A stretch of DNA of 64,000 bases from Terriglobia bacterium (GTDB taxonomy: Bacteria > Acidobacteriota > Terriglobia > Terriglobales > Acidobacteriaceae), in contig JAIQFT010000006.1 of the NCBI GenBank assembly GCA_020073185.1, positions 1 to 64,000 on the forward strand. Reading direction: 5' to 3'. Shown one piece after another: positions 1 to 64,000 of the stretch. The first letter of the stretch is position 1. The number at the start of each line of letters is the position of its first letter. Under the pieces are notes generated by a model. It was not told the origin of the DNA and did no database searches. It saw only the letters and a program-made list of their open reading frames with translations. The translations under genes were made by a program, and so were the position numbers.

Positions 1-1
1 C

Positions 2-454
2 GTGGTTCTGCGGTTCATTAACTTGTTGTCCGCGGCCCTGATCGCTGGTGGCCAGGTATTTGTGTTGATGGTCATCCTTCCGGTGATGCGGCGCTGGTCT
101 CCAGCCATGGCTGTGCAGACGCACCAGGCGATGCTTTTCCAGACGCCGGACAAATTTATCGTTCCGTCCGCCGTCGTGTGCCCGTTGTCGGCCATCGCTA
201 TCTTGGCTCTGCGGCACAAAGCGGACGTTTCCGGCCTGTTCGATGTTGTGGGTGTTCTCGCTGCGGCGGCCGTGACTCTGACCTCCGTGGTTTTAGCCGA
301 GCCTCTTAGCCGCACCATTGCAGGCTGGACAGAAGGTGTGGTTCCTGGTGGTTTTGCCGAATTACAGCAGCGCTACGACAGTGTGCATGCGGTGCGCACC
401 GCTGCAGCGCTGTTAATGACGGCTGCGTTCATCGTCGCCACGTTAACTGTCTGA
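2..454 (+). CDS. DUF1772-type integral membrane protein (5' end probably outside the window)
   Basis: About 150 residues with hydrophobic segments near residues 5-28, 53-70, 78-100 and 133-150. The C-terminal YDSVHAVRTAAALL stretch (His and Arg in the third soluble loop) resembles the DUF1772/anthrone-oxygenase-like family. A paralogue lies at 2834-3304 (FVNIFCAAITAGG there, FINLLSAALIAGG here). The paralogue has about six more residues before this point, so the GTG at base 2 is probably not the true start and the gene is cut by the window edge. It is followed by a quinone reductase and a FAD monooxygenase on the same strand, which suggests a role in small-molecule oxidation. Substrate unknown. 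Confidence 0.7.
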   Translation: MVLRFINLLSAALIAGGQVFVLMVILPVMRRWSPAMAVQTHQAMLFQTPDKFIVPSAVVCPLSAIAILALRHKADVSGLFDVVGVLAAAAVTLTSVVLAEPLSRTIAGWTEGVVPGGFAELQQRYDSVHAVRTAAALLMTAAFIVATLTV

Positions 455-533
455 GGGCCCTTGTCCAGCGTTTAGCCCCGTTTGCCGACAGGCGGGCAGT
501 CGTCGAAGTGAATTGCCAGCAGTTTCTATATCG

Positions 534-549
534 CACCGAACGGTCGGTG
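534..549. promoter_or_regulatory. Near-perfect 16-bp palindrome upstream of quinone reductase, possible TetR-type operator
   Basis: The sequence CACCGAACGGTCGGTG is an inverted repeat with one mismatch and ends 19 bp before the ATG at 569. It resembles ACCGACCGGTCGGT-like sites bound by TetR/FadR regulators. No regulator gene is adjacent, so the assignment is inference from symmetry and position only. Confidence 0.4.
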
Positions 550-568
550 CCGGAAAGACGGAGGATTT

Positions 569-1558
569 ATGAAAGCGATTCGGATACACGAAACGGGAGG
601 TCCCGAAAAGTTGTTATATGAGGATGTACCCGAGCCGGTGCCAGGTCCCAATGAGGTGTTGATTCGGGTCGAAGCGGCCGGCGTGGTGCATACCGACACG
701 CTCATCCGCAAAGGCGAGCGCCACGGGCCGGAAGAAAGCATGAAGCTGCCCTTCACTCCCGGCCTCGAGGTGTCCGGCATCGTTGCGGCGGTGGGAGCGG
801 GTGTAGACGGCCTTCGGGTGGGCCAACCCGTGATGGCCGTCACTCCCAACAACGGCTATGCGGAGATGGTGGTAGTTCCGGCACAGCGCGTATTTCCCGC
901 TCCTGATCGCATTCCACTGGCCGACGCAGCCGTGATTCCGGTACAGGGCCTCGCTGCGGCGCTCGCCATCCAAGTGGCGGGGCAGGTTCAGGAAGGGGAG
1001 TGGGTGCTGGTAACCGCCGCGGCTGGCGGCGTCGGAACCTATGCCGTACAGATTGCCAAAGCGCTCGGAGCGCATGTCATCGCCGGCAGCGGCAGTGCCG
1101 AGAAAAATGGATTGACGCAGGGCCTCGGTGCTGACGCAAGCCTGACCTATCGTGGTATGGGATGGCAAGGCGAAGTGCGAAAGATCACTCGCGGCGCGGG
1201 CGTGAATGTGGTTCTGGACAGCGTGGGAGGCGACGTTTTCGAGGCATGCCTCGACGTGCTCGCTCTCGCTGGACGAGCCGTGGCCTTCGGTCTGGCCGGT
1301 GGACGTCCCGGCGCCGTGAACATGGGTCGTCTCATCGCTCTGAATCAGTCCATCCAGGGTTTCACGCTGGGCACGCTCATGCAGCGACCGCAATCGCGCC
1401 CAGCTATCGGGAACCTGATGCGTTGGTTTGCCGAGGGCAAGGTGCGGCCGGTCATCGGTGAGCGGCTCCCGCTGCAGCAGGCCGCCGAGCTCCACCGGCG
1501 CATCGAGTCGCGCTCCACGACGGGAAACCAGATTCTGGTCATGAAGGCTGCCGCCTGA
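569..1558 (+). CDS. NADPH:quinone reductase-like medium-chain dehydrogenase (zinc-independent MDR)
   Basis: 329 residues covering the full MDR fold: an N-terminal GroES-like domain (MKAIRIHETGGPEKL, PGLEVSGIV) and a Rossmann domain with the nucleotide loop AAAGGVGTYAVQIAKALGA near residue 150. The catalytic and structural zinc cysteines of alcohol dehydrogenases are not visible, which places it with the quinone oxidoreductase branch. The ATG at 569 is preceded by GGAGG at 560-564, a good ribosome-binding site. It lies between a DUF1772 membrane protein and a FAD monooxygenase, all on the plus strand with short gaps, so it probably reduces a quinone or enone made in the same small pathway. A second family member is at 9804-10766. 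Confidence 0.85.
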   Translation: MKAIRIHETGGPEKLLYEDVPEPVPGPNEVLIRVEAAGVVHTDTLIRKGERHGPEESMKLPFTPGLEVSGIVAAVGAGVDGLRVGQPVMAVTPNNGYAEMVVVPAQRVFPAPDRIPLADAAVIPVQGLAAALAIQVAGQVQEGEWVLVTAAAGGVGTYAVQIAKALGAHVIAGSGSAEKNGLTQGLGADASLTYRGMGWQGEVRKITRGAGVNVVLDSVGGDVFEACLDVLALAGRAVAFGLAGGRPGAVNMGRLIALNQSIQGFTLGTLMQRPQSRPAIGNLMRWFAEGKVRPVIGERLPLQQAAELHRRIESRSTTGNQILVMKAAA

Positions 1559-1602
1559 ATTTTGCCAGCGGGCAACCGCAGAGTCTTGGACAGGATATTG
1601 GA

Positions 1603-2775
1603 GTGAACGATTCGGCGCCTCGGATACTGATCATCGGAGCCGGCATCGGCGGCCTGTCGGCCGCCTGCGCCCTCCAGCGCGCCGGCCTCGATGTCCGCGT
1701 TTTCGAGCGCGCCCCCGAAATCCGCGAAGTGGGTGCCGGCTTGGCAGTTTGGGCGAATGCCATCAAGGCGCTGCAGCAGTTGGGCGTCGCCGACCGGGTC
1801 GTGGCCGCCGGTGTCGAGGTGCTGGATTACCAGTTTCGCTCCTGGAATGGGCGGCCTCTCATCCGCGTTCCCGTGGGGGAAATGCGGGACGAGGTGGGAG
1901 CAGCCAGTGTCGTGGTGCGGCGCGCCGACGTGCAGATGGCCCTCTGGCGCGCTCTCGGGAGCGGGGTAGTGCAGGTGAACTCGAACTGCGTTGGTTTTTC
2001 CCAGGATTCTGAGGGCGTGACGGCGCGCTTTGCCGACGGCAGGGAAGAGCGCGGGACCATCCTGATCGGCGCCGACGGAATCAAGTCGGTCACTCGCTCG
2101 CAGCAACTTGGACAGAGCAAGCTGCGTTACTCCGGCTACCACTGTTGGCGCTCGATCGCCGAATTCAGAGATCCCGCATTGCCGGTCGGCTCGTCATGGT
2201 TGTTCTGGGGACGCGGTGCCAGATTCGGCGTTTCCTACGTCGGAGCCGGCCGCGTGTACTGGTACGCCATGGTTAACGCTTCCGAGGACGCGCCGGACCC
2301 GGAAGTTGGGCGCCAGCAGAGGGTCTTGGACCGATTTCGAAACTGGGCTCACCCGGTCTCGGCGGTGATTGAGGCGACGGAGCCCACTGCTATCTTGCAC
2401 AATGTTCTTCATGATCTGCCGCCGTTTGAACGATGGGGAGAGGGCCGGGTTACGCTGTTAGGCGACGCCGCGCATCCCACCACCCCCAACATGGGTCAAG
2501 GCGCCTGTCAGGCCATTGAGGACTCCGTCGCTCTCGGAAAATGCCTGGCTGGCGCACGAGCGAACGGCAAAGGCGATATGCTCTCAGGCTTGCGCAGCTA
2601 TGAGCATGTCCGTCGAGACTACACGGCGCACATCACCAACCTTTCGTGGCATATCGGGAGAGTTGGTCAATGGGAAAACCCGCTGGCCTGCATGTTGCGC
2701 AACGCGTTGCTCAAGGTACTGCCGAATAACGTGATGCGAAAGTCATTGCAGTCCAACTTGGCGCATGATGTCTGA
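1603..2775 (+). CDS. FAD-dependent aromatic-ring monooxygenase (salicylate hydroxylase / UbiH-like)
   Basis: 390 residues with the class A flavoprotein monooxygenase signatures. These are the FAD ADP-binding GAGIGG at residues 12-17 with the acidic end of the beta-alpha-beta unit at VRVFER, the DG motif (IGADGIKSVTRS), and the ribityl-binding GD motif (LLGDAAHPTTPNMGQG) near residue 290. The family uses NAD(P)H and O2 to hydroxylate aromatic rings, often with decarboxylation. GTG at 1603 is the start that leaves the GxGxxG motif at the usual distance from the N-terminus. It starts 44 bp after the quinone reductase and is followed by DUF1772, hydrolase and ABM genes. The ring substrate cannot be read from the sequence. 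Confidence 0.85.
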   Translation: MNDSAPRILIIGAGIGGLSAACALQRAGLDVRVFERAPEIREVGAGLAVWANAIKALQQLGVADRVVAAGVEVLDYQFRSWNGRPLIRVPVGEMRDEVGAASVVVRRADVQMALWRALGSGVVQVNSNCVGFSQDSEGVTARFADGREERGTILIGADGIKSVTRSQQLGQSKLRYSGYHCWRSIAEFRDPALPVGSSWLFWGRGARFGVSYVGAGRVYWYAMVNASEDAPDPEVGRQQRVLDRFRNWAHPVSAVIEATEPTAILHNVLHDLPPFERWGEGRVTLLGDAAHPTTPNMGQGACQAIEDSVALGKCLAGARANGKGDMLSGLRSYEHVRRDYTAHITNLSWHIGRVGQWENPLACMLRNALLKVLPNNVMRKSLQSNLAHDV

Positions 2776-2833
2776 ATTCGTGGTGGAAATCATCGGCGGG
2801 GGTGCGCCTGCCGCTTGGCGTTGGAGGTAAGCT

Positions 2834-3304
2834 GTGCCGAGTCTCGTAGATATTTTTCGTTTCGTGAACATCTTCTGCGCCGCCATAACGGCGGGAGGAC
2901 TGGTCATGGTGCTCATGGGAGTTTATCCGGCAATGCGAACCTTTGAGCCCAAGATGACCGCGCGCATTCATCAGGCCATTGATCTCTTGCCGGACAGTTA
3001 CATGCGGCCCTCCACCATCCTCTCGGGAGTGTGTGGGGTGCTCATCCTCGTGCTTCACGGCGCGCGGACGCCGCTCATCTTGGCTTATTACGTCATCGGA
3101 ATTCTGGGTACCCTGGGCATTATTGTCACGTCCGAGTTCTTCAATGTGCGTATCAATGCTGTAGTTAAAAGCTGGGCTCAAAAAGACTACGTTGCGCCGG
3201 AGTACCCGGCGATGCTCGACAGGTGGCATCGATTTCACATCGTACGTACCTCGTCCAGCCTGCTTGCATTGACATGTTATCTAGTGGCGGAATTGACGCG
3301 CTGA
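2834..3304 (+). CDS. DUF1772-type integral membrane protein
   Basis: 156 residues, four hydrophobic segments (about 10-30, 58-76, 80-102, 135-153) and the DUF1772-type loop WHRFHIVRTSSS before the last helix. GTG at 2834 has GGAGG at 2823-2827 with a 6-nt spacer. It is a paralogue of the protein at the window start, and the two bracket the quinone reductase and FAD monooxygenase. Members of this family include fungal anthrone oxygenases, which supports but does not prove a role in oxygenating a polycyclic or quinone substrate. It could instead be a structural membrane protein. Confidence 0.75.
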   Translation: MPSLVDIFRFVNIFCAAITAGGLVMVLMGVYPAMRTFEPKMTARIHQAIDLLPDSYMRPSTILSGVCGVLILVLHGARTPLILAYYVIGILGTLGIIVTSEFFNVRINAVVKSWAQKDYVAPEYPAMLDRWHRFHIVRTSSSLLALTCYLVAELTR

Positions 3305-3470
3305 AGAACAGGTTGCGACAGGAAGTGGTTTTGCATCTCGCCTTAGCATCGCGAGCCGGCCGAGCTTGGGTTTGAACGCTCCTTAGGTATGGTGGCGACG
3401 GTCGATGGACCGCTCCCGCCTGAATCAGTCACTAAACTGCCGCCCGGAAACAGGGACGGATGGAGGATGT

Positions 3471-4349
3471 ATGCAACGAGCAAGGGTGAACGGAGTTGAG
3501 CTTGAGTTCGATGTGCGGGGATCCGGCGAGCCTGTGATCCTTTTACACGGGGGCCTTTTGGCGGACGAGAACACGCCCATGATGAGCCAACCTGCCCTCA
3601 CTTCCCGCTACCAGGTGATTAACTACCACCGTCGCGGCTTTGCCGGTAGCCAGCGTGTTCCGGGCCCTCCGGCGGTCATTGAGGATCAGGTGGCGGACTG
3701 CTATGCCCTGTTGCGGCACCTCGGCGTAAAGCGCACCCACGTCATGGGACATTCCCTGGGCGGCGTGATTGGGATTCAACTCGCTCACTCCCATCCCGAC
3801 TCGGTGCAGAGCCTTGCCTTGATGGAGCCGGCGCTGATGGCCGCCATCGCCAAGTCTGAAAAGGGCGTCGACGCCCAGGCATCGCAGCAGAAGTTCATGG
3901 AGGGCATGGCCAAGGTCAATGAGATCTATGCCCGCGGAGACAAGCGCGGCGCCCTGGAAACCTTTTTGCAAACCCGCGCTGGAGAAGCCTTCCGCGACGT
4001 GCTCAACTTCCTGCTCAAGACAGGTGAGTTCGAGACCGCCGTCAAGGACGCTGACACTTTCCTGGGGGTGGAGATGCCCGCCGCTTACCGGTGGGAGTTC
4101 AGCGCCCAACAAGCGGCGCAGATCAAGACTCCCGTACTCTCGATTCTGGGTGCCAACAGCCCCATCCGTGCCCAGAAGGTGCAGGATTTCCTCGTCTCCT
4201 GGATTCCCCACACCGAAAAACTTGTTCTCGCTGGTGCCGAACACGCCCTGCCATTGTTGGATCCGCCGGGCATCGCTGCGGCGCTCGCCGGATGGTTTGC
4301 CAAGTATCCGATGCAGAGCAATCAATATGCCATGCCGGCTACGGCATAG
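3471..4349 (+). CDS. Alpha/beta-fold hydrolase
   Basis: 292 residues. The oxyanion-hole motif LLHGG is at residues 24-28, the nucleophile elbow GHSLGG puts Ser at residue 95, and the C-terminal GAEHALPLLDPP supplies the catalytic His. The ATG at 3471 is chosen over an upstream in-frame ATG at 3405 because GGAGG (3462-3466) lies just before it and the family fold begins at once (VNGVELEFDVRGSG). It may cleave an ester, lactone or C-C bond in the pathway implied by the neighbouring monooxygenases. The specific substrate is not predictable. Confidence 0.85.
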   Translation: MQRARVNGVELEFDVRGSGEPVILLHGGLLADENTPMMSQPALTSRYQVINYHRRGFAGSQRVPGPPAVIEDQVADCYALLRHLGVKRTHVMGHSLGGVIGIQLAHSHPDSVQSLALMEPALMAAIAKSEKGVDAQASQQKFMEGMAKVNEIYARGDKRGALETFLQTRAGEAFRDVLNFLLKTGEFETAVKDADTFLGVEMPAAYRWEFSAQQAAQIKTPVLSILGANSPIRAQKVQDFLVSWIPHTEKLVLAGAEHALPLLDPPGIAAALAGWFAKYPMQSNQYAMPATA

Positions 4350-4361
4350 AAAGGAACGACC

Positions 4362-4688
4362 ATGAAAGGCCGCGTGGTCTTCGTGCTGCGCCTGAAGCCC
4401 GGGTCACAAGAGGCCTTTCTTCAGGCCTACAACAGCATTCGGCATGAGGTGGCCCAGGGCGTGAAGGGCCACCTCGTCGATCAAGTGTGTCAATCTCCCA
4501 CCGACCCGCTGGATTGGCTGATCACCAGCGAGTGGGAGACGCTCGACCATTTCCTGGAATGGGAGAAGACTCCAGAACATCGCGATCTCGCCAAGCCGAT
4601 GCGGGATTGCTTCGCTGACGCGAAATCGTTCAAGTACCTGGTTCGAGAGGAGACAACTCGCGAATCCGCGGCTTCAGCCCATTCATGA
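4362..4688 (+). CDS. ABM-family (antibiotic biosynthesis monooxygenase-like) protein
   Basis: 108 residues with the ferredoxin-like dimeric alpha/beta barrel pattern: VVFVLRLKPGSQEAFLQAY at the N-terminus, then VDQVCQSPTDPLDWLITSEWETLDHFLEWEKTPEH. Family members are cofactor-free quinone-forming monooxygenases or heme/small-ligand binding proteins. It starts 12 bp after the hydrolase stop with AAGGA at 4351-4355, so the two are translationally close. It is the last gene of the plus-strand oxidative cluster. Activity as an oxygenase is inference from fold and context. Confidence 0.75.
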   Translation: MKGRVVFVLRLKPGSQEAFLQAYNSIRHEVAQGVKGHLVDQVCQSPTDPLDWLITSEWETLDHFLEWEKTPEHRDLAKPMRDCFADAKSFKYLVREETTRESAASAHS

Positions 4689-4884
4689 AGTCGTGGACCT
4701 GGCAGGACGTTCCAGGTAACTAGCAGCAGCGGCGGGAACCTGCGCAGTTGCTCGGGCAAAAATCTGCCGCCGTAATGGGCGGTTCTCGGGGAACCGTGGT
4801 CGTCGTCGTGGCCGCAGCCCCCAATCGCCCGCACTACGGGAGGGGACATTTGCAATCGGCCCTCCGCGATCGAGCGCATGCGAG

Positions 4885-5916
4885 CTACGCCGCCGAGGCA
4901 GCCGTCCGTTGCCGTGCGATGGCTTGAATCGCCGTGATCGCAATCACATTGGCAACATCGGCGGCTGAACAACCTCGCGAGAGGTCGTTGGCTGGACGGG
5001 CCAGGCCCTGGAGAATGGGGCCGAGCGCGACTGCCCCGCCAAGCCGTTCCACCAGTTTGTAGCCGATGTTTCCGGCGTCGAGGTTGGGGAAGATCAGAAC
5101 ATTGGCGCGGCCTGCGACCGGCGAGCCCGCCGCTTTGCTCGCACCGACCGCGGCAACCAGCGCGGCATCGGCCTGCAGCTCGCCATCCAGCAACAGTTCC
5201 GGGCTTTGCGTCTTCGCTCTTCGCACCGCCTCGCGCACCTTATCTACCCGCTCGTGCTCGGCGGAGCCTTTCGTGGAAAACGAAAGCAAGGCCACGCACG
5301 GCTCTGTCTCCAGAAAGGTGCGCGCGTTTTCTGCTGTCGCCAGAGCGATTTCCGCCAACTCCTCCGCCGAAGGATCGGGTACCACGCCGCAGTCGGCGAA
5401 AAGCATCGCGCCCTGGTTCCCGTACACGGCGCCCTGTTGCGGCGGAACCACCATGAGAAAGAAGCTCGAAACCAGCTTCCTTCCGAATCCCAGCCCAATC
5501 GCACGCAAAGCCGCGCGAATGGTTTCCGCCGTCGAATTGGTTGCCCCTCCCACCGTGCCGTCGGCGTCTCCGGCTGCCACGCGCACGGCCGCGAAATACA
5601 GGGGCTTGCGCACCAGTTCGCGGGCTTCTTCAGGCGACGTGCCCTTGGCGCGACGTCGCTGGTAGTAGATTTGCGTGTAAGCGTCCAGTTGCGGGCTGGC
5701 GAGAAAATCCAGGATTTCCACCCCTGCAAGATTCACGCCGAGGCGCTTGGCCGACGCCCGGATTACCTCTTCGCGGCCCAGCAACGTCGGCCTCGCATAC
5801 CGTTCTGTCGCGGCCACCGCGGCTGCCGCTAGGATGCGGTCATCTTCGCCTTCCGGGAGTACGATCCTCTGCGGAGCCGCCCGGGCACGTTCCTTCAGTC
5901 TCTCTAGAGCTTGCAT
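4885..5916 (-). CDS. pta: Phosphate acetyltransferase (phosphotransacetylase family)
   Basis: 343 residues spanning the PTA_PTB domain. It opens with [23 protein letters not shown], then has [38 protein letters not shown] and, near the C-terminus, [24 protein letters not shown], all typical of the short phosphotransacetylases. It interconverts acetyl-CoA and acetyl phosphate in the cytoplasm. No acetate kinase gene is in the window. Phosphotransbutyrylase is a less likely alternative. The gene is convergent with the preceding oxidative cluster and divergent from the deaminase-like gene. No strong Shine-Dalgarno is visible before the ATG. Confidence 0.85.
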
Positions 5917-5980
5917 GGCGCGCGTTACCCTATCACAAAACTAGCAATCGTCGCCAGCATCGGGGCGTTATGATGGGCGC

Positions 5981-6973
5981 ATGCCCGCTAGCACCAGCAT
6001 TCCACGCGCCGAACTGCACACCCATCTAGGCGGAGCCGTGGATCCGCCCATTCTGTGGTCCATCGCGCACCGTCAAGGAATCCGTCTGCCAACCAAAGAC
6101 TATTGGGAATTCGAGGCCATGGTCACCATGGCGGCTCGCGACCACAATCGCAATTTGAATGAAATGAACGAGCGCTTCTACAAGTGGACGGAGCTGATTC
6201 AATCCTCGCCCGAGGCGATCCAGGAATCGGTGGCGAGCGTGATCGGGGGTGGATACCGCAAGTGCAACCTCGTGCTGCAAGAGTTGCGCTTCAACCCCAT
6301 GTTCCGCAATCGCGGCGGCGAGCGCGATCTGGACCACATCATCAACGCGGCCCTTTGGGGCCTGGAACGCGCCACCATGGAATACCCGACCGTCAAGGCG
6401 GGGCTGATCCTGATGATGGACCGTCGGCTGACGCGCGAGCAGAACGCCATCATCGTGCAAAAGGCAAGTAAGTACCAGGGCAAAGGAGTCATCGGGGTGG
6501 ACCTGGCTGGCCCGGACCGGCGCTCATTCTCCATGGCAGAGGTGGCGCCGCTCTTCCAGCGCGCCAAGGATGCCGGCTTGGGCGTCACTGTCCATTGCGG
6601 CGAAACCGGCGATCTGGACGAAATGCGCTACGTGGTGCGGCAAATTGTGCCCAATCGCATCGGCCACGGCATTGCCGCGGTGCGCGATCGCCGCTTGATG
6701 GATAAGCTTGCTGAGGCGGGAACCACTCTTGAACTGTGCCCCACGTCAAACCTCAAGAACCGCATGGTGCGCGACGTACGCCAACTGAAGCGCATTATCA
6801 CCACCCTGCTCGCGCACGGCGTGCGCGCCACCATCAATACCGACGGCCCGGAGCTGTACCACACCAATGTGCATAAAGAAGAGGAGTTCCTGACCAGGAT
6901 CGGCGCCATGTCCCGGCAACAAGTTGCTCAATGCATCCAATGGGCATTTGATGCCAGCTTTATTCGTCGCTGA
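5981..6973 (+). CDS. Adenosine deaminase-superfamily amidohydrolase with altered substrate residues
   Basis: 330 residues with the metal site of the family: His13 and His15 (ELHTHLGG), His205 and Glu208 (HCGET), His229 (RIGHG) and Asp288 (INTDGPEL). Two residues that contact adenosine in classic adenosine deaminases, the Asp after HxHL and the second Asp of TDDP, are both Gly here (Gly17 and Gly289). The zinc-dependent hydrolytic deamination chemistry should be intact, but the substrate may not be adenosine. Alternatives are another aminopurine nucleoside or base, or an aminodeoxyfutalosine-like compound. It stands alone between pta and typA. Confidence 0.75.
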   Translation: MPASTSIPRAELHTHLGGAVDPPILWSIAHRQGIRLPTKDYWEFEAMVTMAARDHNRNLNEMNERFYKWTELIQSSPEAIQESVASVIGGGYRKCNLVLQELRFNPMFRNRGGERDLDHIINAALWGLERATMEYPTVKAGLILMMDRRLTREQNAIIVQKASKYQGKGVIGVDLAGPDRRSFSMAEVAPLFQRAKDAGLGVTVHCGETGDLDEMRYVVRQIVPNRIGHGIAAVRDRRLMDKLAEAGTTLELCPTSNLKNRMVRDVRQLKRIITTLLAHGVRATINTDGPELYHTNVHKEEEFLTRIGAMSRQQVAQCIQWAFDASFIRR

Positions 6974-7083
6974 GCCGCGTTCGTGTCCTGCATGACTTGA
7001 TATAGTCAGTGGGTGAGGTCGATTCCAACTATCCACTCGGGACCGCGTGGGTAGCTTGCATCGAACCGGTAAGGACATTCACT

Positions 7084-8910
7084 TTGAGTATTCGCAACAT
7101 CGCCATCATCGCCCACGTGGACCACGGCAAGACCACCCTGGTGGACGCCATGCTTCGCCAGAGCGGTGTATTCCGCGCCAACCAGGAACTGGTGGACCGC
7201 GTCATGGACTCCAACGAACTGGAGCGGGAGCGCGGCATCACCATCCTGGCCAAGAACACGGCGGTCTTCTACCACCACATCAAGATCAACATCGTGGACA
7301 CGCCCGGGCACAGCGATTTCGGCGGTGAAGTCGAGCGCGCCCTCAAGATGGTGGACGGCGTCATGTTGCTGGTGGACGCCAGCGAGGGCCCGCTGCCGCA
7401 GACGCGCTACGTGCTGAGCAAGGCGCTGGAAGCCAAGCTGCCGCCCATCGTGGTCATCAACAAGATTGATCGTCCCGACGCCCGACCACAGGAAGTGCTC
7501 AACGAAATCTACGATCTCTTCATTGATCTCGACGCCGTCCAGGAGCAGCTCGATTTTCCCGTGCTCTACACCAATGCCAAGCTGGGCACGGCGACCGCGA
7601 ACCCGAAGCTCGCCGGGCAGAATTTCCAGCCGTTGTTTGAGAGCATTGTGGCCACCATTCCCGCGCCGGCCGGCGATGCCGCTGCTCCGCTGCAAGTGCA
7701 GGTCGCCAATCTCGACTACAGCGACTACCTCGGCCGCCTGGCCATCGCTCGCGTGCTCAATGGCACCCTGCGCACCGGCGAGGACGTGGGCATCGCCAAG
7801 CTCGACGGCTCGCTCCAGAAGGTGCGGATCACCAAGCTGTTCTCCTTCAGCGGCCTGCAACGCGTGGACATCGCCGAGACCGATCTCGGGGACATCGTTG
7901 CCGTCGCCGGCGTCACCGGCATCACCATCGGCGAGACTATCACCAGCGCCGAAAATCCTGCGCCCCTGCCCCACATCGCCATTGATGAGCCCACCATCGC
8001 CATGCAGTTCACCGTCAACACCTCACCCTTCGCCGGCCGGGAAGGGCAGTATGTTACCTCCCGCAACCTGCGCGAACGCCTGGACAAGGAACTGCTCACC
8101 AATGTTTCCATCAAGGTCGTGGAAACCGGCAGCACCGATTCCTTCCAGGTGATGGGCCGCGGCGAACTGCAACTCGCCATCCTCATCGAAACCATGCGCC
8201 GCGAAGGCTTCGAACTGATGGTCGGCAAGCCCGAGATTGTCACCAGAAACGTGAACGGCAAGCTGATGGAGCCGGTGGAGCGGCTCACCGTGGACGTCCC
8301 CGAGGAATTCATCGGCGTGGTCATGGAAAAGCTCGGTATGCGCAAGTCCGAAATGCAGCAGATGCACAACCATGGCTATGGGCGCGTCCGCATGGGGTTC
8401 CGTGTGCCCAGCCGCGGTCTGATCGGACTGCGCAGCGAACTGCTGACCGACACCCGCGGCACCATCGTGATGAACTCCCTGTTTGACGGCTACACCGAGT
8501 GGCAGGGCGAAATCCCGCATCGTCTGACCGGCACCCTGGTGGCCGACCGCGCCGGCGCCACCACCGCCTACGCGCTCTGGAACCTGCAGGAGCGCGGCGA
8601 GCTGTTTGCCGGGCCGGGGGTCGAGGTCTATGAAGGCATGATCATCGGCGAAAACTCGCGCGACAACGATCTCGACGTCAACTGCGTGCGCGAAAAAAAA
8701 CTCACCAACATGCGCTCCTCCACCGCCGACGATGCCATCCGCCTGGTGCCCTTCCGCACCCTCAACCTGGAGCAGGCCATCGAATTCATTGCCGACGATG
8801 AGTATGTCGAGGTAACACCGAAGTCGCTCCGCCTGCGCAAGAAGGTCCTGCAGTCGAACCGGCGCCCGCGCAAGGATGCGCTCCCCATCGGTGTTCCCAG
8901 CCAAGAATAA
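7084..8910 (+). CDS. typA: Ribosome-associated GTPase BipA/TypA
   Basis: 608 residues, matching the usual 600-615. The P-loop AHVDHGKTT is near the N-terminus, followed by the switch [14 protein letters not shown] and the NKID specificity motif, then EF-G-like domains and the BipA-specific C-terminal domain. The TTG at 7084 is the preferred start: AAGGA at 7071-7075 lies 8 nt upstream and the protein then begins [16 protein letters not shown] like known BipA. An upstream in-frame GTG at 7009 would add 25 unrelated residues. BipA acts in 50S assembly and stress or low-temperature growth. Confidence 0.96.
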
Positions 8911-9086
8911 TGGCTCGAGCTTTCTGGGCAAACTGCGCAAACATGGCGACGGCCGCCAACAAGCAAGCCGCGGCCAGCGTGTATCGAATCTTTCCGATGT
9001 CTTTTCCTCGGCGAAAGGGTTGCGGTGCAGAGTTGTACGCGGCAGCTATCAAATCAGGGTCGCCGAATTTGATTCCCACAATCCGC

Positions 9087-9299
9087 TCAGGCGGCCATTT
9101 TCTCGATTGCCTTTTTCAGCGGAGTAAAGCGGCGGAGAAAGTTGTCGCGGTGGGTCACGTGCCGGCTCTCCTCGCCAACGGTGACCGGAACCCAGGTGCA
9201 CAAATTCCTGCTGACTTCTACGACAAGCACCAGCGTACCGTCCAGGTCACGGTAAATCCTGTCCGGTTCGGGACCGCGTTCTGGGGCGGACTTTTGCAC
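9087..9299 (-). CDS. Small hypothetical protein
   Basis: 70 residues, DLDGTLVLVVEVSRNLCTWV in the middle and basic/charged ends, no recognisable domain. A GTG start at 9299 follows an AAGAG-like element. The protein has a plausible hydrophobic core and residue composition and lies on the same strand as the next genes. Without homologues it could still be a chance reading frame. Confidence 0.4.
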   Translation of the reverse strand: MQKSAPERGPEPDRIYRDLDGTLVLVVEVSRNLCTWVPVTVGEESRHVTHRDNFLRRFTPLKKAIEKMAA

Positions 9300-9506
9300 G
9301 GCTCTTATGGTGATACGGCCAGGCGCCGTGGGGTTACGTCAACCTGCGACATGCCGCGCGACGGTCCCAATTTGCGCGCTTCCCGATTCTGCAGTGTTAG
9401 AACTGTATCGCTATACGATATGTCAGCCCGGGTCGCGCGCTCTCGATGGCGGGCCGGCAGCGCGCCGTTCGGGGCGCCGGCATGGCCGCGAGGCGTTGGA
9501 GAATCT

Positions 9507-9776
9507 TTACTCGTTGGGAATGACGATCCAGAAAATGATGTAGAGCAGGCCGCCGGCGCCGGCAAAAATAAACAGCAACAGCCACACCAGCCGCAGCAGC
9601 GTGAGGCTCCAGCCGAAGTGTTGTGCCAATCCGGCGCAGACGCCCGCTATCATGCGTCCCTGGCGCGGCCGCAGCAGTTGATGCGTCACCGGCGCTGTGC
9701 CGGGAACGGGCTTGGCGCAATACGGGCACAGCCGCGCATCATCGGGTATCGCTTTGCCGCAGGCGTTGCAGTACAT
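9507..9776 (-). CDS. Zinc-ribbon PspC-domain membrane protein
   Basis: 89 residues. The N-terminus carries two CxxC pairs (CNACGKAIPDDARLCPYC), a zinc ribbon. Residues 33-88 are a PspC domain: LLRPRQGRMIAGVCAGLAQH, then two close hydrophobic stretches ending IIFWIVIPNE. PspC proteins sit in the inner membrane and sense envelope stress with PspB and PspA, and none of those partners is seen here. Fusion of a zinc ribbon to a lone PspC domain occurs in many soil bacteria. The gene is 27 bp downstream of the quinone reductase on the minus strand and may be co-transcribed. Confidence 0.85.
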   Translation of the reverse strand: MYCNACGKAIPDDARLCPYCAKPVPGTAPVTHQLLRPRQGRMIAGVCAGLAQHFGWSLTLLRLVWLLLFIFAGAGGLLYIIFWIVIPNE

Positions 9777-9803
9777 GGACCCTCCTCCGCGCTGAGTTCG
9801 ACC

Positions 9804-10766
9804 TCAGGGAATGAGCGCGATTTTTCCGTATGCGCCCGGCTCCATCACCGCCTGGTGGGCGCGCGCCGCGTCTTTCAGCGCCAACTCCTGCCCGACCACC
9901 GGCCGCAGCGTACCGTTCTCCAGGCCCGCAACCAATGCTGCATGAATGCTCGCCAGGTCGTGGTCGGAGATATTGAACGACGTCATGCCATACACCACGG
10001 CGTCGCGCGCCATCATGTCCCGAGGATTGATCTCCACCGCCCCACGGCTGCCGACCACCACTACCCGCCCTTTGATGACCAGCATCGTCAGGTCCTTCGC
10101 CAGGTTCTTGTTGGCCAGCATCTCCAGGATGATGTCGAATCCGCGTCCGCCCGTGAGCTTCATCAACTGCTCCTGCGCATCCGCCGCGCTGTGATCCACC
10201 ACGTGATGCGCGCCCTCGCCCGCTACCAACTCTTTTCCCTTGTCGGTGCTCGCCGTCCCCACCACCATGAGGCCTGCCGCGCGCGCCATCTGCACCGCCG
10301 CAACGCCAACTCCGCCGCTTGCTCCGTGGATCAGCACGGTTTCTCCCGGCTGCGCGCTCGCTTTGTGAAACATGGCGCGATACGCGGTCACATACGGCAC
10401 TCCCAGCGCCCCTCCCTGCGCGTAAGAGACGTTCTTCGCCAGCGCGTGCACCTGTGCCTCGGTACACAGTGCCTTCTCCGCGTAAGCGCCGGTCAGAGAA
10501 CGGTAGATGTAAACGCGATCACCCGGGCGCACCTTGGTCACACCTTCGCCCACGCTCTCCACCTCGCCGGCCGCGTCGGAGCCCGGCGTGTATGGCAGCG
10601 CCGGCTTGATTCCATACGCGCCGCTGCGGATGTAGGTATCCACCGGATTCACGCCGATGGCGCGAACGCGCACCAGGACTGCGCCCGGCCCGGGAAGCGG
10701 GTCGGGAACATTCTCCAGTCGCAGAACCTCCGGACCGCCGAACTCGCGCACTCGAATCGCTTTCAT
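9804..10766 (-). CDS. Quinone oxidoreductase (zeta-crystallin-like MDR)
   Basis: 320 residues, MKAIRVREFGGPEVLRLENV at the N-terminus, GSDAAGEVESVG in the GroES-like part and GASGGVGVAAVQMARAAGL as the dinucleotide-binding loop near residue 147. It lacks structural-zinc cysteines. It belongs to the NADPH:quinone reductase branch, which performs one-electron quinone reduction or enone reduction. It is distinct from the paralogue at 569-1558. Its stop is close to the PspC gene, so the two may form a small transcription unit. Confidence 0.88.
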   Translation of the reverse strand: MKAIRVREFGGPEVLRLENVPDPLPGPGAVLVRVRAIGVNPVDTYIRSGAYGIKPALPYTPGSDAAGEVESVGEGVTKVRPGDRVYIYRSLTGAYAEKALCTEAQVHALAKNVSYAQGGALGVPYVTAYRAMFHKASAQPGETVLIHGASGGVGVAAVQMARAAGLMVVGTASTDKGKELVAGEGAHHVVDHSAADAQEQLMKLTGGRGFDIILEMLANKNLAKDLTMLVIKGRVVVVGSRGAVEINPRDMMARDAVVYGMTSFNISDHDLASIHAALVAGLENGTLRPVVGQELALKDAARAHQAVMEPGAYGKIALIP

Positions 10767-10998
10767 CGTTCTCTCCTCACGGTGACCGCCAGTGAATCGG
10801 ACAGCCCAGTATTAAAACACACGCGGAGAGGTCGGGCTGTCGGTCAATCAGTTTGTCGGTCCACGAGACTCGGGTTTGATTCAGAACTGACCGATAGACA
10901 CAACAAGTGACAGGCTGAAGGTCTGAAAGGCTGAGAGACGGATAGGCCGAAAGACCGCTCACAGTTTGACCTGAAACTGAAACTCGAACCTGAAACTA
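10767..10998. repeat. Intergenic stretch of reiterated short words (GAAACT, GTCGGTC-like)
   Basis: Between two minus-strand genes, the sequence repeats short words such as CTGAAACTGAAACTCGAACC (10973-10992) and TCGGTC/GACCGAT-like units. The same word type occurs at 30798-30823, 37032-37105 and 59533-59567. It codes for nothing recognisable. Confidence 0.4.
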
Positions 10999-11646
10999 CT
11001 ACTGTCCCTTCACCACCGCGCGCTCCAGAAGGTCTCGGACTTCCTCGTCCGTGGTCTGCGCGAAATCCTTGTACCATTGCCCGACCGCGAAGAAGGGCTC
11101 CGGAGTGCTGGCGCACAACACCTCGTTGCCTTCTTCGCGCAGTTGATCGCAAGTGGCGCGCGCGGCCACCGGCACCGCCACCACGATCCGCGACGCTCCC
11201 GCCTTGCGCAGCGCCGCTGCCGCTGCCCGCATGGTCGACCCAGTGGCCAGCCCATCGTCCACCAGAATCACCGTCTTGCCGTGCACCTCCAGCGGCGGAC
11301 GATCGCCGCGATATTGCCCCTCGCGCCGCTCCAGTTCGGCCTGCTCCTGCTGCGTGGCCTCTTCGATCGCCCAATCCGGAATCCCCAGCGCTTCCACCAC
11401 GTCGCGGTTGAGCACGCGCACGCCGCCGGAGGCGATCGCGCCCATGGCCAGCTCCGGCTGCCCCGGCGTGCCCAGCTTGCGCACCACGAACACGTCCAGC
11501 GCCACTCCCAGCGCGCGCGCCACCTCGTAGCCGACGGGCACACCGCCGCGCGGCAGCGCCAGCACGACCACGTCGGCCCGCCCGGCGTACTCGCGCAACT
11601 TTTCCGCCAGCGTTTCGCCCGCGTCGAATCGGTCCCGGAACATCAT
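10999..11646 (-). CDS. Phosphoribosyltransferase-domain protein
   Basis: 215 residues. The PRPP-binding signature [14 protein letters not shown] lies near residue 130 and the N-terminal loop reads [17 protein letters not shown]. This matches the stand-alone PRT-type proteins often annotated as predicted phosphoribosyltransferases, whose nucleobase is unknown. It is not Apt, Hpt or PyrE by motif context. It is flanked by short non-coding gaps, and its function in salvage or regulation cannot be stated. Confidence 0.8.
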
Positions 11647-11748
11647 CCCTTGACGTGCGGCCTCTCCTCTGTAGAATGAACGGCGCCGTTACCCCATTTT
11701 CGGTTACACCATGACTCGCAACTCTCGCCGGCTTCCAATATCACTCGC

Positions 11749-12039
11749 TCACAACCCATCAACGAACGTATTCCACGGCGTCGCCGGCATGGTCTCCGTG
11801 CTGGCGTGCCCATAGGCGCGGATAATCAGCGCCGCCCGCTCCACCTCGCGCACATCGGCGGCTTCGACAATGTCCACGACGTCGAAGCGCCCCAGCAGCG
11901 CGTAACTCTGCTTCCACACCACTCCCTTGCACTCCTTGCGGATCTTGTCCGCCACCGTCTTGGCCATTTTCTTGAAGTCTTTGGGATCGTCGAATGCGTC
12001 GGGGGATAGTTGGCTGAGAATCACGTACGTTGCCATCAA
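11749..12039 (-). CDS. GYD-domain protein
   Basis: 96 residues with the family layout: MATYVILSQLSPDAFDDPKD at the start, then KQSYALLGRFDVVDIVEAAD in the middle, ending with a short helix and ETMPATPWNTFVD. GYD proteins are small ferredoxin-like-fold proteins of unknown function. No operon partner is apparent. Confidence 0.8.
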   Translation of the reverse strand: MMATYVILSQLSPDAFDDPKDFKKMAKTVADKIRKECKGVVWKQSYALLGRFDVVDIVEAADVREVERAALIIRAYGHASTETMPATPWNTFVDGL

Positions 12040-12101
12040 ACACCTCCGTTTCGTCGGCTGAAACGATACTCTTGTGCCGCACCGAGGTAAACTCAGGCGG
12101 T

Positions 12102-12202
12102 TGTGGGTTTACGGTTGCCGGTTTTCAGTTCGGGCAACGGCAATGACAATGAACCGACCTGCCTGGTGGCTGTGAACACCGAAAACCGATGACCGACAAC
12201 GA
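12102..12202. repeat. Interspersed hairpin-forming word repeat (GGTTTACGGTTGCCGG type)
   Basis: The stretch carries GGTTTACGGTTGCCGG followed about 60 bp later by CCGAAAACCGATGACCGACA, so the halves can pair. A second member with the same words lies at 63574-63630 (CGGTTTACGGTTTTCGGTTG ... CCGAGAACCGACAAC). Both are immediately upstream of plus-strand genes. Confidence 0.5.
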
Positions 12203-12210
12203 CAACGGTC

Positions 12211-13638
12211 TTGACCTCTCCCGCGCCCAAAACGTCCGCTGCTCTGCCGACGCCACCGACGCTCGCGCGCAAGCTGGGCCTCTTCGACGCTTCCATGATC
12301 GTCATGGGCGGCATTGTTGGCGCCGGCATTTTCATCAATCCCTACGTCGTTGCGCAGCAGGTGCGCACCCCGGTGCTGATCCTGGGTGCGTGGATCGTCG
12401 GCGGACTGATCGCGCTCGCCGGCGCATTCATTTACGCGGAACTCGCCGCGCGCATGCCCGACGTCGGCGGCCAGTACGCCTACCTGCGCGAGGCCTACCA
12501 TCCCGCTGTCGCGTTTCTTTACGGCTGGGTGCTGCTGCTGGTGATCCAGACCGGCGGCATGGCGGCGGTCTCGATCACCTTCGCGCGTTACCTGCTCGAC
12601 CTTACCGGCGCCCCGGCTCCCGATTGGCTGGTCGGCGCCGCCGCCCTCGCAGTGCTGACCCTCATTAACTGCCTCGGCGTGAAGCAGGGAAGCGCCGTGC
12701 AGAGCACGCTGATGGTGATGAAGATCGTCGCCATCGCCGCGCTGATTTTCTGCGGTGTGTTTCTGCTCCGCCGGCCCTCGCAATTCACGCTGCGCCCGGT
12801 GGTTGGCGAGGCGCCGTCGTTTCATCTGTTTTCGATGTTCGGCGCCGCCATGGTGCCGGTACTCTTTGCCTACGGCGGGTGGCAGACTGCCAACTTTATC
12901 GGCGGCGAGATCCGCGATCCCCGCCGCAACCTGCCGCGCGGGCTGCTGCTCGGCGTCTGCGGCGTGATTGCACTTTATGTCGGCGTGAGTTTCGTGTGCG
13001 TGCGTGCGCTCGGCCCCGCTGGGTTGGCGCACACCGAGACGCCGGCCTCAGCGGTGATGCGCGTTGCCCTCGGCGAAACCGGCAAGAAGCTGATTGCGGT
13101 GGGTATTGCGATTTCCACTCTCGGTTTTCTCAGCCAGTCCATTCTCACCGCGCCGCGCGTGTATTTCGCCATGGCCGGCGACGGCCTTTTCTTTCGCGCT
13201 GTCGCCCGCATCCACCCGCGTACCCGAGTGCCGGTAGTGGCCATCATCCTGCAAAGCGTGTGGACCGTCGTGATCGCCGTCTCCGGCCGCTACGAGCAGA
13301 TCCTCAACTACGTGGTCTCCATGGATTTCATCTTCTTCGGCCTGACCGCGACCTGCATTTTTGCTTTTCGCCGCCGCGACCCAGTCGGTGTTCCACCTCT
13401 GCCCGATCTTGGCAGCTGTAGGTCGGGCAAAGCTGCGCCCGGCTACCGCGTGCCCGGTCATCCCGTCACCACGGCGCTGTTCGTCGCCGCCTGCTGGCTG
13501 GTGGTCGCCAATACCATTTATCGTTATCCGCGCAACAGCCTGGCCGGCATGGTCATCCTGGCGGCCGGCGTGCCCGTGTATTTCATCTGGAGCATCCGCG
13601 GCAGCCGTCACCGTAAAATGCCGGACTCCAGCCCCTGA
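12211..13638 (+). CDS. APC-family amino-acid permease
   Basis: 475 residues with about twelve hydrophobic segments, beginning at SMIVMGGIVGAGIFINPYVV (the conserved GxG-containing TM1 of amino acid/polyamine/organocation transporters). TTG at 12211 is the only reasonable in-frame start after an upstream stop. Residues near 395-407 (LPDLGSCRSGKAA) appear to be an insertion encoded by a small palindrome (see findings), located before PGYRVPGHP in the cytoplasmic loop. It is followed by an aminotransferase gene with a 27-bp gap, which suggests uptake plus transamination of one amino acid. Confidence 0.88.
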   Translation: MTSPAPKTSAALPTPPTLARKLGLFDASMIVMGGIVGAGIFINPYVVAQQVRTPVLILGAWIVGGLIALAGAFIYAELAARMPDVGGQYAYLREAYHPAVAFLYGWVLLLVIQTGGMAAVSITFARYLLDLTGAPAPDWLVGAAALAVLTLINCLGVKQGSAVQSTLMVMKIVAIAALIFCGVFLLRRPSQFTLRPVVGEAPSFHLFSMFGAAMVPVLFAYGGWQTANFIGGEIRDPRRNLPRGLLLGVCGVIALYVGVSFVCVRALGPAGLAHTETPASAVMRVALGETGKKLIAVGIAISTLGFLSQSILTAPRVYFAMAGDGLFFRAVARIHPRTRVPVVAIILQSVWTVVIAVSGRYEQILNYVVSMDFIFFGLTATCIFAFRRRDPVGVPPLPDLGSCRSGKAAPGYRVPGHPVTTALFVAACWLVVANTIYRYPRNSLAGMVILAAGVPVYFIWSIRGSRHRKMPDSSP

Positions 13639-13665
13639 TCGCTGGCCACGTGCCACTGGAATAAC

Positions 13666-14754
13666 ATGAATCGCAGCACGATATGTTCGGCTTACATGGA
13701 GTTCGCCAAGCTGCACTCGGCGTCGCGCTTCAACCTGGCGGCCAGCGGGATCATGAACTACCCGCTCTCCGAGCTGCCGGTGACCCTCGATCAATTGGAG
13801 ATCAACGGGCCCACCGCCTACGGTTACGAGCCGCTGATTACGCGTCTGGCGGCAAAGCATAACGTCGCGCCCGACTGTGTCGTGTACGTCAATGGCGGCA
13901 CCTCGCTGGCCAACCATCTCGCCCTCGCCTGTACCACCGAGCCCGGCGACCACGTGCTCATCGAAACTCCGGGTTACGAACTGCTCGACACTACCGCGCG
14001 CTTCCTCGGCCTCGAGATCGATCATTTCGCGCGCCGCTTCGAGGATGGCTACCGCCTCTATCCGCTCGACATCGAGCGCCAACTGACCCCGCGCACACGC
14101 CTGATCATCATCACCAACTTGCACAATCCCTCGGGCGTGCTCGCCGACAACGACACGCTGCGCCTCATCGGCAATCTCGCCCGCAGCGCCGGCGCCCGCG
14201 TGCTCGTCGACGAGGTTTACCTCGACATGGCATTCGAGCGCACGCCGCCCTCGTCCTTCCATCTCGACCCGGAAAGTTTCGTGGTGACCAGCAGCCTGAC
14301 CAAAGCGTACGGCCTGAGCGGATTGCGTTGCGGATGGATTCTCGCCGAACCTGAGCTGGCCCGGCGCATCTGGCGCATCAACGACGTGTTCGGCGCGACG
14401 CCCGTCCATGCCGCCGAGTTGCTGAGCGTCATCGCCCTCGACAACCTGCCGAAGATCGCAGTGCGCGCAAAATCGCTGCTGGGAACCAACCGCGCGCTAC
14501 TGAACCGCTTCTTCGATTCTTGTGCTGAGCTGGACGTCGTGCGCCCCCAGTTCGGGACCGTGGCCTTTCCGCGCTTGCGCAGCGGCGACGTCGATAGGCT
14601 GTTCAACCGGTTGCGCGACAAGTACGAAGCGAGCGTCGTTCCCGGCAGCTTCTTCTCCGCGCCGCGCCATTTCCGCATCGGCGTCGGCGGCGAAACCGAG
14701 ATGACGCGCGAGGCCCTCGACCGCCTAGGCCGTACCTTGCAGGAATTATCCTGA
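13666..14754 (+). CDS. PLP-dependent class I/II aminotransferase
   Basis: 362 residues of fold type I: GGTSLANHLAL for the cofactor phosphate region, NLHNPSG (Asn154), VDEVY (Asp182) and the Schiff-base lysine Lys213 in SSLTKAYGLSGLRCGW. It lacks the features of kynurenine- or histidinol-phosphate-specific enzymes that I can recognise, so the amino acid is left open. It lies directly after the permease on the same strand. The first residues (MNRSTICSAYMEFAKLHSAS) read as a proper N-terminal arm. Confidence 0.85.
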   Translation: MNRSTICSAYMEFAKLHSASRFNLAASGIMNYPLSELPVTLDQLEINGPTAYGYEPLITRLAAKHNVAPDCVVYVNGGTSLANHLALACTTEPGDHVLIETPGYELLDTTARFLGLEIDHFARRFEDGYRLYPLDIERQLTPRTRLIIITNLHNPSGVLADNDTLRLIGNLARSAGARVLVDEVYLDMAFERTPPSSFHLDPESFVVTSSLTKAYGLSGLRCGWILAEPELARRIWRINDVFGATPVHAAELLSVIALDNLPKIAVRAKSLLGTNRALLNRFFDSCAELDVVRPQFGTVAFPRLRSGDVDRLFNRLRDKYEASVVPGSFFSAPRHFRIGVGGETEMTREALDRLGRTLQELS

Positions 14755-14790
14755 ACCTCCGGTTCCAGGAATTCCTTCCTACAACTACGG

Positions 14791-14872
14791 TGGAAGCGCC
14801 GGGCTTTAGAACCGACGGCCCAACCGGCGAATCCTCGCCCAGAAGTAAATCGGGCTTCAGCCCCGGAACTCG
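14791..14872. repeat. Degenerate interspersed palindrome
   Basis: Between convergent genes the stretch holds GCGCCGGGCTTTAGAACCGA and then AAATCGGGCTTCAGCCCCGG. The second half contains a short GGGCTTCAGCCC inverted repeat related to the GGCTTTAGCC/GGCTTCAGCC family seen at 26319-26378 and 53657-53747. Possible transcription end for one or both flanking genes. Confidence 0.4.
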
Positions 14873-14875
14873 TAA

Positions 14876-15652
14876 CTATTTCCCTGCCCAACATGCCGCC
14901 CGTTTTCCCAGAAATGCCGCGATCCCTTCCTGCGCATCTGCCGCCATCGAGTTCATGCTCATGATCTCCTTCGCGTAGGCGTACGCTTTCGGCTGATCGA
15001 GATCGACCTGCGTGTAATACGCCTGCTTGCCGATCGCCAGCGTCAGCGGGCTCGCACCGGCGATCTTCAGCGCCAATGCTTGGGTTCTTGACCTCAACTC
15101 CGCCGCTGTCGTCACTTCATTGATCAATCCCCACTCCGCCGCCGTATGCGAATTCACTGGCTCGCCGGTCATCAGCATCTGCAGTGCGCGCTTGCGGCCG
15201 ATGGCGCGGCTCAAGGCCACCATCGGCGTTGTGCAGAACAATCCGATCTTCACTCCCGGCGTGGCGAACGTCGCTTCCGCCACCGCGATCGCCAGGTCGC
15301 ACGTAGCCACCAGTTGGCAGCCGGCCGCCGTTGCCATCCCCTGCACTTCGGCCACCACCGGCTGCGGGATGCCCTGGATCTTCATCATCATCTCCGCGCA
15401 AACATCGAAGATGCGCCGGTAATCGTTGATGTTCCGGCCCACCATTTCGCTTAGGTCGTGTCCCGACGAAAACACCTTTCCTTCCGCCGCCAGGATCACC
15501 GCGCGCACCGACGCGTCGCCGCCCACGCGGTTCAGGCAGTCAATCACCTCCAGCATCAGGTCGAGCGATAGCGCATTGCGCCGGTTGGGCCGGTTCAGCG
15601 TCAGGATTCCCAGCGGCCCGTCGTTCTCGAAGCGGATGTTTGCGAACGCCAT
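14876..15652 (-). CDS. Enoyl-CoA hydratase/isomerase-family protein (ECHDC3-like, catalytic Glu absent)
   Basis: 258 residues with the crotonase fold: RPNRRNALSLDLMLEV, the oxyanion/CoA loop FSSGHDLSEM and the second loop near residue 105. At the two positions that hold catalytic Glu in enoyl-CoA hydratase this protein has Gln113 (GCQLVATCD) and Gly133 (FATPGVKIGLFC). The FATPGVKIGLFCTTP segment is characteristic of the ECHDC3 subgroup, whose reaction is not settled. ATG at 15652 has GAGGTGATCC just upstream. It is divergent from the kor operon and may not be a hydratase at all. Confidence 0.8.
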   Translation of the reverse strand: MAFANIRFENDGPLGILTLNRPNRRNALSLDLMLEVIDCLNRVGGDASVRAVILAAEGKVFSSGHDLSEMVGRNINDYRRIFDVCAEMMMKIQGIPQPVVAEVQGMATAAGCQLVATCDLAIAVAEATFATPGVKIGLFCTTPMVALSRAIGRKRALQMLMTGEPVNSHTAAEWGLINEVTTAAELRSRTQALALKIAGASPLTLAIGKQAYYTQVDLDQPKAYAYAKEIMSMNSMAADAQEGIAAFLGKRAACWAGK

Positions 15653-15961
15653 GGATCACCTCGGTCGCGCCTGATTCTATACAAAACCTCGGCCGCATCC
15701 TCGTAAATTGGTCCGGCCAATTTCGCCGCTGTGTCCCCCCTCACACTATCTTGTGACCTGCGTCATACACGCCTGCATCATGCAAAGCGCACAATCCCAG
15801 ATGGTTGAGGATGTGCCATCGCACACCGTTTGTCTTGACCGCATATTTAGGGGTTCTTTGGCCGGTCCGCTCGCCCGCCCCTCGCACCCGGGCGGGCAAC
15901 TAGGAAGGCAGATCACCTTTTCGCGTGATGCCGGGCACAGTCCCCAGTGAGAGAGGTTCGG
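15653..15961. other. Divergent intergenic region upstream of kor operon
   Basis: 309 bp between the divergent crotonase and korD genes. It must hold promoters for both. I see a TTGACC element at 15836-15841 that could be a -35 box but no convincing -10 at the right distance. No riboswitch-like structure is recognisable. Confidence 0.4.
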
Positions 15962-16225
15962 ATGGCCAAAGGCAGCGTTTCCATTCACGTCGAACGTTGC
16001 AAGGCGTGTGGCTTCTGCGTGGAGTTTTGTCCCACCAAGGTCCTGGCGCTTTCCTCGGCGTTCAATTCCAAGGGATACCACCCGCCGCAGATGGTCGCTC
16101 CCGAAAAGTGCAGCGGCTGCGATCTGTGCGGCATGTACTGTCCCGACTTCGCCATCTTCGGATATCGCCTGCACCCGCCCGAGGGCGCCGGCGCGGCGGA
16201 CAAGGAGGCCCCTGATGCACGCTGA
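15962..16225 (+). CDS. korD: 2-oxoacid:ferredoxin oxidoreductase, delta (2x[4Fe-4S] ferredoxin) subunit
   Basis: 87 residues with two complete CxxCxxCxxxCP clusters (CKACGFCVEFCP and CSGCDLCGMYCP). The protein carries electrons from the catalytic subunits to soluble ferredoxin. The ATG at 15962 is preferred to the GTG at 15947 because GAGAGG (15951-15956) sits 5 nt before it. It is the first gene of a tightly overlapping four-gene operon; its stop overlaps korA by 11 bp. Confidence 0.92.
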   Translation: MAKGSVSIHVERCKACGFCVEFCPTKVLALSSAFNSKGYHPPQMVAPEKCSGCDLCGMYCPDFAIFGYRLHPPEGAGAADKEAPDAR

Positions 16226-17375
16226 TCCCACCGGCGTTCTGACCGGCACCCATTTCCTCGACGGCGACCACGCTTGCTGCGAAGGTTGCCTCGCCGCCGG
16301 CGCCCGCTTTGCCTCCGGCTATCCCATCACGCCCTCCACCGAGGTCGTCGAGCGCTTCGCCTCGCGCATTCCGACGGTGGGCGGAACTTTCATTCAGATG
16401 GAAGACGAGCTTGCCGCCTCCATCTGCCTGCAAGGCGCGGTTTGGGGCGGCGCCAAAGCTTTCACCGTGACCAGCGGCCCCGGCTTCTCGCTGATGATGG
16501 AGCACATCGGCTACGCCGCCATGACCGAGACGCCCTGCGTCTTCGTCAACGTGCAGCGCGGCGGCCCCTCCACCGGGCTGCCCACCCTTCCGGCGCAAGC
16601 CGATATGATGCAGGCCCGCTGGGGCTCGCACGGCGACTACGGCATCATCGCCCTTTGCCCCAACTCGCCGCAGGAGTGCTTCGACCTCACCATCAAGGCC
16701 TTCAACCTCTCCGAGCAATACCGCGTTCCGGTCATGGTGATGATGGACGAGGTTGTCGGCCACATGACCGAGAAGGTTGTCATTCCCCCCGCCGACCAAC
16801 TTGAGGTCACGCCGCGCAAGCACACCAAGAAATCGCCCGCCGATTATCTGCCCTACCAGTGCAACGGCGACGGTTCGCTTGTGCCCGAGATGGCGCACGC
16901 CGGCGAGGGCTACAACTTCCACGTCACCGGCTTGACTCACGACGAGCGCGGCTATCCCAACATGACCGTCAAGGTCCAGGACCAGCTCGTCAAACGCCTG
17001 TGCGCCAAGATCGACAACGCCAAGGACCTGGTCGCCTACGAAGCCGACAACTTGGAAGGCACCGATGTGGTGGTCGTCTCCTACGGCATCACTTCGCGCG
17101 TCGCCCAGCGCGCCATTGACCTGGCCCGCGCGCAAGGGCTGAGGGTCGGCAAGCTGCGGCTGATCATCGCCTGGCCCTTCCCCGAAAAAGTCATTCGCGA
17201 TCTGGCATCGAAAGTGAAGGCGTTTGTCGTCCCCGAGCTCAACCTCGGACAGATGGTCCGCGAAGTCGAACGCGCCGCCCGCGGCGCCGCCAAAGTCATT
17301 CACGTCGGGCACGCCGGCGGCGGCGTGCATCAGCCCGAGGCCATCGTCAAGGCCATCGTGGAGGCGAACCAATGA
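16215..17375 (+). CDS. korA: 2-oxoacid:ferredoxin oxidoreductase, alpha subunit
   Basis: 386 residues. It begins with the pyrimidine-binding domain (GCLAAGARFASGYPITPSTE, FIQMEDELAAS, SGPGFSLMMEH) and ends with the transketolase C-terminal-like domain that includes HAGGGVHQPEAIVKAI. Length and separate subunits fit the four-subunit 2-oxoglutarate class better than the fused pyruvate enzymes. It converts a 2-oxoacid plus CoA to acyl-CoA, CO2 and reduced ferredoxin, reversibly. ATG 16215 overlaps korD; the stop overlaps korB as ATGA. Confidence 0.9.
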   Translation: MHADPTGVLTGTHFLDGDHACCEGCLAAGARFASGYPITPSTEVVERFASRIPTVGGTFIQMEDELAASICLQGAVWGGAKAFTVTSGPGFSLMMEHIGYAAMTETPCVFVNVQRGGPSTGLPTLPAQADMMQARWGSHGDYGIIALCPNSPQECFDLTIKAFNLSEQYRVPVMVMMDEVVGHMTEKVVIPPADQLEVTPRKHTKKSPADYLPYQCNGDGSLVPEMAHAGEGYNFHVTGLTHDERGYPNMTVKVQDQLVKRLCAKIDNAKDLVAYEADNLEGTDVVVVSYGITSRVAQRAIDLARAQGLRVGKLRLIIAWPFPEKVIRDLASKVKAFVVPELNLGQMVREVERAARGAAKVIHVGHAGGGVHQPEAIVKAIVEANQ

Positions 17376-18247
17376 GCACCGTCCCTGTCAATCCCGTTCT
17401 GCCGTTCCTGCGCACTGACCGCCTGCCGACCATCTGGTGCCCGGGCTGCGGCATCGGCACCACCGTCAACTGTTTCTCGCGCGCCCTGCTCGATTCCGGG
17501 GTGGACCTCCGGCACCTGGCGATCGTCTCCGGCATCGGCTGTACCGGCCGCGTAGCCGGCTACGTCAAGCTGGATTCCTTCCACACCACCCACGGCCGCG
17601 CCATCCCGTTCGCCACCGGATTGAAGCTGGCCAATCCCAAGCTCAACGTGGTGGTCTATTCCGGCGACGGCGACCTCTCCGCCATCGGCGGCAATCACCT
17701 GATTCATGCCGCCCGCCGCAACATGGATATCAAGGTGATTTGCGTCAACAACCTCATCTACGCCATGACCGGCGGGCAGACGGCGCCCACCACGCCCGGC
17801 CACGTCATTACTTCGACGCATCCCTACGGCACCTTCGACCCGAACTTCAACTTGCCGCACCTGGTCGAGGCCGCCGGCGCCGTCTACGTCGCGCGCTGGA
17901 CAACGTTCCACGTGCGCCAGATCGCGCGCTCCATGGCCGAGGTCTTCAAGAAACCCGGTTTCTGCTTCATCGAGATCCTCTCGCCCTGCCCGACGCTCTA
18001 CCAGCGCCGCAACAAGATGGGCGACGGCCTCGACACCATGAAGTTCTACAAAGAGCACAGCAAGATCAAGAACGGTGTTTCCACCAGCGAGGTCGGACTG
18101 ACCCGCAACGGCGACATCATCGTCGGCAAGTTCGTCGACCGCGACCGCTCCGACTACCTCGCCATGGCGCACGACCAGTTCGTGGAAGCCCTCGGCGACC
18201 GCTACGTCGACGAGTGCGCGGCGGAGTGCTGCGAGGAGGGAATCTAA
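17372..18247 (+). CDS. korB: 2-oxoacid:ferredoxin oxidoreductase, beta (TPP-binding) subunit
   Basis: 291 residues. The Fe-S/TPP region starts WCPGCGIGT, followed by SGIGCTGRVAGYV and the thiamine diphosphate/Mg motif YSGDGDLSAIGGNHLIHAAR with NNLIYAMTGGQ downstream. These are the signatures of KorB-type subunits. The ATGA overlap with korA and TAATG overlap with korC show translational coupling. Substrate (2-oxoglutarate versus branched-chain 2-oxoacids) is inferred from subunit sizes and resemblance, not proven. Confidence 0.92.
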   Translation: MSTVPVNPVLPFLRTDRLPTIWCPGCGIGTTVNCFSRALLDSGVDLRHLAIVSGIGCTGRVAGYVKLDSFHTTHGRAIPFATGLKLANPKLNVVVYSGDGDLSAIGGNHLIHAARRNMDIKVICVNNLIYAMTGGQTAPTTPGHVITSTHPYGTFDPNFNLPHLVEAAGAVYVARWTTFHVRQIARSMAEVFKKPGFCFIEILSPCPTLYQRRNKMGDGLDTMKFYKEHSKIKNGVSTSEVGLTRNGDIIVGKFVDRDRSDYLAMAHDQFVEALGDRYVDECAAECCEEGI

Positions 18248-18849
18248 TGCAACTCACCGAGCTTCGCATTGCCGGATTCGGCGGCCAGGGCGTCATCCTC
18301 TCCGCCATCGTCATCGGCAAGGCCGCTTCCATCTTTGAAGGCGACTTCGCCACCATGACCCAGAGCTTTGGCCCCGAGGCCCGCGGCGGCGCCTGTAGTG
18401 CGCAGGTCATCCTCTCCGAGTCGCCGGTCCTTTATCCCTACGTGACTCGTCCGGACATCCTGGTCGTCATGTCGCAGGAGGCGTACACCAAGTTCGTGCC
18501 CGAACTGAAACCGGGCGGCACCTTGGTCATCGAGCAGGACCTGGTCCGCGTCGGCGATCTTCCCTCCGGTACCACGGTCTTCAGTTGTCCGGCAACCCGG
18601 CTTGCCGAAGAGCTGGGCAAGAAAATGGTGCTCAATATCGTGATGGTCGGCTTCTACGCCGCGGTTACGGACCTGGTGAAGCCCGAGTCGCTGCGTCAGG
18701 CGGTCGCCGACTCCGTTCCCCCGGCCTTCAAGGAACTCAACCTCAAGGCGTTCGACAAGGGTTTTGAGTACGGCAAGTCCCGCGCCGCCGGCGAGGCCGC
18801 CACTGCGGAAGAATCCGAGTCTTCCGTCAAGGCCCTCGAAGTCCACTGA
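18247..18849 (+). CDS. korC: 2-oxoacid:ferredoxin oxidoreductase, gamma subunit
   Basis: 200 residues with the CoA-binding gamma-domain pattern: LRIAGFGGQGVILSAIVIGKA at the N-terminus, then TQSFGPEARGGACSAQVILS and NIVMVGFYAAVTDLVKPESL. Residues 170-200 form a polar Glu/Ser/Ala tail beyond the domain. It is the last gene of korDABC and is followed by a strong Rho-independent terminator at 18873-18898. Confidence 0.92.
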   Translation: MQLTELRIAGFGGQGVILSAIVIGKAASIFEGDFATMTQSFGPEARGGACSAQVILSESPVLYPYVTRPDILVVMSQEAYTKFVPELKPGGTLVIEQDLVRVGDLPSGTTVFSCPATRLAEELGKKMVLNIVMVGFYAAVTDLVKPESLRQAVADSVPPAFKELNLKAFDKGFEYGKSRAAGEAATAEESESSVKALEVH

Positions 18850-18872
18850 TTCGTTGTTCTGCAGGATGTAGC

Positions 18873-18898
18873 CCGGCCGCGCTTCGGCCGGTTTTTTT
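18873..18898 (+). terminator. Rho-independent terminator of korDABC
   Basis: Stem CCGGCCG (18873-18879), loop CGCTT, stem CGGCCGG (18885-18891), then seven T. It lies 24 bp after the korC stop. Confidence 0.85.
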
Positions 18899-18918
18899 CT
18901 TTCTATCCAGATCTCAAC

Positions 18919-20076
18919 TTACAAGACCCGCTCGTGTTCTCCGCCCACGATGGGCTCCCGGTGCCGAACGCGGCTGTAAATGGAGAAGAGTGTCTTGGCG
19001 AGTTTGTTGCCCGGGCGATGCAGGCCTTCGGTCGGGGGCCGCACCGGTCGCTCGGCCAGCAGGAGCATGATTTCCCCGAATTCGCGCAGTACCGGCAACG
19101 TCTGAAATGCGAGCGACACACGCACCTGCCAGGCAAACGGCAGATGGGAAATAAATGGAACGTCGGGCCGAATCGGTCGAGTCTCCAGCTTCAGGAAGTA
19201 GGGTGATACTTCGCGCCGTAGCGTGTCGGCATCGAAGTGTTCGAGAAAAATTCCCGCCCTTGAGTAGCGGCGTGCCAGCGGCAAGCCCAGGAGTCGCCGC
19301 AGCAAGTCATCGTGCTCCACCGAGCAAAGGTAGCGGCCGTCGTCGCGCAACGCATCGGCAATGACGCGATACATGGCCATGCGCTGGTCGCGTGAATCGA
19401 GCGGAGTCGCTGAGACTGCCCGGTCGAAGCTGCCAGGCGCCAGATGAAACTGGCCTGCGTCGGCCTGCGCCAGCCCGACCTGCCCGCGCAAATCGCCGCT
19501 GCGCACCACGCGTGGAAGCGGGAATGTAGTCGGGGCAACGCCGGACGGTAGCCTGGAGCTTAACCTGCGCAGCGCGTTAATCGAGAAATCCACTGCCAGC
19601 ACTCGCGCCCCTAATTGCGCCATCAACATTGTGAACCGGCCATCCCCGCTCCCAATGTCCACCGCGGTGCAGCCGTCGAGAGGTTCCAGGCGACGCAGAT
19701 GTTGCGGTACTTGGAGCAGATCGAACAAGCTGGAACGCCAGCCAAACTGGGGCGCGACGAAGCTTTCGGGCATGTTCGCGTATTCGCGATCCCGGATGGC
19801 CATCTCATGATCGCCTTCAGCTCCCAAAGCGCTCACCACCATGCGGGCGATTCCGTCCTGGATTAGGTATTCAGTTTTGCAGATCACGCAGCGGAGTTGC
19901 GCGTCGATCACGCCGAAGGCGCCGCTGCGCAGTTCGGCTGTAGGCGCCAGCTCACCGCCATCATGGCTGCAGCGAAGCAGAACGAGCATATCCCGTGGGA
20001 ATTCGGCACAGCTTATCCCTGGCTGAACCGCAGGGGATTTGGGCGTTGGAGATGTCACCTCGTCGGGCCCAGTCAT
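18919..20076 (-). CDS. SAM-dependent methyltransferase with N-terminal zinc-ribbon
   Basis: 385 residues. The N-terminal 80 residues hold a Trm112-like metal-binding pattern (LLRCSHDGGEL ... LRCVICKTEYLIQDGIARMV). The middle carries a class I methyltransferase motif I, AVDIGSGDGRFTMLMAQLGA, with the acidic motif II residue in VLAVDFS. Proteins of this layout methylate small molecules or glycan-linked substrates; nothing here fixes the target. The first about 25 residues (Pro/Ser/Thr-rich) may not be translated, since no clear ribosome-binding site precedes the chosen ATG. Confidence 0.75.
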   Translation of the reverse strand: MTGPDEVTSPTPKSPAVQPGISCAEFPRDMLVLLRCSHDGGELAPTAELRSGAFGVIDAQLRCVICKTEYLIQDGIARMVVSALGAEGDHEMAIRDREYANMPESFVAPQFGWRSSLFDLLQVPQHLRRLEPLDGCTAVDIGSGDGRFTMLMAQLGARVLAVDFSINALRRLSSRLPSGVAPTTFPLPRVVRSGDLRGQVGLAQADAGQFHLAPGSFDRAVSATPLDSRDQRMAMYRVIADALRDDGRYLCSVEHDDLLRRLLGLPLARRYSRAGIFLEHFDADTLRREVSPYFLKLETRPIRPDVPFISHLPFAWQVRVSLAFQTLPVLREFGEIMLLLAERPVRPPTEGLHRPGNKLAKTLFSIYSRVRHREPIVGGEHERVL

Positions 20077-20220
20077 CGAATCATCAGCCTCGGAGTTACG
20101 CGAGCAGTATAAGGTAAGATCTCAACTTGAAGCCGTTCGAGAAAAACTTCGCGTAGGGGTACGACGGCCTCCGGCTTCGAGCGTCACCATTGTGCTCTCC
20201 GGCGGAAGTGGCGGCGGAGA

Positions 20221-20255
20221 AAGAAAATTGGCGCGGCCCCCGGGTCCGCGCCAAC
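20221..20255 (-). terminator. Rho-independent terminator after citrate synthase
   Basis: Reading the minus strand, TTGGCGCGG (20255-20247) and CCGCGCCAA (20237-20229) form a 9-bp stem around ACCCGGGGG, followed by TTTTCTTT (20230-20221 side). It is about 60 bp after the citrate synthase stop. Confidence 0.8.
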
Positions 20256-20313
20256 TCACAAACAACAAGACACTCGCAACCGACAATTGCCTCGCGTCGA
20301 CCTTTGCCAGGTC

Positions 20314-21696
20314 CTATCGACCCGCACCGGCAAGTGCAGTCGCTGGAACTGCTGCTGCTTTCGCCGCCGTTCCCAGCTTGCGGCCACCTTCCGCAGCCCA
20401 CTGCTCCAGCATCGGTGTGGTAACAGACTTGGGACGCTCGATAGGACTTCCGAGAGCTCGGTCCCAGGTGATATTGGCCATGCACCCGAGGGCGCGACCG
20501 ACACCGAACAGCACGGTGTAGAAGTCCCACTCGTGCAGCCCGTAGTACCACTGGATGACGCCGGACTGGGCATCCACGTTCGGCCAAGGATTCTTGGCCT
20601 TGCCGTGTTGCGCCAGAACACCGGGCGCCACTTCGAAGATCATGGAAACAAGTTTGAACAGCGGATCGACCTTGAGCCCTGGAGTCGCCAGACAGAACTC
20701 GCGCTGCGACATGTAGCGCGGGTCGGTCTTGCGAAGAACGGCGTGGCCGTACCCCGGAATCACCTGGCCGGCCTTGAGCGTATCCCACAGCGCCTGGGTC
20801 ACCAACTCCTTGGTCGGTTCCTCGTCCTTGCAGTATTTCTTCTCGAATTTCAGCAGCCAGTCCAGGACCTCCTGGTTGGCAAGGCCGTGGAGCGGGCCGG
20901 CAAGGCCGTTGAGGCCGGCGGAATAAGCATAGTAGGGATCCGACAGGGCCGAGTGCACCAAGTGCGTCGTATGGGCGGAAACATTGCCGGATTCGTGGTC
21001 GGAGTGAAGGATAAAGTACATACGGGCAACATCCTTGTACTCTTCGACCTGCCCGATCATGTACGCGAAATTTGCGCCCGAATCCAGATCCCGATTGATC
21101 GCCACCTGAAAATCGCTGCGATACTTGAGGTTGTAAATGAACGCGGCGATGATGGGGATACGGGCCACGATGTCGAAGGCATCTTCGTAGACGTATTCCC
21201 ATGCCGCCATCTTGTTGAAATTGCCCGACCCGTAGAAATGCGCGAACTTGGAGTCCTTCTGCATGGCCAGAATGCCGGTGGAGAGCATCACCATGGGATG
21301 GCTGTCGCGGGGCAGGGCGCGGATGACGTCCCATACGTAGGAAGGAACCATCTGGCGGACCTTCCATTCGCCGAGAACTTCACGATGCTGCGCCTGGTTC
21401 GGCGACTCGCCCGTCAGAAGGAAGTACCAGAAAGCTTCTACGGTGGGGTAATTCGAATTTCTTGCTTTCGGAAGGAACGCCAAAGTCTCAGGAATGGTCT
21501 TGCCGCGAAAGCGGATCCCTTCCTGCGGATCCAGGTAGGAGATGTCGGTAACCAGGCTGCGGATGTCACGCGCACCTCCCATGGTTTGTTCGATGGTCAC
21601 TTCATCAATAACGACATGGCCGTGTTCCTTGATGAGCTTTGTAGTGCGGGGGCGGAACTCCTCGATCTTTTGTCTTAGTACTTCTTTCAGTGCCAT
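20314..21696 (-). CDS. gltA: Citrate synthase, mitochondrial-like type
   Basis: 460 residues. The block around HSDHESGNVSAHTTHLVHSA and GLNGLAGPLHGLANQEVL reads almost like eukaryotic mitochondrial citrate synthase rather than the NADH-regulated hexameric proteobacterial type. The catalytic His of VIPGYGHAVLRKTDPRY and the later Asp in WPNVDAQSG are present. The ATG at 21696 is preferred because AAGGAG lies about 10 nt upstream; an in-frame ATG 15 codons earlier lacks this. It catalyses oxaloacetate plus acetyl-CoA condensation and, with korDABC nearby, represents central TCA-cycle capacity. A homologous methylcitrate or Re-type enzyme is unlikely. Confidence 0.93.
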   Translation of the reverse strand: MALKEVLRQKIEEFRPRTTKLIKEHGHVVIDEVTIEQTMGGARDIRSLVTDISYLDPQEGIRFRGKTIPETLAFLPKARNSNYPTVEAFWYFLLTGESPNQAQHREVLGEWKVRQMVPSYVWDVIRALPRDSHPMVMLSTGILAMQKDSKFAHFYGSGNFNKMAAWEYVYEDAFDIVARIPIIAAFIYNLKYRSDFQVAINRDLDSGANFAYMIGQVEEYKDVARMYFILHSDHESGNVSAHTTHLVHSALSDPYYAYSAGLNGLAGPLHGLANQEVLDWLLKFEKKYCKDEEPTKELVTQALWDTLKAGQVIPGYGHAVLRKTDPRYMSQREFCLATPGLKVDPLFKLVSMIFEVAPGVLAQHGKAKNPWPNVDAQSGVIQWYYGLHEWDFYTVLFGVGRALGCMANITWDRALGSPIERPKSVTTPMLEQWAAEGGRKLGTAAKAAAVPATALAGAGR

Positions 21697-22098
21697 AGTA
21701 TGAGAACTCCTTTCACGCTCACACAGCCCAGTTCCAGGCACCCCAGGATTGGCGCGGGAAGCTTGTCTGGAAGACAGGGTAAGACAGGGTTCTGTAATGC
21801 ACCTCTGCCGGAGCCATTGTGTTGCTCAATGGGCAACGAAGCAGTGAGCGGAATCACACTCGCGGGTGATGTTGGCACAATCCAGGCTCGGTGTTCGCCG
21901 ATTCTGGCCGGAAAAACCGGGGTCAAGACGGCCCCGGAGCGCGCCTGTCACAGCTATATGTGCTCCACAACCCTCCTCAGGGTGAGGCCGCAAGGCAAAT
22001 CGCCGCGGTGCCCTGGCTGTTGCGAGTGTGTTCTTCGCCACGACAGGCACAAGAAAGGCGCCGCCGCAGCCGCGCCTAGCTAACTACTAACTCCCGAC
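21697..22098. other. 402-bp intergenic region upstream of citrate synthase
   Basis: It contains a tandem direct repeat of AAGACAGGGT (about 21772-21791) upstream of the minus-strand citrate synthase start, which could be regulatory. I see no confident promoter boxes, RNA gene or coding sequence. The rest is unexplained. Confidence 0.35.
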
Positions 22099-23253
22099 CT
22101 ACTGCCTCCCCGTCGCCCTTTGCCTCTCGTACGGGGTCATTTCCCGCCACAGCATGGTCAGGTTCTGCTCGAAATACCGGTTATTGGGTTCCTCCGCGTA
22201 CGCCCGCCGGAACCACGCGTACGCCACCGCCCGGTCTGTCGGCACGCACCTGCCCGTAGCGTACAGCGCCCCCAGATGGCTGAACGCCTGCGGATTCCGC
22301 TTCGCCGCCGCCGCCTTGAAGTAAATCATCGCCTGGCCGCAGCTCCGTGCCACGCCGCGCCCATAAAGATATTTTTCGCCGCTGTTTACGAGTTCGCCGC
22401 CTTCGTTCAATGGTGTCGTGCTCTCCCTCTTGGCCGGGGGCGGCCCGGTTTCGTCCGCTGGGATTTTTTCCTTGGCAGCCGCTGGCTGTTTTTCGGCTTG
22501 CTTGCCGGGGCTGTTGGCGCCGGACTCATGGTCTCGTTCTGGAAGCCCCTCCTGGGCAGCGCCGGTCTGCGCCTCTGCCGCCTTGCTCTGACCTTCGGTG
22601 TCGGCGGTGCTCGTCGGGGGCGCCTGCGCACCGCTACTCGCTACCGTCGTGGTCGGCGCTGCTGGCGTGGCCGGGATCGCTGACCCGGGGTCCGCGGCTT
22701 GGTTCGGCGGCTTCTGGTGCGCCAGCGAGTTAGCCGTGGACAGCACATAATCCCGGATCGGATGCCAGTTGGCGTACATCACTCCGCCCAACACCGATAG
22801 CACCAGCAGCAACGCCCAACCCGCCTTGTGCGACCGCTCCCCCTCTTCCGCGTCTTCCTGAAACAAGTACGAATATCCGTGCTCGCCCGATTTCGCGCTG
22901 CCCAGTCCCAGAAACGACGGCCCACTGATCGTCGTCTGGTCTTCGTCCTTGTATTCATCCGCCCACCATAGATTGCTGCGCTTGGCCGGTTCCGGCGCCA
23001 CCTCGCCGGCCTCAACTGGCTCAGGCTGCGCTTCCACCGCCTCTCGCCTGACCTCCGGTCGCGCGACCTTTTCTTCCGGCTCCTCCGGCGCCTGCATTTG
23101 CTGAGTCACCGGCGCCGACTCGACCTCCGCAATCGGCTGGAATATCAGCAGCCTCCCACACATTCCGCAGAAACGGTTTTCCTCCGGATTGTTATGACCG
23201 CAATGCCGACACCACACAGCCCACTCTCCTCTCTTACTCTCCAACCCAGACAT
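22099..23253 (-). CDS. Membrane protein with N-terminal zinc-ribbon and C-terminal Sel1-like repeats
   Basis: 384 residues. A double CxxC zinc ribbon (CRHCGHNNPEENRFCGMC) is at residues 15-32. An acidic, Pro/Glu-rich linker follows, then one transmembrane helix (AGWALLLVLSVLGGVMYANW, about 145-164), then an Ala/Pro/Ser-rich extracytoplasmic region. The C-terminal 100 residues contain Sel1/TPR-type repeats (GEKYLYGRGVARSCGQAMIYFKAAA, FSHLGALYATGRC, AVAYAWFRRAYAEE, each read as part of a helical pair). Sel1 repeats mediate protein contacts at the envelope. No partner is obvious; it is divergent from rpsO. Confidence 0.8.
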   Translation of the reverse strand: MSGLESKRGEWAVWCRHCGHNNPEENRFCGMCGRLLIFQPIAEVESAPVTQQMQAPEEPEEKVARPEVRREAVEAQPEPVEAGEVAPEPAKRSNLWWADEYKDEDQTTISGPSFLGLGSAKSGEHGYSYLFQEDAEEGERSHKAGWALLLVLSVLGGVMYANWHPIRDYVLSTANSLAHQKPPNQAADPGSAIPATPAAPTTTVASSGAQAPPTSTADTEGQSKAAEAQTGAAQEGLPERDHESGANSPGKQAEKQPAAAKEKIPADETGPPPAKRESTTPLNEGGELVNSGEKYLYGRGVARSCGQAMIYFKAAAAKRNPQAFSHLGALYATGRCVPTDRAVAYAWFRRAYAEEPNNRYFEQNLTMLWREMTPYERQRATGRQ

Positions 23254-23458
23254 GCTGCTCTAGTTGTCTTCGCTTGTGACCCGTGCCTGCTCGTAGCCTC
23301 CACACCTGTGATTCTCCTCGCCCGCTGCGGGGTTGGATGTACGCCGCCCGGCGCGCGCTAAGGATCGCTCCTGCGCGGCTTTACAGCCCTCCGCCGCGCG
23401 TGGTACGCTCCTTTACGTAGAAGGAGATAGCGAAAATTACAGGAGTGCACCCAGTTCA

Positions 23459-23725
23459 GTGTTAGCCCGAGAGCATAAACAGACCATCATCGGCCAATAC
23501 CGCACGCACGCTAGCGATACCGGTAGTCCCGAAGTTCAGATCGCGTTGTTGAGTGAGCGCATTGGCCAGTTGACGGAGCACTTCAAGACGCACAAAAAGG
23601 ACCACGCATCCCGGCGCGGCCTTCTGATGCTGGTGAGCAAGCGGCGTCGCCTGCTCGACTACCTCAAGAAATACGACACCGAGCGCTACAAAGAAGTGAT
23701 TGCCAAACTCGGCATCCGCAAGTAG
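23459..23725 (+). CDS. rpsO: 30S ribosomal protein S15
   Basis: 88 residues, matching the usual 88-89. It carries the diagnostic [16 protein letters not shown] and [20 protein letters not shown] blocks. The start is the GTG at 23459: it gives the right length, though AGGAG at 23441-23445 leaves a long 13-nt spacer. S15 binds 16S rRNA in the platform and in E. coli represses its own mRNA. It precedes pnp, the conserved order, with 162 bp between. Confidence 0.95.
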
Positions 23726-23887
23726 CTGCGTTTGCCCACTAAATATCTGTGACTCGGTCGTTTTGCGTCTTCCCGGCGTTGCTCCCCACACCATCGCTTC
23801 ACCGCGTTGGCGCGTGCGCTTGCGTCTACGCCGGGTCTGCTCTCACCTACCTACCCGGTCCCGCGCTCCTCTTGGAAGGAATTTCTC

Positions 23888-26284
23888 ATGAAGCCAGAAC
23901 CACAGTCCGTCACCGTCGAATTGACCGGCGGCAAAACCATCTCATTTGAAACCGGCAAGCTCGCCAAGCAGGCCCACGGCTCTGCCGTCGTCCGCACGAA
24001 CGACAACGTTGTACTCGGTACCGCCACCGCCAACCAGGAGCCCCGCGAGGGCATCGACTTTTTCCCCCTCACCGTCGATTACCGCGAGTACACCTACGCC
24101 GGCGGACGGATTCCCGGCGGCTTCATCAAACGCGAAGGCCGCCCCAGCGAGCGCGAAATCCTCACCAGCCGCCAGATTGACCGCCCCATTCGCCCGCTGT
24201 TTCCCGAGGGCTTCCGCAGCGAGACGCAGATCATCGCCTTCTGCCTCTCGGCCGACACCCAGAACGATCCCGACGTCGCCGCCATCAATGCCGCCTCCTG
24301 TGCCCTGACGCTTTCCGACATTCCCTTCGCCGGGCCGGTTGGTGCGATTCGCGTCGGCCTCAAAGACGGTCAGTTCATCGCCAACCCCACTTACGAAGAG
24401 ATGCGCGACGGCCTGCTCCGCCTCATGGTGGTCGGCAGTGCCGACGGCATCGTCATGATCGAAGCCGGCGCCAGTGAAGTCCAGGAAGACACCATCGTCG
24501 ACGCCATCGAGTTCGCGCACAAGGAAATCAAGAAAATCTGTGCTGCCATCAGCGATCTGGCTCAGCGCGCCGGCAAGCCCAAGCGCGCCTTCGAAGCTCC
24601 GCAAGTGGACGAAGCCGGCATCGCCGCGCTCCGCAAGAGCATCGGCGCTCGCCTCACCGACGCCCTTGACACCGCCAGGCACCCCAAGGCCGAGAGCCAT
24701 ACCCTGGTCAAAGCGCTCAAAACCGAGTTGAAGGAAGCCATCTCCGAAGAGGACGAAGACGCTCGCAAGCTACTCGCCGCCAACTTCGAAATCCTGCGCG
24801 AGCGCCTCTTCCGCGAGCAGGTGATCGGTCAGCGCCGCCGTCCCGACGCCCGCGCCTTCGACCAAGTCCGTCCCATCTGGATCGAAATCGGCGTCTTGCC
24901 GCGCACTCACGGTTCGGCCATCTTTACCCGCGGCGAAACTCAGGCACTGGTGACCACCACTCTGGGTACCTCCGACGACATGCAGCGTCTGGAACTGTTC
25001 GAAGGCGAAGCTAAGAAGCGCTTCATGTTGCACTATAACTTTCCGCCATTTTCCGTTGGTGAAGTGGCATTTTTGCGTGGCGCTGGACGCCGCGAGATCG
25101 GCCACGGTGCCCTCGCCGAGCGCTCCATCGCGGCCGTTCTCCCCGCCGAAACCGACTGGCCCTACGCCATGCGCGTGGTCTCCGACATCCTGGAGTCCAA
25201 CGGTTCCTCCTCCATGGCCACCGTCTGCGGTGCCTCGCTCTCGCTGATGGACGCTGGCGTTCCGCTCAAGGCGCCGGTGGCGGGCGTCGCCATGGGTCTG
25301 GTCAAGGAAGGCGACGATTACGCCATCCTTACCGACATCGCCGGCGCCGAAGACCATTATGGCGACATGGATTTCAAGGTCGCCGGTACCGCGCAGGGCA
25401 TTACCGCCTTGCAGATGGACATTAAGGTCATGGGCATCACCCCGCAGATCATGCGCGAGGCCCTGCAGCAGGCCAATCGCGGCCGCTTGCACATCCTGGA
25501 GCACATGAATCAGGCGTTGCCCGAGCCGCGCGCCGCCGTCTCCGAGTTCGCGCCCCGCTTCTACACCCTGCAAATCCCGACCGACAAGATTCGCGACCTC
25601 ATCGGGCCCGGCGGCAAGGTCATCCGCGGCATCATCGAGGCCACCGGCGTCAAGATTGATGTCGAGGATAGCGGACGCGTCAACGTCGCCTCCAGCGACC
25701 AGGAATCGGCTGCCAAAGCCCTGCAGATGATCGGCGACATCACCGCCACCGCGGAAATCGGCAAGACCTACCTCGGCAAGGTCGTTCGACTCGCCGACTT
25801 CGGTGCCTTCGTCGAAATCCTGCCCGGCACTGACGGCCTGCTTCACATCAGCGAAGTCGCCGAACATCGCATCAAGGACGTTCGCGACGAGTTGAAGGAA
25901 GGCGACCAGGTCTTGGTGAAAGTGCTGTCGGTCGAAGGCAATCGCATCCGTCTGTCGCGCAAGGCCATCCTCAGGGAGCAGCGCGCCAAGATGGGCGGCG
26001 GCGAACCCAGCCTCGAAGGCGGCACTGGTCCGGTGACCTTCGAGGGCGGCGGCGACTTCGTCGAGGAACCCGCAGCCGAGCACGAGCACGAGCCCAACTT
26101 CAATCGCGCCGAAGCCCCCAGCGTTGGTGGACGCTCTGAAGGCAGCGGCAGCGGCCGCCGGCCCGGCGGCGGTGGCGGCGGTCGGCGACCCGGCGGCGGG
26201 GGTAGCCGTGGCGGCCGTGGCCATGACGGCGGCGGCCGTGGTGGGCGTGGTGGTCGCGGCGGCGACCGCGGCGGCCGACACTAG
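23888..26284 (+). CDS. pnp: Polyribonucleotide nucleotidyltransferase with Gly/Arg-rich tail
   Basis: 798 residues. Two RNase PH domains are separated by the alpha-helical domain, then a KH domain (IPTDKIRDLIGPGGKVIRGI) and an S1 domain (GKTYLGKVVRLADFGAFVEI). ATG at 23888 follows GGAAGGA at 23873-23879. After the S1 domain (about residue 690) an acidic stretch leads into a tail of Gly-Gly-Arg repeats about 50 residues long ending RGGRGGDRGGRH, reminiscent of RGG-box RNA-binding tails. It degrades RNA 3'-to-5' phosphorolytically and is the core of a degradosome. The tail is not part of E. coli-type enzymes. Confidence 0.95.
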   Translation: MKPEPQSVTVELTGGKTISFETGKLAKQAHGSAVVRTNDNVVLGTATANQEPREGIDFFPLTVDYREYTYAGGRIPGGFIKREGRPSEREILTSRQIDRPIRPLFPEGFRSETQIIAFCLSADTQNDPDVAAINAASCALTLSDIPFAGPVGAIRVGLKDGQFIANPTYEEMRDGLLRLMVVGSADGIVMIEAGASEVQEDTIVDAIEFAHKEIKKICAAISDLAQRAGKPKRAFEAPQVDEAGIAALRKSIGARLTDALDTARHPKAESHTLVKALKTELKEAISEEDEDARKLLAANFEILRERLFREQVIGQRRRPDARAFDQVRPIWIEIGVLPRTHGSAIFTRGETQALVTTTLGTSDDMQRLELFEGEAKKRFMLHYNFPPFSVGEVAFLRGAGRREIGHGALAERSIAAVLPAETDWPYAMRVVSDILESNGSSSMATVCGASLSLMDAGVPLKAPVAGVAMGLVKEGDDYAILTDIAGAEDHYGDMDFKVAGTAQGITALQMDIKVMGITPQIMREALQQANRGRLHILEHMNQALPEPRAAVSEFAPRFYTLQIPTDKIRDLIGPGGKVIRGIIEATGVKIDVEDSGRVNVASSDQESAAKALQMIGDITATAEIGKTYLGKVVRLADFGAFVEILPGTDGLLHISEVAEHRIKDVRDELKEGDQVLVKVLSVEGNRIRLSRKAILREQRAKMGGGEPSLEGGTGPVTFEGGGDFVEEPAAEHEHEPNFNRAEAPSVGGRSEGSGSGRRPGGGGGGRRPGGGGSRGGRGHDGGGRGGRGGRGGDRGGRH

Positions 26285-26318
26285 AGCCGTTTAGGAATTG
26301 CTGTAACCGCCGAGGAGG

Positions 26319-26378
26319 GGCACGGCTTCAGCCGTGCCGTTGAGGCCCGGAAAATTATCCGGCTTTAGCCGCTGAGGG
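26319..26378. repeat. REP-like palindrome, family A (solo copy)
   Basis: Perfect hairpin GGCACGGCTTCAGCCGTGCC (26319-26338), then GTTGAGG, and after a gap CCGGCTTTAGCCGCTGAGGG (26359-26378). The same two-part unit surrounds the tyrosine transposase at 53681-53747 and, inverted, 54202-54269. It lies in the pnp 3' region and could act as a terminator or RNA stabiliser. Confidence 0.75.
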
Positions 26379-26535
26379 ACTGCTTCACGGCTACACCATT
26401 TCCCAAGCCGGCCTAAGCTCAAGAGAGCCTTGCGGCACACGCGCCCGCGCGTGTGTTGTATTGCAAACACCGTGAGTTGGAGCGCGCTCGCCCTCGATCG
26501 CGCTTTCCTTTGCGCACGAACCAAATTTAATGAGA

Positions 26536-26587
26536 TGTCATCCTGAGCAGCGCGGCAAGCTTCTTGCCGCGTGAGTCGAGGGACCTT
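26536..26587. repeat. Interspersed palindrome, family B (solo copy)
   Basis: Left arm TGTCATCCTGAGC, internal stem GCGGCAAGCTTCTTGCCGC (26552-26570), right arm GTCGAGGGACCTT. The arms match those of the copies at 54414-54472, 54791-54828 (inverted) and 58253-58338, while the inner stem differs in each copy. Confidence 0.75.
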
Positions 26588-26678
26588 GCGTTCGCTCGTC
26601 CCCGACCAGGGCCGTCAACCGCTCATCACTCAAATTACCAAATTACAAAATTCCCCAATCCCGCTACACTCTCCCGGT

Positions 26679-27311
26679 ATGCGCCACCTCTTGCTTGCAC
26701 TGCTGCTGACCACTACCTGCTTCGCCGACACCCGCGCCGGCAGCGTTTCCGCCCTGCTGCCCGCCGCCCGCATCGAGCGCGCCGGCGCCGTCATGGACGC
26801 CTCCCGCGGTGCCGAGGTCCAACTCAACGACCTTCTCCGCACCGACGACCAGGGCCGCGTCCGCATCAAGCTCCTCGACCAGTCGGTGCTTTCCATTGGC
26901 GTGAAGTCGCAGCTTCGCATCGTGAGCCACGACGCCGCCTCTCGCCAGACCTCGCTCGAACTCAACTACGGAAAACTGCGCGCTCAGGTCTCTAAGATCA
27001 CCCGCGCCGGAGGCAAATTCGAGCTCCGCACTCCTACCGCTATCGCCGGTGTCATCGGCACCGACTTCGGCGTCGACGCCACCGACCCCAACCTCACCAA
27101 GTTCATCTGCATCTCCGGCAACGTTCAACTATCCAGTGTCGACCCCAACATCCCCGGCACCATCACCTGCCGGGGCGGTACCACCGTCACCGTGCGCCGC
27201 GGCCATCCTCCCGACCAGCCCGAGCGCGCCACTCGTGACCAGATGGAGAACTGGAAAACCATCACCGAGCCGGACCAGCCCGAGCCCCAGACCCCGTACA
27301 AGAACTACTGA
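26679..27311 (+). CDS. Secreted FecR-domain protein
   Basis: 210 residues. Signal peptide at residues 1-16 (MRHLLLALLLTTTCFA). The FecR fold follows: ARIERAGAVMDASRGAEVQLNDLL, then SIGVKSQLRIV, KFELRTPTAIAGVIGTDFGV and CISGNVQLSS, with a Pro/Glu-rich end. It has no transmembrane anchor, unlike anti-sigma FecR regulators, and looks like the stand-alone periplasmic FecR-like proteins common in Acidobacteriota. ATG 26679 is chosen because it opens the signal peptide; the upstream in-frame extension comes from the family B repeat. Confidence 0.8.
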   Translation: MRHLLLALLLTTTCFADTRAGSVSALLPAARIERAGAVMDASRGAEVQLNDLLRTDDQGRVRIKLLDQSVLSIGVKSQLRIVSHDAASRQTSLELNYGKLRAQVSKITRAGGKFELRTPTAIAGVIGTDFGVDATDPNLTKFICISGNVQLSSVDPNIPGTITCRGGTTVTVRRGHPPDQPERATRDQMENWKTITEPDQPEPQTPYKNY

Positions 27312-27316
27312 AGTAA

Positions 27317-27370
27317 GAAGTAAGAGTAAGATCTAACTTTCCCTGACCACTTACTTCTGGCTTCCATTTT
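27317..27370 (+). terminator. Putative terminator between fecR-like gene and convergent gene
   Basis: AGAAGTAAG (27317-27325) can pair with CTTACTTCT (27351-27359), and TTTTT follows a few bases later. It lies in the short gap between convergent genes and is built from the reiterated word AGTAAG. Confidence 0.45.
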
Positions 27371-27372
27371 TC

Positions 27373-29094
27373 TTACTGCACCGTCACGCGTACCTCGTTC
27401 TTGCCTTTTGCCGGCACCACCAGCGTTTCGCCATTCGCCAAAAACGGCTTCAGCACCGCAGCATCGCCCCACTGCAAATCCCATCCCTTTTCCAGCGCCA
27501 GCAACGTGTATCGCCCAGGCAGAACGGTTGCCAGTGTGAACGAGCCATCGCTGTCGCTCTGATCGCGGCGAAACAGCGGCAGATTGTTTTCTGGATCCTG
27601 TGGCACCAGCAGGATCATCGCTCCCGACTGTGGCTTTCCGTCGCGTAGCGCAACGCCCTCGATCTTGCCCGCTCCCGCGCTCACCATGATGTTCAGCTTC
27701 ACTGCATCCGAACTGCCGATCTGCAGCGTGCGTCCAGCCATCTTCGCGCCGGTTGCCGTCACGCTGCCGATGAACAGGTCATCGCTGCTGCTCGTCATGA
27801 TTTCATAAGTTCCCGCGGCGAATCCCTGCGGAAACGCGAACTCACCATTCGCGTTGGCAAGCGCGCTGAACGCCCGCCGCATTGCGCCTCGCCGCAATTC
27901 GATCATTGGCGGTTTCGACGGAGCCTTCCCATTCGCCAGCCGCACCGTTCCGCTGACCATCGTCGTCGGCGCCATCTCGCTCGCGTCCAGTTCCGTGTCC
28001 GAGACCAGGTCCACTTCGCGCACGCGCGCAAGCTGCTCCTGCTCTGGCTGATCTTGCTCGTCGCTTACTCGCTGTGCCATGCGCGGGAACCTGCGAGCAT
28101 TCGGCGTGACGCGCAGCAGGTAATGTCCAGGCGCAAGGCCGGAAAGCATGCTTACGTTTCCGCCCATGGGGCGAGTCATGGCCGGCATCGGAACTTCGAT
28201 GCCGTCAAACATGGTTTGTACCAGCGTTGCATTGACGAATTGCCGCTGTTCCTCTCCCTTTTGTTGTCCCGCTGCGTTGTTGATGCGCACATGCAGCGCG
28301 GGAACCGCGCGCAGCATGATGTCGGCCGAGGCGCGGTCGCCGGCTTGCAGCGTGATCGCGCTCGCCGACGCCGCATCGGTCACGTCGGGATAAAACGTCA
28401 GCGGATAGGCAACGTCGAGCGCCGGATTGGCTGGCGCGTCGGCGCTTCCGCCGCCAAAGCCAACAACGCCGCCGTCGCGGAAGCCCATTCGGCCCATGAA
28501 TAGGGGCTGGGCGTACCACGGCCGCGCCGACACCGCGATGTAATACGCGCCCGGCTTGAGATGCGCGAAGTGGTAGCGGCCCTGATCGTCGGTCGAGGTA
28601 TTTCCCACGACGCGCTTGCTCATCCGTCCTTCGACCATGAGCTCGTGGACCAGCATGACGCGCGCGTTGCGCACCGGCTCATTGCCGTCGTCGGTAACGC
28701 GCCCGGTGAACGATGCATCCGGCGCAAGGCGGAAAACGAGATTGGTGCCATCGAGTTCGGGACCGACCACGATGGCGGTAGAGAAGCGCCCTTCGTGCTG
28801 CTCGTAACCCTGCGACGCAAACCCGCGGCGCTCTGCTGCCAATGCGTACTTTCCGGCGCGCAGGTGGTCGAAGGCGAACCGTCCATCCGCGCCGGTCATC
28901 ACGGTTCGGCTGAAGCTGCCGCCGGACAAGGCGATCGTCACATGCGCCTGTGCGACCGGCAAATTGCTGGTCGCGTTGATGGCCACGCCGCTGATCTGAT
29001 ATCCGCCGGCGGCTGCAGGGTTGCGCTGCTGCGCCGCCAGCGGAAGCGCGAGAGCACAAAGGAGTGCGAACGCGAACCGTTGCAGCATCTTCAT
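27373..29094 (-). CDS. Secreted carboxypeptidase-regulatory-like (Cna B/peptidase-associated) multi-domain protein
   Basis: 573 residues, signal peptide residues 1-21 ending ALPLAAQ. The body is made of several beta-sandwich CarboxypepD_reg-like domains: ISGVAINATSNLPVAQAHV and GADGRFAFDHLRAGKYALAA, then FTGRVTDDGNEPVRNARVML with DDQGRYHFAHLKPGAYYI, and a last one with DSDGSFTLATVLPGRYTLLA. Such proteins are abundant at acidobacterial cell surfaces, some as plugs of large outer-membrane receptors. No beta-barrel is present here. Its start overlaps the stop of the similar gene upstream by 4 bp, so the two form an operon. Confidence 0.85.
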   Translation of the reverse strand: MKMLQRFAFALLCALALPLAAQQRNPAAAGGYQISGVAINATSNLPVAQAHVTIALSGGSFSRTVMTGADGRFAFDHLRAGKYALAAERRGFASQGYEQHEGRFSTAIVVGPELDGTNLVFRLAPDASFTGRVTDDGNEPVRNARVMLVHELMVEGRMSKRVVGNTSTDDQGRYHFAHLKPGAYYIAVSARPWYAQPLFMGRMGFRDGGVVGFGGGSADAPANPALDVAYPLTFYPDVTDAASASAITLQAGDRASADIMLRAVPALHVRINNAAGQQKGEEQRQFVNATLVQTMFDGIEVPMPAMTRPMGGNVSMLSGLAPGHYLLRVTPNARRFPRMAQRVSDEQDQPEQEQLARVREVDLVSDTELDASEMAPTTMVSGTVRLANGKAPSKPPMIELRRGAMRRAFSALANANGEFAFPQGFAAGTYEIMTSSSDDLFIGSVTATGAKMAGRTLQIGSSDAVKLNIMVSAGAGKIEGVALRDGKPQSGAMILLVPQDPENNLPLFRRDQSDSDGSFTLATVLPGRYTLLALEKGWDLQWGDAAVLKPFLANGETLVVPAKGKNEVRVTVQ

Positions 29095-30743
29095 GGCGCG
29101 CCTCGCTTGGTCAGCGTGAGCGTGACGTTGGCGCTGCTGTTGTTGGACACGCTGACGCGCGTCGCCCGCGACGCGTACGGCTCCAGCGCGTCGCGATTCG
29201 TGTATTCCAGGCCGTCCGTGCTGTCGAAGGCGAACAGCAGGTAATCTCCCGGCGCGAGCATGTTGATGGTGAATCCGGTCTCCGACGCAAAGTGCGGCTG
29301 CGGCGGTGTTGATCGGCGTTCCGGCACAGCCAGCACCATCGCCGTTGCCGCGGCGTTGTCCGACATGACGGACCCGGTGATCGAACCACCGTCGTCGCGC
29401 AAGGTAATCTCGATCGGACGCGCGTCGCCTGGAGTGACTACCATGTCCTCACGCAGCAGATCGGTCTGGCCATACGTCGCCGACTGCACGTACCACGGTC
29501 CGTGCGGCGAGATTTGCGCCGCGTAGTGTCCTGGCTCCACGTTCTGCAAGGCGTACGATGCGTTGTCGGACGTGCGCTCCATGCTGGAGAACGCACTCAT
29601 GCGCGTGCTGTCGAGACCGATCAATTGCACCGATGCGTATTGCGCCGGAGCGCGATCTTGCGATGCGCTGCCGCTCCCGAGATTGGGCGAACTCTGCTGT
29701 TTGGTGAAATCTGTCCTGACTACGATGGGAATCGAGGCGCCGGGCTGCAGCGGCAGTCGGAGGCCGCTGACGTCGGCCGCCACCGTGATGGTCGCGGTTG
29801 CGCTTAAGCTATGGCGCGGCGGTTCGAACGACGAAGCTCGCACCGTGTAGGTGCCCGCCGGCAGCTTGGCGCTGAACGTTCCCTCGCTGGGGTTGAAGTG
29901 CACATTGGCCGAGATCGAATCGCCGGAGTGGTTCATGAACTGCACGTTTACGCCCCGCTGGCCCGGCGCGATGCCGGTGACCAGCCCGCTCACATCGAAC
30001 ACCGGCTGCGTGCGCAGGTGGAAGTCCAGTTGCACGGTCTGCCCGCCGCGCACCTCGATGGGAGCGGCGGAGGAAGCATCGGGCGCGCCCGGATAATACG
30101 CCGGCGCGTAGCCGAGCCTGGGTTCGCTGGCTGCCCGCGGTGTCGCCGGACGCTGCGCTTCCGCGAACAGGTTGTACGTTCCCGGAACCAGGTTGGCGAC
30201 GCGGAATTCCCCGTCCTCGTTGCTGGTTGCTTGCTGCCTCTCCTCCCACCGCTTGCGGCCGTTGTTTACGACTTGGTGCTTCAGTCGCACCCGCACGCCT
30301 TCCAGCGGCTCGCCGTCATCGCCCGTGATCGTGCCGGTGATAATTCCTTCCGGCGTAAGTGGCAGCATGATCGGGCTCATGCCCGACGTGATTTTTACCG
30401 CCGAGCGCGGACGCCCACCGCCGCGCGCGAGTTCATCGGAGTTGAAGAACCCAGGCTTGCGCGCCGTGAACATGGCCTGGCCTTCAGGCACGCCTTCAAA
30501 GCGGAAGCTGCCCTGCGAGTCGGTGAAGTCGGAACGCTGAGATGGACCGAACATCTGCACCAGCGCGCGCGGGATGGGCTCGCCGGTCGCGGTGTTGATC
30601 ACGCTCCCGCTGACGTCGTGCGTGGGCGCGTTGGGATCGAATCCACGCGCCTGGCCGTAGGGTTGCGCTCCCAGGCCCTGCGCGTGCACCAGCGCAACGG
30701 TGAGCCAAAGCACAATCCCTGCGGCTAGAACTCTTCTGGGCAT
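29091..30743 (-). CDS. Secreted carboxypeptidase-regulatory-like multi-domain protein (tandem paralogue)
   Basis: 550 residues with signal peptide 1-21 ([11 protein letters not shown]). Domain repeats begin [20 protein letters not shown] with [20 protein letters not shown], continue with [18 protein letters not shown], and end with repeated beta sandwiches and TTPPQ-like linkers. It is similar in plan to the next gene and translationally coupled to it (ATGA overlap). It probably coats or spans the outer envelope and may bind carbohydrate or protein. No catalytic carboxypeptidase domain is present. Confidence 0.85.
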
Positions 30744-30823
30744 GGCAGCGGTGAATCAGATACGAAGCCCACACCGAAACCTGCAACGTGCTGTAACCGA
30801 GACCTGAAACTGAAACTTCTTCT

Positions 30824-32128
30824 TCAACCCTGTGCGGCGGGAACAGTCGCGCGCTTGGGAAACATTTCGCCGATGCGGCGTATCTCCCCGCCGACGCCGC
30901 GCAGTTTCTCTTCGATGCGCTCGTAGCCGCGGTCAATGTGGTAGACGCGGTCAATGATGGTCTCCCCGTCGGCGACAAGCGCGGCCAGCACCAGCGAGGC
31001 GGAGGCGCGCAGGTCGGAGGCAAGCACGGCGGCGGCGCTGAGCGGCGTCTTGCCGCGCACGATCGCCCGGCGGCCTTCAATCCTGATGTTGGCGCCCATG
31101 CGCACCAGTTCCTGCGCGTGCATGAAGCGGTTCTCGAAGATGTTCTCGGTGATGATCGAGGTGCCATCGGCCTGCGTGGCCAGCGCCATGTACTGCGCCT
31201 GCATGTCGGTGGCGAATCCGGGATATTCCTCGGTGTTGACGTCAGCCGGCATGATTCCGCCTTCGCTCATCACCCGCACCGACTCGGCATTGTGCCGCAC
31301 CTTCACGCCCGTCTCCTCCAGCTTCTGCAGGAGCGCGGTCAGGTGGGCGGGATTGCAGTCGGCGACATTGAGGTCACCGCCGGTGAGCGCGGCGGCAATG
31401 ATGTAGGTGCCGGCTTCGATGCGGTCGGGAATAATGCGGTGGCGCGCGCCGCCCAGCTTGGCGACGCCGTGCACGCGGATGGTCGAACTGCCCGCTCCTT
31501 CGATGTTGGCGCCCATCTTGACCAGCAGCGCGGCTAGGTCGGCGACCTCAGGCTCGCGCGCGCAGTTCTCCATCAGGGTTTCGCCGTCGGCGAGCACGGC
31601 GGCCATGAGCAAGTCTTCGGTGCCGGTGACTGTGATCTTGTCGAACACGACATGCCCGCCCCGCAGCCGCTCGGCGCGCGCCACCACGTAACCGTGTTCG
31701 GTGGTGATGGTCGCGCCCAGCCGTTCCAGGCCCTTGATGTGCAGGTCAATGGGGCGCGCACCGATGGCGCATCCGCCGGGCAACGAGACCTTCGCCATGC
31801 CGCAGCGCGCGACCAGCGGCCCGAGCACCAGCGTGGAGGCGCGCATGGTCTTCACCAACTCGTAGGTGGCTTCGGGATGTTCGAGTTTCGCGCAAGAGAT
31901 GGTGGTGCGATGGTGAGCGCGGCCGTAGCCGAGTTCGACCTCGGCGCCCATGCTGGCCAGCAGCCGGCGCGTGGTTTCGATGTCGCGCACCTGCGGGATA
32001 TTCTCCAGGATGACCGGCTCGTCGGTGAGCAGCGCCGCCGCCATCGCGGGCAGGGCGGCGTTCTTGGCGCCGCTGATGCGAACGGTGCCGAGCAGGGGAT
32101 TGCCGCCGCGAATGACGAACTTGTCCAT
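30824..32128 (-). CDS. murA: UDP-N-acetylglucosamine 1-carboxyvinyltransferase
   Basis: 434 residues, close to the usual 420-440. The active-site loop [16 protein letters not shown] puts the catalytic, fosfomycin-reactive Cys at residue 120, and the N-terminal [19 protein letters not shown] with Lys22 matches the family. It adds enolpyruvate to UDP-GlcNAc, the first committed step of peptidoglycan synthesis. It lies downstream of murQ and a serine hydrolase on the same strand. Confidence 0.96.
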
Positions 32129-32232
32129 AAAGCAGTGGCCGGTGGTTAGTGTCGCACGAGCACACGCTTGGATCAGCCACGAACCTCAGTTGACATTGTA
32201 CTTGTGTGCGGAAGTTCGCTGCGAAAGTCGCT

Positions 32233-32406
32233 TTACCACTGCTCGTTGCCGACCGGAGGTCCCCAGTCGGTTTGCTTGTGACGGTTCGACTTCGTGATCC
32301 GCGCGATCAGTTGCGCGAGCAGAGACCGCCGCGCCCGTTTGGGCGGCTTTGTGCGTTTGGGTTTACGCAGACTCTTCTTTGGATTCGCACTCCCTCCAGC
32401 CGACGG
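32233..32406 (-). pseudogene. MazE/AbrB-type antitoxin C-terminal remnant
   Basis: In the murQ frame, directly after its stop, the minus strand encodes 57 residues ending RITKSNRHKQTDWGPPVGNE-QW before a stop. This closely resembles the toxin-binding C-terminus of MazE (E. coli MazE ends [21 protein letters not shown]). There is no start codon and no N-terminal SpoVT/AbrB fold; the preceding residues are Lys/Arg/Pro-rich. No MazF gene follows before murA. It reads as a decayed antitoxin gene, though chance similarity over about 25 residues is possible. Confidence 0.5.
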
Positions 32407-33351
32407 TTAAGTCTTCCGCGAACTTCGCCGCGCGCTCAGCGGCTGCGCGGACTCGATCGCCCTGCGCACGTTACCACCGGCTAGTTCGAGGTGGCGCTGC
32501 GCGTCCGGCTTGCTGACACCTGCCTTCAGCATGATCAGCGCCACCGGCACGCTGTTGCCAGCCTCTTGGAGCGCGGTCGCGGCGCGTTCGCGGTCCACAG
32601 CGGAGGCCTGTTCCAGGATGCCGACGGCGCGCGCGAGCAGCTTCTGGTTCTTCGCGTCCACGTTCACCATCAGGTTGCCATACACGTAACCCGCGCGTGC
32701 CATGGCGCCGGTGGTGATCATGTTGCAGACCATCTTCTGTGCCGTGCCGGCCTTCATGCGGGTGGAACCGGTGAGCACCTCGGGGCCTACGTCGACGATG
32801 ATCCCGATATCGGCGGTGCGAGCCAGCGGCGTGCCGGGATTGCAGGTGATGGCAATGGTCCTTGCGCCCTGGCTGCGCGCGTATTCAACAGCGGCGACGG
32901 TGTAGGGAGTGCGGCCACTGGCGGCGATCCCGGCGACCACGTCCTGAGGGCCCGGCTTGCGGCGGGCCAGGTCGTGGCGGCCCGATTCGGCGGAGTCCTC
33001 GTCGGCTTCGACATCGCGCGACAAGGCTTCGACGCCGCCGGCGATCACGAACTGCACCGTCTGCGGATCGGTGTTGAAGGTGGGCGGGCACTCGGCGGCA
33101 TCGAGCGCGGCGATCCGACCGCTGGTGCCGGCGCCAACATAGATCAGCCGCCCGCTATTGCCGATCGCTTCGGCGACGACATCAATCGCCTGCGCGATTT
33201 GAGGCAGCGCGCGCGCAACCGCGTCGGCGACCTTGGCGTCCTCGGCATTGATGATGCTCGCGATCTCCAGCGCCGACTTGGTATCCAGTTCCGCCGATGC
33301 GGGATTCTGGGCTTCGGTGCGGAGGTCGCGCAAGTGTTCGCGGTCGAGCAT
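32407..33351 (-). CDS. murQ: N-acetylmuramic acid 6-phosphate etherase
   Basis: 314 residues with the SIS domain signature GRLIYVGAGTSGRIAALDAA followed by ECPPTF, whose Glu is the catalytic acid, plus GSTRMKAGTAQKMVCNMI in the sugar-binding part. It cleaves D-lactate from MurNAc-6-phosphate to give GlcNAc-6-phosphate in the cytoplasm during cell-wall recycling. It lies between a beta-lactamase-fold hydrolase and murA on the minus strand, opposite the NamZ fusion. No MurNAc kinase, AmgK or PTS gene is in the window, so the source of MurNAc-6-P is elsewhere. Confidence 0.95.
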   Translation of the reverse strand: MLDREHLRDLRTEAQNPASAELDTKSALEIASIINAEDAKVADAVARALPQIAQAIDVVAEAIGNSGRLIYVGAGTSGRIAALDAAECPPTFNTDPQTVQFVIAGGVEALSRDVEADEDSAESGRHDLARRKPGPQDVVAGIAASGRTPYTVAAVEYARSQGARTIAITCNPGTPLARTADIGIIVDVGPEVLTGSTRMKAGTAQKMVCNMITTGAMARAGYVYGNLMVNVDAKNQKLLARAVGILEQASAVDRERAATALQEAGNSVPVALIMLKAGVSKPDAQRHLELAGGNVRRAIESAQPLSARRSSRKT

Positions 33352-33417
33352 TGGAAGAGAGTTTAGCAGTTGTGATTACGAGTGGTGATAGCGCGACCCA
33401 GATTTCCGGCCTACCGA

Positions 33418-34518
33418 CTACGATGTCAGCGCTTCGACGATCGCATCATGCACCAGCGGACGCACGCGCTTGATCTCCTGCGCGCTGCGATCGGGCCAAG
33501 TGCGATTGGTGAGAAGAATGACGGCGAGGTCGCGATCCGGATCGAGCCACAGGGAAGTACCGGTGAAGCCGAGATGGCCGAGTGCGCGCGGGAAGAAGTA
33601 GCGCCCGGACTGCGAGGGCACGGAGGGCAGGTCGAAACCGAGAGCCCGCGGACTGCCGGCCTTTGCGAGGTGCGGCTGTGCGAATACGGCAAGCGTTTGC
33701 GCGCGCACGATGACGCCGCCGCGCAGCATGGCTGCAGCGAAGCAGGCGAGGTTGGGCGCGCTGGAGAACAGACCGGCATGTCCGGCGACTCCGCCCATCA
33801 CGAAAGCGTTTTCGTCGTGGACCTCGCCTTGCATGATGCGCTGGCGAAACCTCCGGTCGTCTTCGGTGGGCGGAATCAGCGGACGCAATTCTGCCGGCGG
33901 ATTGAAGCAAGAACGGGACATTCCGAGCGGGCCGAAGATTTCGCGGCGGCAGAAGGAGTCGAGCGGGTCGTCGGCCAGGCGCGCCAGGGCCTCACCGAGC
34001 ACGATGAAGCCGATGTCGCTGTACGCGGTGCGTTCTCCGGGCGCGGCCTCCAGAGGAGTGCGGCAGGCGGCAAGGGCAAGCTCATCGCGCGTGCGCCATG
34101 TTTCGTACAGGCGCACATACGTCGGCAGGCCCGAGTTGTGCGCCAGCAATGAGCGGATGGTGACATCTTGGCGACGCGCGTCGTTATCCTTGCCGGCGAA
34201 TTCGCGGACCACGGATTGCACCGGCAGGTCGAGATCAAGCAGGCCGCGCTCGTAGAGGATCATCGCCATCGTCGTAGTGGCGACCATTTTGGTGAGCGAG
34301 GCGACGTCAAAGATCGTGTCGGCAGCGACTTCGGGCGCCTGTGGCTCGTAGGCGAAGCGGCCCACGCCCCGGCACGCGACCAGTTCGCCGCGATGCACGA
34401 CGGCAAGCGAGCAACCGGGGAAGGCACGCGCGGCGATGGCATCGTGCACCAGGCGGAACGCGCGGGCGAAGCGCCGGTCCTGGGCGGCGAGGTTGGATTT
34501 GAGGTTCACTGGGAGCAA
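33418..34518 (-). CDS. Beta-lactamase-fold serine hydrolase (AmiE/class C-like), cytoplasmic
   Basis: 366 residues. SxxK nucleophile at Ser74-Lys77 (SLTK), YSD at residues 166-168 (the YxN-like motif) and a C-terminal HLGFTGTSLWLDP in place of KTG. No signal peptide, so probably cytoplasmic. The YSD plus HxGxTG pattern is that of the esterase/amidase/DD-peptidase-like class C group that includes Bacillus YbbE/AmiE-like proteins. Position just upstream of murQ on the same strand suggests a role in trimming muropeptides, an inference. The protein at 34587-37031 has a similar N-terminal domain. Confidence 0.82.
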   Translation of the reverse strand: MLPVNLKSNLAAQDRRFARAFRLVHDAIAARAFPGCSLAVVHRGELVACRGVGRFAYEPQAPEVAADTIFDVASLTKMVATTTMAMILYERGLLDLDLPVQSVVREFAGKDNDARRQDVTIRSLLAHNSGLPTYVRLYETWRTRDELALAACRTPLEAAPGERTAYSDIGFIVLGEALARLADDPLDSFCRREIFGPLGMSRSCFNPPAELRPLIPPTEDDRRFRQRIMQGEVHDENAFVMGGVAGHAGLFSSAPNLACFAAAMLRGGVIVRAQTLAVFAQPHLAKAGSPRALGFDLPSVPSQSGRYFFPRALGHLGFTGTSLWLDPDRDLAVILLTNRTWPDRSAQEIKRVRPLVHDAIVEALTS

Positions 34519-34586
34519 GATCGACGCTCATCACTGTACTGTCGCGGCGAACTCCTGTAAATTCGCGATGAAATCCTGTGCCCTGC

Positions 34587-37031
34587 ATGAAAGCCCATCG
34601 CAGCTCGCTATCCGCCTTTTTGGCGCTCATTTTCATCTTTGCGCCGGCCATCCCCACCAGCGCGCAGAAAAGCGCGCGCCAGGCGGCACGCAAAGCTACG
34701 GCGAGCAAGCCAAAGCCGTCCCCCACGACGGACGAACGCTTCACCGCCGTCGATTCCATCTTCAGCGCGGCCGTCGCGCAACATCGCATTCCCGGCGCAG
34801 TGGTGCTGGTGGGTCACGACGGCAAGGTGGTGTTCCGCAAAGCTTACGGCCATCGCAGCCTGGAGCCGCGGCGCGAGGCAATGACGCTGGACACGATCTT
34901 CGACATGGCGTCGCTCACCAAGTGCCTGGTGACCGCGGTATCGGTGATGCGCCTGGTGCAGTACGGGCAGGTGCGGCTGAACGATCCGGTGGCGCATTAC
35001 ATCCCGGAATTCGGCGCGAAGGGCAAGGACGAGATCACGGTGCGGCAGTTACTGACGCACTATTCCGGCCTGCCCGACGATCTCGATCTCAAGCAGCCGT
35101 GGCGCGGGCGGGATACGGCGTATCGCATGGCGATGGACACCACGCCGGTGTATGCGCCGGGCTCGCGGTTCTTCTACAGCGACGTGAATTACGAGGTGCT
35201 CGGGTTCCTCGTGGAGCGCGTGTCGGGCCTGCCGCTGGATCAATATGCGAAGCTGCACATTTTTCAGCCGCTGCAGATGGAGCACACCGCGTTTCTGCCG
35301 CCGCCATCGTGGCGGCCGCGAATTGCGCCCACGGAATATGACGAGCGCGGCCAGATGCTGCGCGGTGTGGTGCACGATCCGACGGCGCGGCGGATGGGCG
35401 GAGTCGCGGGACATGCGGGCGTGTTCTCGACCGCTGACGATCTCTCCAAGTTCGCGCAGGCCATGCTCGACGGTGGGGGACCAGTGCTGTCGCCGCTGAT
35501 GGTCGAGAAAATGACCACCCCGCAGCAGCCGCCCAACGCCACGTCTGTGCGCGGCTTCGGATGGGACATTGATACGTCGTTCTCCAGCAACCGCGGTGAC
35601 CTGTTGCCGGTGGGATCGTTCGGCCACACGGGCTTTACCGGCACTTCGCTGTGGATCGATCCGGTGACGCGGACCTACATCATGATCCTTTCCAACGCGG
35701 TGCATCCGCGTGGGCAAAACGGCGCCATGGTGTCGCTGCGCAACCGCACGGCGACCGCGGTCACGGCGGCGCTGAAGCTGTCCCCGAGCGAAGAAGAGAG
35801 CATGCGTCTGGCGCGCATTACCGGGTACAACGACAGCTTCGCGGCCTCACGGCGCGTCAACGTGCGCAACGGGCAGGTGAAGACCGGAATTGACGTGCTT
35901 GAAGCGCACAACTTCGACCGGCTGCGCGCGGCCGAGCCCGGCAAGGTGCGGCGCATTGGGCTACTCACGAATCAGACCGGCGTGGACGGCCAGGGCCGGC
36001 GGACGATTGACGTGTTGGCGCATGTGGAGGGCACGAAGCTCATGGCGATTTTCAGCCCCGAGCACGGCGTCACCGGCGCGCTGGACACGACTGCGGTCGG
36101 CAACACGGTGGACGCGGCGACCGGCGTGCCGGTGTACAGCGTCTATGGCGACTCGGATGCGAAACGCCGGCCGCCGCTGGACGTCCTGCGCAATCTCGAC
36201 GCCGTGGTGTTCGATATTCAGGACGCTGGCGCGCGTTTCTACACCTACGAGACCACGCTGGGATATTTGTTGGAGGCCGCGGCGAAGGCAGGAACTGAAG
36301 TAGTGGTGCTCGACCGCCCGAATCCCATCACCGGCAGCTACGTGCAAGGGCCGGTGTCGGAGCCGGGGCAGGAGAGCTTCGTCAACTACATGCCGGAACC
36401 GCCGCGGCACGGCATGACTGTCGGCGAACTCGCGAAGATGTTCAACGCCGAGCGACACCTCGGCGCGCGCCTCACCGTGATTCCGATGGAAGGCTGGATT
36501 CGCGGCGACTGGTTCGATTCGACCGGGCTGGTGTGGACAAGCCCATCGCCCAACCTGCGCAATCTGACCGAAGCGACGCTCTATCCCGGCGTGGCTTTGA
36601 TCGAGGGCACGAATGTTTCGGTGGGGCGCGGAACGGATACGCCGTTCGAAGTCGTGGGCGCGCCGTGGATCAAAGCGAAGGAGTTGGCCGACTACCTGAA
36701 CGCGCGCGGGATCCAGGGCGTGCGCTTTGTCCCAATCAATTTCACGCCCACCGCGGGTGCGAAGTTCGCCGGACAGAGACTCGGCGGCGTCAACCTCGTG
36801 CTGCTCAACCGCAACACGCTGGACGCGCCGGAGCTGGGCATTGAGCTGGCGTCGGCGTTGCGCAAGTTGTACCCCAACGAATTTGACATGCGCCAGATGA
36901 TTTTGCTGGTCAACAACCGGCGGGCCATGGACGCGATTGCTGTCGGCACGGACCCGCGCAACATCGCCGACGACTGGCGCGAGGAGCTGGAGCGGTTTGT
37001 CGAGATCAGGAGGGAGTATTTGCTGTATTGA
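34587..37031 (+). CDS. Exported fusion: beta-lactamase-fold serine hydrolase plus NamZ/DUF1343 exo-N-acetylmuramidase domain
   Basis: 814 residues. Signal peptide at 1-26 ending IPTSAQ. Residues about 50-400 form a class C-like serine hydrolase: Ser109-Lys112 (SLTK), YSDVNY at 197-202, and GHTGFTGTSLWIDP. Residues about 425-814 are a DUF1343/NamZ domain: LLTNQTGVDGQG, FSPEHGVTGA, GVPVYSVYG, FDIQDAGARFYTYE, LDRPNPITG, RHGMTVGELA and EGTNVSVGRGTDTPFEVVGA. NamZ enzymes release MurNAc from glycan ends. ATG 34587 is preferred to the GTG nine bases earlier because it opens the signal peptide. It diverges by 68 bp from the murQ-linked hydrolase, so both may share a promoter region. Specific amidase activity of the first half is inferred. 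Confidence 0.88.
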   Translation: MKAHRSSLSAFLALIFIFAPAIPTSAQKSARQAARKATASKPKPSPTTDERFTAVDSIFSAAVAQHRIPGAVVLVGHDGKVVFRKAYGHRSLEPRREAMTLDTIFDMASLTKCLVTAVSVMRLVQYGQVRLNDPVAHYIPEFGAKGKDEITVRQLLTHYSGLPDDLDLKQPWRGRDTAYRMAMDTTPVYAPGSRFFYSDVNYEVLGFLVERVSGLPLDQYAKLHIFQPLQMEHTAFLPPPSWRPRIAPTEYDERGQMLRGVVHDPTARRMGGVAGHAGVFSTADDLSKFAQAMLDGGGPVLSPLMVEKMTTPQQPPNATSVRGFGWDIDTSFSSNRGDLLPVGSFGHTGFTGTSLWIDPVTRTYIMILSNAVHPRGQNGAMVSLRNRTATAVTAALKLSPSEEESMRLARITGYNDSFAASRRVNVRNGQVKTGIDVLEAHNFDRLRAAEPGKVRRIGLLTNQTGVDGQGRRTIDVLAHVEGTKLMAIFSPEHGVTGALDTTAVGNTVDAATGVPVYSVYGDSDAKRRPPLDVLRNLDAVVFDIQDAGARFYTYETTLGYLLEAAAKAGTEVVVLDRPNPITGSYVQGPVSEPGQESFVNYMPEPPRHGMTVGELAKMFNAERHLGARLTVIPMEGWIRGDWFDSTGLVWTSPSPNLRNLTEATLYPGVALIEGTNVSVGRGTDTPFEVVGAPWIKAKELADYLNARGIQGVRFVPINFTPTAGAKFAGQRLGGVNLVLLNRNTLDAPELGIELASALRKLYPNEFDMRQMILLVNNRRAMDAIAVGTDPRNIADDWREELERFVEIRREYLLY

Positions 37032-37166
37032 AGGGGGTCGGTCGGTCTCTCGGTCGGTCGGCAGATCGAAACCGAATGACCGAAAGGCCGATGGAACGAT
37101 AGACGCACGAGAAACAATTTCCTCTTCCGCGTGTTCTAATTCGTAGGCGCGTTCGGAGGCACTTCT
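37032..37166. repeat. Reiterated TCGGTC words after the NamZ fusion gene
   Basis: The gap starts with TCGGTCGGTCTCTCGGTCGG (37040-37059) and then GACCGAAAGGCCGATGGAAC. The two sets can pair. No other content is recognised. Confidence 0.4.
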
Positions 37167-37841
37167 ATGCGTTGGGCGATTGTCGTTATGCTGCTGAGTG
37201 TAATGGCGGCAGCGCAGCAGGCGGAGGACGTGCGCGAATCGAGTCCGGCCGGCTCGCGCCACGATGCCACCATCACCGTCCCGGCCGGCACGCAGATTCC
37301 AGTCAAGCTGGCGCAGGGGATTTCCACCAAGAGCGCGAAAATCGGCGACGCAGTGTACGCCGAGACGGTGTTTCCGGTCACGGCCAACGACCGCATCATC
37401 ATTCCCGCCGGCACCTACGTCCAGGGCCGGATTACCGACATCAAGCGCCCGGGACGGGTGAAGGGCCGCGCCGAGTTCCTGATGCACTTCACCACCATGA
37501 TCTACCACAACGGCTATACGGTGATGCTGCCCGGCGGAGTGGAAAATGTGCCCGGCGCCGATCAGCAACGGATCAAGGACAGGGAGGGCACCATCCAGCA
37601 GGAAGGGACCAAGGGGAAGGACGCGGGAACCGTCGCCAAGACGGCAGGGGCCGGCGCCGGCGTGGGGTCCATCGCAGGACGGAGCGTCAAGGGCGCGGGC
37701 ATCGGCGGTGCGGCCGGCGCAGCCGCCGGGTTGGCGTACGTGCTGTTTACGCGCGGACCTGACATCAATCTGCCGCCCGGAACCAGCGTACAGCTCGTGC
37801 TGGAGCGGCCGTTGTCGCTCGACGGAAATAAGATCAGGTAG
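37167..37841 (+). CDS. Secreted beta-barrel/glycine-zipper protein
   Basis: 224 residues. Signal peptide 1-16 (VMLLSVMAAAQ). The core has TVPAGTQIPVKLAQGISTKSA and RIIIPAGTYVQGRIT, resembling the TrbI/VirB10-like beta-barrel fold. Residues about 150-190 form a glycine zipper (GAGAGVGSIAGRSVKGAGIG, then AAGAAAGLAYVL). A paralogue of the same length is at 39756-40430. Role unknown; possibly an outer-membrane-associated stress or permeability protein. Confidence 0.75.
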   Translation: MRWAIVVMLLSVMAAAQQAEDVRESSPAGSRHDATITVPAGTQIPVKLAQGISTKSAKIGDAVYAETVFPVTANDRIIIPAGTYVQGRITDIKRPGRVKGRAEFLMHFTTMIYHNGYTVMLPGGVENVPGADQQRIKDREGTIQQEGTKGKDAGTVAKTAGAGAGVGSIAGRSVKGAGIGGAAGAAAGLAYVLFTRGPDINLPPGTSVQLVLERPLSLDGNKIR

Positions 37842-37845
37842 AACG

Positions 37846-37899
37846 TAGTCGGTAGTCGGTGATCGGAACGCCCGGATTACCGACTACGAACTACCGACT
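37846..37899. repeat. Hairpin of reiterated words between convergent/tandem genes
   Basis: AGTCGGTAGTCGGT (37847-37860) pairs with ACCGACTACGAACTACCGAC (37879-37898). There is no T-run. It lies directly after the glycine-zipper gene. Confidence 0.5.
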
Positions 37900-37984
37900 C
37901 CCACCCACCGCCGTTCACCTCGGCAAGAATTCCATTCGACCCGCGTCGGTCGCAGCTATCCGAGCCGTTTGCTAGACTCCAGCC

Positions 37985-38800
37985 GTGGCTGTTCGCACCA
38001 TCTTTTCCATGGCCGAGGATTGCGCCCGGGGCGAGCGCCTGGGATGGCAGGAGTTCGTCCGCGACTACGCTCCCCTGGCGCGCACGCTGCTGAACCATTA
38101 CTTCCCCATGCTGGCGCCGGAGATCGAGACGCACGTCACGGCGGTGTTTCAGCGCGCCCGTGCCAATGACAATGCCTGGTTCGGCCAGCTCAAGTTCCAG
38201 AATGAGCGCGAATTCATGATGACCTTCCGCGAGCTGGTCTTCGCTTACGGACGCGAGGTGGCACGCGTGCCGGCGCCGGAGCTCTCGCTGGAGCAGGTGC
38301 GCTCGATCATGAAGGACCTGCCGGTAGTGGAGCGCGAGGTGCTGTGGTTGTTCATCAAGGGCTACGACGCGGGGCGCATCGGCGCCATGATCATGAACAG
38401 CGAAGCCACAGCGCAAGCTGCCAAGGTGATCGCGCACGAGCGGCTGCAGCAGGCGCTGCCCTCCGCCACCGCCGACGCCTACAACATCTCGGCGCGCGTG
38501 CTGATCGCGGAAGCGGAGAAAACCGGCGGCGACGCCTGCCTGCCGCTGAAGACCTTCAACAACCTGGTGAACGGGCAGTTGTCGTGGCGCGAACGCGAGT
38601 TGGCCGAGCAGCATATCCGCGACTGCTTCCGCTGCCTTGACCGCTACACGTCGTTTCTGGAGATGATTCGCCTACGTAAGGACGCGCCGCCGCTGGGCGA
38701 GGCCGGTATCACACCCATCCTGTCGCAGTTGAACCTGCCGGAGGCAAAGGCTGGTGGAATATTTTCAAAGCTGTTTGCGAGCGGGAAGAGTAAGAATTAA
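37985..38800 (+). CDS. Sigma-70-like protein fused to an anti-sigma-type zinc finger
   Basis: 271 residues. Residues 8-92 look like a degenerate sigma region 2 (AEDCARGERLGWQEFVRDYA), residues 100-155 like region 4 (IMKDLPVVEREVLWLFIKGY followed by a helix-turn-helix-like stretch). Residues 185-225 contain LVNGQLSWRERELAEQHIRD followed by CFRC: His210, Cys214 and Cys217 match the HxxxCxxC zinc site of anti-sigma (ZAS) domains, and Cys185 could be the fourth ligand. GTG at 37985 is the assumed start; an ATG lies 8 codons in. Function is inferred from fold resemblance; the divergent region 2 may mean it does not bind core polymerase normally. Confidence 0.6.
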   Translation: MAVRTIFSMAEDCARGERLGWQEFVRDYAPLARTLLNHYFPMLAPEIETHVTAVFQRARANDNAWFGQLKFQNEREFMMTFRELVFAYGREVARVPAPELSLEQVRSIMKDLPVVEREVLWLFIKGYDAGRIGAMIMNSEATAQAAKVIAHERLQQALPSATADAYNISARVLIAEAEKTGGDACLPLKTFNNLVNGQLSWRERELAEQHIRDCFRCLDRYTSFLEMIRLRKDAPPLGEAGITPILSQLNLPEAKAGGIFSKLFASGKSKN

Positions 38801-38828
38801 GAAGTCAGCTGATTTCATAATTCTTACT
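38789..38828. terminator. Bidirectional hairpin between convergent genes
   Basis: AGTAAGAATT (38789-38798) pairs with AATTCTTACT (38819-38828). The stem spans the stop codons of both convergent genes. It is A/T-rich on both ends, so it could end transcription in both directions. Confidence 0.5.
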
Positions 38829-39549
38829 TCAGAGCAAATGCCGCGCTCACCCTCGCCGTTACCGTGATTTTCTGCGCCGAGAATACTTCTGTCGGGGCCG
38901 CGACCTGTTGTGCTTGCCCGGCCATCGCGCGTGCTTGCATGGCTACACCCATGGAGCGGATGATCGGCTCGAACGTGTCCACGGAGGCGTAACTCAACTC
39001 GCCGAGCGCGCGGTCGCCAGCCTTGGCCGCCGCTGCGGCCTCCGCACGCGCGCGCTGGAAGGCGTCTTCCACGGCGCGCAGCTTGGCGGCGTCAATGTCT
39101 TGGAGCGTGTAGCCGAGGTTGACGTTTTCATTGAATTCCTCCGCCCCGAGCTGCTGCACGATCGGCCCCACCTTGGCGAAATCCTTCAGCTTCAGGCTGA
39201 CGCTGTTGCTGACGCGGAAGCCGATGACGCGGCGCTTGGGGTCTTTCCAGTCGTATACCGGCTGCAGCGAGAAGAATCCGATCTCCGCCGACTTGGGGTC
39301 CACTCCATTGCTTCTCAAGATCTGGCGGACCTGCTCGCTTTCCTGTGCGGCGCGATCATAGGCGGCGCGCGCCGAGTTTTCCTGGGCGGAGATGTTGAAC
39401 TGAATGAGCGCGGTGTCGGGCGCCGATTCGAACTTGCCCTCGGCGCTTACGTAAACCGTGTTGGGCTGCGCCGTCACGGAGGGCATGTTCTGAGCGGCGG
39501 CGCACGCCAAGAGCGTGAGCGCCAGAAGAACTGACGAAGCCGGTTTCAT
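38824..39549 (-). CDS. SIMPL-domain (DUF541) periplasmic protein
   Basis: 241 residues. Signal peptide at 1-20 (VLLALTLLACAAAQ). The SIMPL fold is shown by VYVSAEGKFESAPDTALIQF at the start, ARAAYDRAAQESEQVRQIL, and KITVTARVSAAFAL at the end. ATG 39549 is preferred to an upstream ATG because GAGGA lies 9 nt before it and the signal peptide begins there. Function of the family is not established; some members protect against oxidative or envelope stress. Confidence 0.85.
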   Translation of the reverse strand: MKPASSVLLALTLLACAAAQNMPSVTAQPNTVYVSAEGKFESAPDTALIQFNISAQENSARAAYDRAAQESEQVRQILRSNGVDPKSAEIGFFSLQPVYDWKDPKRRVIGFRVSNSVSLKLKDFAKVGPIVQQLGAEEFNENVNLGYTLQDIDAAKLRAVEDAFQRARAEAAAAAKAGDRALGELSYASVDTFEPIIRSMGVAMQARAMAGQAQQVAAPTEVFSAQKITVTARVSAAFALK

Positions 39550-39639
39550 GGTGACTCGTCCTCGATCTCCGATCATAGAACGCGGAAGCTCAGGAAGCTT
39601 GCAGTATCTCGGTGTGAGCGGAGCAACTCGGGCTGGCAG

Positions 39640-39703
39640 CCGGTAGCAAGTAGCTGGTAGCGCTGTCTGCTACCGACTACCAACTAACTACCGCAGGGCA
39701 GGG
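39640..39703. repeat. Hairpin of reiterated GGTAGC/GTAGCTGG words
   Basis: CCGGTAGCAAGTAGCTGGTA followed by GCTACCGACTACCAACTAAC, which pair imperfectly. Located upstream of the minus-strand SIMPL gene and downstream of the glycine-zipper gene. Confidence 0.45.
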
Positions 39704-39755
39704 TCCTGCTTGCCGCGTGTGACCCCGGGGCAGCGGCCGGACCTCAGGGGAAATA

Positions 39756-40430
39756 TTAGCGAGGGACCTGCAGCTGGCGGTCGAGCCGCAACTCGAGCTG
39801 CTGGCCCTTGTTGAGCCTCAGGTCGCGATCGGTGAGCAGGCCCGCGGTTCCACCGAGCGCACCACCGGCAGCGGCGCCGATGATCGCGCCATGCGGTCCG
39901 GCAGCCACCGCTCCGGCTGCCGCGCCGACGGCAGCGCCGGCCACAGTGCCTTCAATCACGCGCTTTTTGCTGGTACCCTTCTTTTCGACTTCGCCTTCCT
40001 CGCCGTTAGCCTTCGCCCCATGCTCGCCGGGAACATCGCTGACGGTTGCCGCCAGCGGACGCCAACCGTGACGTGTTTCGATCTCGTCGAAGCTGAGCAG
40101 CATGCTGCCGTGCAGGCCGCGGTTGATGGAGCTGACGTGCCCGTGAATCTTCTTCCCGTAGGGAATCGTGGAGCCGTCGGGGGCGGTGAGATCCTCGCCC
40201 AGCTTGGCGGTGAACCTCTTTCCCGGCTTCAGCTTTGTCGTGTCGAGTGTGTCATCCAGCCTGACGACGAAGCGCGTCCCTTCGGGAATCGCGTTGTTCG
40301 CGTAAGTTGAATTTGGGTACGGGTTGTTGCCGTACCCGGAATTCTGATCCTGGCTGGTGTACTGTGCCCAGAGCGGCAAACCCGCGAGCACCAGAGCCAA
40401 GACAGCGGTCCACAGGGCCGTCCTTTTCAT
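39756..40430 (-). CDS. Secreted beta-barrel/glycine-zipper protein (paralogue)
   Basis: 224 residues. Signal peptide 1-22 (LVLAGLPLWAQ). IPEGTRFVVRLDDTLDTTKL and STIPYGKKIHGHVS repeat the plan of the protein at 37167-37841, and residues 158-205 form a glycine zipper (GTVAGAAVGAAAGAVAAGP). ATG 40430 follows an AGAGG element. Presumed envelope protein of unknown role. Confidence 0.75.
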   Translation of the reverse strand: MKRTALWTAVLALVLAGLPLWAQYTSQDQNSGYGNNPYPNSTYANNAIPEGTRFVVRLDDTLDTTKLKPGKRFTAKLGEDLTAPDGSTIPYGKKIHGHVSSINRGLHGSMLLSFDEIETRHGWRPLAATVSDVPGEHGAKANGEEGEVEKKGTSKKRVIEGTVAGAAVGAAAGAVAAGPHGAIIGAAAGGALGGTAGLLTDRDLRLNKGQQLELRLDRQLQVPR

Positions 40431-40637
40431 AAGAACCTCTTTTATTCGTGATTCGCACCCTCTTGCACGTTCGATTTACATAAACCCAAAATCCGGCGTG
40501 GGGATGCGGCCCGGGAGCGAAAAAAGTAGCGTCAAGAATGAGGCATTTGGAAGCTTTGCGGTTGCATCCGGCGTCCAATACCGGCAAGGAGAAGGAGAAC
40601 GCGCGGCCCCGCGCCGCGTGCGCGTTAAGTCCCGCCC

Positions 40638-41735
40638 CTACGCTTTCGTAGCCACCTTCTGCGAGTAGGTGATGCGGTCGATGGTGCGACCAATTTCCTT
40701 GCGCAGGTCGTCCCAAATGGTATCGGGAATGGTGAGGAAGGCTTTCACCACCTCGGGATCGAACTGCCGTCCCGACCAGCGCACGATTTCCTCTTTCGCG
40801 GCGGTAAAGGTCTGCGCGGCGCGATACGGCCGGTCGGACATGATGGCATCCAGCGTGTCGGCGACGGAGAACAGGCGGGCGCCGAGCGGAATCTCGTTCC
40901 CCTTCAGCCCGCGCGGATAGCCGGTGCCGTCCCATTTTTCCTGGTGGGCATAAACGATTTCGGCCGCCTCGGTGAGAAAAGGTATCTTGCGCAGCATCTG
41001 GTAGCCCCAATAGCAGTGCTCCTGCATGAGCGCGATCTCTTCCTGGGTGAGGGCGCCGGGCTTGCGCAGGATGGCATCCGGGATCTTCATCTTGCCAATG
41101 TCATGCAGGAAAGCGCCGCGCGCGATGACCCGGATCTTATCTTGGGGCAACCCTATGGACCGCGCCATGGCCATGGTGAAGGCGGTCACGCGCTTGGAGT
41201 GGCCTTCGGTTTCGGCGTCCTTGAGGTCGAGCGCGTCGCCCAGCGCTTCCAGCGTGATGTCGTAGGAACGCTCCAGGTCTTGCATGGTGTGGCGCAACTG
41301 CTCGGTGCGCGCCGTGACCAGCGCTTCCAGGTTGGTCTGATAGGCGCGGTTCTCCAGCTTGAGGCGCCGGTTCTCCAGGGCGCGGCGCACGATGGCCTGC
41401 AGTTGTTCGCGCTCGAACGGCTTCAGCAGGTAATCGTAGGCGCCGTTGCGGATGGCGGCCAGGGCGACGGAAATATCGTGCACTGCGGTAACCATCACCA
41501 CCGGCATGTCGGGATATTTTTCCTTGGTGCGCTCCAGCAAGGCGATGCCGTCCATCTCCGCCATCATGAGATCGGAAAGCATGAGGTCGAATTGCTCGCC
41601 CGACTCCAGAATGGCGAGGGCCTCAGCCCCGGAGTTGGCCTGCTGACAGCGGTAGCCCGCCATCGTCAGCATGGAGTGCACAATTTCCCGGATCGCTTCT
41701 TCGTCGTCAACGATCAAGATTCGTTCGGCCGGCAT
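40638..41735 (-). CDS. HD-GYP response regulator (cyclic-di-GMP phosphodiesterase-type)
   Basis: 365 residues. The receiver domain has acidic Asp10 and Asp11, phospho-acceptor Asp55 (LMLSDLMMAEMDG) and Lys105. A helical linker leads to the HD-GYP domain: HD at 211-212 (GAFLHDIGKMKIPD) and DGTGYP at 269-274. The canonical HHE motif before DG reads H264-Q265-E266, so one usual metal ligand is replaced. The ATG at 41735 starts exactly at the receiver domain; an upstream ATG would add 34 unrelated residues. It is divergent from the large histidine kinase by 168 bp and is a likely partner. Confidence 0.88.
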   Translation of the reverse strand: MPAERILIVDDEEAIREIVHSMLTMAGYRCQQANSGAEALAILESGEQFDLMLSDLMMAEMDGIALLERTKEKYPDMPVVMVTAVHDISVALAAIRNGAYDYLLKPFEREQLQAIVRRALENRRLKLENRAYQTNLEALVTARTEQLRHTMQDLERSYDITLEALGDALDLKDAETEGHSKRVTAFTMAMARSIGLPQDKIRVIARGAFLHDIGKMKIPDAILRKPGALTQEEIALMQEHCYWGYQMLRKIPFLTEAAEIVYAHQEKWDGTGYPRGLKGNEIPLGARLFSVADTLDAIMSDRPYRAAQTFTAAKEEIVRWSGRQFDPEVVKAFLTIPDTIWDDLRKEIGRTIDRITYSQKVATKA

Positions 41736-41903
41736 GATTGTCCCGTGAGGAGCAGGTTCGGCGCATTGTACCCCACGATGATGCCCGCCGTGCCTTGAAA
41801 GACACCACCAGTCGAGACAAATAGGGCAACGTCCCACCCCGATTCCGTGCTATACACACGCTCCTAGGCCCACATTAGCAAGGCGACGCGCCTGCTTCCG
41901 TCC

Positions 41904-44900
41904 ATGAATCTGGCAGAACTCAGCGCTCTGTGGGACCGGGGCGGCCCCGCTCTCGAGTTGCTGGCCAATTGCTCCGGGGTCCTGATCCTGCTGGCGGCGA
42001 GCTTTCTCGTCTTCCGCACCTTCCGCGAACGCTATCTGCTGCCCTGGATCCTGGGCTGGTTCTGCTACCTGGTGTACCGTCTGGCGACGGCCAGTTTCCT
42101 GCTGTTCACGCCTCCCCATTGGCTGATCGCGGTTTCGCAATGTGCGTTTGTTTGCGCCGTCGCGCTGTTCGTGGCTTCCATCTTTTACTACATCGACAGG
42201 ATGGATTTTCTGCTCCCGCTGGCGGCCACCGCCACCATCGCGGTGGCCATGGCTGTCGCGCGCGCCATCTGGTGGCCCAATTCGGCGGTCCTGCTGGGGA
42301 TGGTTCGCGGTCTCTACACGGTGATGGCGGCGGCCGGCGGCGTCGCACTGGTGGTGTACAGCCGCGGCCGTCGCCAAATCGGGCAGTGGGTCATCATGGC
42401 CATGCTGCTCTTGCTGCACCTCGATCAGGACGTCGCCAGCCCCCACTTCCTCTCCGGGATTGACCTGGGGATCGAGTTGCTCCTCGGCCTCAGCATGCTG
42501 GTGGTGGTGCTGGACGACTCCAAGCAGCGAACCGACCGCCTCACCGCGCTGAACCTGCTTTCCCGCGCGCTGGCTAGGGCCCAGGAACAAGGCTCGATGG
42601 TGCTGACCGCCCTGGAGCAACTGAAGAATTTGACCGGAGCGCGCGCGGCATGGTTTCGAGTGCTGGAAGGCGATCGCATGGTACTGACGCGCCACATCGG
42701 CCTCTCGGAAAAGTTCATCCGCGAGCGGCCGACCCTGGATGTCCGCACCACCGACGGCGCGCGCCTCGTGCAGCAGGGAGTGCCCACCATCCTGCGCCTT
42801 GCCGCTCTGGAGCCGGACAACCAGCGCGTACTGCGAGAGGAAGGTTTCAGCCACGTCCTGTTCATCCCGGTAAGGGGCAAGACCTCCGTCATCGGCATGA
42901 TTGCCCTGGGCCAGGCTCCCAGCCGTTCCTACACGCGCGACGAGCTTGACTTCCTCACCTCCACCGGACACCAGGTCGGGCTGGCGCTGGAAAACCTGCG
43001 CCTGATGGAAGAAATCATGCGGTCGCATCGGCAATGGATCAGCACCTTCGATTCCATCGAAGACATGGTGCTGGTGCACGACGCCGACTTTCGCATTCTC
43101 AAGCTCAATCGCGCCGTCCTGCAGCGTTTAGGTGACAGGGTCGGCGACGTCGTGTATCAGCGCTGCGACCAGGTGCTGCCGGGGGCGCACGCGCGATGGC
43201 GCCAGTGCCCGTATTGCGAGTACAGTCGGACCAATTTCGATGAGGGGCCCGACCCCTGCTTCGGCGGGCTCTCGATGGTTTCCACCTCGTCGTACACTGA
43301 AGGTGACGCGCTCCAGGGCACCATCCACGTTGTCCGCGATACCACTGAGCGGCGCGCAGCCGAGGACCGTTATCGCCTGCTCTTTGAGCAGGTGCAGGAA
43401 GGCGTGTTCGTCTCCACGCCGGAGGGGCGGGTGATTGATTGCAATGATGCCTTCGTCCGCATGTTCGGATACAACCGGCGCGAGGAGGTGCTGGCACTCG
43501 ACGTCGCCCGCGACCTGTATTTCTCCACGGCGCAGCGGCAGGCGTTTTGCGAAATCATGAATGAGCGCGGTTTCGTTCGCAATTACGAGGTGGACCTGCG
43601 GCGCCGCGACGGATCAGTGCTGAACGCGCTGGAACACAGCTTCGCCACCCGCGACGCTTCCGGAAAGGTCGACCGTTACCAGGGATTTCTGCTCGACATT
43701 ACCGAAAAGCGGCGCGCCGAAGATAAGATCCGCCGGCACAACCGCGAACTGGGCGTGCTCAACGCCATCGCCGTGATTACCTCACAGTCGTTTGACTTGG
43801 ATGAAATCCTGAATACCTCGCTGCGCCACGTCATGGAGTTGTTCACCGCCGATGTCGGCAGCGTGTACCTGATGGGCAAAGGCAACGTCCTCCATCGTCG
43901 CGCTTCGAACGGCCATCGCAGCCGCCTTGCCGCGACCCAGTTCGAGCTGACGCCCGAATTCACCCAACAGTTGCGCGAATCGCGCCGCGAGGTGCTTACC
44001 CACGAAGACCTGGAACTGCTGCCCGACAATGTCGGCGAGTACGTTCGCAGCGAAGGGTTGCGCCGCTGGATCTGGGCGGTGATGTGGACCAACGACGCCG
44101 CAGTGGGCGTGCTCGGCATCGCCAGCCGCGACGAGACGCACTGCTTTAGCGAGACCGATCAGCACCTCATAGTGGCCGTCGCGCGCCAGTTGGCCATGAC
44201 CATCGAAAAGGTGCGACTCTACGAGGAGACCTGCCGCGCCTACGACAACCTGCGCCGCACCCAGGAGCAATTGCTGCAGAGCGAGAAGATGTCGGCGATC
44301 GGGCAGTTGATCTCCGGCGTCGCCCACGAGATCAATAACCCGCTAACGGCGATCCTCGGTTACGCGCAACTGCTGGAGAACGAAGCGCTGGAGGCACGCG
44401 CCCGTGATTTCGTCGCCAAGCTGTTCAAGCAGGCGCAGCGCACCCAGCGCCTGGTCCAGAATCTTCTTTCCTTCGCCCGCCAGCGCAAGCCGGAGAAAAA
44501 GGAAGTTGACATCCGCAAGGTTCTCGACGACACGTTGGCGCTGCGCGATTACGACCTCACCCGGCACGACATCCGCGTCGTGTGCGACATGGAGGACAAC
44601 TTGCCGGCCGTCGTCGCTGACGCTCACCAGATGGAGCAGGTCTTCCTCAACATCATCAACAACGCCGTCGATGCCATGCTGGAGCGCGAGCGCGGCGGTA
44701 CGCTCTCCGTCCGCGCCGGCCGCCAGAACGGGCACGTCTGCCTTGAGTTCCGCGACTCCGGCCCCGGCATTCGCGAGCCCAAAAAGGTATTTGACCCGTT
44801 CTACACCACTAAGCCGGTGGGCAAGGGAACCGGGCTGGGGCTGAGCATCTGCTACGGCATCGTGAAGGAGCACGGCGGCGACATCGTGGCTCTGAACCAC

Positions 44901-45377
44901 CCCGACGGCGGAGCATTGTTCCGCGTCTTGTTGCCGGCTACTCAAATGGTACCGGCGCAGGCGCCGCAGGAGGTCGCGCCTCGTCTGCCCCCGTTGAGCG
45001 GCCGTATTCTGCTGGTCGACGAGGAAGCGGTGCTCGAGTTCGAACGTGAAGCCCTGGCCGGCGCCGGCGCTGAGGTGGTCGCCGTTTCCGACGGCGATCA
45101 GGCCATCCAGCATCTGCAAGCGGAGAAGTTCGACGCCATGCTTTTCGGCGCCAGCATGCCTGGCCGCTGGACCGGAATTGACCTCTATCGCTGGGTGGCT
45201 GCGAATCTTCCCGGGGCGGAGAAGAACGTCATTTTGGCGACTTCCGAGATCCGCGATGGTCAGACGCGCGCTTTCCTCCAGCAGGCGCGCATTCCATGCA
45301 TCGTCAAGCCATTCCAGGTGGCTGACCTGATTGCGATTACTCGTCCGCTGCTGACCCAGTCCTCGGGAGCCAACTGA
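41904..45377 (+). CDS. Large hybrid sensor histidine kinase (membrane-GAF-PAS-PAS-GAF-HisKA-HATPase-REC)
   Basis: 1157 residues. Residues 18-205 hold about seven hydrophobic segments. Then GAF-like (215-370), PAS-like (375-480, with Cys435, Cys438 and Cys452 in RWRQCPYCEYS and DPCFGG), PAS (485-600) and GAF (620-770). HisKA has His808 in GVAHEINNPL. The ATPase has INNAVDAM, DSGPGI (Asp951) and GTGLGLSI. The C-terminal receiver (1032-1150) keeps the acidic Asp1039 and Glu1040/1041 and Lys1135, but has Gly1082 at the phospho-acceptor position (MLFGASMPG). The kinase probably phosphorylates an external receiver; the divergent HD-GYP regulator is the obvious candidate. Confidence 0.9.
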   Translation: MNLAELSALWDRGGPALELLANCSGVLILLAASFLVFRTFRERYLLPWILGWFCYLVYRLATASFLLFTPPHWLIAVSQCAFVCAVALFVASIFYYIDRMDFLLPLAATATIAVAMAVARAIWWPNSAVLLGMVRGLYTVMAAAGGVALVVYSRGRRQIGQWVIMAMLLLLHLDQDVASPHFLSGIDLGIELLLGLSMLVVVLDDSKQRTDRLTALNLLSRALARAQEQGSMVLTALEQLKNLTGARAAWFRVLEGDRMVLTRHIGLSEKFIRERPTLDVRTTDGARLVQQGVPTILRLAALEPDNQRVLREEGFSHVLFIPVRGKTSVIGMIALGQAPSRSYTRDELDFLTSTGHQVGLALENLRLMEEIMRSHRQWISTFDSIEDMVLVHDADFRILKLNRAVLQRLGDRVGDVVYQRCDQVLPGAHARWRQCPYCEYSRTNFDEGPDPCFGGLSMVSTSSYTEGDALQGTIHVVRDTTERRAAEDRYRLLFEQVQEGVFVSTPEGRVIDCNDAFVRMFGYNRREEVLALDVARDLYFSTAQRQAFCEIMNERGFVRNYEVDLRRRDGSVLNALEHSFATRDASGKVDRYQGFLLDITEKRRAEDKIRRHNRELGVLNAIAVITSQSFDLDEILNTSLRHVMELFTADVGSVYLMGKGNVLHRRASNGHRSRLAATQFELTPEFTQQLRESRREVLTHEDLELLPDNVGEYVRSEGLRRWIWAVMWTNDAAVGVLGIASRDETHCFSETDQHLIVAVARQLAMTIEKVRLYEETCRAYDNLRRTQEQLLQSEKMSAIGQLISGVAHEINNPLTAILGYAQLLENEALEARARDFVAKLFKQAQRTQRLVQNLLSFARQRKPEKKEVDIRKVLDDTLALRDYDLTRHDIRVVCDMEDNLPAVVADAHQMEQVFLNIINNAVDAMLERERGGTLSVRAGRQNGHVCLEFRDSGPGIREPKKVFDPFYTTKPVGKGTGLGLSICYGIVKEHGGDIVALNHPDGGALFRVLLPATQMVPAQAPQEVAPRLPPLSGRILLVDEEAVLEFEREALAGAGAEVVAVSDGDQAIQHLQAEKFDAMLFGASMPGRWTGIDLYRWVAANLPGAEKNVILATSEIRDGQTRAFLQQARIPCIVKPFQVADLIAITRPLLTQSSGAN

Positions 45378-45782
45378 GTCCTGTTTCTCCTGGTCTTCGA
45401 CAAGCAGAAACTAACCGGTTTCGCATTCAAAATGTGTCTCCCGATGCCAACTTCTGGCACCCGCGGTTCTACCCTCCGTCGTGATCCATGGTCGTCCCGC
45501 CATTGTGGGGAGAGCAGTCCTCTCTTATCCGCAGCTTCGATTGGCACAGAAGTGTAACGATTTGTAACCTCGCCCAACCCGCAATGGCTGGGTTTCCTCC
45601 CTTGGCACCCGGATAGGCTCGCTTTGCCGGTGTCCGCGGGCAGCAGTTTTTTCACGGCGCCCTTTTCAAGCAGTTCCCGAGTGGCTGGAATGGCGTGGTA
45701 AGTGCAGTCATTTCCCGCGTTATTGACGCGCAAACAGCAGATTTGAAGCGACATCCCAAGTACTTAGCAAATGGGAGGCGAC
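45378..45782. other. 405-bp intergenic region before the ECF-like sigma gene
   Basis: It contains AACCCGCAATGGCTGGGTTT (45576-45595), a short hairpin, and two TTGGCAC elements (45542, 45600) without the matching -12 element of sigma-54 promoters. No gene or confident promoter could be identified. Unexplained sequence of this length next to a sigma factor may hold regulatory RNA. Confidence 0.35.
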
Positions 45783-46307
45783 ATGGCGAGCATCAGTCAG
45801 CAAGCAAAAATTTCCGGGTACGCCACATTCTTACCCGCAGTTGCCGCCGAACGCGCGGAAAAATTCCGGGCGATCTTCGAAGAAAACCGCCATCGCATTT
45901 ACGCCCTCGCATTTTGGATGACCGACAACGAAGTGGCGGCCGAAGAACTCATGCATCTCACCTTCTGCCGCGGCTTTGCCCATAGCGCCGAAGCTTCGGC
46001 GGAAGCCCTTGACCAGGCGCTTATCACCGAGTTGCGCGAGCAAATGCCGATCGGCGTCCTGACGCTCCAGGAGGGCATCTGTGCCGACGCGCTCAGCGTG
46101 CGCCAGAATACCCTGCGGGTGCACCTGGAGCGCGCCCTGGTGCAATTGCCGCCCACCGAGCGCGTGATTTTCCTGCTCCACGATGTGGAAGCCTACGACC
46201 ACTCTCGCGTTGCCCGCACTCTGGGCATCAGCGTGGACGAATCGCGGATGGGAGTGCATCAGGCGCGGCTCCGCCTGCGCAACCTGCTGGCGAGAATGGT
46301 CCGGTAG
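45783..46307 (+). CDS. ECF-like RNA polymerase sigma factor
   Basis: 174 residues. Region 2 resembles RAIFEENRHRIYALAFWMTD followed by NEVAAEELMHLTFCRGF; region 4 reads ALVQLPPTERVIFLLHDVEA then RVARTLGISVDESRMGVHQA. ATG 45783 follows GGGAGG at 45773-45778; an alternative ATG is at 45771. No anti-sigma factor is adjacent, and the N-terminal part differs from classical ECF proteins, so it could be a specialised or inactive version. Confidence 0.7.
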   Translation: MASISQQAKISGYATFLPAVAAERAEKFRAIFEENRHRIYALAFWMTDNEVAAEELMHLTFCRGFAHSAEASAEALDQALITELREQMPIGVLTLQEGICADALSVRQNTLRVHLERALVQLPPTERVIFLLHDVEAYDHSRVARTLGISVDESRMGVHQARLRLRNLLARMVR

Positions 46308-46352
46308 TGGCAGCTCCGAGCGCGGCTTTTCCCTTTCCTCTCTCCCGAACTC

Positions 46353-46376
46353 GCCCCTCGAATGAGGGGCTTGTTC
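46353..46376 (+). terminator. Putative terminator after sigma-like gene
   Basis: GCCCCTC (46353-46359), loop GAAT, GAGGGGC (46364-46370), then TTGTTC. The stem is strong, the T-run weak. Confidence 0.5.
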
Positions 46377-46497
46377 ATTGGACGGTTGAGTGTTTTGCGA
46401 TTGATCGATTTGGCGGCGCCGGCAATCTCTAAGACGCAAATCACGATATCGCCAAATCCCTCGACGAGCTTCCGGCAGTACAATATCCGTAGTCCCA

Positions 46498-47577
46498 ATG
46501 CTCCCCGTGCTCAATTCCGCCCACCACCCGGCCCGCTGGTGGGAGACCATGCCCGACGGCCGCCTGCATTGCTATCTCTGCCCGCGGCATTGCCACATCG
46601 GCGAAGGACAGACCGGCTTCTGCTTCATTCGCAAGAACGAAGGCGGACACCTGGTACAACTCGGCTACGGACGCCCCGCCGCGCTGCAAATGGACCCGGT
46701 CGAAAAGAAGCCGCTCAACCACTTTTTCCCGGGCACGAAAATCCTGTCGATGGGCACCGCCGGCTGCAATATGGGCTGCTTCTTCTGCCAGAACTGGGAC
46801 ATCTCCAAGGCCAAATCCGACCAGGTTAAATCCGCCAGCCTGACGCCCGAACAGGTGGTGGACCTCACGCTGCAGCACGGCGCGCCCTCCATCGCCTTCA
46901 CCTACAACGAGCCCACCATCTGGAGCGAGTACGTCATTGACATCGCCAAGGTCGCGCACCAAGAGGGCCTGAACACGGTGATGGTTTCCAACGGCTACAT
47001 CACGCGCGAGGCCTTCTTCGACGTCTACCAGCACATTGACGCCGCCAACATCGACCTCAAGGCGTTCACCGAAAATTTCTATTCCAAGATCACGCTGACC
47101 CACCTTCAGCCGGTGCTCGATACGCTCAAATGGCTGCGGCACGAGACCGAAGTCTGGTTCGAGATTACCAACCTGATCATTCCCACGCTCAACGACGGCG
47201 ACAGCGAATTCCGCCAGCTCTGCGACTGGGTGCTGCAGAACCTGGGCGACGATGTCCCGGTGCACTTCACCGCCTTCCACCCCGATTTCAAGCTCCAGGA
47301 CAAGCCCCCGACGCCGCCGGAAACGCTGCATCGCGCCCGCGCCATTGCCTTTGAAATGGGGCTGAAGTTTGTTTACGAAGGGAATATCTGGTCCGACGGC
47401 GGCAATACCATCTGCCCCGGGTGCAAGCGCGCCATCATTCGCCGCTCCTGGCACTCGATCCTAAGCAACGATGTGCGCGACGGCAAGTGCAGGCACTGCG
47501 GCACGCACATTCCCGGCGTGTTCACCAGGGCTGAAGCCGAGCGCCGGCGCATGAGTTCGGTGGCTGGTAGCTCGTAG
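46498..47577 (+). CDS. amrS: AmmeMemoRadiSam-system radical SAM enzyme
   Basis: 359 residues. The radical SAM cluster CxxxCxxC is Cys90-Cys94-Cys97 (GTAGCNMGCFFCQNW). N-terminal cysteines (LHCYLCPRHC, residues 25-32) and C-terminal CPGCKRAI and CRHCG pairs are typical of this family. The middle has the partial TIM barrel (FTYNEPTIW, MVSNGYI, NIDLKAFTE). Related to pyruvate formate-lyase activating enzymes but with the AmrS architecture. In other bacteria it is encoded with AMMECR1 and Memo partners, which are absent from this window. Reaction unknown. Confidence 0.88.
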   Translation: MLPVLNSAHHPARWWETMPDGRLHCYLCPRHCHIGEGQTGFCFIRKNEGGHLVQLGYGRPAALQMDPVEKKPLNHFFPGTKILSMGTAGCNMGCFFCQNWDISKAKSDQVKSASLTPEQVVDLTLQHGAPSIAFTYNEPTIWSEYVIDIAKVAHQEGLNTVMVSNGYITREAFFDVYQHIDAANIDLKAFTENFYSKITLTHLQPVLDTLKWLRHETEVWFEITNLIIPTLNDGDSEFRQLCDWVLQNLGDDVPVHFTAFHPDFKLQDKPPTPPETLHRARAIAFEMGLKFVYEGNIWSDGGNTICPGCKRAIIRRSWHSILSNDVRDGKCRHCGTHIPGVFTRAEAERRRMSSVAGSS

Positions 47578-47697
47578 CTCGTAGCAGGCTTCTCTTCGTT
47601 GCGCCAGCTGCCACCTCCCTCTGCATCGCTCAAACTAAGTTCTGCAATCTAGATTTCTCGTTTTGATTTCCTCTGCGCACCCCTGCGTCCTTTGGGG

Positions 47698-49161
47698 CTA
47701 CGATTTGTCTTTCGCCGCCTCCATCTCCTCCCGCTTCTTCTTCACCCAGCCTTCCTTGTTGACCTGTCGCGCCCGCGCGATCGCCAGCGCATCCTCCGGC
47801 ACATCCTCGGTGACGCACGCCGCCGCGCCGACGTAGGCATTGCGACCGATCCTGACCGGCGCCACCAGCGTGCTGTCGCTGCCGATGAAGGCGCCATCCT
47901 CGATGATGGTGACGTTTTTCTTAACCCCATCGTAGTTGCAGGTGATGGTGCCCGCGCCCACGTTCACGTTTTCCCCGATTACCGCGTCGCCGAGATAGGT
48001 GAGGTGATTGGCCTTCGCGCCCCGGCCCAGTTTGGCCTTCTTGGTCTCCACGAAGTTTCCGACATGCGCTCCCGGCCCGATATCGCTGCCCGGGCGCAGG
48101 TGCGAGTACGGCCCCAGGACCGCACCCTCGGACACGCGCGCGCCGCTGATGATGCACCCATTGCGCACCGTCACTCCATCGCCGATTTCCGACGACGTAA
48201 TCACCGAATACGAGCGTACGCGGCAGTCCCCCCCGATCCGCGTCTTCCCCAGCAGTTGCACGAAGGGCTCAATCACCGTGTCGGCGCCGACCTCGACCTC
48301 GGCGTCAATCACGCACGTCTCCGGCCGGAAAATGGTCACCCCCGCCGCCATCAGTTCGACGCATTTGCGTGCCCGTACTTCGCTGTCCAGCACTGCCAAC
48401 TCGGCGCGATTGTTCGCCCCGGCGACCTCGTGCGTCTCGCCGGCCTTGAGGGCCAGTACCTTGGCGCCGGATTTCCCCAGGATTCCGGCGATGTCGGTCA
48501 GGTAGTACTCGCCATGCGGATTGTCGGTGCGCAGCTCATCGAGATGTTCGAATAAGGGCCCGGTTGCAAACGCATAGATGCCCGAATTGCCCTCGCGGAT
48601 TTTTTCCTGCTGCGCCTTGAGCTTTTTCTGCTCGACGATAGCCTCCACTTCGTCGCTGGCGCGTCCGCTTCTTTTCTTGCGGACGATACGGCCGTAGCCG
48701 GTGGGATCGGGAAAATCCGCGGTCAGGATGGTCATCGCCGCATGGTTCTTCAGGTGAGAGTCTCGGATGCCGCGAACCGTCTCTGGCCGGAGCAGGGGAA
48801 CATCGCCGGAAAGCACCAGCACGTCGTCGTACCCGGTCAGCGACGCCCGCGCCGACATGATCGCGTGTCCCGTGCCCAGTTGCTCTGTCTGCAAAACAAA
48901 CTGCACGCCAGTGCCTCCCATCGCTTCGCGGACGCGTTCCGCCTCGTGCCCGATGATGACGAAGATGTCTTTCGCCGGCAGCACCGCCTTAGCTGCGTCC
49001 ACCACGAATTGCAGCAGCGGTTTGCCGCCAATCTCGTGCAGCACTTTGGGGTGCTTTGACTTCAGCCGCGTGCCCTTGCCGGCGGCCATGATGGCAATTG
49101 CGAAGCGCGGCGCAGACTGCGCCTTCTGGGATGATGGCTTGCGCGAACTCATGGCGCTCAT
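47698..49161 (-). CDS. glmU: Bifunctional UDP-N-acetylglucosamine pyrophosphorylase / glucosamine-1-phosphate acetyltransferase
   Basis: 487 residues. After a 20-residue Ser/Lys-rich lead the pyrophosphorylase domain begins at AIMAAGKGTRLKSKHPKVLH. The left-handed beta helix includes GDCRVRSYSVITSSEIGDGV, FVETKKAKLGRGAKANHLTYL and GAGTITCNYDGVKK. It makes UDP-GlcNAc from glucosamine-1-P, feeding murA, which is in the same window. It is the last gene of an apparent TPR-yvcK-glmU transcription unit on the minus strand. The first 20 residues may not all be translated. Confidence 0.95.
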   Translation of the reverse strand: MSAMSSRKPSSQKAQSAPRFAIAIMAAGKGTRLKSKHPKVLHEIGGKPLLQFVVDAAKAVLPAKDIFVIIGHEAERVREAMGGTGVQFVLQTEQLGTGHAIMSARASLTGYDDVLVLSGDVPLLRPETVRGIRDSHLKNHAAMTILTADFPDPTGYGRIVRKKRSGRASDEVEAIVEQKKLKAQQEKIREGNSGIYAFATGPLFEHLDELRTDNPHGEYYLTDIAGILGKSGAKVLALKAGETHEVAGANNRAELAVLDSEVRARKCVELMAAGVTIFRPETCVIDAEVEVGADTVIEPFVQLLGKTRIGGDCRVRSYSVITSSEIGDGVTVRNGCIISGARVSEGAVLGPYSHLRPGSDIGPGAHVGNFVETKKAKLGRGAKANHLTYLGDAVIGENVNVGAGTITCNYDGVKKNVTIIEDGAFIGSDSTLVAPVRIGRNAYVGAAACVTEDVPEDALAIARARQVNKEGWVKKKREEMEAAKDKS

Positions 49162-49259
49162 CTTACCGCGAGAGGATTGGAATTCAGAGCAGGGAATTGA
49201 CGGTGGCTCGCGGGCGATGTTGGTTTTCCTTGCGCCTTTCGCCTTAAACCCGGCGCCTG

Positions 49260-50333
49260 CTACGCCTTTAGTGTGGGACTTCCCGCTCCGGTGGGGAGCC
49301 GTTGCCGCGACGCCAGTTGCAGCAGATCTTGGGCGACGGCGCCGTAGGCGTGGCGGGCCACTCCGTCTTCCTCGAACAGGTAATCGCCGAAGATGGGCTC
49401 GACCCCGAGCTGGCGTAACTGGTCGGCATCAACCACAATCTGCGTCGCCGCCTCCAGCGCGTACTTGGCTTTCATCGAATTCGATGCCGGCGTGCGGTTC
49501 AGCAACGCGTAATCCAGGATGGCGCAACCGGCATGATTGTAGATGGCGCGCACGTGGTCGGCCGCCGTGAGTCCCAGGCTCTCGTTTGCCTGCGTCATCA
49601 GGTTGCAGACAAACACCTTGATCGCTGGCGAATTCGCCATGGCCTCCGGGATGCCGTGCACCAGCACGTTGGGAATCAGGCTGGTGAACAGCGACCCCGG
49701 CCCGATGCTGATCAGATCCGCCTGCGCCAGCGCCGCCAGCGTTTGCGGCATGGGTTTGACGTCGCCGGGCACCATCTCGAGCCGCACGATCCGCTTCTGG
49801 CTGTTCGTGATGCTGGTTTCGCCGCGCACCCGCGAGCCGTCGTTCATCACCGCTTCCAGTTCGACATTCGAGGTGGTGGCGGGAAAGATATGTCCGCGTG
49901 TGGTCAGAATCTCAGACGACAGCTTCACCGCCTCGGCGAAGTCGCCGGTCACCCCCGCCAGCGCCGCCAGGAACAGGTTGCCGAAGCTGTGTCCGTCCAG
50001 CGCCGATTCGCCGCGGAAGCGGTACTGAAACAACTGCGACAGCAGCGCCTGGTCTTCCGAGAGCGCGACGATGCAGTTGCGAATGTCCCCCGGCGGCAGG
50101 ATGTTGAATTCCTTGCGCAGCCGTCCGCTGGATCCGCCGTCGTCGGTCACCGTCACCACCGCCGAAAGTTCGGTGATCGCCGCGCCCGGACCTTCTTCGC
50201 CCGGGTGCGCTACGTACTCGCGCAAGCCCTTCAGCAGAGTGGACAGGCCCGTGCCGCCGCCGATTGCCACAACCTTCAGCGCGCGTTGCTCACGCGCCGG
50301 TTTTGCCATGCTCTTCGTGGCCGGGGTTTTCAT
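49260..50333 (-). CDS. yvcK: YvcK/CofD-like gluconeogenesis factor
   Basis: 357 residues. After a short basic lead, KVVAIGGGTGLSTLLKGLREY is the signature nucleotide-binding loop of the YvcK family. ELSAVVTVTDDGGSSGRLRKEF and PGDIRNCIVALS follow, then SIGPGSLFTSLIPNVLVHGI. YvcK binds UDP-sugars such as UDP-GlcNAc and controls cell-wall and carbon metabolism, which fits linkage to glmU. It starts 6 bp after the TPR gene stop and precedes glmU. Confidence 0.93.
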   Translation of the reverse strand: MKTPATKSMAKPAREQRALKVVAIGGGTGLSTLLKGLREYVAHPGEEGPGAAITELSAVVTVTDDGGSSGRLRKEFNILPPGDIRNCIVALSEDQALLSQLFQYRFRGESALDGHSFGNLFLAALAGVTGDFAEAVKLSSEILTTRGHIFPATTSNVELEAVMNDGSRVRGETSITNSQKRIVRLEMVPGDVKPMPQTLAALAQADLISIGPGSLFTSLIPNVLVHGIPEAMANSPAIKVFVCNLMTQANESLGLTAADHVRAIYNHAGCAILDYALLNRTPASNSMKAKYALEAATQIVVDADQLRQLGVEPIFGDYLFEEDGVARHAYGAVAQDLLQLASRQRLPTGAGSPTLKA

Positions 50334-50339
50334 TGCATC

Positions 50340-50984
50340 CTAGCGCCAGCCGTCCCCTTTGGGGGACTCGTCCACCTCAGGATAGATCAATTCCGTGAAA
50401 CGGGGATCATCGGCGAGATTCTGAAAGTCGGAATCATTCCGCGCTTGGAACCGGTTACCCGGATTGAGAATGATCGCCTCCGCCAGCCCTTTCAGCGAAT
50501 TTTCATAGTGCCCGGTCAGGCAATCCAGCACCGCCAGTCCATAGACGGCGTAATCCGCCTTCGAATTCTGCTTCAGGATCTTTTCCAGGTGCTCGCGCGC
50601 GCCCACGTAGTCGCCGATATTCATCAGCGAGACAGCATAGTCATAATGTTCCTCCGGCGTTTTGAAGGTGGTTGAGGCGTGCGCCATCCGCTGGTTGCAA
50701 CTGCTCAGGTGAACGGCGGCGCGATCAGCCAACTCCCGCGGTCCGGCGGCCACCACCTTTTGCAGCAGCGCCTTTGCCTTCTCGAACTTGTGCTCCTGCA
50801 TGGCCTTCAGGCCAGCCTGGTAGTTTTCCACTGCTTGTGCATAACGCGGATCCGCCACTGGCGACGGCCTAGCCTGAACTGGCAAGGTGGCTTTGGGAAC
50901 GCGCCCACCCTTGCCGATTTTCACCTTTTTTTTCTTGAGGTTAGCCGAAGAATGCTTAATCTTCGCCACGGGTTTTTTCTTCAT
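50340..50984 (-). CDS. TPR-repeat protein
   Basis: 214 residues. A Lys-rich N-terminus (KKKPVAKIKHSSANLKKKKV) precedes TPR-like helical pairs: AVENYQAGLKAMQEHKFEKA, then EEHYDYAVSLMNIGDYVGAR and ADYAVYGLAVLDCLTGHYEN. No signal peptide. The ATG at 50984 is chosen over one 14 codons upstream since the basic N-terminus begins there. It is translationally close to yvcK (6 bp) and may be part of its operon. Confidence 0.78.
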   Translation of the reverse strand: MKKKPVAKIKHSSANLKKKKVKIGKGGRVPKATLPVQARPSPVADPRYAQAVENYQAGLKAMQEHKFEKAKALLQKVVAAGPRELADRAAVHLSSCNQRMAHASTTFKTPEEHYDYAVSLMNIGDYVGAREHLEKILKQNSKADYAVYGLAVLDCLTGHYENSLKGLAEAIILNPGNRFQARNDSDFQNLADDPRFTELIYPEVDESPKGDGWR

Positions 50985-51193
50985 CGAGTTGCACCTGCGC
51001 AACTGCCGGCGCGGACCATCTTGCAACAGCCTGTGGAAAAGGCTGTGCCGACGAGCGAACGTTTATATACGAGAAAAGCCAGTGCGCGTCAACTCGCCCC
51101 ATTTCCGGGCTGCTCGCCGGGGCACCCGAAGAAAGACGCTGGCGGCGCGGCCGGGGTTGCCGCACCTGGCCATCGAACACTGGCTGACGATCG

Positions 51194-51628
51194 CTACTGC
51201 ATGTTCACCGCTGCTTCCAGGTCTATCTTCTCCCAGTCGCCGCGTATGATCCCTTCGCGAATCTGGGCGGGCGTCTTCTTCTGCTTGGTCATCTGGTAGG
51301 AGTAGAAGGCTTCCTTCATGCAGGCATCGCAGTGGGCGGCGTGGGTAGACTCGAAACAACTGTGCAGGCTGGTGTGCCCGACCGAGCGGTCGCAATGGCA
51401 GTAGCACGGTTGCTGGTAGAGGACGCCGGGTATCTTTTCCGCCACCTCATAGGCGCGCGCTTGCACCGGATACTGGAAGCTCGGTCCCCAACGCTCGGGA
51501 GCAGGCAGGATCGGCGGCAACTTCGCACCCTTGGGCGGTGGGGCCGTGTGATGCGCCGGCACATCGCCCTGCGCAAACATTGCCATCGCCACCAGCGTCA
51601 CCAACAACAGGGACCAGACTCGTTTCAT
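51194..51628 (-). CDS. PCYCGC-motif (CYCXC family) secreted protein
   Basis: 144 residues. Signal peptide 1-19 (LLLVTLVAMAMFAQ). A Cys/His-rich core YQQPCYCHCDRSVGHTSLHS continues with CFESTHAAHCDACMKEAFYS. This is the PCYCGC-motif family, in which cysteines probably bind metal. A helical tail has IREGIIRGDWEKIDLE. Role unknown; related proteins are often lipoproteins, but no lipobox is present. Confidence 0.8.
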   Translation of the reverse strand: MKRVWSLLLVTLVAMAMFAQGDVPAHHTAPPPKGAKLPPILPAPERWGPSFQYPVQARAYEVAEKIPGVLYQQPCYCHCDRSVGHTSLHSCFESTHAAHCDACMKEAFYSYQMTKQKKTPAQIREGIIRGDWEKIDLEAAVNMQ

Positions 51629-51811
51629 CGCACCATCCTCGGTCGAAATTCTACTTTAGATGCACGCAACAGCGCACCGGCTCCAAACTTAACCTCCGAT
51701 CCCAACATTCGGTCCGTCCCGATCAAGCCTAGAGCTGCTCGCTAAGAGCCATTGCTGTTTTCGTGCAACTTTTTCCCTGCGGCTGCATTCTGTATTAACC
51801 TACGACCGAGC

Positions 51812-52369
51812 ATGGAACCCGTGGCTCAACCTCCCGCTCGTAACCGCCGGACCCCCGGAGCGCCGTCGCTGCTGGCTTGGGGGCGCGACCTCGTCGTCTC
51901 TCTGGTCATCGCGGCCTTCATCATCGTGTTCCTCTACCAGCCGGTGAAAGTTGAAGGCACCAGCATGCTCCCCGGCCTCGATGATCAGGAGCGCATCTTC
52001 ATCAATAAGTTCGTGTACAACTTCGAGCCCATCGAGCGCGGCGATGTCGTCGTCTTCCGCTATCCCCGCGACCCTTCCAAGAGCTACATCAAGCGCGTCA
52101 TTGCCGTGCCCGGTGACCGCGTCCGCATTGACGACGGCGCCGTCTACGTCAATGGCCACCACCTGCGCGAGCCCTACGTTCCGGTCGATTTCGCCGATGA
52201 CCGCTCTGTCGCCGATACCGTCGTTCCCCGCGGCGCTTACTTCCTGCTCGGTGACCACCGCAGCTCTTCCAGCGACAGCCGCGATTTCGGCCCCGTCAGC
52301 CAACGCTACATATACGGCAAAGCCGTCTTCGGTTACTGGCCCGTGGACCGCATGGGCATCGTGAAGTAG
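51812..52369 (+). CDS. lepB: Signal peptidase I
   Basis: 185 residues. One transmembrane helix at about 26-44, then the catalytic Ser51 in VEGTSMLPGL and Lys94 in YIKRVIAVPGD, and the conserved GDHRSSSSDSRDFG box. ATG 51812 is preferred; it places the helix and Ser at the expected spacing (an upstream ATG would add 20 unlikely residues). It cleaves signal peptides of exported proteins, many of which are encoded nearby. Confidence 0.95.
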   Translation: MEPVAQPPARNRRTPGAPSLLAWGRDLVVSLVIAAFIIVFLYQPVKVEGTSMLPGLDDQERIFINKFVYNFEPIERGDVVVFRYPRDPSKSYIKRVIAVPGDRVRIDDGAVYVNGHHLREPYVPVDFADDRSVADTVVPRGAYFLLGDHRSSSSDSRDFGPVSQRYIYGKAVFGYWPVDRMGIVK

Positions 52370-52393
52370 CCAACCAAGAAGCATTTCTCGGTG

Positions 52394-52431
52394 AACCTCG
52401 CTGCCCTCTGTGTCTTGGCGGTGAAATAAGC
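52394..52431. repeat. Interspersed word repeat, family C (CCTCTGTGTCTTGGCGGTG type)
   Basis: The lepB-carA gap holds GCCCTCTGTGTCTTGGCGGT (52407-52426). Related words occur at 47670-47696, 58394-58430, 58489-58517 and 62325-62390. All are intergenic or near gene starts. Confidence 0.45.
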
Positions 52432-52501
52432 CGTGTTTTTCACAACCCCCGCTCTCCTGCAAACCTGCTAGAATCCTCAAAATCCACTCCCCGGAGAGCT
52501 G

Positions 52502-53644
52502 ATGCAAGCCATTCTCGCCCTGGAAGACGGCCGAGTCTTCCGCGGCAAAGGTTTTGGCGCCCAAGGCGAATGTTACGGGGAAGTTGTTTTCAATACCTCC
52601 ATCACCGGCTACCAGGAGATTTTCACCGACCCTTCCTACGCCGGCCAGATCGTCGTTCTCACCAATCCCGAGATCGGCAACTACGGCACCAACGACGACG
52701 ACAACGAAGCCACCCGCCCCTACATCGAGGGCCTGATCGTCCGCGAGTTTTCCCGCATTAGCTCCAACTGGCGCTCGCAACAGGTTGCCGATGAATACCT
52801 GGAGCGCTACCGCATCCCGGTGCTCGCCGACATCGACACGCGCGCGCTGGTGCGCCATCTGCGCGATCACGGCGTCATGCGCGGCGTCATCTCGACCATC
52901 GAAACCGATACCGACAAGCTGGTCGCCAAAGCCCGCTCCATCCCCAAAATGGACGGCACCGATCTGGCGAAGGTGGTCACCACCAAGCAGCGCTACGTGT
53001 GGGACACCGGCGAACGGTCGATTGAACCTACTGAAGTTGTCGGCGTGAAAGACGCCGAGCCCGAGCGCCACGTGGTCGCCTACGATTTCGGCATCAAGCA
53101 CAACATCCTGCGCAAGCTGGTCAGCGGCTGCTGCCGCGTCACGGTCGTGCCCGCGGAAACCAACGCCGAAGACGTGCTCGCACTCAAGCCCGACGGTGTC
53201 TTCCTCTCCAATGGTCCCGGCGACCCCGAACCCTGCACCTACGCCCAGGAAAACATCCGCCGCCTGATGGGTCGTGTCCCGATATTCGGCATCTGTTTGG
53301 GCCACCAGTTGGTCGGGTTAGCGCTGGGCGGCAAGACCTACAAGCTCAAGTTCGGCCACCACGGCGGCAACCACCCGGTGAAGCAGTTGCACACCGGCAA
53401 AGTCGAGATCACCGCGCACAACCACAACTTCGCCGTCGATCCCGACTCGCTGCCCATGAGCGAAGTCGAGCTGACGCACATGGACCTGAACGACAACACG
53501 CTGGAGGGCCTGCGCCACCGTAACCTGCCGCTGTTCTCGGTGCAGTACCACCCCGAGGCCTCACCCGGCCCGCACGATTCGCATTACCTGTTCATCGATT
53601 TCGTGGCCATGATGGAGGAGTGGAAGGGGAGGAACATCGGATGA
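52502..53644 (+). CDS. carA: Carbamoyl-phosphate synthase small subunit (glutaminase)
   Basis: 380 residues. N-terminal CPSase small-chain domain ([16 protein letters not shown]) and a class I glutamine amidotransferase with nucleophile Cys265 in [13 protein letters not shown] and the His/Glu pair in [15 protein letters not shown] 52502 follows GGAGAG. It supplies ammonia for carbamoyl phosphate (arginine and pyrimidine synthesis). In most genomes carB follows directly; here two inserted genes separate them. Confidence 0.96.
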
Positions 53645-53656
53645 TCTTGATCGGGT

Positions 53657-53747
53657 TACGGCTTCAGCCGCTGATTTGGCTTTGAAGGGGCGCGGCTTCA
53701 GCCGCGCCGTTGAGGGCCATGACAAAACCGGCTTTAGCCGCTGAGGG
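53657..53747. repeat. REP-like palindromes, family A, upstream of the tyrosine transposase
   Basis: TACGGCTTCAGCCGCTGA (53657-53674), then TTTGAAGGGGCGCGGCTTCA (53681-53700) continuing GCCGCGCCGTTGAGGGCCAT, then CCGGCTTTAGCCGCTGAGGG (53728-53747). These are tandem palindromes. The unit at 53681-53708 is the inverted counterpart of 54241-54269. Confidence 0.8.
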
Positions 53748-54366
53748 AAATGGGTTGAGACCCACACGAGAGCACGCGACCCACAACCAGCAGACGTACA
53801 TGGTCACCTCCGAGACGTGGGGTCGTCGATCTCTGTTTTGTGCTGAGCCTTGGGCAAAGCTGTTCATCGACACGCTTTATCACTACCGCGACTCTGGCTA
53901 CAAACTTCATGCATTTGTATTAATGCCCGAACATTTTCACGCCCTGATTACACCGACCGGTTCCCTGGAGCGCGCCATCCAGTACATCAAGGGCGGATTT
54001 TCACATCGCGCAAAGATTGAGCTAGGCTCCAATATGGAGGTATGGCAAAAGGGATTTTCCGATCATCGCATCCGTGACGCTGCAGATTGGGAAGTGCATG
54101 TGAATTACATTCACTTCAATCCGGTGCGAGCTGGGTTGTGCTCACAGCCGGAACAGTATGGCTACTCGTCGGCGCATGCCAGCTTTGAGCTGGACGATGT
54201 CCCTCAACGGCTAAAGCCAGAAACTCGGACTGCGGCCTGTGGCGCGGCAGAAGCCGCGCCCCTTCAAAGATCGAAAGAATCAAAGTTGCGATCGGGTGAA
54301 GGCGCGCCGCTTCAAAACGAAGAAAAGTTGCAAGACGAAGAAGAAGATTTGGTCCGAAAACTCTGA
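53710..54366 (+). CDS. REP-associated tyrosine transposase (Y1_Tnp, HUH type)
   Basis: 218 residues from the TTG at 53710; the ATG at 53719 is an alternative. The HUH motif is in LMPEHFHALITP, and the catalytic Tyr is likely in NYIHFNPVRAGL. Also VTSETWGRRSLF, KGGFSHRAKIELG and VWQKGFSDHRIRDA. Both ends of the coding region come from family A palindromes: the N-terminal 10-12 residues and the QRLKPETRTAACGAAEAAPL stretch. The family processes REP palindromes as single-strand DNA. The stop TGA overlaps an ATG (TGATG) that begins a copy of the carB start. Confidence 0.85.
   Translation: MRAMTKPALAAEGNGLRPTREHATHNQQTYMVTSETWGRRSLFCAEPWAKLFIDTLYHYRDSGYKLHAFVLMPEHFHALITPTGSLERAIQYIKGGFSHRAKIELGSNMEVWQKGFSDHRIRDAADWEVHVNYIHFNPVRAGLCSQPEQYGYSSAHASFELDDVPQRLKPETRTAACGAAEAAPLQRSKESKLRSGEGAPLQNEEKLQDEEEDLVRKL
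54202..54269. repeat. REP-like palindrome, family A, inverted, inside the transposase 3' end
   Basis: CCTCAACGGCTAAAGCC (54202-54218) and GGCGCGGCAGAAGCCGCGCC (54241-54260) followed by CCTTCAAAG. It is the reverse complement of the unit at 53681-53747, so the transposase core is bracketed by inverted copies. Confidence 0.8.
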
Positions 54367-54395
54367 TGCCACGCCGCACCGACATCTCGAAGATC
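54363..54395 (+). repeat. 33-bp direct repeat, copy 1 (duplicated carB start)
   Basis: Identical over 33 bases to 54874-54906, the true start of carB, beginning CTGATGCCACGCCGCACCGA. It begins inside the last codon of the transposase and ends 5 bases into non-carB sequence. The pair brackets a 478-bp segment holding the GIY-YIG gene. Confidence 0.9.
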
Positions 54396-54413
54396 AGCAG
54401 CACCCTTAGCGTG

Positions 54414-54472
54414 TGTCATCCCGAGAGAGCGCGCGCGGACAGATTCGCGCGCGAGCGAGGGACCTGCTTTTA
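54414..54472. repeat. Interspersed palindrome, family B, left of GIY-YIG gene
   Basis: Left arm TGTCATCCCGAGAG, inner stem of CGCGCGCG (54430-54437) with CGCGCGCG (54446-54453), right arm CGAGCGAGGGACCTGC. It ends at the ATG of the GIY-YIG gene. Confidence 0.8.
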
Positions 54473-54876
54473 ATGCGGCGTGAATGGCATTTCGCGGTGT
54501 ACATGATGGCCAGCAAGTCGCGCCGGTTATATACGGGAATGACGAACGACCTTCACAACCGCGTATTTCAACATAAGAACGACCTGCTGGACGGCTTCAC
54601 CAAGCAATACAAAATCCATCGTTTGGTGTACTTCGAGCTTTACTCTCAAGTGATCAATGCGATCAATCGCCAGAAAGAAATTAAGGGCTGGCGTCGCGAG
54701 AAGAAGATTGCGCTGATCGAATCACTCAATCCAACTTGGGAGGACTTGGCTGAACACTGGTACGACTCTCACATCTACGCCCCGGAACAGCAGGTCCCTC
54801 GTCGCTGCGCTCCTCGGGATGACACACCACAAAATTTGCCGACAACAGCGAAAGCACTGGTGAAGCGAACGAACTG

Positions 54877-54877
<1 letters not shown>
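54473..54877 (+). CDS. GIY-YIG nuclease-domain protein (UPF0213/YhbQ-like)
   Basis: 134 residues; the family is usually about 90-100. The GIY-YIG motifs appear as [20 protein letters not shown], then Arg in NRVFQHK, Glu in [18 protein letters not shown] and the Asn in SLNPTW. The last about 30 residues ([16 protein letters not shown] and on) are encoded by the inverted family B palindrome at 54791-54828. ATG 54473 directly follows another family B palindrome, so the gene sits between two inverted copies. Stop TGA overlaps the carB ATG. Related single-domain proteins are nicking endonucleases with unclear roles. Confidence 0.88.
54791..54828. repeat. Interspersed palindrome, family B, inverted, inside GIY-YIG 3' end
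   Basis: CAGGTCCCTCGTCGCTGCGC then TCCTCGGGATGACACACC. Its reverse complement reads GGTGTGTCATCCCGAGGAGC onward, matching the left arm at 54411-54426. It encodes part of the C-terminus of the nuclease. Confidence 0.82.
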
Positions 54878-58206
<3,329 letters not shown>

Positions 58207-58252
58207 CTCCACCACCGAGACACAGCGGCACAGACAAACAAGAATTAAAGGC

Positions 58253-58338
58253 GTGTCATCCCGAGCGAGGACGCGCCATACAACCAGCGCGCCCGTTGTT
58301 GGCGCGCGGGTTGGCGCGTCCGAGTCGAGGGACCTGCT
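58253..58338. repeat. Interspersed palindrome, family B (solo copy after carB)
   Basis: Left arm TGTCATCCCGAGC, then GGACGCGCC (58269-58277) pairing with GGCGCGTCC (58313-58321) around an inner CGCGCC...GGCGCG stem, right arm GTCGAGGGACCTGCTG. The same arms frame the GIY-YIG gene. Confidence 0.75.
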
Positions 58339-58382
58339 GTTTGTTGGTTGCTTTGCGGCTGTTGATAAGCATTTCAAAAACC

Positions 58383-58430
58383 GCCTCCGAATTACCCGTT
58401 GTGTTCCTTCGTGCCCTTTGTGGTTAAATC
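58383..58430. repeat. Word repeat, family C
   Basis: Contains GTTGTGTTCCTTCGTGCCCT followed by TTGTGGTTAAATCGG, of the same type as 52394-52431 and 62325-62390. Confidence 0.4.
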
Positions 58431-58463
58431 GGATTTCGTTGGGGAACGGGAGGGGTATAGCTT

Positions 58464-59531
58464 GTGCCATCAAGAATAGAAAACCTGCTTTGTGTCCTCT
58501 GTGTTCTCTGTGGCTCCGTCCTGGCGCAACAAAGGCCGGTGCACACTTTCTCCATCGTTGCCCGCGATCCCGCCACCGGACAGATCGGCGTTGCCGTCCA
58601 GTCGCACTGGTTCTCGGTTGGTCAGGTAGTGCCTTGGGCGGAAGCAGGCGTTGGCGCGGTCGCAACACAGTCGTTCGTCGATCCGAGCTACGGGCCGCTC
58701 GGGCTGAACCTGATGCGGGCGGGGAAGAGCGCGCCGGAAGCACTGCGCGGACTGCTGAACACGGATGCGAGTCGAGACGTGCGGCAGGTTGCGTTTGTAG
58801 ATGCCGAAGGTCGCGTAGCTACTTGGACCGGAAGGAAAGACATTCAACCCGCAGGGCATGCCACGGCGAACCCCGTGAACAGCGCGGCCGACGCAGATCG
58901 TACGATCAGCGACGGGCAATTTAGCATTGGAAAGGGCTTCTCCGCGCAAGCGAACCTAATGTCGAATGACAAGATCTGGGGCGCAATGGCTGAGGCCTAT
59001 TCGATGACTCAAGGCGATCTCGCCGAGCGCATGCTCGCCGCGCTCGATGCGGCGCAGGCCGTCGGCGGCGACATACGCGGGCGGCAGTCCGCGGCGCTGA
59101 TCGTGGTGGAAGGCAAGCGGCAGAAGGCGCCGTGGGAAGGACGTGTCTTCGATCTGCGCGTGGACGATGCCGCGGAGCCGCTGAAAGAACTGCGGCGCCT
59201 CGTCGCCCTCCAGCGCGCCTATAACCACATGAACGCCGGCGATCTCGCGGTCGAGCACAAGGACAATGAAACCGCATTGAAGGAGTACGCTGCGGCCGAG
59301 GATATCGCGGCGCACACCGAAGGCGTTTTCCCCAGCCGCCTGGCGGAGATGATTTTCTGGCACGCGGTCGCACTGGTCAACATGAAGCGCGTAGATGAAG
59401 CGCTGCCGCTGTTCAAGAAGTGCTTTGCCATCGAGAAAAGCTGGGCGGAGTTGACCCCGCGCTTGCCCGCCTCCGGGCTGCTGCCGGATGATCCGAAGCT
59501 GATTGAAACGATCACGACGCAAGCGAAATGA
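58464..59531 (+). CDS. Secreted DUF1028 protein with C-terminal helical (TPR-like) region
   Basis: 355 residues from GTG 58464 (GGGAGGGG upstream). Residues 1-21 form a signal peptide that contains LLCVLCVLCGSVLAQ. The DUF1028 domain follows: HTFSIVARDPATGQIGVAVQ with SHWFSVGQVVPWAEAGVGAV, belonging to a Ntn-hydrolase-like fold of unknown activity, ending near residue 230. The C-terminal part has TPR-like helices (LQRAYNHMNAGDLAVEHKDN, EALPLFKKCFAIE). The signal-peptide codons TGTGTCCTCTGTGTTCTCTG come from the family C word repeat. It may be a periplasmic peptidase-like or binding protein. Confidence 0.78.
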   Translation: MPSRIENLLCVLCVLCGSVLAQQRPVHTFSIVARDPATGQIGVAVQSHWFSVGQVVPWAEAGVGAVATQSFVDPSYGPLGLNLMRAGKSAPEALRGLLNTDASRDVRQVAFVDAEGRVATWTGRKDIQPAGHATANPVNSAADADRTISDGQFSIGKGFSAQANLMSNDKIWGAMAEAYSMTQGDLAERMLAALDAAQAVGGDIRGRQSAALIVVEGKRQKAPWEGRVFDLRVDDAAEPLKELRRLVALQRAYNHMNAGDLAVEHKDNETALKEYAAAEDIAAHTEGVFPSRLAEMIFWHAVALVNMKRVDEALPLFKKCFAIEKSWAELTPRLPASGLLPDDPKLIETITTQAK

Positions 59532-59532
59532 G

Positions 59533-59567
59533 TTGCAACTAGAAACTAGAAACTGGAAACTAGAAAC
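59533..59567. repeat. Reiterated GAAACTAGAAACTGG words before DapA-family gene
   Basis: GCAACTAGAAACTAGAAACT followed by GGAAACTAGAAAC, ending directly at the start codon with no ribosome-binding site visible. Similar words are at 10973-10992. Confidence 0.45.
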
Positions 59568-60617
59568 ATGCTTCTCCACGGAATTGTTCCTCCGATCACG
59601 ACGCCGTTCTATCCCGACGGCGAGATTTACTACAAGAAGCTCGAAGCCAACGTCGAGCGCTACTGCAAGTCGCCGGTCGCGGGGCTCGTCGTGCAAGGAT
59701 CTACAGGCGAAGCCATCCTGCTCAGCGACCAGGAGCGGCGGGACGTGCTCAAGGCGGCCATGGCCGCGGCTGCGCCACACAAGCTGATGATTGCCGGAAC
59801 CGGCATTGAGTCGGCGCGCGAAACCCTGCGCTTGACCGAGTACGCCGCCTCGCTCGGCTACGACGCTGCCATGGTGCGCACGCCCCATTACTACAAGGCG
59901 CAGATCAATCGGCCGCAGAACATGCTCGCCTTCTACCGCACCATCGCCGACCGCTCGCCGCTGCCGCTGATCATCTACAACTTCCCGCAGGCCACCGGCT
60001 ACGACATTCCCGCCGAGGTAGTGATCCAGCTCGCCGAGCATCCCAACATCGTCGCCATCAAGGAATCCAGCGGCTCGATCGAGAAGGTCCAGAAGATGGT
60101 CGCCTTCACGCGCCACATCCAGCGCACCGTGGCTGTCACCGAAGTGCAGGAAGCGGTGACCGGACGGATGAAGAAGGCCGCCGAGGCCGCGGCTTGCTCC
60201 GGTAGCCTGCCGATTGCGGGACAGTCATCGTCTTCCGCGGTCGTCACAATCGCGGGATTGAAGACGCGCCAGAAGGAAGTCGGGTTCCAGGTGATGGTGG
60301 GCGCGGCGCAGAAACTGGAGCCGTCCATGGCCGTGGGCGCCGTGGGCGCGATTCTGGCGTTTGCCTGCGCCGCTCCGACCGCCTGCTTCGAGATCTACGC
60401 GGCGTGGAAAGAGATGAACGAGAAGGTCGCGCGCCAGAAGCAGGAGCGCATCGCGGAGGCGGCGGTGAAGGTAGTCAGCGAGATGAGCATCCCGGGTGTG
60501 AAGTATGCCATGGACCTGAACGGCTACTTCGGCGGCCCGGTCCGCCTGCCGCTGCTGCCGCTGACCGCGGAAGAGAAAGCCACGGTCGAGAGGCTGATGG
60601 CCAATATCCACAACTAG
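59568..60617 (+). CDS. DapA-family (dihydrodipicolinate synthase/NAL superfamily) lyase
   Basis: 349 residues. Schiff-base Lys165 (AIKESSGS), Tyr137 (IIYNFPQATG) and the GSTGE motif at 44-48 fit the family, but the length exceeds DapA (about 290-300). Residues about 190-230 (GRMKKAAEAAACSGSLPIAG onward) are an extra segment relative to E. coli DapA. Pyruvate-dependent aldol chemistry is likely; the aldehyde substrate is not predictable. It follows DUF1028 with a short repeat-filled gap. Confidence 0.82.
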   Translation: MLLHGIVPPITTPFYPDGEIYYKKLEANVERYCKSPVAGLVVQGSTGEAILLSDQERRDVLKAAMAAAAPHKLMIAGTGIESARETLRLTEYAASLGYDAAMVRTPHYYKAQINRPQNMLAFYRTIADRSPLPLIIYNFPQATGYDIPAEVVIQLAEHPNIVAIKESSGSIEKVQKMVAFTRHIQRTVAVTEVQEAVTGRMKKAAEAAACSGSLPIAGQSSSSAVVTIAGLKTRQKEVGFQVMVGAAQKLEPSMAVGAVGAILAFACAAPTACFEIYAAWKEMNEKVARQKQERIAEAAVKVVSEMSIPGVKYAMDLNGYFGGPVRLPLLPLTAEEKATVERLMANIHN

Positions 60618-60674
60618 CCGCGCGCCACCAACTGCGGCTGGCGCTGGCAGGATGCCGCTCATGGTGTAAAATAA

Positions 60675-60688
60675 CGAACGTCCGTTCG
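60675..60688. promoter_or_regulatory. TetR-type operator palindrome upstream of tetR
   Basis: CGAACGTCCGTTCG is a palindrome (CGAACG-TC-CGTTCG) 16 bp before the TetR ATG, with AAAATAAC just upstream as possible promoter. Its form (inverted CGAACG) matches common TetR/FadR-family sites, so autorepression is likely. Confidence 0.65.
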
Positions 60689-60704
60689 AGTCCGGAGGGA
60701 CGGG

Positions 60705-61475
60705 ATGAAAGGCCGCAGGCATAACCGCCGGTCGCGCCCCACCGCCGGGGAGAACGGCGAAACCCGCTTCGACCGCCGGCTGGGCGAAATCCTCGAACAC
60801 GCCACCGAGGTGTTTTACACCAAGGGCTACGAGGGCGCCTCCATGCGCGACCTCTCGCGCACCAGCGGCATGTCGCTGGCGGGGCTGTATTACTATTTCG
60901 AGTCCAAAGAGAAACTCCTCTACCTGATCCAGAAGCATACCTTTTCCACCATCACCGAGCAGCTCCAGCAACGGCTGCGCGGTGTTTCCGATCCCGAAGA
61001 GCGCGTGCGCGTGTTCATCCGCAATCACCTGGAATATTTTCTGGCGAACCTGAAAGCGATGAAGCTGCTGTCGCACGAGGACGAGGCGCTTACCGGGCCG
61101 CTGGGGGCGGAGATCGCGGCGATGAAACGCGATTACTACCGCCTGATTCGCGGCATGGTGGAGGAGTTGCGGCGGACCACGGCCAAGGAGTTCAACGGGG
61201 AAATTTCGTCGCGCGCGGCCGCGCTGAGCCTGTTCGGCATGATGAACTGGATTTATACCTGGCACAACCCGCGCCGCGATCCGTCGGCGACGGAGCTGGC
61301 GGACATGATGGCGGATATTTTCCTGCGCGGTCTGCTGGGACAAGCCCACCCGGTCTCGCCAAAAGCGGGCGGCACTAGGGTGGGACAACCATCGTCGAAA
61401 CCGAGCTCTGTGGGGAGCGCGGCGGGGCAGAAGTCGAGCGGACGCGCAGCCCGTTCGGCATCGTCCACGATCTGA
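60705..61475 (+). CDS. TetR-family transcriptional regulator
   Basis: 256 residues. The N-terminal helix-turn-helix spans about residues 25-72 (ILEHATEVFYTKGYEGASMR, then DLSRTSGMSLAGLYYYFESK), followed by a helical ligand-binding domain to about residue 205. Residues 206-256 are a Ser/Gly/Ala-rich disordered tail. ATG 60705 follows GGAGGG. It heads a gene set with enoyl-CoA hydratase, a di-iron oxygenase and a CoA-transferase subunit and probably senses an acyl-CoA ester of that route. Confidence 0.9.
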   Translation: MKGRRHNRRSRPTAGENGETRFDRRLGEILEHATEVFYTKGYEGASMRDLSRTSGMSLAGLYYYFESKEKLLYLIQKHTFSTITEQLQQRLRGVSDPEERVRVFIRNHLEYFLANLKAMKLLSHEDEALTGPLGAEIAAMKRDYYRLIRGMVEELRRTTAKEFNGEISSRAAALSLFGMMNWIYTWHNPRRDPSATELADMMADIFLRGLLGQAHPVSPKAGGTRVGQPSSKPSSVGSAAGQKSSGRAARSASSTI

Positions 61476-61504
61476 ATCGAGAGCTGAAAAAAAGGGGGCC
61501 TAGG

Positions 61505-62320
61505 ATGGCAAGCACCACTGAGACAGTTGCAGGCGCCAAACCGCTTGTTCACTACCGCTGTGACGCCGGCGTCGGGATCATCACCCTGGACGATCCGCCG
61601 GCGAACACCTACACCTACGAGATGAACCGGCAACTGGACGACGCCATCCTGAAGGCGAGGATGGACACGGACGTTCACGTGATCGTGCTCTCCGGCGCGG
61701 GCGACAAGTTTTTCTCCGCCGGCGCGAACATCAAGATGCTGGCCAGCGTGGACCCGACCTTCAAGTACTACTTCTGTCTGCACGCCAACGAGACCCTGCT
61801 GCGCCTGGAACACACGCCGAAGCTGGTGATCGCGGCGCTGAACGGACACACCGTGGGCGGTGGGTTGGAGATCGCCATGGCTGCGGACTTGCGCATCGCG
61901 CGCCGCGACGCGGGCAAGATCGGGCTGCCCGAGATCAACCTGGGAGTTCTGCCCGGCACCGGCGGGACGCAGCGGCTGTCGCGCTTGGTGGGCAAGTCGA
62001 AAGCGATCGAGCTGATCGTGACCGGGAACACGTTTTCCTTCGAAGAGGCGAAAGAGCTCGGGATTGTGAACGACATCTTCGAGCGCGAGAATTTCATGGA
62101 GAACGTGCTGGAGTACGCGCGCCAGTTCTGCCCGCCCAACAAGGCGTCGAAGGCGGTGGGGAACATCAAGCGCTCCATCCAGACCGGGTGCGAGATTCCC
62201 ATGGAGTCGGCGCTGGCGGTGGAGCGCGAGCTGCAGGCGCTGCTGTTCAACAGCCAGGACGCCAAGGAAGGCTTGACGGCGTACGTGGAGAAGCGGCCGG
62301 CGGAGTTCAAAGCGAAATAG
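61505..62320 (+). CDS. Enoyl-CoA hydratase/isomerase
   Basis: 271 residues. Both catalytic acids of the crotonase family are present: Glu122 (GGGLEIAMAADLRIA) and Glu143 (GLPEINLGVLPGTGG). The CoA oxyanion loop is SAGANIKML. ATG 61505 follows GGGGGCCTAGG. It hydrates or isomerises an enoyl-CoA, and with the next two genes suggests beta-oxidation-like processing after an oxygenase step. Whether it acts as a ring-opening hydrolase or dihydrodiol lyase is open. Confidence 0.88.
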   Translation: MASTTETVAGAKPLVHYRCDAGVGIITLDDPPANTYTYEMNRQLDDAILKARMDTDVHVIVLSGAGDKFFSAGANIKMLASVDPTFKYYFCLHANETLLRLEHTPKLVIAALNGHTVGGGLEIAMAADLRIARRDAGKIGLPEINLGVLPGTGGTQRLSRLVGKSKAIELIVTGNTFSFEEAKELGIVNDIFERENFMENVLEYARQFCPPNKASKAVGNIKRSIQTGCEIPMESALAVERELQALLFNSQDAKEGLTAYVEKRPAEFKAK

Positions 62321-62324
62321 CTAA

Positions 62325-62394
62325 CTGCGAAGGACACGAAGGATCGCAAAGGACTTCGTGCTCCTTCGTGACCTTGGCGGTTGAGGAAAAAGCA
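62325..62394. repeat. Word repeat, family C, hairpin-forming
   Basis: GAAGGACACGAAGGATCGCA then AAGGACTTCGTGCTCCTTCG with GTGACCTTGGCGG; the halves are inverted. It fills the gap before the oxygenase gene. Confidence 0.5.
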
Positions 62395-62396
62395 AG

Positions 62397-63572
62397 ATGC
62401 CGGGCAAAGTCCTGAAGATCGGAACGTTCAGCGACTGGGTGGGACTGTTTGACGAGTGGCGCAAGGACGTCGGCGTGAATCAGGGTGAGGTTGCCGGATT
62501 CAAGTTCGACACGCTCTATGGCGCGATCGAGACCGACGAGATCCAGTTCGGCCACTACAAGGGCCGGCGCAAGTGGGAAAACCTGCGCCAGATACCGACG
62601 CAGCAGATGCGCGACGCGCTGATGAACCTGATCGTCTACCAGGGCGACACCGAATTTGCCAGCGTCGAGCAGCAGCGCTGGCTGTACGAAACCGCGCCCA
62701 CCGATTACGACCGCAAGGCGCTGCTGCGGGTCTGGATCGAGGAGATGCGGCACGGCTGGCAAATGTGCGCCCTGCTGGTGGACCACTTCGGACACTCAGG
62801 GAAAGTCGAAGCGCAGAAGATGCTGGAGCGGCGCGCGTTCGAGAACAAGCGCCTGCTGGGCGCCTTCAACGTGGACGTGGACAACTGGATGGACTTTTTC
62901 ACCTACACGGATTTCGTGGACCGCGACGGAAAATTCCAGTTGCAGATGCTGAAGTACTCGGCGTTCGCGCCGCTGGGGCGCTCGATGTCCTACATGCTGC
63001 GTGAAGAGGCGTTCCACATGGGCACCGGCAACGACGGCTTGGCGCGCGTCGTAAAGGCCGGCAGGGTGCCGGCGTGGCTGATCCAGAAATACCTGAACAA
63101 GTGGATTTCGGGATCGTACGACCTGTTCGGCACCGATCATTCGTCGTCGGCGCACTGGGTCTATGTGTGGGGCATCAAGGGCCGGTACGACGAGCCAAAG
63201 AACGCGAGCACGCCTGACCTCGATGATCTGAACGACTACAACCGCAATCTGTATCGCGACGAGGTGGCGGGATTGATCGAGCGGCTGAACAAATATTTGC
63301 CGGCGGGAACCGATCCGCTGTATGCGCCGGACATCAAGTTCAACCGCGCCATCGGGCGCTGGGCGGGACAGAAGTTCCATCCGAAAACCGGCGAGGCGAT
63401 GGAAGACAAAGCATACCAACAGCAATTGAATGAATTTCTGCCGACCGCTGCGGACAAGCAATTGCTGGTGGAGATCATCCACAACGAGAAGAACTGGATC
63501 GCCGAAAAGACCGGCGCGCGCGATCCGCTGGAGTCGATCGGGGAAGTAAGGAAGTCGGCGATAAATCTTTAG
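62397..63572 (+). CDS. BoxB/PaaA-like di-iron CoA-ester oxygenase
   Basis: 391 residues, between PaaA (about 310-330) and BoxB (about 470). Putative di-iron ligands are Glu86 (GDTEF), Glu116 and His119 (EEMRHGW), Asp175 (FVDRDGKFQL) and Glu204/His207 (REEAFHMGTG). The spacings Glu86-Glu116 (30) and Asp175-Glu204 (29) match those of benzoyl-CoA epoxidase BoxB, and FVDRDGKFQL/AFAPLGRSMSYMLREEAFHM is close to the BoxB block. It would insert oxygen into a CoA thioester using electrons from a partner reductase. No BoxA- or PaaE-like reductase lies in the window. Confidence 0.8.
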   Translation: MPGKVLKIGTFSDWVGLFDEWRKDVGVNQGEVAGFKFDTLYGAIETDEIQFGHYKGRRKWENLRQIPTQQMRDALMNLIVYQGDTEFASVEQQRWLYETAPTDYDRKALLRVWIEEMRHGWQMCALLVDHFGHSGKVEAQKMLERRAFENKRLLGAFNVDVDNWMDFFTYTDFVDRDGKFQLQMLKYSAFAPLGRSMSYMLREEAFHMGTGNDGLARVVKAGRVPAWLIQKYLNKWISGSYDLFGTDHSSSAHWVYVWGIKGRYDEPKNASTPDLDDLNDYNRNLYRDEVAGLIERLNKYLPAGTDPLYAPDIKFNRAIGRWAGQKFHPKTGEAMEDKAYQQQLNEFLPTAADKQLLVEIIHNEKNWIAEKTGARDPLESIGEVRKSAINL

Positions 63573-63573
63573 T

Positions 63574-63630
63574 CGTCGGTTTACGGTTTTCGGTTGCCGG
63601 TACCGGAATTCCTTACCGAGAACCGACAAC
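63574..63630. repeat. Interspersed hairpin word repeat (GGTTTACGGTTTTCGG type)
   Basis: CGGTTTACGGTTTTCGGTTG and CCGAGAACCGACAAC flank CCGGTACCGGAATTCC, so the unit is an imperfect palindrome. The related unit is at 12102-12202. It lies between oxygenase and CoA-transferase genes. Confidence 0.55.
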
Positions 63631-63637
63631 TCTCACA

Positions 63638-64000
63638 ATGACCACCCCCGCCCACATTTCGGAGCGCACCGGCTACACGCTGGGCGAGTTGATGGTCGCC
63701 TCGGCGGCGCGCGAGATTCGCGATCACGAAGTGGTGTTCGTGGGAATGCGGCTGCCGCTGATCGCTTTCGTGGTGGCGAAGCGCACGCATGCGCCGAATG
63801 CGGTGGGGTTGTTCGAGAATGGCGTGATCCGGACAACGCCGGCGCCGGAGTTGATCTACACCATGGCCGATCCTCCGAACATCCAGGGGGCAACGCAGTG
63901 CCTCGACATGCTGAGCGTGATGAGCCTGCTGCAAGCGGGGAGAGTAGACCTCGGATTCCTGGGAGCGGCGGAGGTGGATCGCTTCGGGAATCTGAATTCA
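63638..64000 (+). CDS. CoA-transferase beta subunit (GctB/IpdB-like), truncated by window end
   Basis: 121 residues visible from ATG 63638. YTLGELMVASAAREIRDHEV starts the domain, and GFLGAAEVDRFGNLNS is the CoA-transferase beta-type motif. It belongs to the glutaconate/3-oxoacid/IpdB-type small-subunit family. It would normally pair with an alpha subunit encoded next to it outside the window. IpdAB-type enzymes act in ring opening of a sterol intermediate, but glutaconate or 3-oxoadipate CoA transferase are equal alternatives. Confidence 0.85.
   Translation, partial: MTTPAHISERTGYTLGELMVASAAREIRDHEVVFVGMRLPLIAFVVAKRTHAPNAVGLFENGVIRTTPAPELIYTMADPPNIQGATQCLDMLSVMSLLQAGRVDLGFLGAAEVDRFGNLNS

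Follow-up and report, generated by a model that had tools for sequence, protein, structure and literature searches.

A GIY-YIG nuclease gene between outward-tagged TGTC repeats in an acidobacterial carA-carB gap: a candidate REP-type mobile unit with an unrelated enzyme

REP sequences tagged at one end with CGTC, TGTC or CCTC, with a stem of 8-9 bp and a loop of 4-5 nt, were reported in 2013 without a dedicated transposase (Di Nocera et al. 2013, PMC3733652). In the sections of that report on which we draw, dimers of these CGTC-tagged REPs are predominantly of one arrangement (HH), their distribution is wide, the organisms mentioned include A. lipoferum, N. aromaticivorans and S. meliloti, and no tyrosine transposase gene was found flanked by CGTC repeats. 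The same sections describe RAYT-REP/REPIN units (REPtrons) and TIRtrons, the latter built around RAYT-like TIRYT genes, and record TIRtron units in Acidobacteria.

The unit described here, a GIY-YIG gene between repeats that we term family B, resembles the REPtrons and TIRtrons as presented in those sections in that a small nuclease gene lies between inverted repeats. Further features in common with REPtrons are gene-free doublets in one orientation with near-fixed spacers, an intergenic position and an enzyme that is single-copy in places. However, the REPtron enzyme is an HUH tyrosine enzyme, whereas that of the B unit is an unrelated Slx1-like GIY-YIG protein and its repeats are tagged TGTC/CGTC. 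With the CGTC-tagged REPs of that account, family B shares the tag and a wide distribution, and it may share the prevailing dimer arrangement; those REPs were without an associated transposase, whereas here a nuclease gene lies between the repeats, and the B copies of the stretch analysed here vary in their inner sequence and form a weak stem.

The window, by which we mean the whole analysed stretch of 64,000 nucleotides, belongs to a Terriglobia genome of 4.66 Mb in 121 contigs (G000). Between carA and carB it contains a Y1 ORF followed by a GIY-YIG gene, all four genes being co-directional on the + strand. The features are as follows.
26316..26378, + strand: family A unit without a gene (repeat scan)
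52502..53644, + strand: carA (TIGR01368, 508 bits)
53680..53747, + strand: left family A unit, two palindromes, its arm inverted relative to 54241-54269 (repeat scan)
53710..54366, + strand: RAYT/Y1 tyrosine transposase ORF (NF047646, 114.3 bits), true start probably further in
54203..54269, - strand: right family A unit, inverted, overlapping the Y1 ORF (repeat scan; outer bounds by eye)
54363..54395, + strand: carB-prime, the duplicated carB start (exact 33-nt repeat of 54874-54906)
54366..54473, + strand: mini-ORF of 35 codons opened by carB-prime (ORF reading)
54414..54468, + strand: left family B repeat, TGTC tag outward (repeat scan; arm 54415-54467)
54473..54877, + strand: GIY-YIG nuclease gene with ATG at 54473 (PF01541, 33.2 bits), frame open from GTG 54413
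54789..54824, - strand: family B repeat on the right, tagged TGTC on its outer side and overlapping the GIY-YIG ORF at its end (repeat scan; arm 54790-54823)
54874..54906, + strand: carB start, second copy of the duplication (33-nt exact match to 54363-54395)
54877..58206, + strand: carB (TIGR01369, 1466 bits)
58255..58337, + strand: family B copy without a gene, with a long inner insert (repeat scan)

An initial annotation had placed two nuclease genes between carA and carB, each inside its own inverted repeat family, with solo copies of both families elsewhere in the window. Both observations were confirmed: the Y1 gene lies within family A, the GIY-YIG gene within family B, and each family has a gene-free copy in the window. 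The duplicated 33 nt, which the initial annotation had missed, consist of 30 nt from the start of carB plus the three bases that precede it, and the two copies flank the GIY-YIG unit. Along the insert, stop and start codons overlap by one base three times, at the Y1 stop and carB-prime (TGATG, 54366), at the carB-prime stop and the GIY-YIG ATG (TAATG, 54473) and at the GIY-YIG stop and carB (TGATG, 54877). As the carB start is present on both sides of the B unit, arrival of the unit appears to have rebuilt it.

The Y1 ORF is of the REP-associated type, scoring 114.3 bits against the NCBIfam model REP_Tyr_transpos (NF047646, cut-off 80). Its score against Pfam Y1_Tnp was barely above threshold (23.1 bits, cut-off 23) and that against the IS200 model was below it (14.8 bits, cut-off 55). 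The family A arms (53680-53708 and 54241-54269) are 29 nt long and 97% complementary, with a second family A palindrome on each side (53730-53747 and 54208-54218), and family A folding compared with shuffled sequence gave a z-score of -3.19. Inverted arms were present at 27 of 30 Y1 loci of the host family. By eye, the GTAG tag was absent from the family A palindromes of the window. The Y1 unit belongs to the known RAYT-REP/REPIN kind and, in the terms used in the sections of PMC3733652 cited above, is closer to a TIRtron.

The association of family B with GIY-YIG genes was assessed in 109 distinct loci of the host family, comprising the 30 best and further matches, with an arm score of at least 14 as the threshold and regions 750-1100 bp away as distal controls. 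Arms reaching this score bracketed 88 of the 109 loci and 0 of 99 distal controls, leaving 21 loci under the threshold. The nearest B tags pointed outward on both sides at 79 loci, inward at 4 and the same way at 11, while 15 loci had one side untagged; in the distal control, tags on both sides occurred in 0 of 100. A cross-phylum sample was also assembled with one genome per species, in which 80 loci were kept of 569 relatives and 3 of the 80 had too little flank. Arms above the shuffle threshold were found at 46 of the 77 testable loci, several of which are also counted among the host-family loci, versus 1 of 53 distal pairs; 31 lay under the threshold. These loci come from Acidobacteriota, Verrucomicrobiota, Chloroflexota, Planctomycetota, Bacillota, Pseudomonadota and other phyla. 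The tie between family B and GIY-YIG genes therefore extends beyond the window, through the host family and across phyla.

Thirty Y1 loci of the host family served as a control for small intergenic inserts. Family B was found on both sides of 0/30 of these and of 83/109 GIY-YIG loci; family A gave 20/30 and 2/109, respectively. The A/RAYT and B/GIY-YIG systems thus separate cleanly. E. coli yhbQ, a relative in the same fold family, was not bracketed (arm score 9). Together these data show that the pairing of GIY-YIG gene and B repeats is general, with a preferred orientation and with specificity. The suggestion that two independent REP-processing systems had landed in this operon holds as to independent repeat/nuclease units in one gap; processing of the repeats is what we infer for both enzymes.

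Family B copies also occur without the gene. A strict B pattern gave 3,826 occurrences in 227 of 300 host-family genomes, while a reversed control pattern occurred in none. Among the first 100 of the 117 B copies listed for one genome (G188), 26 of 27 close pairs were tag-out, with spacers of 14-15 or 21-23 nt in 25 of these 26 and of 121 nt in the other; in the same 100 copies, the single tag-out neighbour pair 150-1500 bp apart contained the one GIY-YIG gene detected in that genome. This layout of doublets around the GIY-YIG gene is the same as that of REPINs around a RAYT. Doublets are not universal, since in two genomes of another genus (g9; 30 loci) B copies were almost all solo; the lone tag-out pair there encloses a GIY-YIG gene. 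The median B count was 8 in the 188 gene-positive genomes and 1 in the 112 gene-negative ones, a correlation that ignores kinship and on which we do not lean; B copies were present in 68 of the 112. Ordinary strong hairpins were rejected as a description of the B copies, because those of the window, folded singly, do no better than shuffled sequence (z -1.16, +1.63 and -0.10).

The TGTC tag on both B arms of the window is a variant of the CGTC tag. The window copies depart from the 8-9 bp stem and 4-5 nt loop through a weak fold or a variable inner insert, and canonical copies elsewhere (CGTCATCCCCGCGAAGGCGGGGATCC) fit this description by eye. Dimers are described here as tag-out (26 of 27 close pairs in G188, with copies in genus g9 almost all solo) and in the 2013 report as HH. 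What links the B repeats of the window to the CGTC superfamily is their tag, the way the dimers are laid out and an enzyme family in common.

Thirty-two plasmid records matched a GIY-YIG protein of Sideroxydans, among them records of A. lipoferum 4B, N. aromaticivorans and S. meliloti; 12 were examined, together with one record found through a search of the suf site. Of the 12, eight had arms scoring at least 22, seven of them with CGTC-type tags outward on both sides, and four fell below that score. CGTC tags accompanied the GIY-YIG genes of A. lipoferum, N. aromaticivorans, Shinella and others, while Planktothrix and Spirosoma had TGTC-type copies outward on both sides with weak arms (12). 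The arms in the S. meliloti record were of another orientation, and in the Photobacterium and R. tumorigenes records the gene was not bracketed. At up to two mismatches, the canonical CGTC pattern had 147, 217 and 77 copies in Sideroxydans, Nevskia and Burkholderiales genomes, respectively; the Burkholderiales gene (L140) was not bracketed on both sides. A search of the open-licence PMC literature, preprints excluded, found no link of GIY-YIG genes to REP or CGTC repeats, which is weak evidence of absence.

In A. lipoferum the GIY-YIG gene lies between sufB and sufC with one CGTC doublet on each side, and the spacing of the two suf genes is 617 bp versus 87-129 bp in three Azospirillum relatives; no clear target duplication was visible at this site. 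Shinella PSBB067 has its own GIY-YIG gene between CGTC repeats at the same place. The sufB-sufC gap is a second shared landing place (L348, L364, L365), occupied in Sphingomonas parapaucimobilis by a DUF559 unit. Nuclease genes of the Vsr-like DUF559 type, flanked by C/G-rich palindromes in inverted orientation, form a third pairing in plasmid records: of 26 matching records, nine were examined, and five of these (L365, L367, L369, L371, L372) had arm scores of 21-102, one (L373) scored 13 and three scored 7-9. Three of the five lie within operons (sufB-sufC, pnt and paa).

In the window ORF (154 aa), GIY-YIG was the only Pfam domain detected (33.2 bits). PF01541 was matched by 25/25 aligned members, the other Pfam match being T5orf172 in 3/25 aligned segments, and Pfam found no separate NUMOD-like DNA-binding domain in the 25 segments, which cover the aligned part only, or in the window ORF. 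The AlphaFold2 model was confident (mean pLDDT 92), with 1zg2 (UPF0213) as its closest fold and Slx1 next, and the sequence match to 1zg2 had an E-value of 1e-8. The protein thus has sequence and fold in common with the UPF0213/YhbQ and Slx1 proteins. YhbQ is a DNA damage response nuclease of E. coli, and Slx1 is a repair nuclease of eukaryotes that carries an additional domain; yhbQ differs from the genes studied here in being a chromosomal gene without such repeats.

Across the 25 aligned sequences, Tyr11, Tyr21 and Gly23 were invariant, and Arg31 and Glu68 were each present in at least 90%. From its spacing to Arg31, column 68 is the putative metal-binding glutamate. The window copy has Gln at this position and so may be inactive; the copy of the same insertion in a genome of the same genus (G001) keeps Glu. 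The dN/dS ratio was 0.03-0.16 in 10 of 11 pairs, the eleventh being not computable, and these ratios indicate strong purifying selection on the gene. The nearest named matches to the window protein are from Acidobacteriota. The distribution is patchy, with 188 of 300 host-family genomes positive at E 1e-10, and copies occur at many sites, up to eight in one genome. Tandem copies were observed at single loci in two genomes (L043 in G178 and L049 in G199), one G199 copy having a stop.

The carA-carB gap was compared at 30 loci including that of the window, with both gene ends found in 27; no carA end was in reach at L028, L030 and L035. The gap was 100 bp or less in 8 of the 27, among them an empty site of 39 bp in a genome of the same genus (G003). 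The expectation that a normal carAB gap spans a few bases is therefore borne out in part, as the remaining gaps contain other sequence. A GIY-YIG gene was present in 3 of the 27 and a Y1 gene in 5. Unrelated genes were also seen in the gap at L009, L012, L014, L018, L027, L029, L030 and L032; by eye, they include a 438 aa ORF in G002, several secreted-looking ORFs and a toxin-antitoxin-like pair. The car gap of the host family is a general insertion hot spot. One contig recorded as part of a Clostridia MAG from the rumen (L107) has a GIY-YIG gene upstream of carA and carB, and its car genes are about 67% identical in DNA to those of the window.

With all locus searches pooled, the GIY-YIG gene was found in ten distinct car gaps. 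Placed on a tree built from 110 GIY-YIG sequences, the ten genes required seven label changes, and none of 200 bootstrap trees united them in a single group; the starred branches alone force only two changes, many forks being open, and clustering of the car label exceeded that in 499 of 500 shuffles. The seven changes and the clustering suggest repeated arrival at car with some descent, and a single vertically inherited gene at this site was rejected, descent explaining part of the pattern. The G001 genome keeps the GIY-YIG unit and the carB duplication (30 nt), and all that remains of its A unit is the left repeat with some ten bases after it. Given this remnant, both units were probably already present in the common ancestor of G000 and G001.

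Other duplications of the carB start were found beside a Y1 unit (L011, 36 nt aligned) and beside a GIY-YIG unit (L082, 14 nt), and the Y1 unit of G015 (L268) is flanked by a 25-nt direct repeat that reads, by eye, as the end of carA. Flanking repeats were tested at 178 loci, eight doubly recorded loci (including L067-L069) being counted once; of these, 125 were bracketed. Direct repeats scoring at least 20 flanked 9 of the 125 (control 2/1500) and 3 of 27 Y1 loci. Among the nine are several repeat arrays, and L037 and L038 represent one event; clean flanking duplications are those at carB (33/30 nt), L064 (61 nt) and L139 (24 nt). A fixed-length target duplication beside the repeats was not seen, only a minority of loci having duplications, of 33, 61, 24 and 14 nt, at unequal distances from the arms. 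Insertion sequences and MITEs resemble the GIY-YIG unit in having terminal inverted repeats and a nuclease gene (88 of 109 family loci) but differ in the fixed-length target duplication next to the repeats, which the GIY-YIG units are without.

The insertion site in G188 was taken as a second site and compared in 24 congeners, both flanks being found in 21, which were sorted by eye. Five were filled, one held a degenerate unit, nine were empty (38-75 bp) and two had a scar of the right end; two others had B repeats without the gene, in G152 as a doublet, and two had other inserts. The empty versions of this site and of the suf site contained no repeats.

We propose, with a probability of roughly 0.7, that the GIY-YIG gene and its two outward TGTC repeats constitute one mobile unit, that the repeats without the gene, solo or in tag-out doublets, derive from it as non-autonomous elements in the way that REPINs relate to RAYTs, and that the protein is an Slx1-like nuclease acting on the paired repeats. 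Freestanding GIY-YIG homing endonucleases, such as the phage seg genes and the I-TevI type, are likewise selfish GIY-YIG genes between conserved genes, and the gene might accordingly spread by cutting gene-boundary targets and being copied in by repair, with the repeats as passengers, terminators or insulators. The repeated use of the car and suf gaps resembles the site preference such an enzyme would have, and GIY-YIG homing enzymes exist (PMC1564403). We nevertheless regard this as unlikely: the B unit has no extra DNA-binding domain by Pfam in the aligned segments or the window ORF, its copies lie at many sites with up to eight per genome, and its repeats hold one orientation and also form gene-free doublets. 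Boundaries of inverted repeats and gene-free derivatives distinguish it further, and we know of no homing endonuclease that has them. Some insertion sequences target REPs, and the gene could similarly be a separate element that inserts into pre-existing B doublets made by something else. The B copies in genomes without the gene, the common orientation of doublets and gene units and the G152 doublet would all be expected from such a landing pad. However, the car duplication lies outside both repeats, which argues that repeats and gene came as one unit, and the repeats are absent from the empty second site and the empty suf site; we assign this explanation a small probability.

RAYTs move REPs in other systems, and both kinds of unit occur in the car gap, both with some long flanking duplications, as would be the case if a RAYT or another host transposase moved both repeat families and the GIY-YIG gene were incidental cargo. 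The absence of family B from the flanks of all 30 Y1 loci led us to reject a RAYT as the mover of B, and with it the explanation as a whole becomes very improbable; the cited part of PMC3733652 likewise has no tyrosine transposase between CGTC repeats. Strong purifying selection, and nearest solved structures that are UPF0213 proteins, would also suit a YhbQ-like host gene that serves in housekeeping or under stress, near which repeats accumulate by chance or as RNA hairpins. Such a gene would hardly be expected to be patchy and multi-copy, with 188 of 300 host-family genomes positive and many homologous sites lacking it, nor to have neighbours with biased tag orientation when yhbQ itself is unbracketed, and we consider this highly unlikely.

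For the mobile unit proposed above, the association of nuclease with repeats and the movement of the unit are well supported; that the nuclease cuts its own repeats, and the route of integration, are what we infer. The inverted repeats would pair to form a hairpin or branched DNA, and the Slx1-like nuclease would recognise this structure and cut there. The released or copied unit would then reach a new intergenic site via break repair, which may sometimes copy a few tens of bases of the target, so that an essential gene hit at its end would stay whole. At car, where the gap also contains the RAYT unit, the GIY-YIG unit would have inserted at the carB start, leaving that start in two copies. 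The long and unequal duplications, which also occur beside Y1 units, may partly reflect survivorship, because a gap of a few bases within an essential operon would tolerate only those insertions by which the adjacent gene is rebuilt.

By analogy with RAYTs and REPINs, the Slx1-like GIY-YIG nuclease is a good candidate for the cognate enzyme of the CGTC/TGTC repeats, in a similar system with an unrelated enzyme. At about even odds, a broader reading would be that each bacterial REP superfamily is driven by a small nuclease of its own, unrelated to the others (HUH tyrosine enzymes for GTAG and TIR, Slx1-like GIY-YIG for CGTC/TGTC and possibly the Vsr-like DUF559 for a C-rich family). These would have converged on one design, a nuclease between outward-tagged inverted repeats with gene-free doublets, and on one niche, the spaces between genes of essential operons like car and suf. 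Many operon-internal genes annotated as 'GIY-YIG nuclease family proteins' are probably mobile-element genes. A cognate nuclease, if this is correct, would make the spread of CGTC/TGTC repeats testable in CGTC-rich laboratory strains. It would also mean that the origins of REP-type elements involved more than one unrelated enzyme, and it would place a small Slx1-like nuclease among the enzymes able to drive a mobile element.
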